Below, one piece after another: positions 1-32,344 of a DNA stretch of 32,344 nucleotides. Source of the DNA: an uncultured marine group III euryarchaeote (GTDB lineage Archaea; Thermoplasmatota; Poseidoniia; MGIII; CG-Epi1); the NCBI GenBank assembly GCA_902533295.1, contig CACALG010000007.1, positions 1-32,344 of the forward strand. Direction: 5' to 3'. A model generated the notes under the pieces. It saw nothing but the letters and a program-made list of their open reading frames with translations. It did not search any database and was not told where the DNA came from. The position numbers and the translations under genes are program-made. How positions within the stretch are numbered: position 1 is the first letter of the stretch; each line of letters starts with the position of its first letter.

Positions 1-2
1 TA

Positions 3-830
3 ATCACTGGAGCTACTGACGGAATAGGCAAAGAAGCCGCTATCGAACTGGCAAAGAAAGGATGTAATCTGATTCTTATTGGAAGAAACAAAGAGAAAGG
101 AGAGAAAGTTGTCGAAGAGATTAGAAAGGTAGCTGAAAACCATGTTGATATCGATTACTTCGTAGCAGATCTAATGTTGATGAAAGAAGTCTCTAGAGTT
201 GCTGATGAAGTATCCAGAAAATATCCTAAAATTGATATCTTGTTAAACAATGTTGGAGCGTATTTTGCTTTCAGAGATGTTACGGAAGAAGGATTTGAGA
301 GAACTTTTGCTTTGAACCATCTAGGATATTTCTTGATGACGAAAAAACTACTTCCTCTCGTCGAAAAAAGCGATTACAAAAGAATTGTAAATGTTTCATC
401 AAGTGCTCATTATGGTATTGATTTTGAATTTGATAATATGAATGGTGAAAAGAAGTATAGTGGTTTTGATGTTTACAAAAAATCCAAACTTGCTAATGTC
501 ATGTTCACTTATGAATTGGCAAAAAGAGTGAAAGATAAGGGAATAACTGCAAATTGCTTGCATCCTGGTTTTGTAGCTACAAAATTTGGAAATAATAATA
601 ATTTTTTGTGGAGATCATTCATTGGTTTTGCAAAATTATTAATGGCCATAAGTGTTGAAGATGGTGCGAAAACTAGTATTCATTTGGCGTGTTCAGATGA
701 AGTAAAAGATATTACTGGCAAATTCTTTGCTAATTCTCAAGTTAAGAAAGGCTCAAGTAAAGCCAAGAATGAGGAACATAATCGAAAACTTTGGGAAATC
801 TCAGAAGATTTTGTAGAGAAATTTGTGTAA
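3..830 (+). CDS. Short-chain dehydrogenase/reductase (5'-truncated by the window edge)
   Basis: The frame of the 174..830 ORF stays open upstream to the window start and reads ITGATDGIGKEAAIELAKKG (TGxxxGIG nucleotide motif), then NNVGA, S-x12-YKKSK active-site region and HPGFVATKF. Confidence 0.9.
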   Translation: MTGATDGIGKEAAIELAKKGCNLILIGRNKEKGEKVVEEIRKVAENHVDIDYFVADLMLMKEVSRVADEVSRKYPKIDILLNNVGAYFAFRDVTEEGFERTFALNHLGYFLMTKKLLPLVEKSDYKRIVNVSSSAHYGIDFEFDNMNGEKKYSGFDVYKKSKLANVMFTYELAKRVKDKGITANCLHPGFVATKFGNNNNFLWRSFIGFAKLLMAISVEDGAKTSIHLACSDEVKDITGKFFANSQVKKGSSKAKNEEHNRKLWEISEDFVEKFV

Positions 831-875
831 TTTCAATACAGGAAACTTTTAAAACTCTGACAATAGAATTGTAGT

Positions 876-1433
876 ATGGACACGAAAGCTTTGTTCGCAG
901 TTTTATTAGTTGCTGGACTTCTAGGTGGTTTTTCCATTAATGAATATCTCATCGATGAGGAAAATGGAAATTTATTCTCCGAAAATGATTCCGAAGAGCC
1001 TATTGAACAAGTTGAAGTCGGGAACGAAGCACCTGACTTTGCTTTGACGGATACGGACGGGAATGAATTCAATCTTTCCGATTATGAAGGTGAAAAAGTA
1101 CTGGTTTTAGAATTTACAAATATGAATTGTGGAACTTGCAAAAACTTTGAAAAGAATGAAATGAAAAGTTACTGTAACGATTCTATGCCTGAAGATGTTG
1201 AAGTTATTTCAGTAACTCAGACAAAGAATGCTGATGAGAGTGAATTAGCTGAAAGAACAGAGGAAATGGGTTGGAGATTCATGAAAGGTAATAGCGAAAT
1301 GACTGATGCATTTGGGGCAGACAGAAGTCCTACTGTTGTTATAATTGATAAGGATGGGGTCATAACTTTCTCAGAAAGTGGATCAATGTCTAAATCTGAA
1401 TTGGAAGAGAAAATTAACTCTGCTCTTGAATAA
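876..1433 (+). CDS. Membrane-anchored thioredoxin/peroxiredoxin-like (redoxin) protein
   Basis: N-terminal hydrophobic segment; VGNEAPDFALTDTDGNEFNLSDYEGEKVLVLEFTNMNCGTCKNFE, an AhpC/TSA/redoxin-type domain with a CGTC motif. Confidence 0.85.
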   Translation: MDTKALFAVLLVAGLLGGFSINEYLIDEENGNLFSENDSEEPIEQVEVGNEAPDFALTDTDGNEFNLSDYEGEKVLVLEFTNMNCGTCKNFEKNEMKSYCNDSMPEDVEVISVTQTKNADESELAERTEEMGWRFMKGNSEMTDAFGADRSPTVVIIDKDGVITFSESGSMSKSELEEKINSALE

Positions 1434-2183
1434 TCACTGAAATTGCATTATCAGCATTAGTGAAGCATATCCTGTAAACATTAGGAAAGGAGTGTCCCAA
1501 GTATGTGGAGAATAAGCTTCAGTCAAAGTCATTATAATCGGAATAAACAGCATTGCTAATATGAATTGTAAAGTTGAGAAATATTCATAGTGCATTGCTA
1601 TCACAACAAAACCCGTAATCAAGACACAGGCACTTCCTTCTAATGTTCTTACGTACGTTTTATCTGTGAACAGCGCTTTTGTTTTGTATTCGTGCTTACC
1701 GAATCGGACTCCGACCGGTTCTGCAAGACCGTCGCCTATTACATTAATTAAAATTGGAATAGTGACGACTAATTCCAAACCCCATTGTCCACACAACCAA
1801 ACCATAGGAAGCATGACGCCGAAACCTGCTGCGAACTGTGTCCAGAGCCACGTTAGGGTGTGTGGTCTATCTTCAGGCCTATCAAAACCATCAAACATTA
1901 ATTGAAAAGGAGGGAAAAAATTCCTAATTGGTTCATAAAATGCAAGTAATGATAAGGTCGTTATTATGGCACTTATTGCCAAATAACGAACATCTGTAAA
2001 TGTTTCAGCGTTAAATTGGCTGTCGATAAATACAGGAAGATAGTAAATTGCAAAGTGATTGATTTTCCTAGTATAGTTTACTTTAACGCTCAAATAACGA
2101 GCCAAAGCTCCTGTCAGAAGCATTGTCGTTCCAAGTGCAATCCCTTTTGCGATTGTAGATTGGATTTCAGGAGTTATTTCCAT
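1434..2183 (-). CDS. Polytopic membrane protein resembling the dolichol/phytol kinase (CDP-alcohol kinase-like) family
   Basis: Internal Met (MEITPEIQ..., start at 2183) chosen because the ORF-track extension to 2234 runs into tRNA-Ala. Motif VIGDGLAEPVGVRFGKHEYKTKALFTDKTYVRTLEGSA plus several TM segments. Confidence 0.65.
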   Translation of the reverse strand: MEITPEIQSTIAKGIALGTTMLLTGALARYLSVKVNYTRKINHFAIYYLPVFIDSQFNAETFTDVRYLAISAIITTLSLLAFYEPIRNFFPPFQLMFDGFDRPEDRPHTLTWLWTQFAAGFGVMLPMVWLCGQWGLELVVTIPILINVIGDGLAEPVGVRFGKHEYKTKALFTDKTYVRTLEGSACVLITGFVVIAMHYEYFSTLQFILAMLFIPIIMTLTEAYSPHTWDTPFLMFTGYASLMLIMQFQ

Positions 2184-2194
2184 ATGATGGTGGC

Positions 2195-2271
2195 TGGTGG
2201 ACCGGGCGAGATTTGAACTCGCGCCCTCCTCCATGCCAAGGAGGCGATCTTCCAGACTGATCTACCGGCCC
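2195..2271 (-). tRNA. tRNA-Ala (anticodon GGC), CCA encoded
   Basis: Reverse strand GGGCCGG-TA-GATC..GATC-G-CCTCC-TTGGCAT-GGAGG-AGGGC-GCGAG-TTCAAAT-CTCGC-CCGGTCC-A-CCA. All stems pair, and the G3:U70 alanine identity pair is present. Confidence 0.96.
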
Positions 2272-2319
2272 GTTAATTTGTCATTTTAGTAGGCTGTTAA
2301 TAGAATTATAGGCCGTAAA

Positions 2320-2811
2320 TTGTTTAGTAATGGCCAAATATGGTATGTCGTGAGAGGCGTAAAGGAAGTAAAATCTTACATTGATAAAAACGAAATTGAT
2401 GCTGAAATTATCATGTTTGAGGCTGAACAAGCAAAAACATCAGCCTCAGCTGCTGAACACCTAGGGTGTGAGGTTGCTCAAATCGCCAAAAGCATAGTTT
2501 TGAAAGCTGAAAACCCAATCTTAGTAATTCTATCTGGTGATATGAGAGTGGATCTGAAGAAACTCTCTGAGATTATTGGACAAAAGGCAAAGTTGGCCAG
2601 TCCCGAGTATGTTTCAGAGGAAGTTGGATTCATAATTGGAGGAGTTCCACCAATGGGATTTGATAGGCCTGTTCGAATATTAATTGACAAGTCAATAGAG
2701 AGATTCTCCGAAGTATTCAGTTCGGGCGGTTCAAGAGATTCCATATTGAAAATCGATGTGAATGAACTGAAAAATATTGTGAAAGGTGAACTCGTTGATG
2801 TTTCAAAATAA
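2320..2811 (+). CDS. YbaK/EbsC-type aminoacyl-tRNA deacylase domain protein
   Basis: TSASAAEHLGCEVAQIAKSIVLKA...VILSGDMRVDLKKLSEIIGQKAKLASPEYVSEEVGFIIGGVPPMGF is typical of YbaK domains. The exact start is uncertain. Confidence 0.85.
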   Translation: MFSNGQIWYVVRGVKEVKSYIDKNEIDAEIIMFEAEQAKTSASAAEHLGCEVAQIAKSIVLKAENPILVILSGDMRVDLKKLSEIIGQKAKLASPEYVSEEVGFIIGGVPPMGFDRPVRILIDKSIERFSEVFSSGGSRDSILKIDVNELKNIVKGELVDVSK

Positions 2812-2813
2812 AT

Positions 2814-3521
2814 CTAGATAGTTCCCTTTAGATATCTCTGTCTTTTCGGTTCAGGAAATCTTTCGATTGCATATCTCAACATTGTTCGAGGCATGGTTTT
2901 GTAATGTTTTTTTAAGAAGAACTCTTCTTTTTCTAGGTCTCTTTTTCCAGCTTCCCTAAGCATCCACCCTACTGCTTTGTGAATAAGATCATGTTCATCA
3001 TTAAGCAATATTTCTGCTATTTTGAAAGTATCCTGTAAATCATTTTTTCTGATAAAACAATGGGTTGAAACAATGGCTATTCTTTTCGTCCAGAGATCAT
3101 TTGACTGGGCCCAAGTGTAAAGAATTGAACGATCTTTATCAAACAAATGTTTGCCTATTACGTGTGCACAAGTTACGTCTACTAAGTCCCAATTATTGAC
3201 GTATTTGAAGCTAGAAACATAGATATTGTAAAGTTGATTTCTATCTTTTTCATCCTTACTTTTAGAATATTTATTTACTAAAATTATCAATCCTAAAAGT
3301 CTCTCTTCATGATATTTTGATTTTATGAGTGTTTTCATATCTGAAAGAGAAATATCAATATTTTTCTTGGCAATTAATCGAATTTTCGGAACCCTTACAC
3401 CAAGAAAAATATCGCCATAGCCATATTCTCCCTTACCTGTTTTGAAGAATCTTTTACTGTGGTTAGCTCGTTCTTTATTTGCTAGAGCTCGTATCTCTTC
3501 ACTTGCTTTCATTTCTCCCAA
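2814..3521 (-). CDS. AlkD-like DNA alkylation repair (HEAT-repeat glycosylase) protein
   Basis: FFKTGKGEYGYGDIFLGVRVPKIR..., NNWDLVDVTCAHVIG, LWTKRIAIVSTHCFIR, KAVGWMLREAGKRD, which are hallmarks of the AlkD family. Confidence 0.88.
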   Translation of the reverse strand: MGEMKASEEIRALANKERANHSKRFFKTGKGEYGYGDIFLGVRVPKIRLIAKKNIDISLSDMKTLIKSKYHEERLLGLIILVNKYSKSKDEKDRNQLYNIYVSSFKYVNNWDLVDVTCAHVIGKHLFDKDRSILYTWAQSNDLWTKRIAIVSTHCFIRKNDLQDTFKIAEILLNDEHDLIHKAVGWMLREAGKRDLEKEEFFLKKHYKTMPRTMLRYAIERFPEPKRQRYLKGTI

Positions 3522-4180
3522 TTACTTACGACGCCCAAAGACATTGATATTGCTGGACCTATGCCTATTGCAAACATAACTGTACCTAAGCCAAAAGTTC
3601 CACCTAGTGCTATCCCAATACTCAAAACTATGATTTCTATTCCTACTCTTACTCTACCTATTGGCCAATTTGTCTTCTTTTGAACTCCAGTCATCCACCC
3701 GTCACGTGGCCCCGGTCCAAGATTTGCTGTAAGGTATAGTGCACTGCCTATTCCAACTAAAATTATTCCAACCATTGCTTGGATTATTTGTGGAAGAAAA
3801 TCTGTCTGATTTGGAATGAAAGGTTCCATTACATCTATTGACATCGCAATCAATATTGCATTCAAAATTGTACCAATTCCTGGTGTTTCTCGTAAAGGTA
3901 TCCAAAGAAAAAGAACCAAAACACTAACGACAAATGTTGCCATACCTACTGTCAAATCTGCCTGTTTTGATATTCCCTGTGCAAGAACTGTCCATGGGCT
4001 AACTCCAATCCCGGCATCAATCAATATTGCTTCACCAGTTCCAAATATCCATAAACCTGAAATTAAGAAAAGCAGAGTGACGAAACGAGGTTTGAGAGTA
4101 AGAGGCGTATCGGAACTCCATACTGTGTGTGGAACTTGGTGTGCAGGTCTAATAAAATCTAGAAGAGATTTTAGTGACAC
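3509..4180 (-). CDS. YczE/YitT-like membrane protein
   Basis: GEAILIDAGIGVSPWTVLAQGIS..., ANLGPGPRDGWMTGVQKKTNWPIGRVRVGIEI; multiple TM segments. Confidence 0.75.
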   Translation of the reverse strand: MSLKSLLDFIRPAHQVPHTVWSSDTPLTLKPRFVTLLFLISGLWIFGTGEAILIDAGIGVSPWTVLAQGISKQADLTVGMATFVVSVLVLFLWIPLRETPGIGTILNAILIAMSIDVMEPFIPNQTDFLPQIIQAMVGIILVGIGSALYLTANLGPGPRDGWMTGVQKKTNWPIGRVRVGIEIIVLSIGIALGGTFGLGTVMFAIGIGPAISMSLGVVSNWEK

Positions 4181-4869
4181 GATTGTCCATACTTCTTAAG
4201 ACGCCAATAATTGTAGGGCCAAGGGGTGATGAATCCTGCAATTAACATTGGTACTATAACCCACCATGTTAGTTTGGCACCTCCTGTCAAAACTACATCT
4301 ACAACATTCATTGCCGCCTCCATTGATATCATAGAAATCAATGACATCCCAACGGCCACTCTGAAGGCCTCATTGAGTGGCATTTGTTTCAAAAGGATGA
4401 ATGTCTCAAGAGCTATCGAAGTCATTATTCCATTAAACATTGCAAGTAGCATGATGCTCATGACTGTCCACGCCCATGGGTTCCCTGTATATTGAAAGAA
4501 AAAAATAGTCCCAAAATCACCAATTGAGCAACCTATCAAACACCATTTTGTATTGTGGGCAGATTGTTTCCAAACAGCTCCATCACTCCAATTAAATTCT
4601 GTTTGTTTTGGTACTGAATCCAATTGAAGTAATCCTAGATCGGCGCCTGGTTCATGTATCGAATAGCCTGCATTTGTCACTGCTTCCTCTAATATTTTCT
4701 TATCAATATTTGATTCTGCATTGACTGTCGCTTTAGCTTCTGCCAAATTTACTTCAACATCCGATACTCCGGCAATATTGCTTAGGGCTGTTTCAACATG
4801 ATTAACGCAATTATTGCAAGTCATGCCTCCAACTCCTAAAACATATTCCTTAGAAGACGCCTCTGTCAT
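4171..4869 (-). CDS. HMA (heavy-metal-associated) domain fused to a DUF4396-like membrane domain
   Basis: N-terminal YVLGVGGMTCNNCVNHVETALSNIAGVSDVEVNLAEAKATV (GMTCxxC HMA). The C-terminal half is polytopic (HNTKWCLIGCSIGD..., ITPWPYNYWRLKKYGQSCH). Confidence 0.8.
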   Translation of the reverse strand: MTEASSKEYVLGVGGMTCNNCVNHVETALSNIAGVSDVEVNLAEAKATVNAESNIDKKILEEAVTNAGYSIHEPGADLGLLQLDSVPKQTEFNWSDGAVWKQSAHNTKWCLIGCSIGDFGTIFFFQYTGNPWAWTVMSIMLLAMFNGIMTSIALETFILLKQMPLNEAFRVAVGMSLISMISMEAAMNVVDVVLTGGAKLTWWVIVPMLIAGFITPWPYNYWRLKKYGQSCH

Positions 4870-4919
4870 TGTAGAATAGCGAACATGGATTGAAATAAAG
4901 GTTTGTTTGTGCCTAATTA

Positions 4920-6641
4920 TTGTTCGAAATCAATAAACGTGATGGGCTTGCAAGACTTGGAAAAATTAAAACCAAACATGGTTCCCTAGATACGCCTACA
5001 TTGCTACCTGTCGTTAATCCGAAAATTCTAACTCTTTCTATGGAAGAATTGAAAGAATGCGGAGCTCAAGGCCTAATTACGAATAGCTATATCATATACA
5101 AAAATTCTGAACTAAAAGCTATTGCAGAAAAGAAAGGCGTTCATGGATTATTGAATTGGGACGGTCCGATAATGACTGATAGTGGAACTTTCCAATCTCA
5201 TGTGTATGGTGAAATTGATATGCAACCAGATGAAATTCTTAATTTTCAGAAGAAAATTGGAGTCGATATTGGTACTGTTCTAGACGTTTTTTGCGAGCCT
5301 GAAACTAGATTTGAAGATGCGAAAAAAGAATTAGAAGAAACTCAACGTAGAATTGAAGAATCTGACAAAAATAAAGGTTCTATTTTTCTTGCAGCTCCGA
5401 TACAAGGTGGAAGGCATTTAGATCTCAGATTAAAGGCTGCTGAGATGGCCTCACAAACTAATGCCGAGGTATTTCCTATTGGAGGAGTAGTTCCTTTGAT
5501 GGAGAAAAATAATTTCGAGAAATTAGCTGAAGTAATTATTGCTGCAAAAAAAGGTCTCGATATTTCTAGACCAGTGCATCTATTTGGTTGTGGCCATCCC
5601 ATGCTTTTCGCTTTGGCGTCTTTCTTAGGATGTGATTTATTTGATAGTTCTAGTTATGCTAAATTTGCATCTCGTGATAGTTTAATGTTTACATGGGGGA
5701 CAAGAAATTTAGAAGAATTAGAAGAATTTCCAAGTGAATTTTCTGCAGCTCCTGATATTACTGTTAATCAATTGAAAGCAATGGAAAAGAAACAAAGACA
5801 AAAAATCATAGCTAAACACAATTTAATTGTCTCCTATACTGAAATCAGAAGAGTAAAACAGGCAATACATGATGGTTTACTATGGGAACTCGTAGAAAAT
5901 CGACTAAGAACCTCACCAGCCTTGATGAAAATATTTTCTATTTTGAAAAGAGAAATGGATTGGATTTCTGAATTCGAACCTGCTTACCGATACAAAACTC
6001 CGATTAAAACTGGGAATGAATCTGATCATAGACCCCTATTTTCTAAACTTGCAAATTCATTCAAATCGGGGGACATGGTGCATCCTTATTTTGGAAAAGT
6101 TCCTAATCATCTATCTGAGACTTATCCATTCCATCCTGGGTTATTGCAAAATGATGTTCAAGGTTGGAAAATGCAAGATTGGACTATTGAACGTGTCCAA
6201 ACCATTATAGATTACCAATTTGGAAAAGGAATTGGAAAACTCCTTACCAGTGGAAAAACTGAATTAGTAGTCAGCAGAAAAACAAAAAGACTAAGAAATT
6301 TACTTCTAAATGGAGAACATGTAGCCTCGCTCTCTCACAGAAGAGGAATGTTCATACTTCAGAAAAAAGGTGCCGAATTGATACAGAAATCCTCGAAATC
6401 TCCAAAATTTCGTGTCGTTGTTGATAAGGATACTGCAGAGTTTAATAGAAAAGGAAAGAGTGTATTTTGTAAATTTATAGAGAATATTGATTCTAATTTA
6501 AGATGTATGGATGAATGTATTGTTGTTACGCCTAATGATGATTTAATCGCTTTTGGTAAATTAATCGTTTCACCTAAAGAATTGGAACTTGGGCAACAAG
6601 GGATGGCTGTGCGAGTTCGTAGTGGAATTGAAGATTCGTAG
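4920..6641 (+). CDS. tgtA: Archaeosine tRNA-guanine transglycosylase with C-terminal PUA-containing region
   Basis: TTG start; MTDSGTFQSHVYGEID, FPIGGVVPLME, HLFGCGHPMLFALASFLGCDLFDSSSYAKFASRD. C-terminal CIVVTPNDDLIAFGKLIVSPKELELGQQGMAVRVRSG reads as PUA. Confidence 0.9.
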   Translation: MFEINKRDGLARLGKIKTKHGSLDTPTLLPVVNPKILTLSMEELKECGAQGLITNSYIIYKNSELKAIAEKKGVHGLLNWDGPIMTDSGTFQSHVYGEIDMQPDEILNFQKKIGVDIGTVLDVFCEPETRFEDAKKELEETQRRIEESDKNKGSIFLAAPIQGGRHLDLRLKAAEMASQTNAEVFPIGGVVPLMEKNNFEKLAEVIIAAKKGLDISRPVHLFGCGHPMLFALASFLGCDLFDSSSYAKFASRDSLMFTWGTRNLEELEEFPSEFSAAPDITVNQLKAMEKKQRQKIIAKHNLIVSYTEIRRVKQAIHDGLLWELVENRLRTSPALMKIFSILKREMDWISEFEPAYRYKTPIKTGNESDHRPLFSKLANSFKSGDMVHPYFGKVPNHLSETYPFHPGLLQNDVQGWKMQDWTIERVQTIIDYQFGKGIGKLLTSGKTELVVSRKTKRLRNLLLNGEHVASLSHRRGMFILQKKGAELIQKSSKSPKFRVVVDKDTAEFNRKGKSVFCKFIENIDSNLRCMDECIVVTPNDDLIAFGKLIVSPKELELGQQGMAVRVRSGIEDS

Positions 6642-6681
6642 AAATCGTAAGTTCTTTAATCAAACTCCTATCTATTGAATT

Positions 6682-9600
6682 ATGCACAGCAAAGCATTAG
6701 CTTCAGGAATCGTGATGTTTTTACTTTTGAGCACCAGCTTTGCTAATTTATCTGCTGAAGAAGAAATCCCGATTTATGAGACTAACTGGTGGGATAATTA
6801 TTCTAGAGATAAGAACCATGATGGTATTTCTGACGTATTAATTTGGAAGTTGGCTCAAGGCGACAGATTTTTTAGTCCTGGAGAAGCAAGGGTCTTCGTA
6901 AGGTATGATCATCATCCAACCGATTATGATGTCGAACTGTTAGAAAATGCAGGAGTTGAAGTCACCTATCGTGCCAAGTACATTGATTTGCTTGCGACTA
7001 CCATGCCAAGGGATTTGATTCTTGATATTGCTACATGGGACGGAGTTGTAATGCTAGATGATATCGGGAAAGCTGAACCTCACATGGCTACTGCTGTGCC
7101 CACTATGGGAGTCGATAATGTCTGGAATAATCATGGCATTTATGGTGAAGGTGTTTCTATTGCTATTGTCGATACTGGCGTCAATAATGCACATGTTGGT
7201 CTTGATGATTTTGATGACAACCAATTTACGAATGATTTGAAAGTTGCTGCTTACTATGATGCTGGCCAAGATGCAATCATTTGCTCTGAAAACGGTCTTG
7301 CAGGTACACTTCCTTGTTACCCTGGCCAGTCTATCGATAGTGGAACCCACGGAACTCATGTGGCTGGAATAGCTGCAGGTACTGGAGATGGTGAAACTGC
7401 AGCTGATGGAACTCCGCATATCGGTGTTGCTCCAAAGGCTCATTTGGTAAATGTACTTTCATGCTGTGACGGTGATATTGAAGACATTATTAGAGGAATT
7501 GAATGGACTATTGAATATCAAAACTTAGTCCAACCAAATATTCGTGTGCTGACTTCAAGTCTTGGAGAACAGCAAATTGAATTTCATATAGATAATGATG
7601 GTTATTCAGCTTGGAGCCAAATGGCTGACGCTGCTGTTGAATCTGGTCTTGTAGTCACGTTAAGTGCTGGAAATGAATTTGGTTCAGCTACTGTCGCTGG
7701 CTGTAATACCATTGATTCGCCCGGTGATTCCAGATTACCAATAACTGTTGCTTCTCTTGATCAAGATCTCAGTCTGGCAATTTACAGTTCTAGAGGTTAT
7801 ACTTCTGACGGAAGAGTCAAACCCGATGTTGCAGCCATAGGTAGCTCAATTTGGGCTCCTGATGCTGCAAATAATGTAGGATATACTGCCAAGAGCGGAA
7901 CTAGTATGGCCACTCCATTAATGGCAGGAATTGTAGCTCTTACTTTAGAAGCAAATCCTGATTTGACTCCTGCAGAAGTCAAAGAAACTTTAGTTGCAGG
8001 ATATGCCATTGAAAGAGAAGTTTTGAATGATGATCCTGATGCTGCGTCTAACAATTGTTCACTTTTAGAAACTAGGCCAGATAATGAGTATGGATACGGG
8101 CAAGCCGATCCATTAACATTTGTTGAAGTTGCTGGTAAGATAGATCCTGAAGTATCAGTAAACTGGAGCTTGGATTACGAAATGGAAGAAATTAATGGGA
8201 CTATGGTTCCAGTTAAACCAAGATTATACAATAATGATGTGCTGGAAGGAACTGCCGTTACTCTAAACAAGCCGACGAACGGAGGAGGTGTCCAAATTAA
8301 GTTTGGAGCCAGTCAATGGTACAATGCTACAGATACCTCTTCACAAAAGAATTGGAAAACATGGAAAATTTCAATGCCTGAGGACTTAGAACTTGAGGAT
8401 AATCAAACTTTGACCTTGTATGCTAGATTGGTGTTAGAAGGTGGAGAATCAATGTCTGTCATCAATAGTTTTTCAGTTGTTTATATGGATGATAATCGTC
8501 CTGCTAGTCTACTTATTGAAGGATTAACTGATTTAGGAGGAATGATTTTCCTACCTGTTATTTTGTTAGCTGCTGTTGCAATGGGTTATATTTTTACACA
8601 ACCTAGGAGATCCAAAAGTAATTTAGAAGTTGAAGAATCTGGAGGAGATGAATTTGTCTGGGATGATGATGTTGCAAATGAGGGTCAGAATAATCTCATG
8701 ACGACTATGTTTGGAAAGATGAGTGCTAAAGCGCTCACATTGTGTGCTCTCTACACAGCACAGGGTATCCCTTCTGGATTTATCTCTTACACATTAATCG
8801 CTTATCTTGCAGAACAAGGATTTAGTGCTGCTGCAATAGGAAATATGTTATTCTGGGTATACTTGCCTTGGGTTTTCAAATTTCTGTGGGGTCCTTTCGT
8901 TGATACATATCATTACTTGCCAATGGGGAGGCGTCGGCCTTGGATTCTTAGTGCACAGGCTGGTATGGTAGCTACTGTTCTGATTATTGCACTTGTGCCT
9001 GATATTGATACGAAGGTTGGATTGTTAACGTTTTTGTTATTCTTCCATAACTGTTTCGCATCTTTGCAAGATGTTGCTGTAGATGGATTGGCTGTTGATA
9101 TTTTGAGTCCTGAAGAATTTGGAAAGATTAATGGGTTCATGTTTGGAGCAAAGCGTTTCGGTACAATGATTGGTGGTGCAGGTATTGGATACTTTATGGG
9201 GAAATATGCATCAATTGGAATTACTGAAGGGCTCCTCTTGACTGTGCCAATGTTGTTATTGATTATGTGTTTACCTGCATTCATCAGAGAAAGGCCGGGT
9301 GAAAAATTATTCCCTTGGACGGAGGGTGAAGCGGTCATAAAACCTAATTCTGTAGAAGAAGGTAGTTCCACTGTAAAAGAAGGTAACTCAGAGGAAAGGA
9401 TTTTAGCAAGTATTGTGAAAGACAAGAAAACTAAAGCTGAGACGATAATGCCGGAAAAGAACAGTTTTGATATGGGAGAACATAATTCTCAATCGCTAAC
9501 TGTTGACATTGGTTTATTAATTGCTTTAGATTTATTCTTGTTATTAACAATTGGTGATTTTGCAGGAAAAATATGGTGTCATTTAATCGCTTTAGGTTCC

Positions 9601-10281
9601 GGTATTGCTTATTTTGTATTACTACGAAACAATACATTTGGTCAACAAGCTTTTGATTTAGCGCCCCAAAAGAGTGATATTGTCAAGGCGCTCTCGCTTA
9701 GAGCTCCTTTGATTGGTATCATCCTTGCTATGCTAACATACTTCTGGGAATTCTTGATTCCTGTATTGAACGTATTATTCATACAAGAATTAGGATGGAC
9801 TGATACTGAGTATGTTGCCGTGACTGGAGGCTGGGCTGTAACTGCAGGTATAGCTGGGACGATAGGTGGAGGAATTATTGCCGATAAATTTGGTGCTAGA
9901 CGTGTAGCTAGTTTGTTTGCTATTCTAACCGGATTATCAATTTTCACTATAGCTTTGGCTGAACCTTTATGGGAAAATAGAACTGTTATGTGGTGGTTAA
10001 TCGTTGCCTATCCTTTCTTTGGTGCTGCGATGGGGATTTCATTAATTTCATTATTCATGAATGTTACATGGCCAAAAGTAGGAGCTACGCAATTCACTCT
10101 CTACATGGCTATGTTGAATTTTGGTGCATTGTTTGGCCTTAAGATGGCTGGATACTTCGAGGAAAACTTCACTTATACTACTACAATCATGATTGGTGGA
10201 ACTTGTCAGCTCTTGATTGCCTTCGTTCTACCATTTATTGATCCAGGTCAAACCAGAAGGGAATTGGGTAACGAATTTTAG
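6682..10281 (+). CDS. Fusion protein: secreted/anchored S8 (subtilisin-like) peptidase plus AmpG/PAT-like MFS transporter
   Basis: Signal peptide, then Asp SIAIVDTGVN, His GTHGTHVAGIAAG, Ser SGTSMATPLMAG; TM helix GGMIFLPVILLAAVAMGYIF; then LCALYTAQGIPSGFISYTLIAYLAEQGFSAAAIGNMLFWVYLPWVFKFLWGPFVDTYHYLPMGRRRPWIL and about 12 TM segments. No stop codon intervenes. Confidence 0.88.
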   Translation: MHSKALASGIVMFLLLSTSFANLSAEEEIPIYETNWWDNYSRDKNHDGISDVLIWKLAQGDRFFSPGEARVFVRYDHHPTDYDVELLENAGVEVTYRAKYIDLLATTMPRDLILDIATWDGVVMLDDIGKAEPHMATAVPTMGVDNVWNNHGIYGEGVSIAIVDTGVNNAHVGLDDFDDNQFTNDLKVAAYYDAGQDAIICSENGLAGTLPCYPGQSIDSGTHGTHVAGIAAGTGDGETAADGTPHIGVAPKAHLVNVLSCCDGDIEDIIRGIEWTIEYQNLVQPNIRVLTSSLGEQQIEFHIDNDGYSAWSQMADAAVESGLVVTLSAGNEFGSATVAGCNTIDSPGDSRLPITVASLDQDLSLAIYSSRGYTSDGRVKPDVAAIGSSIWAPDAANNVGYTAKSGTSMATPLMAGIVALTLEANPDLTPAEVKETLVAGYAIEREVLNDDPDAASNNCSLLETRPDNEYGYGQADPLTFVEVAGKIDPEVSVNWSLDYEMEEINGTMVPVKPRLYNNDVLEGTAVTLNKPTNGGGVQIKFGASQWYNATDTSSQKNWKTWKISMPEDLELEDNQTLTLYARLVLEGGESMSVINSFSVVYMDDNRPASLLIEGLTDLGGMIFLPVILLAAVAMGYIFTQPRRSKSNLEVEESGGDEFVWDDDVANEGQNNLMTTMFGKMSAKALTLCALYTAQGIPSGFISYTLIAYLAEQGFSAAAIGNMLFWVYLPWVFKFLWGPFVDTYHYLPMGRRRPWILSAQAGMVATVLIIALVPDIDTKVGLLTFLLFFHNCFASLQDVAVDGLAVDILSPEEFGKINGFMFGAKRFGTMIGGAGIGYFMGKYASIGITEGLLLTVPMLLLIMCLPAFIRERPGEKLFPWTEGEAVIKPNSVEEGSSTVKEGNSEERILASIVKDKKTKAETIMPEKNSFDMGEHNSQSLTVDIGLLIALDLFLLLTIGDFAGKIWCHLIALGSGIAYFVLLRNNTFGQQAFDLAPQKSDIVKALSLRAPLIGIILAMLTYFWEFLIPVLNVLFIQELGWTDTEYVAVTGGWAVTAGIAGTIGGGIIADKFGARRVASLFAILTGLSIFTIALAEPLWENRTVMWWLIVAYPFFGAAMGISLISLFMNVTWPKVGATQFTLYMAMLNFGALFGLKMAGYFEENFTYTTTIMIGGTCQLLIAFVLPFIDPGQTRRELGNEF
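9379..9440 (+). repeat. Copy A of a 62-nt near-identical segment (60/62 with copy B), encoding EGNSEERILASIVKDKKTKAE
   Basis: Direct comparison with 26300..26361: same reading frame, two substitutions. Confidence 0.95.
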
Positions 10282-10345
10282 GCGATAACCCTTAAGAAGA
10301 GCTCTTTCTGGAACCCTGCCTTGGAGACGGGGCAGGATAAGAGAA

Positions 10346-10600
10346 ATGAGCAATAATATCTATGTAGGAAACTTGCCATGGTCATACAGAGACGACAAAT
10401 TGAAAGAACTGTTTGCAGAGTATGGTGAAGTATCAGATGCGAAGGTAATAGTAGATCGCATGAGCGGCAGAAGCCGCGGATTTGGATTTGTCGAAATGGC
10501 AAGTGGAGATGAGGCCGCAGCAGCAATTGAAGCCCTAAATGGTTTCGATGCTGAAGGTCGTGAATTAAAGGTGAACGAGGCCAAACCTCGAGATGGTTAA
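10346..10600 (+). CDS. Single-RRM RNA-binding protein
   Basis: RNP2 IYVGNL and RNP1 RGFGFVEM; whole 84-aa protein is one RRM. Confidence 0.93.
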   Translation: MSNNIYVGNLPWSYRDDKLKELFAEYGEVSDAKVIVDRMSGRSRGFGFVEMASGDEAAAAIEALNGFDAEGRELKVNEAKPRDG

Positions 10601-11366
10601 ATTAATAGAAAACGACGAACATTTTATTCTGATTTCGCTGTTAATTACAGTGTGTATGCAAATGGGCTTTTTTGCTATAGCGTACACGCTGCAAATTGAC
10701 AAGGTTACAGATTTTGCAGGTACTGCCAACTTTCTAGTTTTAGCAGTATTTACTCTATACTTAGGGGGAGAGTTTTCATTTCCAAAAATACTCGCGTCGC
10801 TTATGGTTATACTATGGTCCTTGAGATTAGGAGTTTACCTAACTTACAGAATTATGGTGTGGGGAGAAGATAATCGTTTTGATGAACTTAGAACCAAATT
10901 TTGGAGTTTCTTGGGATTCTGGGTTTACCAAATATTGTGGGTTTTTCTAACCTCCTTACCTGTAATTTACTTCAACAGTTTAGATTCTCCAAGTGAACTA
11001 AATACGATTGCAATTATTGGTGCTGTGATGTTTGGGATTGGGTTCATCATAGAAGCTTGGGCAGATTATACTAAATTTAATCACAAATTGCATGGTGAAA
11101 AATGGTGTACCAATGGGCTTTGGAAATATAGTAGACATCCAAATTATTTTGGGAATATTCTGCTATGGTTCGGTATTTTCATCTTCTGCTATGCATACGA
11201 TGTTCCTCAATGGACAATCATAGGGCCTCTATGGACAACGTTCTTGCTAGTGTTTGTTAGTGGGTTACCTTTCTTGGAAGCATCAGCTGATAAGAAATAT
11301 GGAACAGATGAAGAATATCTAAGATACAAAAAGGAAACTTCTATCTTAGTCCCTTGGTTCAAATAA
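10593..11366 (+). CDS. DUF1295 / steroid 5-alpha-reductase-like membrane protein
   Basis: GFIIEAWADYTKFNHK..., GLWKYSRHPNYFGNILLWFGIF, LPFLEASADKKYGTDEEYLRYKKETSILVPW. Start overlaps the RRM stop by 8 nt. Confidence 0.88.
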   Translation: MVKLIENDEHFILISLLITVCMQMGFFAIAYTLQIDKVTDFAGTANFLVLAVFTLYLGGEFSFPKILASLMVILWSLRLGVYLTYRIMVWGEDNRFDELRTKFWSFLGFWVYQILWVFLTSLPVIYFNSLDSPSELNTIAIIGAVMFGIGFIIEAWADYTKFNHKLHGEKWCTNGLWKYSRHPNYFGNILLWFGIFIFCYAYDVPQWTIIGPLWTTFLLVFVSGLPFLEASADKKYGTDEEYLRYKKETSILVPWFK

Positions 11367-11421
11367 ATATAATACATCCGAAGCATTCTTTAACTGGATT
11401 TTAGAATGTAAAGAAGAGTCA

Positions 11422-12039
11422 ATGATTATTGAACAATTACCAATTGGACAAATGGCTAATTTTGGTTATATTCTTGGTTGTGAAGAAACAAGAATAGCTG
11501 CCTTAATTGATCCTGCTTTTGAGCCTGAAAAATTAATTACAAGAGCTAAAGAACTTGAATTAGATGTAGAATGGATATTGAATACGCACGGGCATTTCGA
11601 TCACATAAATGGGAATGAAGTCGCTGTTGAAATGACTGGGGCGAAGATTCTCGGCCATAGTTCTGCTACATTCTATGTTGACCGAAAAGTAGAACACGGT
11701 GACAAATTCCAAATTGGAAATTTGCATATTGATGTATTGTTCACTCCAGGTCATAGTCCTGACGAGATTTGCTTTTTCGTTAATAACCAAGTGATTTTCA
11801 CAGGAGATGTGTTGTTTGTAGGTGAATGTGGGCGGACAGATTTACCAGGAAGTAATGTACAAGACATGTATCAATCTCTATTCCATACTCTAGCTTCTAT
11901 TCCTGATGATGTAGATATGTTTCCAGGACACGATTATGGAAGTAGCCCTATGTCAACAATGGGTTTTGAACGTGCTAACAATTATGTGTTAAAACCACGT
12001 ACTCTAGAAGAGTTTGTTGCCTTCATGAATGAACCATAA
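11422..12039 (+). CDS. Metallo-beta-lactamase-fold hydrolase (glyoxalase II-like)
   Basis: THGHFDHINGN (HxHxDH), FTPGHSPDEI, FTGDVLFVGECGRTDLPG, MFPGHDYGSS. Confidence 0.92.
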   Translation: MIIEQLPIGQMANFGYILGCEETRIAALIDPAFEPEKLITRAKELELDVEWILNTHGHFDHINGNEVAVEMTGAKILGHSSATFYVDRKVEHGDKFQIGNLHIDVLFTPGHSPDEICFFVNNQVIFTGDVLFVGECGRTDLPGSNVQDMYQSLFHTLASIPDDVDMFPGHDYGSSPMSTMGFERANNYVLKPRTLEEFVAFMNEP

Positions 12040-12081
12040 ATTTTAGGAAATTGATATATAATTGGAAACTTTAGGAAGTTT

Positions 12082-12894
12082 GTGTATTGCTTAGAATGTG
12101 GAAAAGAACTTCCTGACACTGCGAAGTTCTGTCCTGACTGTGGAGCTTCTCAGATTGCGAAAGTTGATGAACAAGAATTACCTTTTTCTGAATTTGAAAT
12201 TATTGATGAACAAGAAATAACAATTAAAATTAAAAAGTTACGTAAAGAAAGAAGGAAATTTAGCTTATTTTTACTATGCATTTACCTTCCATTTATCCCA
12301 ATTGCTTTGATAGTAAACTATGGAGACGCTCAACTCTTAAATGCGAGTAACTACGGAGTACATTTTGAAATGCTGGAGGTGCTGTATTATGGTATCACTG
12401 TAGGTGTGTTAACGCCTTATTTTATTATGGAAATCATTAATAGAACTTACCTAATATGGAAAGAAAATAGCAAACCTATAAAATTTAATGGTAAAAAAGG
12501 CATAAAGTCCTTTATGAACGAGTCATCGCTAAATTCTTGGAAATACAGAGTAGCATTTGGAGTAGCTTTTCTAATTATACTTGCAGGACTATTTGGTAAT
12601 TCAGACAATGATGAAGAAATTGATGAATACAAATATACAAAAATCTCAGTATCTATGTTGAACAATGATGATGCAAGACATCCAGTACATGTATATTTAG
12701 ATGGTGAACATGTATATGGTGAATGGGTTGAAGCTGGAACGTTGGTTTGGCCTATAATATGTCCAGATAGGTGCGCTGATGGAGACTACACTGTAGCCGT
12801 GGATTGGGGCGGTGATGCCGAATATGAATGCACCTTTTATGCTGAAATATCATACGAAGGTGACTGGGAGTCCTTTGCATGTAACTACAGCTAA
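12082..12894 (+). CDS. Zinc-ribbon membrane protein of unknown function
   Basis: GTG start; CLECGKELPDTAKFCPDCGAS zinc ribbon, TM segments, C-terminal extracytoplasmic domain. Confidence 0.7.
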   Translation: MYCLECGKELPDTAKFCPDCGASQIAKVDEQELPFSEFEIIDEQEITIKIKKLRKERRKFSLFLLCIYLPFIPIALIVNYGDAQLLNASNYGVHFEMLEVLYYGITVGVLTPYFIMEIINRTYLIWKENSKPIKFNGKKGIKSFMNESSLNSWKYRVAFGVAFLIILAGLFGNSDNDEEIDEYKYTKISVSMLNNDDARHPVHVYLDGEHVYGEWVEAGTLVWPIICPDRCADGDYTVAVDWGGDAEYECTFYAEISYEGDWESFACNYS

Positions 12895-12911
12895 CCCCCC
12901 GTTCGATGTAG

Positions 12912-12925
12912 AGGGGGCACCCCCT
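12912..12925. repeat. Perfect inverted repeat AGGGGG-CA-CCCCCT next to a C6 tract, between convergent genes
   Basis: taaCCCCCCgttcgatgtagAGGGGGCACCCCCTtg at 12892..12927. Confidence 0.6.
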
Positions 12926-12945
12926 TGTATTGTAGGGTAGGGCGT

Positions 12946-13605
12946 CTACAAATTTTCTGATAATTTTTTTAGTTCTTCAGAATCAAAGGGTGTTTTGTAC
13001 AATTCATTTACTTGCCATAGTCCACTTTCACGGATTTTCTGTTTTGTGGAATCTAAACCTAACCAGGATGTGGAAGGCTTACAATCATCACACAGAGACA
13101 CAGTTGATGTAATTCTTGATTCAATATGTAAACGGTCTTCTTTTTCAGGAACTTCAAAAACAGCTATAGAAAAACGGGAACGAAGGTATTCGGATACTTG
13201 CTTCTCGATATTTGCCTGTTTGTCAAAGTCTATCTCCGAAGCATGTTTTTCTCTTGCTTTACGAGTCGTAAGGTCTAAATCCCAGTGTTCGAGAAAAGGG
13301 TCATTGCTCTTGTTTAGAATACAGCGGCCAATATTCTTACGAAAGATGCTACGGTCTTTTTTTTCCTTTACAAAATGTTGCTTTATTCTAGGTTTAAGCT
13401 GTTTTTCTCCTGTATGTGTCCCTACACGGACTATTCTATTCGTATCGTGTGCATGTTCTCCTTTTTCAAATAAGATATAGATTCCATTGTCTGGTATTTG
13501 TTCTAACGATAACGGAAAACTAAGTTTTGGAAATTGGTTAAACTTCTGATGAAGTTCATGACATTTTTCATTTACAGACTTACCATTCAAGAAATATACA
13601 AACAC
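12946..13605 (-). CDS. GIY-YIG-like nuclease family protein
   Basis: PDNGIYILFEKGE (GIY), RIVRVGTHTG (YIG-equivalent), LKPRIKQHF (Arg), RSIFRKNIGRCIL, NIEKQVSEYL (candidate catalytic Glu). Confidence 0.65.
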   Translation of the reverse strand: MFVYFLNGKSVNEKCHELHQKFNQFPKLSFPLSLEQIPDNGIYILFEKGEHAHDTNRIVRVGTHTGEKQLKPRIKQHFVKEKKDRSIFRKNIGRCILNKSNDPFLEHWDLDLTTRKAREKHASEIDFDKQANIEKQVSEYLRSRFSIAVFEVPEKEDRLHIESRITSTVSLCDDCKPSTSWLGLDSTKQKIRESGLWQVNELYKTPFDSEELKKLSENL

Positions 13606-13712
13606 CTCGAATTAATGTAATTTTACCCACCCCTTTTTGGACACCCTTCTAATCGTATAATATGAGCTTAAATAGACGTGGAAACGGAAACACACGTCGT
13701 CGAAAAGAGTCC

Positions 13713-13799
13713 TGGCGCCAGGGGAGAGATTTGAACTCCCGAGGGATTGCTCCCAGTGGTTTTCGAGACCACCGCAATACCGGACTATGCGACCCTGGC
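13713..13799 (-). tRNA. tRNA-Ser (anticodon CGA), long variable arm, CCA encoded
   Basis: Reverse strand GCCAGGG...GTGGT-CTCGAAA-ACCAC, variable arm TGGGAGCAATCCCTC, GGGAG-TTCAAAT-CTCTC, CCCTGGC-G-CCA. Confidence 0.95.
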
Positions 13800-13872
13800 T
13801 AGTAACCTGTCCAGATATGTTAGGTCTTAATATTCACGGTAACTATTTTGAGGTCTACCCTGTTGAACATAT

Positions 13873-14079
13873 GTGAAATGGCAAGTTACGGTCGATAATG
13901 ATATGCAAACTATAGATTTACCGGATGGGAGTACTGCGTCTGATCTTGTAACATATTTGGATTTGCATCCAGATAGTTTGTTAGTTGTAACAGATGAGGA
14001 AAAAATGGTGCCTATACCTTTGGTCTCAAAGCTCCCTGAAAAGCCAATAAGAATCATTTTAGTTGCTTCTGGTGGATAA
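13873..14079 (+). CDS. Small ubiquitin-like/sulfur-carrier protein (ThiS/MoaD/SAMP-like)
   Basis: GTG start; 68 aa beta-grasp-like sequence, DLPDGSTASDLVTYLDLHPDSLLVVTDEEKMVPIPLVSKLPEKPIRIILVASGG, ending in Gly-Gly. Confidence 0.75.
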   Translation: MKWQVTVDNDMQTIDLPDGSTASDLVTYLDLHPDSLLVVTDEEKMVPIPLVSKLPEKPIRIILVASGG

Positions 14080-14131
14080 CATAGTATCTTATTTATTAGA
14101 CGGGCCTGTCGAATTAGCGAAGTAAAGAACA

Positions 14132-17100
14132 ATGCCTAAGAAAAAAGCTGAAAAGAAAACCGCATTGAAGAAGGAAAAGGCGCAAGCTAAAACCAAAACT
14201 GCTTCTAAGAAAAAGTCTTCAAAGGAAGCAAAAGGTCGATTAATTGTATCTCAAGAAGAAAAAGATGAAATTGATGCAGTGATTGATGCTTTCTGGCTAT
14301 TCGTTGATCTTGTTAAAAAAGCACCTAGACACCTTATGATTATTGGATTAATTACTACACTAATCGGCGCTAGTTTTTCAGGATGGGCACAAGAATTAGT
14401 TGGACAAGAAAAAGCTGGATACTGGTATGCTTTTACTGAAAGCGATGAGGAATTGAATCGGGATTTGAACGGAATGTATCCTAATTACTCGCCTGGTGAT
14501 TCTATTAAAATTGAAGGTGTTATTTCTGAAATTGAATATTACGGTGCTCTAGATGATTGTAGTGGTGTGTCTTTATCTGAACCTGAATTATGTGAAAAAT
14601 ATCCAGTTGTTCATGAAGATTTAGGAATTATTGAAACCGATTATTATACGACGTTGCAATTACAAACTACAGACTATCTTTTTCCTTCTAATATTGGTAG
14701 TGAATTTAATGAAAGTGAACTAGATATTAATTTCGCAAGTGATGAAAAATATAGGCCTGAAGCTCTAGACGGAGAAGATACCGGTCTAGGTATTTACTTT
14801 GAAAATGAAGTGGTGTCTGCTGCTGTTTTTACCAATGTAGTGTTTGAAAATATTCTTTTTTACAATGTAGATTTTACAGATACGTTCTTTGTTGATTGTG
14901 AATTCAACCAAGTATCATTTTACAATGTGAATTTTACAAAATCTGTTTTTTCAAATAGTTCATTTGACGTGGTTTTATTCAAAAATGTGACTGTCGAATC
15001 GAGCCGTTTTGAGAATGGGGATATAGAACGTTTTTTAGTTAGAGAATCGAATTTCAATAACACTAATTTTGATAAAACCGATATTCGTGCATCGAAATGG
15101 TCTTACTCTTCATTAGAAAATGGAGTTTTTCAGAGAAGTTCTATAGATATTGTAATCTTCCGCTCATTGCATGTTAATGATTTTATTATGGTTTTATCAA
15201 CCATAGAAAATAACATTGACGCCCCTGATACTGCAAACTTTGATTTCACAATGATTGAAATTGGTGAAACTGAAATTAGAGTTCCTGGAGATGTTGTGGG
15301 CCAATATCCGATAGGTGCTCAACTTCACTTTGGTGAAATTTTCTGTGTTAAATGTGATGAAGCTGAAATAAAACTAGGAGGGATTGGTGCTGGTGATGCA
15401 GGTACTGAAGGCGGTTGGCTTGAAGGTGATGTGAAAGGTGAGGGGTTCAGAATTTCTAAAAATAGTAATTTTTCTCTAAATTTAAATCATGAATACATCG
15501 CTATTGACAACGAATACATCAAAACTACTATCTGGTGGAACCTCCTATTCAATTCAATTGCGTTTTTAGGTTTTGGTATTCTTGTTTTTGCAATTGGTGG
15601 AAAATCTACAATCATGGGACTCTTCAAATTCTTTTCTCCTTTCCTAATGACTGCGGGATTTTTTTCAGTAATGTTCCTCGCCATGTCACAAAAAGATTTT
15701 TTGAATTTAAGTCGATTAATGGTTGTTTATTTCGTTCCTCCATTTGGTAAAGGAACTGTGATACCTGGAGGTATTGCTTTGGGCCTAAATCCTTGGGCTC
15801 TTGCGGTTGCTACTGCATTTGTTGACATTGCTGTTGGTGTTTTCTTGACTTGGAATTTTGATTTAGCAAAGAAAATTCCATTTATCGGTAGCGGAATTAC
15901 AAGAATTCAAAAGAAAGGAGAATCTATGTTGAAATCCCTTCCTTGGTTAGAAAGGGCTTCGGTTACTGGTATTATTGTATTTGTTATGTTTCCTTTCCAA
16001 GGTTCGGGAGCTGTTGGAGGAACTATTCTAGGAAGGGCCATTGGTCTTTCTCCAAATAAGAATCTAACTGCTGTTTCAATAGGTGCAGTTAGTGGTTCAT
16101 TCTTACTATCTGCGTCCGTCGTGTATGGATTAGGTGTTTTAGCTGTCTTAGCACCTATACAAGTCGCGGTAGCAGTTCTATTCACTGGATTGTTGATAGC
16201 TATCTACTTCACGTATCGACACTGGGATGAAATCTCAATGGATGAAGTAACCCAAACTTTAGGTTTACATAAAGAAGGAATTATTGGGGCACCGTTGACT
16301 GCTGCTGGAGGAATGGTGGGAAGTGCAGGAGAGACTGTATTGAAAGTCGCAGGAGATACTGGAAAAACTGTTGCTACTGCAGCTGACAATACTGGAAAAA
16401 TGATAACTAAAACAACCGGCAACCTTGTAGGTGGATTTTTGGGATCTTTCACTGATGATAAATATGATTTTGCAGATCCGAACAATCCTATTGAACTTGA
16501 ATCGGGAGTTTTAGTTTCAATGCCTAAAAATGGGGCAAAAAATAGTGTTGTAGTTACTGGAGGTGCGGGTTTCATTGGTTCGCACTTGGTTGATAGGTTG
16601 GTTAAAAGAGATGAGCATGTAGTAGTCCTCGACAATTTTTCTTCTGGGGAATTAGAATTCTTATATGACTCAGTTGAAAAAATAACTGTAATTGATATTG
16701 ACTTACTGAAAGATGATTTTGAAAAATATTTGAAAGGTGCAAAGATTGTCTATCATTTGGCCGCTAATCCTGAGGTCCAATTAGGAATTACAAAACCTGA
16801 AGTTATGCAGGAACAAAATGTAGATGTTACAGAAAGAGTATTAGAAGCTATGAAAAAAGGCGGGTGTGATAGAATTGTATTCACTTCAACTTCTGTTGTT
16901 TATGGAGATGCTAAGAAAATTCCTACTCCTGAAAATGCTAAATTAGAGCCTATCTCTGCTTATGGCTCTAGTAAATTAGATGCTGAAAAATTGATTGAGA
17001 AATATTGTAAAGAACATAACTTTAGAGGAGTGTCTTACAGATTTGCAAACTGTGTCGGGCCAAGAAGTAATCACGGTGTAACATATGATTTTGTAAATAA

Positions 17101-17485
17101 ATTGAAGGATAATCCAAAAGAATTAGAAATCCTAGGAGACGGGAAACAACACAAATCCTATTTCCATGTTGATGATTGTATCTCTGCAATGCTAGCTAAA
17201 GCTCCTGGTGAATTGTGTGATAAAGGAGAATTTGTAGCACTTAATGTAGGCTCAAAAGATGCTATTGATGTTGTAACTTTAGCTAATGAAGTTTGTAAAG
17301 CTTTGAAATTGAAAGATGTTGACTACAAATTCACTGGTGGAGTTGATGGTGGAAGAGGGTGGAAAGGCGATGTGAAGAAAATGAGATTGGACATCAAGAA
17401 ATTGAAATCTCATGGTTGGGATCCACAGTATACAAGTAGGAAAGCTATTAACGAAACTGCGAAATGGCTTGACGAAAATTATTAA
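14132..17485 (+). CDS. Fusion protein: Lys-rich N-terminus, TM, pentapeptide-like beta-helix, Sm_multidrug_ex-like membrane domain, NAD-dependent sugar epimerase
   Basis: Repeats FTNVVFENILFYNVDFTDTFFVDCEFNQVSFYNVNFTKSVFSNSSF; membrane region GTVIPGGIALGLNPWALAVATAFVDIAVGVFLTWNFDLAKKIP..FQGSGAVGGTILGRAIGL; then SVVVTGGAGFIGSHLVDRLV..., STSVVYGD, YGSSKLDAEK, YRFANCVGPRS. Confidence 0.85.
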   Translation: MPKKKAEKKTALKKEKAQAKTKTASKKKSSKEAKGRLIVSQEEKDEIDAVIDAFWLFVDLVKKAPRHLMIIGLITTLIGASFSGWAQELVGQEKAGYWYAFTESDEELNRDLNGMYPNYSPGDSIKIEGVISEIEYYGALDDCSGVSLSEPELCEKYPVVHEDLGIIETDYYTTLQLQTTDYLFPSNIGSEFNESELDINFASDEKYRPEALDGEDTGLGIYFENEVVSAAVFTNVVFENILFYNVDFTDTFFVDCEFNQVSFYNVNFTKSVFSNSSFDVVLFKNVTVESSRFENGDIERFLVRESNFNNTNFDKTDIRASKWSYSSLENGVFQRSSIDIVIFRSLHVNDFIMVLSTIENNIDAPDTANFDFTMIEIGETEIRVPGDVVGQYPIGAQLHFGEIFCVKCDEAEIKLGGIGAGDAGTEGGWLEGDVKGEGFRISKNSNFSLNLNHEYIAIDNEYIKTTIWWNLLFNSIAFLGFGILVFAIGGKSTIMGLFKFFSPFLMTAGFFSVMFLAMSQKDFLNLSRLMVVYFVPPFGKGTVIPGGIALGLNPWALAVATAFVDIAVGVFLTWNFDLAKKIPFIGSGITRIQKKGESMLKSLPWLERASVTGIIVFVMFPFQGSGAVGGTILGRAIGLSPNKNLTAVSIGAVSGSFLLSASVVYGLGVLAVLAPIQVAVAVLFTGLLIAIYFTYRHWDEISMDEVTQTLGLHKEGIIGAPLTAAGGMVGSAGETVLKVAGDTGKTVATAADNTGKMITKTTGNLVGGFLGSFTDDKYDFADPNNPIELESGVLVSMPKNGAKNSVVVTGGAGFIGSHLVDRLVKRDEHVVVLDNFSSGELEFLYDSVEKITVIDIDLLKDDFEKYLKGAKIVYHLAANPEVQLGITKPEVMQEQNVDVTERVLEAMKKGGCDRIVFTSTSVVYGDAKKIPTPENAKLEPISAYGSSKLDAEKLIEKYCKEHNFRGVSYRFANCVGPRSNHGVTYDFVNKLKDNPKELEILGDGKQHKSYFHVDDCISAMLAKAPGELCDKGEFVALNVGSKDAIDVVTLANEVCKALKLKDVDYKFTGGVDGGRGWKGDVKKMRLDIKKLKSHGWDPQYTSRKAINETAKWLDENY

Positions 17486-17509
17486 GTTAGACTGTTCAAA
17501 GTCAGAGTA

Positions 17510-17587
17510 GCTCCTGTAGTGTAGTCCGGCCCATCATTTCGGCTTCTCGAGCCGAGCACCCGGGTTCAAATCCCGGCGGGAGCACCA
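17510..17587 (+). tRNA. tRNA-Glu (anticodon CTC), CCA encoded
   Basis: GCTCCTG acceptor, TCGGC-TTCTCGA-GCCGA anticodon arm, CCGGG-TTCAAAT-CCCGG T-arm, CGGGAGC-A-CCA. Confidence 0.96.
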
Positions 17588-17597
17588 TATTCAATTA

Positions 17598-17616
17598 ACT
17601 TAAATGATATATATGT
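17598..17616 (+). promoter_or_regulatory. TATA-containing promoter-like element, copy 1 (acttaaatgatatatatgt)
   Basis: 19-mer identical to 27492..27510; both end 19 nt before the ATG of a SHOCT-domain gene. Confidence 0.75.
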
Positions 17617-17634
17617 CCTAAATTTAGTGAATAC

Positions 17635-18309
17635 ATGAAAAGCCCAGCTGAAAGTTCAGACAATCTGGACGAACTACGTCAATTACATGAATTAAAAGAC
17701 AAGGGGATTTTGTCTGAGGATGAATTTAATGAGCAAAAGACTAAAATATTGAACAGAAAAACACAAGAAACTCTAACTAATCAGCATGTTGATCCTCAAA
17801 CAAGCATTTGGGGAAGTGCTTCATGGATTACTCAATGGAAATCAAAAGAAGAAAACACAATAAGAGGGTTTCCAGCACGATTTAATCACTACAATCATCC
17901 TTTTAGACCTTGGTTTGGAGCTTTTTCAAATAACGTAGTTGCTGGTCTTACAGGTTCTTCAAAATTAGTTATAGAACCCGGTCAAATTACTGAGTATACT
18001 GAGGCTTTAGGTTATAGAACTAAAAGAGATTTAGACTTAAGAACTTTTGATTCTATAGAATTTGTAAGATTACCTAATCAATATTTACTATCTTTAAGTT
18101 GGATAATATCTTTGACCTTTTGGGGTGCAATCATAGGTATACCTTTAGCTATCTACAGTTTCTGGGAGAAACAGGTTTTCTTGGTTGTTCATTTCGGTAT
18201 GAAAAGTACTACGAATAATCCTATGATCATCCGAATTGAAGGTGGTGACTGGCGAGAAAGAATTTCCCATTTTCAGAACGTACTAAACAAAAATCGAGAA
18301 GAAAAATAA
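17635..18309 (+). CDS. SHOCT-domain protein with C-terminal hydrophobic (PH-like?) domain
   Basis: LDELRQLHELKDKGILSEDEFNEQKTKIL (SHOCT). Confidence 0.78.
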   Translation: MKSPAESSDNLDELRQLHELKDKGILSEDEFNEQKTKILNRKTQETLTNQHVDPQTSIWGSASWITQWKSKEENTIRGFPARFNHYNHPFRPWFGAFSNNVVAGLTGSSKLVIEPGQITEYTEALGYRTKRDLDLRTFDSIEFVRLPNQYLLSLSWIISLTFWGAIIGIPLAIYSFWEKQVFLVVHFGMKSTTNNPMIIRIEGGDWRERISHFQNVLNKNREEK

Positions 18310-18376
18310 TCCATTTAACTCTTGTCAAAGGCAGCCATCCCTTCTTACTTAAATATCAAGACTTAAAGTACAATGT

Positions 18377-19144
18377 ATGTTGCAAATAATATATAGGAAC
18401 AAAAGGCAATTTTTGGCTTTAGCAATTTTTCTTGTGATGTCTGTAATCTTAGTCATGATTCCCTCTGCCTCGGCTGAGGAACATAATGTTTCTATTACAG
18501 ATGATATGAAATTTAATCCTGAAGATTTGACAATCAATGTAGAAGATACTGTTACTTGGACAAATAATGATGGAATGGGGCACACTGCAACTAGCACAGA
18601 TGGGCCTGCTTCCTTTGATTCTGGGAATATAGATACTGGGGCTACATGGTCTTTTACTTTTACTGAAGCTGGAACATACAATTACACATGTGACTATCAC
18701 AGTTCAATGACTGCCTCAATTACTGTTGTGGAATCTGATGGTGGTGATGGATCTAATGACACTGACGATGGTAATGGATCTAATGACACTGAAGAATCTC
18801 CCGATAGTGACAATGATGGTATTTCAGATGAGGATGATTCTTGTCCTGAGGAAGATGCGAGTGGACATGATGCTGATGCTGATGGTTGTATAGATGATAG
18901 TGACAATGATGGTGTGAAGAACGATGTTGATGTTTGTCCTTTTGACGCAACAGATGGATGTATCGCAAATCTAGAAGGGAATAATGAAACGTTCATTGAA
19001 GGTTGTACAGATACCAGGGCTGAAAATTATAATTCTGAAGCAACGGATGATGATGGAGGTTGTCAATACGCTGTAGAAGATTCACCGAGTGTCGGCTTTT
19101 TAGTTGCAATTAGTTGCTTAATGGTAGCATTAAGAAGAAGATGA
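18377..19144 (+). CDS. Secreted cupredoxin (plastocyanin-like) with TSP3-like acidic repeats and C-terminal sorting-signal-like tail
   Basis: Signal peptide; H-T..YNYTCDYHSSMTASITV type-1 Cu ligand pattern (His, Cys, His, Met); DSDNDGISDEDDSCPEEDA..DNDGVKNDVDVCP; C-terminal VGFLVAISCLMVALRRR. Confidence 0.85.
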   Translation: MLQIIYRNKRQFLALAIFLVMSVILVMIPSASAEEHNVSITDDMKFNPEDLTINVEDTVTWTNNDGMGHTATSTDGPASFDSGNIDTGATWSFTFTEAGTYNYTCDYHSSMTASITVVESDGGDGSNDTDDGNGSNDTEESPDSDNDGISDEDDSCPEEDASGHDADADGCIDDSDNDGVKNDVDVCPFDATDGCIANLEGNNETFIEGCTDTRAENYNSEATDDDGGCQYAVEDSPSVGFLVAISCLMVALRRR

Positions 19145-19536
19145 AAATTAGGCATCTTGGTATAGCTGTAGATTCTATCGAAGAGAGATTACCGGTATGG
19201 GAATCATTTGGACTTAAATTACATCATACTGAAGAAGTAGATTCTGAAGGTGTGACTACTGCACACTTGAAAGTTGGCGAGTATGAAATTGAATTGCTTG
19301 AACCAATGGGAAAAGATACTCCTGTTGGTAAATTTATTGACAAAAAAGGTCCTGGAATCCATCATTTAGCCTTAGAAGTTGATGATATCAATGAATCCTT
19401 AGAAAAAGCAAAAAAGAACGGTTTAGAGCCTATTGGAGAAGCTCCGCGCCCTGGTGCTGATAATACTCTTGTGGCTTTTTTCCATCCTAAAGACACCGGT
19501 GGAGTTTTGCTAGAAATCGTTCAATGCAAAAATTAA
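19141..19536 (+). CDS. mce: Methylmalonyl-CoA epimerase
   Basis: MKIRHLGIAVDSIEERLPVWESFGLKLHHTEEV...GPGIHHLALEVDDI...EAPRPGADNTLVAFFHPKDTGGVLLEIVQ. Start 19141 forms an ATGA overlap with the upstream stop. Confidence 0.9.
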   Translation: MKIRHLGIAVDSIEERLPVWESFGLKLHHTEEVDSEGVTTAHLKVGEYEIELLEPMGKDTPVGKFIDKKGPGIHHLALEVDDINESLEKAKKNGLEPIGEAPRPGADNTLVAFFHPKDTGGVLLEIVQCKN

Positions 19537-19730
19537 TCTTCTTTATTTTTAGATAAAAGAGAATATAAAACAAAGGGGCTTGTTAAAACAAATATCATAG
19601 CAAGAAATCCATGAGTACGACTTATTAGACTGTCTTCATCTATGTAAAATTCAATAAAAAATCCAATCACGATTACTATGACTCCGATACCAATTCTAAA
19701 TGGAAGTGAAGGTCCAGTCTCTTCGGACAT
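19533..19730 (-). CDS. Small membrane protein, unknown function
   Basis: 65 aa, two hydrophobic segments. TATA-like tataaatatac lies about 26 nt upstream of the ATG on the minus strand. Confidence 0.6.
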   Translation of the reverse strand: MSEETGPSLPFRIGIGVIVIVIGFFIEFYIDEDSLISRTHGFLAMIFVLTSPFVLYSLLSKNKED

Positions 19731-19776
19731 GCGAAGATAATTGATTGTATATTTATATCATTTATTGAAATTAAAA

Positions 19777-20892
19777 CTAAGTTCCAAACATTATTCTTAG
19801 AACATCTCTAGTTCCAGGTCCCAATCCTAGAGCTAATAAAAACATCAAAAGAAGTGCAACCATCTGAGGTTCCTCCTCTTTGCTTTTTTCGGTTTCGAGG
19901 GCGTAGATTATTCCTGTTACTACTACAAATTTCAAAAGTATCATTACTGATGCTGTACCGAAATATTCTATAAAGAAATCCGGAAGAACGTGTTTTTCTG
20001 TATACCCGTATTCATCTATGCCTAAGTATGTGGCGCTACCATCAAGAAAATGACCAAAATACAATAAACGATATATTCTATTCAATGGCATTATAAACCA
20101 AGAAAAGAACCATACCAGAAAAGTCACGCATGATGCAAGAACTACTGTGTTCCATAACATTTCTGGGTGTTTCATTTCATTTTGTGCTAAGTTTAGATAT
20201 GTCCAAATTAAAACCAAGGTATTCGTTATTCCAAAAAATAAAATTGGATCTCTAAGGGGTTGCCCTCTGTAAAATTCTGCAGTTAATGCGCTTGCGCAAA
20301 GAACTAACAAAGCCCATGAAGAGGGATGTAACCATTCACCAGGTGCAAAGTACCACCATAAACCATAACCAAGTATTGCGAACGAAACTAGGCCTAGGCC
20401 TTTTGTCAATGGAGGCAAAGGACTTCGGGCCACCCAAACTCCTACGGCAATGACAAATAATCCATAAATTACGAGAGCTCCGTAAACTAATGGTGAAATG
20501 AAGAAATATTGAAGAGGAGGTTCAAACATATCTGCATCTTCTAATACTCTAACAACGCCACCAAGAATTAACAAAGGTACTGATGCGAAAACGAATCTAT
20601 CATTCAATTCTATTTTCCAATCGCTTAATAATTCATGTATAAACATAAACAATAGGAAGAAACAGAAACCGTACGCTATTGTGTTGTAAATATTGTATTT
20701 CGCGCCTGCTTCACCTTTAGAATCGGCCATTATAGGATCAACAAAATGATCTGTCCAAAAATCATTGACTTGAGGGATGAATTGTATAGCTAGAAGAAGG
20801 ACCAGTATAATTGCCGCTCCCAAAATGTATTTATTTTCAGTAATTTTATAGCCTTCATGGCGAGAGATTGCAATGTCTGGTTTGTCTTCCAT
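19777..20892 (-). CDS. DUF63 family membrane protein
   Basis: [32 protein letters not shown] is a DUF63 hallmark; polytopic. Confidence 0.82.
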
Positions 20893-21299
20893 TAATTTCC
20901 AGCTTCTAGCTCTCTTTTGATTCTAGCTGCCCTAAATGACATTATACTAAAGAACATATATTCTCCACAGAGTATTAGCAGTGCCATGTGGGCTATTACA
21001 GATTTGCTAAAGTCTCCTGTTAACACTTCTGGTAACTTCTGTGCGCCCCCTAGAACGCCTATCAATGCAAACACTGCAGTAGCATGCATTGCATGCATTT
21101 TCATACTTTCATTTGAAAATGCTAAATATCCGGGTATTAGGAATCCTAACCCAATAACTGCAGGAATCAATGCAGTATATTCACTGGAATCCAAATAAAA
21201 TAATAGACCTATAACTATCAACAAAAATCCTTGCAACATTGCAATCATAGGCATGTTTCCCAAAATCCATTGCATTGTGCTTCTCTGTTCCTCTGTCAT
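20892..21299 (-). CDS. Membrane protein, unknown function
   Basis: 135 aa with about 4 hydrophobic segments; overlaps the downstream DUF63 gene by 1 nt (operon-like). Confidence 0.6.
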
Positions 21300-21330
21300 A
21301 GTTAAGCATTTTAGAAGGGGCGTTAAAGCA

Positions 21331-21358
21331 TATTTGTCGAGTTATAGCTAAATAGTGT
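21331..21358 (+). promoter_or_regulatory. Duplicated promoter-like element, copy 1 (tatttgtcgagttatagctaaatagtgt)
   Basis: 27/28 identical to 21752..21779; each copy ends 18 nt before an ATGGAC start. Confidence 0.75.
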
Positions 21359-21375
21359 GTAATTTTATCGTGCGC

Positions 21376-21732
21376 ATGGACTGGTTAAACCTAATAGGTA
21401 AAGGACTTTTTTCTGGAGCTGTGATAGTGACTGCCAGTGAGATTGCCAAGAAATCGACCATATTTGGTGCATTAGTTATCTCACTGCCTCTCGCAAGTAT
21501 AATGTCAATGACTTGGTTGTATAACGACACTAAAGATACCTCGCAGGTGGCTGACTTTGCTGAGAGTATCCTTTGGTTAGTCATTCCCTCATTGGTACTA
21601 TTTGTTGCCCTACCTTTCCTCCTAAGGAGGGGCTGGGAATTTGAACATGCAATGGGTATTGGAATTCTATTGACAATCGTCGCCTACGCGGCTGGTGTGA
21701 CTCTCGCTAAATCACTCGGAACTGTCTCATAG
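21376..21732 (+). CDS. DUF3147-like membrane protein
   Basis: MDWLNLIGKGLFSGAVIVTASEIAKKSTIFGALVISLPLASIMSMTWLYNDT. The internal ATG is preferred over the ORF-track start (21355) because the promoter repeat covers 21355. Confidence 0.75.
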   Translation: MDWLNLIGKGLFSGAVIVTASEIAKKSTIFGALVISLPLASIMSMTWLYNDTKDTSQVADFAESILWLVIPSLVLFVALPFLLRRGWEFEHAMGIGILLTIVAYAAGVTLAKSLGTVS

Positions 21733-21751
21733 GTACTAAGATACATCTGCT

Positions 21752-21779
21752 TATTTGCCGAGTTATAGCTAAATAGTGT
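21752..21779 (+). promoter_or_regulatory. Duplicated promoter-like element, copy 2 (tatttgccgagttatagctaaatagtgt)
   Basis: 27/28 identical to 21331..21358, with the same 18-nt distance to the ATG. Confidence 0.75.
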
Positions 21780-21796
21780 CCATTTGTCCATACAAT

Positions 21797-22096
21797 ATGG
21801 ACTTATTGGCAGATGATGATATTGCAAGTCGAATAAGAATGGTTGGGCCTTGGGAACATGATTCTGAAGAGAAGATGTTGATTCGTGAAACGATGTTCAA
21901 AGATTTCATGGAAGCTATGGGCTTTCTAAACAAATTAGCTGAGGCTGCAGAAAAATTGAATCATCACCCTGACATGACGCTTTGTGAATATAATCGTGTA
22001 ATTGTTACAACTACTACTCATGATGCCGGAGGAATTACAGATAATGATATTCGTTTGGCACAAGATTTTGAAGAAATTTTAGAAGGTTACGACTAA
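21797..22096 (+). CDS. Pterin-4a-carbinolamine dehydratase-like protein
   Basis: KDFMEAMGFLNKLAEAAEKLNHHPDMTLCEYNRVIVTTTTHDAGGITDNDIRLAQDFEEI (HHP and T-H-x-x-GG-T-x-x-D pattern). Start moved from 21776 to 21797 by the promoter argument. Confidence 0.85.
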   Translation: MDLLADDDIASRIRMVGPWEHDSEEKMLIRETMFKDFMEAMGFLNKLAEAAEKLNHHPDMTLCEYNRVIVTTTTHDAGGITDNDIRLAQDFEEILEGYD

Positions 22097-22105
22097 AATT
22101 AAAAA

Positions 22106-22846
22106 ATGACCGAAAGGAAAAGAATTAATCCTATTTCTTTCGCATTAAGATTTGCTCTTGGTTTTGTATGGTTAGGATTCTGGTCTCTTTTTTGCATGTG
22201 TTTGATGGTTTTGGCCCTCCCCTTTCGTACTTTAAGGGTCAGGATTGGTAATTTTTGTGGCAAAGTAATTGGGCCTGTAGTAAGTCGACTTATTGGGGCT
22301 AAAATCATAAATCCTGATTCTGATAAATTAAATTCTTCAAGGCCTGCTATTTTTGTTACAAATCATACATCTGCTCTGGATGTGTTCATTGGTATGGCCT
22401 TGTGTCCTTATGGCGGGTGTGGAGTCGGTAAAAAGGAAATTTTGAGGATTCCTTTCTTTGGATTGGCTTACTGGTTAGCTGGGCATTTACTAATTGATCG
22501 AGGAAATAATGCTAAAGCTGTAGCTTCTATGAAAAAATTATCTGATTTTGTAAGGGCAAAAGAGTTGAGTATTTGGATTTGGCCGGAAGGAACTAGAAGT
22601 TTAGACGGAAAGCTAATTCCATTCAAGAAAGGATTCGTGCATCTCGCATTGGCTACAGGATTGCCTATTGTTCCTGTTATGGTTCATGGTGCGCATAAAG
22701 TATGGCCAGCAAAAACCATGCAATTTTATCCTGGGGAAGTTAAAATTGAAGTTTTAGAACCAATTAAAACCGATGATTGGAGCAGAGAAACTGTAGATAA
22801 ACACGTTGAAGAAGTTAGAAATCTTATGGCTGATTCACTAGGTTAG
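22106..22846 (+). CDS. plsC: 1-acyl-sn-glycerol-3-phosphate acyltransferase (PlsC-like)
   Basis: VTNHTSALDVF (NHxxxxD), GKKEILRIPFFGLAYWLAGHLLIDR, IWPEGTRS, PFKKGFVHLALATGLPIVPV. Confidence 0.92.
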   Translation: MTERKRINPISFALRFALGFVWLGFWSLFCMCLMVLALPFRTLRVRIGNFCGKVIGPVVSRLIGAKIINPDSDKLNSSRPAIFVTNHTSALDVFIGMALCPYGGCGVGKKEILRIPFFGLAYWLAGHLLIDRGNNAKAVASMKKLSDFVRAKELSIWIWPEGTRSLDGKLIPFKKGFVHLALATGLPIVPVMVHGAHKVWPAKTMQFYPGEVKIEVLEPIKTDDWSRETVDKHVEEVRNLMADSLG

Positions 22847-22859
22847 AATATCTTTTATT

Positions 22860-23942
22860 CTAAGTTATATTCATCTCTTTCAATTTTTCAGGAAGATAGG
22901 TGTTCGTAACGAAATCAAGACCATATTTTGCCAAGGCTTGCTGTTCTGATTTTTTACCTATTTCTAACTGTAATTCTATCTCTCCTCTCCAGTATTTACT
23001 TTTGAATCTTGGATCGCTTTGAATGGATTTTAGAGCACTGATATCTCTATCTGTTAAATCATCTGCAGGGAGCTCATAATTGATAATATCAGAAGGAGTA
23101 ACTCCCAAGTATCTTGCACTTGGCGTTGCTAGAATATGGGAAATATGGGCGGTCTTAATTGCCCCATAGGCTACCGAACTGTAAATTCTGTAAGACCATG
23201 GATCTGCATCTGTAAACAACAATAATGGAAGTCCTGATGTCCTATGCATTCTTTGTAAAAAACGACGTGTGGAACGAGCAGGTTGACCTTTGATGTGAAC
23301 TAATATGACATCATGGGTTTCATCAAACCCATTTTCTACTAAACGATCAAACATACCTCCTGTTTCTATTGCAATAATACATTTTGAATTTCCAAAATCA
23401 TTAAATGTGATTTTGTTGTCTTCTACATTGTAAGGAATGTTGTATCCTGTATCTCCAACATCATTACGGCAATTGATACGCATTGGATTTCCTTTACGAT
23501 TTATTTCCGTTATAGTTACATCTCCTAAAACTTTAGCGCCGTCGTCTTCAGGCCTAATTTTGAAATCTTCTCTTTGAAATTTTGTAATTATTTCTAAATC
23601 CTCGATTAATTTGTTTGATTCATCTTGTGCATGGAATTTGCCCAAATCCCAAGCTTCTGAGATGTAATACAATTCTCTTAGTGTTGATGATTTACTCTGA
23701 CTTGACATCTCTCGAATAAAATCTAGTAAATATGTTGTTCTAAGAAGCATGTAAGCTCCATCTAGTTTTTTGGCTGTTCTAGTTGTTTGTGCTTTCCCGT
23801 ATTTCCATACTTTTGATTTTTCATCGAAGATAATATTATTTTTACTTCTAGTTGGGATTGACATTTCCGGTACCTTACCGGTATTCAGCTGCTTGTAAAT
23901 TTGTTCAGCTATCTGTTCTAATTCATGTACGGCGGTCGCCAT
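22860..23942 (-). CDS. top6A: DNA topoisomerase VI subunit A (Spo11-like)
   Basis: STLRELYYISEAWDLG (catalytic Tyr region); Toprim CIIAIETGGMFDRL and LLLFTDADPWSYRIYSSVAYG. Confidence 0.95.
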   Translation of the reverse strand: MATAVHELEQIAEQIYKQLNTGKVPEMSIPTRSKNNIIFDEKSKVWKYGKAQTTRTAKKLDGAYMLLRTTYLLDFIREMSSQSKSSTLRELYYISEAWDLGKFHAQDESNKLIEDLEIITKFQREDFKIRPEDDGAKVLGDVTITEINRKGNPMRINCRNDVGDTGYNIPYNVEDNKITFNDFGNSKCIIAIETGGMFDRLVENGFDETHDVILVHIKGQPARSTRRFLQRMHRTSGLPLLLFTDADPWSYRIYSSVAYGAIKTAHISHILATPSARYLGVTPSDIINYELPADDLTDRDISALKSIQSDPRFKSKYWRGEIELQLEIGKKSEQQALAKYGLDFVTNTYLPEKLKEMNIT

Positions 23943-24018
23943 ATGTCCCTATTGAAAAGGGGTTTTAGATTGAATGGGGCCTTGAAACCACAACCTATTA
24001 TTGCCGTATGGTGAATAA

Positions 24019-24606
24019 TTGAATATGGATATCCTAGAAATCATCCTATCCTTAACCTTGGGTTTGGGATTGGCTGCAGCCTGTGGTTTCCGCATCTTCA
24101 TACCTCCGCTATTGATGGGGGTCGGAAGTCGATTTGATTTGTATGACTTAGAAGGTTCATTTATTTGGGTCAGAGAAGATTGGGCTATTGCTGTATTTGC
24201 TATTGCAACGCTCTTAGAAATTGGTGGTTATTACGTTCCATGGATTGATAATTTACTGGATACAATTGCCACTCCTGCCGCAATTATTGGAGGTATTTTT
24301 GTCACTTCAGCTAGTCTTGAGGGTGATGTCGATCCTTCGATTCAATGGATTTTAGCAACTATAGCTGGAGGAAGTACTGCAGGTATTATTCAACTTGGAA
24401 CTGTTGCTACAAGGGCAGTATCAACTGGAGCTACAGGCGGGTTGGCAAATCCTATTGTTTCAACATTAGAGGCTATTGCATCAATTGTTTGTGTTATTCT
24501 TTCTTTTTTCTTAGCAATTATAATTCCTTTTGTTCTTGTTTTCTTAATTTGGAAAGCTATTGGTTACATGAATAGAGGCAAAAATAAACCTAATTCTGCA
24601 AAATAA
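24019..24606 (+). CDS. DUF4126-like membrane protein
   Basis: LSLTLGLGLAAACGFRIFIPPLLMGVGSRF..., VPWIDNLLDTIATPAAIIGG. Start may be 24025. Confidence 0.75.
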   Translation: MNMDILEIILSLTLGLGLAAACGFRIFIPPLLMGVGSRFDLYDLEGSFIWVREDWAIAVFAIATLLEIGGYYVPWIDNLLDTIATPAAIIGGIFVTSASLEGDVDPSIQWILATIAGGSTAGIIQLGTVATRAVSTGATGGLANPIVSTLEAIASIVCVILSFFLAIIIPFVLVFLIWKAIGYMNRGKNKPNSAK

Positions 24607-24656
24607 AAGGCAAAATATAGACCGTCTTTCCTTTGGTATTATGTATCGTCTAATTT

Positions 24657-25292
24657 TTGAGGGGTTTTAATATCATAGACCTCTCAAATTTAATTGCAAT
24701 GCTGGTTTTTACTTTACCAGTTTCTTTGTTGCCAGGACCTAATAATCTTCTTTCTGCTGCACACAGTTCAAGACATGGATTCAACAAAAGTTTGCCACTA
24801 ATCTCTGGAATGGTGATTGGGTGGTTTTTACTTGGGGTTGTTGTTGCTTTTGGAGCTTTCTTTATTAAAGAAAATGAAAGTCTTTTGAGGATTCTTACGT
24901 ACATTGGTGTTGTATATATCATATACTTATCTTATCAAATTTCAGTTTCTTCTCCGGTAGATGAAAAAGACATCTCTGACGAACAACTCGGAATGGGGAC
25001 TGGAATTGTTTTACAAATTGTTAATGGAAAAGCATTCATTCATTTACTGATTTTAATGACTACTTTTGGAACTGTTTTTGGAACTGTTTTTGGAACTGAC
25101 TTGATTGGGAAAATGATTATTGTGATTCTAAATGTAGCGATTAAATTAGTTGGCTGGTTTGGATGGGCGTCATTTGGTAGTGCTCTGAAAGAAATCTTCA
25201 GTGACCCTAAATCTGGTGTTTTGATAAATCGTATACTTGGATTTTCACTGTTTTGTGTAGCAATCTGGATTGTGCGGCCCGAGATACTTTAG
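24657..25292 (+). CDS. LysE/RhtB family translocator
   Basis: LPVSLLPGPNNLLSAAHSSRHGFNKSLPLISGMVIGWFLLG; polytopic. TTG start is uncertain. Confidence 0.8.
   Translation: MRGFNIIDLSNLIAMLVFTLPVSLLPGPNNLLSAAHSSRHGFNKSLPLISGMVIGWFLLGVVVAFGAFFIKENESLLRILTYIGVVYIIYLSYQISVSSPVDEKDISDEQLGMGTGIVLQIVNGKAFIHLLILMTTFGTVFGTVFGTDLIGKMIIVILNVAIKLVGWFGWASFGSALKEIFSDPKSGVLINRILGFSLFCVAIWIVRPEIL
25064..25099 (+). repeat. 3x 12-nt in-frame tandem repeat (ttttggaactgt)
   Basis: ttttggaactgt ttttggaactgt ttttggaactga, encoding FGTVFGTVFGTD. Confidence 0.9.
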
Positions 25293-25315
25293 TACTAGAC
25301 CGTAAATCAGGACTT

Positions 25316-26368
25316 ATGAGATTGGCCATTCTAACTCTCGTGCCTGTTATTTTTGCATTGTTTTTAGTTGGATCTGTAATTGCTGAGGAAAACAATACTG
25401 CTGATGTTACAGAAGATGAAAGTAATGTGATTATTGATGTTGTTTTACCTGTCGCATTGGCATTCATTATGTTCTCTCTAGGTATTGGGTTAACTATTGA
25501 TGATTTCACTGTGATAGTCAAGGAACCGAAAGCTTTCGCAATTGGTCTTACTAATCAAATGATTGTATTGCCGATTATCGCTTTTGCTATTGCTTCGGGT
25601 TTGGGACTATCTGACCATTTAGCAGTTGGCCTAATGATACTGGCCTGCTGTCCTGGTGGAGTTACGTCGAATATTCTGACGAAATTAGCAAAGGGCGATA
25701 CTGCTCTCTCTGTATCTTACACTGCCATAGTTAGCGTAGCCACTGTGATTACTCTACCTCTTATTGTTGGTTTCTCAATGAATCATTTTATGGGGACATC
25801 TGCACCAGAGATTGATATTTTGAGACTTGGAATGGAGGTGTTCTTACTGACTACAGTTCCTGTTGGGCTTGGTATGACCATTCGACATTACTTTTCAGAA
25901 ACAGCCGATAGGATGGACAAAGTCGTCAGTATGGTTGCTGCTGGTTTATTTGTGATAATTGTACTTGCTGCAATTGCGACCGAATGGGATACTTTGATGA
26001 ATAATATCGGAAAACTAGGCCCTGCTGTGATGCTTCTATGCGTTGTGATGCTTGGTATTGGATACAAGAGTGCAGAATTTCTAGAATTGAATTCCAAAAG
26101 AGCGACTACTGTTTCGATTGAAAGTGGGATACAGAATGCTGTTGTGGGCATAGCAGTAGGTGACTTGATTCTAGCTGATCCTGCAGGGGGTTTCTCTACT
26201 CTGAGTTTGCCTTCTGGAGTTTATGGAGTTCTGATGTATATTGTAATATCTCCATTCATCTATTGGCGAATTACTAAATCTGAAGAAGAAGAGGAAGAAG
26301 AAGGCAACTCAGAGGAAAGGATTTTAGCAAGTATTATGAAAGACAAGAAAACTAAAGCTGAAGACTAG
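25316..26368 (+). CDS. BASS (bile acid:sodium symporter-like) family transporter
   Basis: FIMFSLGIGLTIDDFTVIVKEPKAFAIGLTNQMIVLPIIAFAIA..LMILACCPGGVTSNILTKLAKGDTALSVSYTAI. Internal ATG gives a signal-anchor-like N-terminus. Confidence 0.9.
   Translation: MRLAILTLVPVIFALFLVGSVIAEENNTADVTEDESNVIIDVVLPVALAFIMFSLGIGLTIDDFTVIVKEPKAFAIGLTNQMIVLPIIAFAIASGLGLSDHLAVGLMILACCPGGVTSNILTKLAKGDTALSVSYTAIVSVATVITLPLIVGFSMNHFMGTSAPEIDILRLGMEVFLLTTVPVGLGMTIRHYFSETADRMDKVVSMVAAGLFVIIVLAAIATEWDTLMNNIGKLGPAVMLLCVVMLGIGYKSAEFLELNSKRATTVSIESGIQNAVVGIAVGDLILADPAGGFSTLSLPSGVYGVLMYIVISPFIYWRITKSEEEEEEEGNSEERILASIMKDKKTKAED
26300..26361 (+). repeat. Copy B of the 62-nt near-identical segment, at the 3' end of the BASS gene, encoding EGNSEERILASIMKDKKTKAE
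   Basis: 60/62 identical to 9379..9440. Confidence 0.95.
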
Positions 26369-26399
26369 GGCTTAAATAACACATAAATTGTGAATTTTT

Positions 26400-26795
26400 A
26401 TGGGCGAAGGTGCGGCTTTATTGATTGTTGGCGGAATTTTATCATTTATGGGGGTTTTAATGAATATAAATCCTATTAAATTCGATGAAGATTTAATGGG
26501 TGCTCTCGAAGGTGAATTAACTGATAGAGAAAATATGCTTAGAAATTTTGGAGCGCAACTTAGAACCGTAATTGGTGCTTTCGCAATTACTATTGGAATC
26601 ATTGCAATTTATAATCGTGATTTGGCAGAAAGTGATGCTGAAAAATTATTAATTTCAATGGGTGTTGGTTTTGTTCTTTTGATGGGGGTTATTGCTGGCG
26701 GATATTACAGAGGATTTGTAGATAGACTCGTCATTCCTCCTCTCGTTATTTTTACCGTTCTCAGTGGCATCTGTTTCTATTTTGGATTGATGTAA
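26400..26795 (+). CDS. Small membrane protein, unknown function
   Basis: 131 aa, about 4 hydrophobic segments. TATA-like cttaaataac sits about 26 nt upstream of the ATG. Confidence 0.65.
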
Positions 26796-26796
26796 A

Positions 26797-27501
26797 TTGG
26801 TATTACCGCCAAAAGATCATCCAAGATACAAATCGCTTTTAGCAAGAGAAAAATTGGTAGAAGCTTCGGATGTTGTAGCTAAACAAGGACTAATTGCCCA
26901 TGGAAGAGGAGAAGCATTTGATTATTTACTAGGAGAACAGACTTGTTTCCCTGCTTTGAGTGCAATAAAAGCCGCATCCTCAGCAATTTTATCTGCCAAG
27001 AAACCAGTGATTTCTGTTAATGGAAACGTTGTTGCTTTAGCTGCAAGAGAAGTTGCAAGACTTTCTGAAGTTAGTAGTGCTAAAGTTGAAATTAATTTGT
27101 TCCACCGAACTCCTGAGAGAATCACGGGATTGACAGAAATGATGAAAAAAGTGGGTATTGATGCGCTTGGTGGAAATGCTGACGATAAAATTCCTGGATT
27201 GAGTTCAGAACGTGCTAAATGTTGCTCTGATGGAATTGGTTCTGCAGATGTTGTTCTCGTTCCATTGGAAGATGGTGACCGTTGTGAAGCTCTAGTAAAT
27301 ATGGGAAAAAAAGTAATTACGATTGATTTGAATCCTCTATCAAGAACAGCCCAAACTGCCCACATAACTATCGTAGATGAGTTGACTCGGTGTTTGCCTC
27401 TCCTTTCTGATTTTATTAAGGAAAAAAAGGGGATTGAATCGTTTGATAATAAACAATGTTTAAAGGATGTATTGATTTTTATTTCAGAGAGACTTAAATG
27501 A
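26797..27501 (+). CDS. 4-phosphopantoate--beta-alanine ligase (archaeal phosphopantothenate synthetase)
   Basis: [42 protein letters not shown]..., [31 protein letters not shown]-like region, [24 protein letters not shown]. Confidence 0.9.
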
Positions 27502-27510
27502 TATATATGT
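27492..27510 (+). promoter_or_regulatory. TATA-containing promoter-like element, copy 2 (acttaaatgatatatatgt)
   Basis: 19-mer identical to 17598..17616, with the same 19-nt spacing to the ATG. Confidence 0.75.
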
Positions 27511-27528
27511 GCAAAACCTAACCATCGT

Positions 27529-28284
27529 ATGGACAAGGCAGCTGAGTTACGTAATTTGCATCAACTGAAAGCTAGTGGGGCTTTATCTGATGATGAATTT
27601 GAATCTGAAAAAAATAGAATTTTGAATGAGAGTGATTCGCCCCCCGTTACAGCCCCGCCTCCTTCTAGACCATCAATGTATGAACAAGGCGGGATGCCTG
27701 TGCCTCCTCCCCAAAGTGGCAGTAACGGCTTTGGTATTGCTATGATAATTGGTATTGTCTTAGTTGTACTTGTGGTCATTGCGATTATTGTTATGGCTGT
27801 ACTGTATGTTTGGTCAGCTAGTTTCCTTGAACAAGGAGAATCTGCACCTATTGCAACCTTCTGGGTGGAAGAGACTAGCGGAGGTTACTGGGATGTTGAA
27901 CTGATAAAAGTTAGTAAACAGGAAGGCTTAGAAGGTTTCAGCTTTTTCTTGAAGAATCAAAATGGAGATACGTATGTTGGAGGCAATGGTTTTGGAGAAG
28001 TTGCAATGCAATATGTTAATGGAGAGTTGCATGGAATAGATACAAACTACGGAGGCAGTGATAGTGCCTTACAACAAAGAGCCGAGGATGTCAGTAATGA
28101 TGACGGATCTGAATACCCCGTTCATTTCTCTGACAACGACCGAGATGGTACTTTGTCTGCCGGTGACCAATTCAGAATTTACGGACAAGGTAACTCTGCT
28201 AATGGGCCTGCAGAAGATGGGTGGAAATTGGATATTCAATTTGACGCTTCTGGAGATATCATAGGTTCTGCCAAATTAGTATAA
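27529..28284 (+). CDS. SHOCT-domain membrane protein with extracytoplasmic domain carrying an EF-hand-like loop
   Basis: AELRNLHQLKASGALSDDEFESEKNRIL (SHOCT), Pro-rich linker, TM, DNDRDGTLSAGDQF. Confidence 0.78.
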   Translation: MDKAAELRNLHQLKASGALSDDEFESEKNRILNESDSPPVTAPPPSRPSMYEQGGMPVPPPQSGSNGFGIAMIIGIVLVVLVVIAIIVMAVLYVWSASFLEQGESAPIATFWVEETSGGYWDVELIKVSKQEGLEGFSFFLKNQNGDTYVGGNGFGEVAMQYVNGELHGIDTNYGGSDSALQQRAEDVSNDDGSEYPVHFSDNDRDGTLSAGDQFRIYGQGNSANGPAEDGWKLDIQFDASGDIIGSAKLV

Positions 28285-28316
28285 TCTTAAATAAAGAGGA
28301 TAAATAAGACAATTTA

Positions 28317-28817
28317 ATGGATAAGACTACTGAATTGAAGCAATTAGCAGATTTACGAGATTCTGGTGTTTTATCTGAAAGAGAATTTGAGCAGCAAAAA
28401 CAGCAGATTCTTAATTCTCCAGGCGGAGGTGCTATGCCTCCTCCCCCTCCTCAATATGGTGCTCCTCAACCTCCTCCTTACGGTGGCGGACAAATGATGA
28501 TGGATCCTCCAATTGGAGGAGGTACGGCTGTTCTTTTTTATTTGCTTTCGTTTTTGATTCCTATTGCTGGTTTTGTAATTGGTGCAATATATTCATCTAA
28601 TAATAATCCTGAAAATCAAGCAGTCGGAAAAAATTGTTTATACGTTTCCATTGGAACTATCTTAATTGGATGTTTGTGCTATTGCCTGATGTTTATGGGC
28701 TTTTTGGGAAGTATGGATGCTGGTATGGATTGGCAATGTGGTAGTGGCGAATGGATTTCTTCTGACTGGGTGAATGACGGCTATTGTGATTGTTGGGATT
28801 GTTCCGACGAAGGCTAG
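28317..28817 (+). CDS. SHOCT-domain, Pro-rich membrane protein with Cys-rich LDLa/glucosidase-II-beta-like tail
   Basis: TELKQLADLRDSGVLSEREFEQQKQQIL; PPPPPQYGAPQPPPYGGG; C-terminal WQCGSGEWISSDWVNDGYCDCWDCSDEG. Confidence 0.75.
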   Translation: MDKTTELKQLADLRDSGVLSEREFEQQKQQILNSPGGGAMPPPPPQYGAPQPPPYGGGQMMMDPPIGGGTAVLFYLLSFLIPIAGFVIGAIYSSNNNPENQAVGKNCLYVSIGTILIGCLCYCLMFMGFLGSMDAGMDWQCGSGEWISSDWVNDGYCDCWDCSDEG

Positions 28818-28829
28818 ATTTTTAGAACT

Positions 28830-29489
28830 GTGTTAAAACCAATTTATGACAGCTTTGGTTTCTGTAGCTGCCATCAGATTTGTGCAAGGTCATTCCTTAT
28901 TTCTGGTAATCAATTACCCTTCTGTGCTCGCTGTACAGGAATTCATCTAGGTTTTATTTTCGCATCTGTTTACAATTTATTTACAGGAAAATGGAAAAGT
29001 GGAGGGAGACCTGATCAATGGGCTCTGGCTATTCTTGTCTTAACTAGCCAAACAATGGTATTAGATGGTTTTACCTCATATGCTGGATTAAGAGACACTG
29101 ATAATTTGACTCGAGTGATAACTGGATTATCGATGGGGGCTGCTGTAGCCATATTATTACCTTGGCTTACAAAAGTTGTTGATAGGGCTGAAGTAAATGG
29201 TTCGTATTCCTGGAAAGAAGTTTCTCTTCTACTTTGTGTTTTCTACATATTCGGATTTGCTATCCCCTCATTCACAGATAGTCTTGTCATGTATCATTTA
29301 ATTTCGATTGCTAGTGTTGTGGGGCAGCTTCTTTTTGCTTTTCTATGTTTTAATTTACTATTCAAATTATTGATTAATAATATTGGTAGTACTGTTGTTC
29401 AAAATCCAAATCCTGTTTTCGTTGCATCTTTCCAATTTACACTTATGTTATTAATTTGGAATTTACGCGTTCTGTCTGGATATCTGTAA
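28830..29489 (+). CDS. DUF2085-like membrane protein
   Basis: FGFCSCHQICARSFLISGNQLPFCARCTGIHLGF: CHQ...R.F...G...P.CARCTG motif. Confidence 0.85.
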   Translation: MLKPIYDSFGFCSCHQICARSFLISGNQLPFCARCTGIHLGFIFASVYNLFTGKWKSGGRPDQWALAILVLTSQTMVLDGFTSYAGLRDTDNLTRVITGLSMGAAVAILLPWLTKVVDRAEVNGSYSWKEVSLLLCVFYIFGFAIPSFTDSLVMYHLISIASVVGQLLFAFLCFNLLFKLLINNIGSTVVQNPNPVFVASFQFTLMLLIWNLRVLSGYL

Positions 29490-29497
29490 GGTGAATA

Positions 29498-30472
29498 ATG
29501 AGTGTGTTAAACATTTTATTCGTAGGAAGTGATGATGTTGCACGTTCTATCGCTAAGAAATCTGATTCGAGGGATGTCGATAATTACATTTACAAAGATT
29601 TAAAGAATGACGGTGATTTCTCAACTATTTCTATTTTGAGACCTAATAATTATCCAGAAAAACCTAAACCCTTCTTCACTGCATTAACTGTTTCTGATTT
29701 TGGAATTATTGAGGTTGGAAAGATTGATACATCATTTGGAGAAGCCATTGTTTCTATGGCTTGTGCAGGAATAAATGATGGTTTAATCATCATAAATCCT
29801 TTGGATGGTGAATGGGTAGATGACGCGCAAGTGAAAGCCTTGCTTCAACAAGCTGGCCTTTCAAACTGGGAATTTGTGGAGAATGACGGAGTCATTATCA
29901 GAGAGAAATTGATAGGGGTTCTAAACAAAATTGAGACTAATGATGATGATGGGTTTGTTGTGGCGGTTGATCAGGCCTTCACTGTGAAAGGTGTTGGACT
30001 AGTTGCAGTGGGGCATGTGCAATCTGGAAAAGTTAACAAACATGATGATGTCATTTTTGCCGGTTCTGAAGGGAATGCGATTGTGCGTTCATTGCAAGTT
30101 ATGGATTTAGATGTGGCTGTTGCCAATCTTGGTGATAGGGTTGGTTTAGCCCTAAGAACTACAGGAGGGTTCAGAGAAGATTTGCTTGGGAAGGGGTCGA
30201 TATTGGCAGATTCGGGAGAGCGGTTTGAAATTCAGAAGAATTCAAAATTTGAATTGCATAAGGCTACATTTCAGAAGAACGACCTCGCCATTGGCGATGT
30301 TTTACATTTCTGTAGTGATTTACAATTCGTCGTTGGACGGATTATTGAAATCAATGAGGGTATTAAGATGGAATGGGATTTTCCAATTGTCTTGAATAAA
30401 GCCTCACAGAGAAATCCCTTGATTATTCAATTAGAGGCTAAACCACGAATTATGGGTTTTGGAAGTTTCTAA
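29498..30472 (+). CDS. EF-Tu/SelB-like translation-factor paralog lacking canonical GTPase motifs
   Basis: N-terminus NILFVGSDDVARSIAKK in place of GHVDHGKST; domain-2-like VVAVDQAFTVKGVGLVAVGHVQSGKVNKHDDVIFAGSEGNAIVRSLQVMDLDVAVANLGDRVGLALR. Confidence 0.8.
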   Translation: MSVLNILFVGSDDVARSIAKKSDSRDVDNYIYKDLKNDGDFSTISILRPNNYPEKPKPFFTALTVSDFGIIEVGKIDTSFGEAIVSMACAGINDGLIIINPLDGEWVDDAQVKALLQQAGLSNWEFVENDGVIIREKLIGVLNKIETNDDDGFVVAVDQAFTVKGVGLVAVGHVQSGKVNKHDDVIFAGSEGNAIVRSLQVMDLDVAVANLGDRVGLALRTTGGFREDLLGKGSILADSGERFEIQKNSKFELHKATFQKNDLAIGDVLHFCSDLQFVVGRIIEINEGIKMEWDFPIVLNKASQRNPLIIQLEAKPRIMGFGSF

Positions 30473-30474
30473 AT

Positions 30475-30798
30475 TTAGTCTCCAGGCAATCTGTAATCGC
30501 CTAGGTTGACTTTTACCATTTCATCCATTTCTTCAACGGTTATCAATGGTGTAATATTTCCCTTGAATTTTCCAGAAGCTGCAATGTTTAGAGCCATTCC
30601 AGTTACTGTTGTATGGTCTGGAAAATCCATTATTGCAAGGAAATCAGTACTTCCATAGCACCAATAATACGCTTCTAATTTTCCACCTAACGATTCTACA
30701 ATCCTTTTTGTTTCGTCTCTTCTTGCTGTACCGCCTTCATTTAGAAGTCCTTTAACACCGTCTGATGTATAACTTCCAGAATACATGAATTTTGACAT
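30475..30798 (-). CDS. GYD-domain protein
   Basis: KFMYSGSYTSDGVKGLLNEGGTARRDETKRIVESLGGKLEAYYWCYGSTDFLAIMDFPD. Confidence 0.85.
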   Translation of the reverse strand: MSKFMYSGSYTSDGVKGLLNEGGTARRDETKRIVESLGGKLEAYYWCYGSTDFLAIMDFPDHTTVTGMALNIAASGKFKGNITPLITVEEMDEMVKVNLGDYRLPGD

Positions 30799-30850
30799 GG
30801 GCGTGTAACTGTATAGTATATTTTAAATCTGTGCGCCTTTCATTATTTTG

Positions 30851-32080
30851 ATGAAAAGGAGTTATTATCGTCAAATACTAGCCCCAATCGTTATTTTTCT
30901 GATGATTTCTGGCTGTTTAGATAATAATATAGAATCTCCTTCTGAAAATATAACTAGTGAAGAAGGTATTGAGAAATCTTATTCTGTTGTTGCTCCTGTC
31001 GATACGGGGATAAATCCATACCATATGCATTTTCAAGTTAATGAGAGTCTTCCTCAGTCTTTTCTAGATGATTTTGGAGTGACTTTGGTTTGTGATTTAT
31101 CAGATACGGGGACGTGGGAAGAGCGTGTTGAAGCTGACAGAGAATCTTGTTGGGATAGAATAACCTATAATGATACTGTCTATTTCTCAGGTACAAGAAT
31201 TATTGGGGCCATGGGTGAAGAAGGATGGAGTGATACTCCTATTTTGGATGACCCTGATGACGGGCATGGGACTGCTGTAACTGGTGCTGTGATTGACGCA
31301 AATCCAGACGCCGTGATTTTCTTCCTTGAGGGTTTTGATGGTGTTAGGCGGGCTGCAGAACATCCGATGGTGGATATCATTACAACCAGTTTCGGGCCAA
31401 TTGGCTCAATTCCAGTTTCAGGTATAGAAGATGATACTGAATATGCTGTGAATGTGATGGGTAAGATACATACTGGAGCTTGTGATAATACTGCTTCCAC
31501 TTGCGTACAAGATGCGACTGGTGGGCCTCCTTGGTCTATTGGTATTGCTGGATTTCAAGAGGATGGGGATCGAGGAAAAGTTATGCATTGTTCAGGAACT
31601 GCTCCAGATATAGTTGCAGACTGGACGCAGTATTTGCCCGATCACGATTCTATCGATGGTTATCATGACACATCTGGAACGAGTTTTGCAACTCCTAGAA
31701 CTGCTGGTGTTCTTTCTCTTGTAATTCAAGAATTAAGAAATCAAACAAATGATTACGGTTCAGGTGCCCGTAATGGTAGTCTTATCTCAGGAGAATTATT
31801 TTCTATAACAAATTATGAAATCAGAAGAAGTATGGAAAAGGCATCATACTTCCCCGAAGTCACTGAATATAATCCTGGTGCAAACGAAGGGGCGTGTCAG
31901 ACAGGGGTGCCTGTTTCTCCCGTAGCGCCATACACACAAACTGGATGGGGAGTCGTTGATCCTACAATAACTCAGGCAATTATTGAGGATTTGAACGGCG
32001 TCTCGCCCTTATCTGACAAAGATTTTGATTGTGAAACGTATATGGATTCCATAATGGTTGCTAGAGAAGCGTATTGGTAA
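30851..32080 (+). CDS. S8 peptidase-like lipoprotein
   Basis: Lipobox-like MISGC after a hydrophobic N-terminus; Asp APVDTGIN, His DDGHGTAVTGAV, Ser TSGTSFATPRTAGV. Confidence 0.88.
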   Translation: MKRSYYRQILAPIVIFLMISGCLDNNIESPSENITSEEGIEKSYSVVAPVDTGINPYHMHFQVNESLPQSFLDDFGVTLVCDLSDTGTWEERVEADRESCWDRITYNDTVYFSGTRIIGAMGEEGWSDTPILDDPDDGHGTAVTGAVIDANPDAVIFFLEGFDGVRRAAEHPMVDIITTSFGPIGSIPVSGIEDDTEYAVNVMGKIHTGACDNTASTCVQDATGGPPWSIGIAGFQEDGDRGKVMHCSGTAPDIVADWTQYLPDHDSIDGYHDTSGTSFATPRTAGVLSLVIQELRNQTNDYGSGARNGSLISGELFSITNYEIRRSMEKASYFPEVTEYNPGANEGACQTGVPVSPVAPYTQTGWGVVDPTITQAIIEDLNGVSPLSDKDFDCETYMDSIMVAREAYW

Positions 32081-32116
32081 TTTTTGGAAAATGGTTAAGT
32101 GGTGTTGTCTTATCCT

Positions 32117-32320
32117 ATGGCTATGCCAGATTATCAAATAATCAGCGTCTCTGAGAAAAAAAACGCTGAAAAAGAAGGGCAAATGTTGGATGCTTTAGAA
32201 AAGTTAACTAGAGAAGAAGTCAAAACGGGTTGGAAACCGTCTGGAGGAGTTACTTGGTCACCTTATAACTTTGTGACTGAAACAATTCATGTTTCTCAAG
32301 TACTCTATAAACTAGAATAA
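32117..32320 (+). CDS. Small protein, DUF1737-like
   Basis: YQIISVSEKKNAEKEGQMLDALEKLTREEVKTGWKPSGGVTW...VSQVLYKLE. Start uncertain (32099, 32117 or 32123). Confidence 0.5.
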   Translation: MAMPDYQIISVSEKKNAEKEGQMLDALEKLTREEVKTGWKPSGGVTWSPYNFVTETIHVSQVLYKLE

Positions 32321-32344
32321 GATTTCAACGATGAGGTTGTGGAG

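Follow-up and report, generated by a model that had tools for sequence, protein, structure and literature searches.

A single ORF in a 32,344-nt stretch of DNA from an uncultured Marine Group III euryarchaeote (the window; GC content ~36%) joins a transmembrane (TM) helix, a pentapeptide-repeat beta-helix, a PF06695 (Sm_multidrug_ex) membrane domain and a complete GalE-type sugar epimerase. The fusion rests on an old partnership between PF06695 and galE genes. On balance, we favour the view that two formerly overlapping genes became one membrane protein, in which a tethered GalE sits beside a DedA-like PF06695 part and probably takes part in envelope glycan supply. Every domain comes from a known family; the three-part architecture and the conserved gene pair appear to be new. 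An earlier description of the PF06695-galE fusion or pair was not found in the literature covered, which included few subscription papers, so a prior account may exist.

Domain layout of the fused protein

The ORF occupies positions 14132-17485 on the forward strand, where the end coordinate includes the stop codon, and encodes 1117 amino acids from an ATG start with no internal stop. At 36% GC, the chance probability of a stop-free run as long as these 1117 codons is ~1e-35. The features of the ORF are listed below in order.

14132..14251 (+), residues 1-40: Lys-rich N-terminus, predicted to be cytoplasmic and disordered (sequence; pLDDT ~30)
14327..14389 (+), residues 66-86: TM helix 1 (hydropathy peak 1.72; hydropathy and charge segment 68-86; AlphaFold2 helix 66-82)
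14390..15526 (+), residues 87-465: acidic ectodomain (23 K/R vs 69 D/E; seven N-x-S/T sequons)
14789..15220 (+), residues ~220-363: pentapeptide-repeat beta-helix (Pentapeptide_4; strand triplets)
15530..16219 (+), residues 467-696: polytopic membrane core (hydropathy, Pfam; AlphaFold2 pLDDT 88 for the core)
15689..15778 (+), residues 520-549: helix-break-helix 1, re-entrant-like (motif FGKGTVIP at 538-545)
15758-16093 (+): PF06695 Sm_multidrug_ex match inside the core (Pfam)
15941..16042 (+), residues 604-637: helix-break-helix 2, re-entrant-like (motif FPFQGSGAVGGTILGR at 620-635)
16220..16540 (+), residues 697-803: flexible tether of ~107 residues (pLDDT mostly 22-40)
16493-16522 (+): conserved, genus-specific linker strip ELESGVLVSM (alignment; pN/pS)
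16520..16522 (+): in-frame ATG close to the former gene boundary, no conserved start (codon comparison)
16541..17482 (+), residues 804-1117: complete GalE domain (Pfam, structure matches, motifs)

Pfam and AlphaFold2 together identified a true three-part fusion behind the TM helix, as the original prediction had claimed. The PF06695 match at residues 543-654 (E=1.4e-11) scored 45.5 bits against a curated cut-off of 30.7, and the Pentapeptide_4 match at 233-299 (E=4.5e-11) scored 43.1 bits against a cut-off of 38. The beta-helix, which had been proposed for residues 200-350, was seen in the AlphaFold2 model as repeating strand triplets at ~220-363, with pLDDT mostly 84-92 at 230-320 and lower values beyond. 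The overall confidence of the full-length model was low (pLDDT 64.5, pTM 0.38); therefore, the separate domains were used alone and no domain-domain placement is claimed.

Residues 1-66 contain 20 K/R, and TM helix 1 is predicted to place the following segment outside the cell. Judged by charge, the positive-inside rule and hydropathy, the N-terminus and the epimerase are both likely to lie inside, with the beta-helix outside. GalE enzymes use UDP-sugars and NAD, so the epimerase should face the cytosol, and the positive-inside charge agrees. The predicted topology thus supports the membrane localisation, with a nucleotide-sugar or envelope theme, that had been suggested for this protein.

The epimerase domain matched Epimerase PF01370 at residues 806-1022 (E=8e-48), with a GDP_Man_Dehyd match reaching residue 1108. 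Its GalE motifs are intact: GGAGFIG at 810-816 (GxxGxxG type), FTSTS at 917-921 and the YxxxK motif YGSSK at 944-948. As far as sequence can indicate, the domain is probably active. AlphaFold2 predicted a GalE fold at 804-1117, with a TM-score of 0.85-0.90 to the best Foldseek targets, and the closest structures were archaeal UDP-galactose/UDP-glucose 4-epimerases. The match to 3ehe (A. fulgidus GalE-1; aligned over 806-1112, E=2.4e-90) and 8rdg (P. horikoshii) was end to end, and the best archaeal structures were 42-49% identical. The sequence does not decide the specificity, because the NCBIfam galE equivalog scored 134 bits against a cut-off of 262. The solved archaeal GalE proteins are stand-alone, whereas the GalE of the window follows an integral membrane part in the same chain.

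Fused and split genes

The locus was found in 11 of the 14 genomes of the genus. It was fused in all 11 (62-93% identity) and split in none; contig ends truncate two of the fused loci, and a masked stretch lies in one. The membrane part had no match in the remaining three genomes, which are 54-88% complete. The same ORF is present in records named as Marine Group III euryarchaeotes or Poseidoniia MAGs, e.g. CG-Epi1, and the fused loci include a non-MAG isolate record, AG-343-J07. Two separate genes encode the membrane protein and the epimerase in the sister genera, represented by five g2 genomes and one g3 genome. At five of these six loci, the genes overlap by 4 nt (ATGA/GTGA) and the epimerase frame is offset by 2; in the sister-genus genome G018, the membrane gene ends with TAA just ahead of an ATG. 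In a maximum-likelihood tree built from GalE domain sequences, the fused ones formed one group (support 100/99), with the split ones beside them. Relatives of the fusion were not found in viral contigs. Since the gene is fused at every locus of the genus and split in the sister genera, the fusion is derived and has a single origin. The three-part architecture extends throughout the loci of the genus, and in the sister genera gives way to genes split near 16520.

The original prediction had also suggested stop loss at the junction. This was nearly right as history, as the sister genera are split close by; however, the ancestral genes overlapped out of frame, so that a frame change and a new linker were needed and stop loss alone was insufficient. 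GalE fusions were also considered at three other Thermoplasmatota loci (L132, L150 and L153; ORFs of 717, 634 and 490 aa) and rejected: their N-terminal parts are Arg-rich low-complexity frames of GC-rich DNA with no domains.

The pairing of the two genes extends well beyond the genus. A PF06695 gene lies directly upstream of galE, on the same strand and within 200 nt, at 31 Thermoplasmatota loci, many of them overlapping or nearly so; these loci were pooled from the membrane-part and GalE-side sets, so a few genomes may count twice. When the membrane part was used as the query, stand-alone PF06695 genes turned up in many Thermoplasmata; at 11 of these loci, a GalE of the same type came next, often overlapping. 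From the GalE side, 40 regions representing other families of the phylum were examined, and in half of them a co-oriented PF06695 gene came immediately before galE. From the PF06695 side, GalE was within the 1.5-kb flanks at 19 of 30 Thermoplasmatota loci. When the four Marine Group III loci were removed, GalE accompanied 15 of 26 loci, compared with 0 of 30 in a control archaeal phylum, that of a Methanoregulaceae genome (Fisher p=5e-7, a value that ignores shared ancestry). A GalE of the same kind was found in 74 of 100 genomes of the control phylum.

At least eight family-level groups have the tandem pair (f5, f8, f9, f11, f23, f24, f28 and f29). At two loci of family f24 (L129 and L134), the GalE core starts ~47 nt ahead of the PF06695 stop, with the frames overlapping. 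The pairing is absent from Marine Group II and from about half of the other Thermoplasmatota loci, indicating that it is not obligatory. Nevertheless, adjacency across many families suggests that PF06695 and GalE work together at the cell envelope.

The junction and alternative explanations

Purifying selection acts across the junction. All 11 genus members retain the linker strip E-L-D/E-S/T-G-V-L-V-S/A, with a pN/pS of 0.17 and synonymous divergence equal to that elsewhere. The in-frame ATG at 16520, pointed out in the original prediction, is present but is not a conserved start: the codon is ATG in 8 of 11 genus members, and GTG, TTG and TTA in one each.

Three other explanations were weighed against this background. 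An assembly or sequencing error that joined two genes is scarcely conceivable: although the records are mostly metagenome-assembled, the identical joint recurs in eleven separate assemblies across the whole range of identity, including the non-MAG isolate record. Homologs consistently split at the 16520 Met, or a sequencing error at the joint, had been named as evidence against the fusion; within the genus neither was found, all 11 loci being fused in independent records. Internal initiation near 16520, which would yield a soluble GalE besides the full-length protein, is improbable. An ATG, GTG or TTG does lie within ~12 codons of the GalE core in 11 of 11 sequences, and the split relatives carry such a start; however, one species has TTA at 16520, synonymous divergence shows no drop there, and promoter-like matches were near chance in a scan that does not cover archaeal promoters. 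The internal start that had been proposed thus finds a start codon that is not kept, synonymous sites that are unconstrained at the junction and a linker that evolves as protein.

The fusion could also be neutral, the genes having been adjacent and overlapping for unrelated reasons, the frame change being tolerated through the flexible tether, and the tethering having no function. We consider this unlikely, but it deserves serious attention. The tether is predicted to be disordered, 4-nt overlaps are common in compact genomes, and the same window holds a second conserved large fusion. A neutral event accounts less readily for a pairing that recurs in those eight or more families of the phylum and is missing from the control phylum, for the clear protein-level selection on the linker strip ELDSGVLVS, and for a gene that has been re-split in no lineage of the genus.

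Proposed role and other ORFs of the window

We therefore return to a tethered epimerase acting beside the PF06695 part as the preferred reading. Two overlapping, probably co-translated genes would have merged, one for a PF06695 (DedA-like) and beta-helix protein and the other for an archaeal UDP-galactose/UDP-glucose 4-epimerase. In the merged protein, the N-terminus would be cytoplasmic, the beta-helix would be outside, and the PF06695 core would span the membrane. The ~107-residue tether would keep the epimerase at the inner face, the site of NAD and UDP-sugars. The PF06695 part may act in handling a surface (envelope) glycan or its polyprenyl lipid carrier with GalE supplying sugar nearby, and UDP-sugar supply would thereby sit beside the membrane step that consumes it.

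PF06695 has been linked to DedA at the family level by HHpred (PMC7818093), and undecaprenyl-phosphate translocation is a candidate function of DedA proteins (PMC9876793). In the AlphaFold2 model, the secondary structure of the membrane core shows two helix-break-helix units with a TM helix after each, as described for the PF06695 family (PMC7818093); this would fit the two repeats of amphipathic helix, re-entrant loop and TM helix in the DedA/VTT superfamily. Compared with that family, the window protein adds an N-terminal TM helix, a beta-helix ectodomain and a fused epimerase. The first re-entrant-like motif is GKE(S/T), with a conserved glutamate, in stand-alone relatives but GKG in the window protein and most of the genus, suggesting that the transport chemistry may have changed; this glutamate is only a candidate counterpart of the essential E39 of YqjA. 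An hhalign comparison of the PF06695 set with shallow profiles of DedA (PF09335) proteins from related archaea gave no signal, and a Foldseek search of the membrane core against the PDB gave no match below E=0.1. Marine Group II PF06695 proteins showed a weak PF09335 match in the same stretch.

Related layouts differ in what accompanies the membrane domain. DedA-PAP2 fusions (PMC9876793) likewise combine a DedA-type membrane domain with a glycan or lipid-carrier enzyme, but the enzyme is another one and the domain is PF09335 instead of PF06695. Outside Marine Group III, the pentapeptide-PF06695 layout was found in a Thermoplasmata MAG (L064), with ectodomain and core as in the window protein (profile E=1.4e-108); unlike in the window, the epimerase is neither fused nor adjacent. 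In Marine Group II, a different protein of ~720 aa, which lacks pentapeptides, ends in PF06695, and GalE is encoded elsewhere; the PF06695 domains of Marine Groups II and III are related (hhalign probability 98%).

Among the Poseidoniia genomes (G000-G038), candidate carrier translocases have an opposite distribution. PopT (PF04018) was above the cut-off in 18 of 21 genomes of the Marine Group III family, in which PF09335 DedA was found in none (0/21), and Marine Group II had DedA in 18 of 18 genomes and PopT in 0 of 18. As Marine Group III has a PopT-type candidate, the PF06695 protein is not the sole possible carrier mover, and a role as the only carrier translocase of this group was ruled out.

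More tentatively, PF06695 and GalE of Thermoplasmatota may form a conserved two-gene unit in which PF06695 is the membrane component. It could, for instance, be a translocase that moves a galactose-bearing lipid-linked glycan or its polyprenyl-phosphate carrier and is physically linked to the supply of UDP-sugars; the Marine Group III fusion would then reveal this partnership. PF06695 is a barely studied family, and its name (small multidrug export) is a guess. A phylum-wide gene partner together with a fusion suggests for it a role in envelope sugar metabolism that can be tested, and this bears on the recycling or movement of surface-glycan lipid carriers in archaea. The locus also offers a clean case of an overlapping gene pair turning into a single membrane-tethered enzyme.

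The window contains a second oversized fusion, as had been noticed: a 1199-aa ORF at 6682-10281 combines a subtilase with an MFS/AmpG-like transporter, and ten genomes of the genus carry it over its whole length. In Marine Group II, G024 has a 1276-aa ORF matching the subtilase and MFS parts, and G025 has the parts separate. A 64-nt segment occurs at 9377-9440 and 26298-26361 (97% identical). It is in frame at both sites, one within the MFS linker and the other at the C-terminal end of an SBF-family transporter, and encodes EGNSEERILASI(V/M)KDKKTKAE. As DNA, the segment was absent from 13 other genomes searched (eight of them of the genus), and it is missing from the MFS linker in two close relatives; it is either a recent in-frame duplication or an assembly chimera. 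Just 5' of the PF06695-GalE fusion, at 13873-14079, lies a 68-aa ORF with a GTG start, whose product is SAMP2-like (ubiquitin-like) and scored under the Pfam cut-off.
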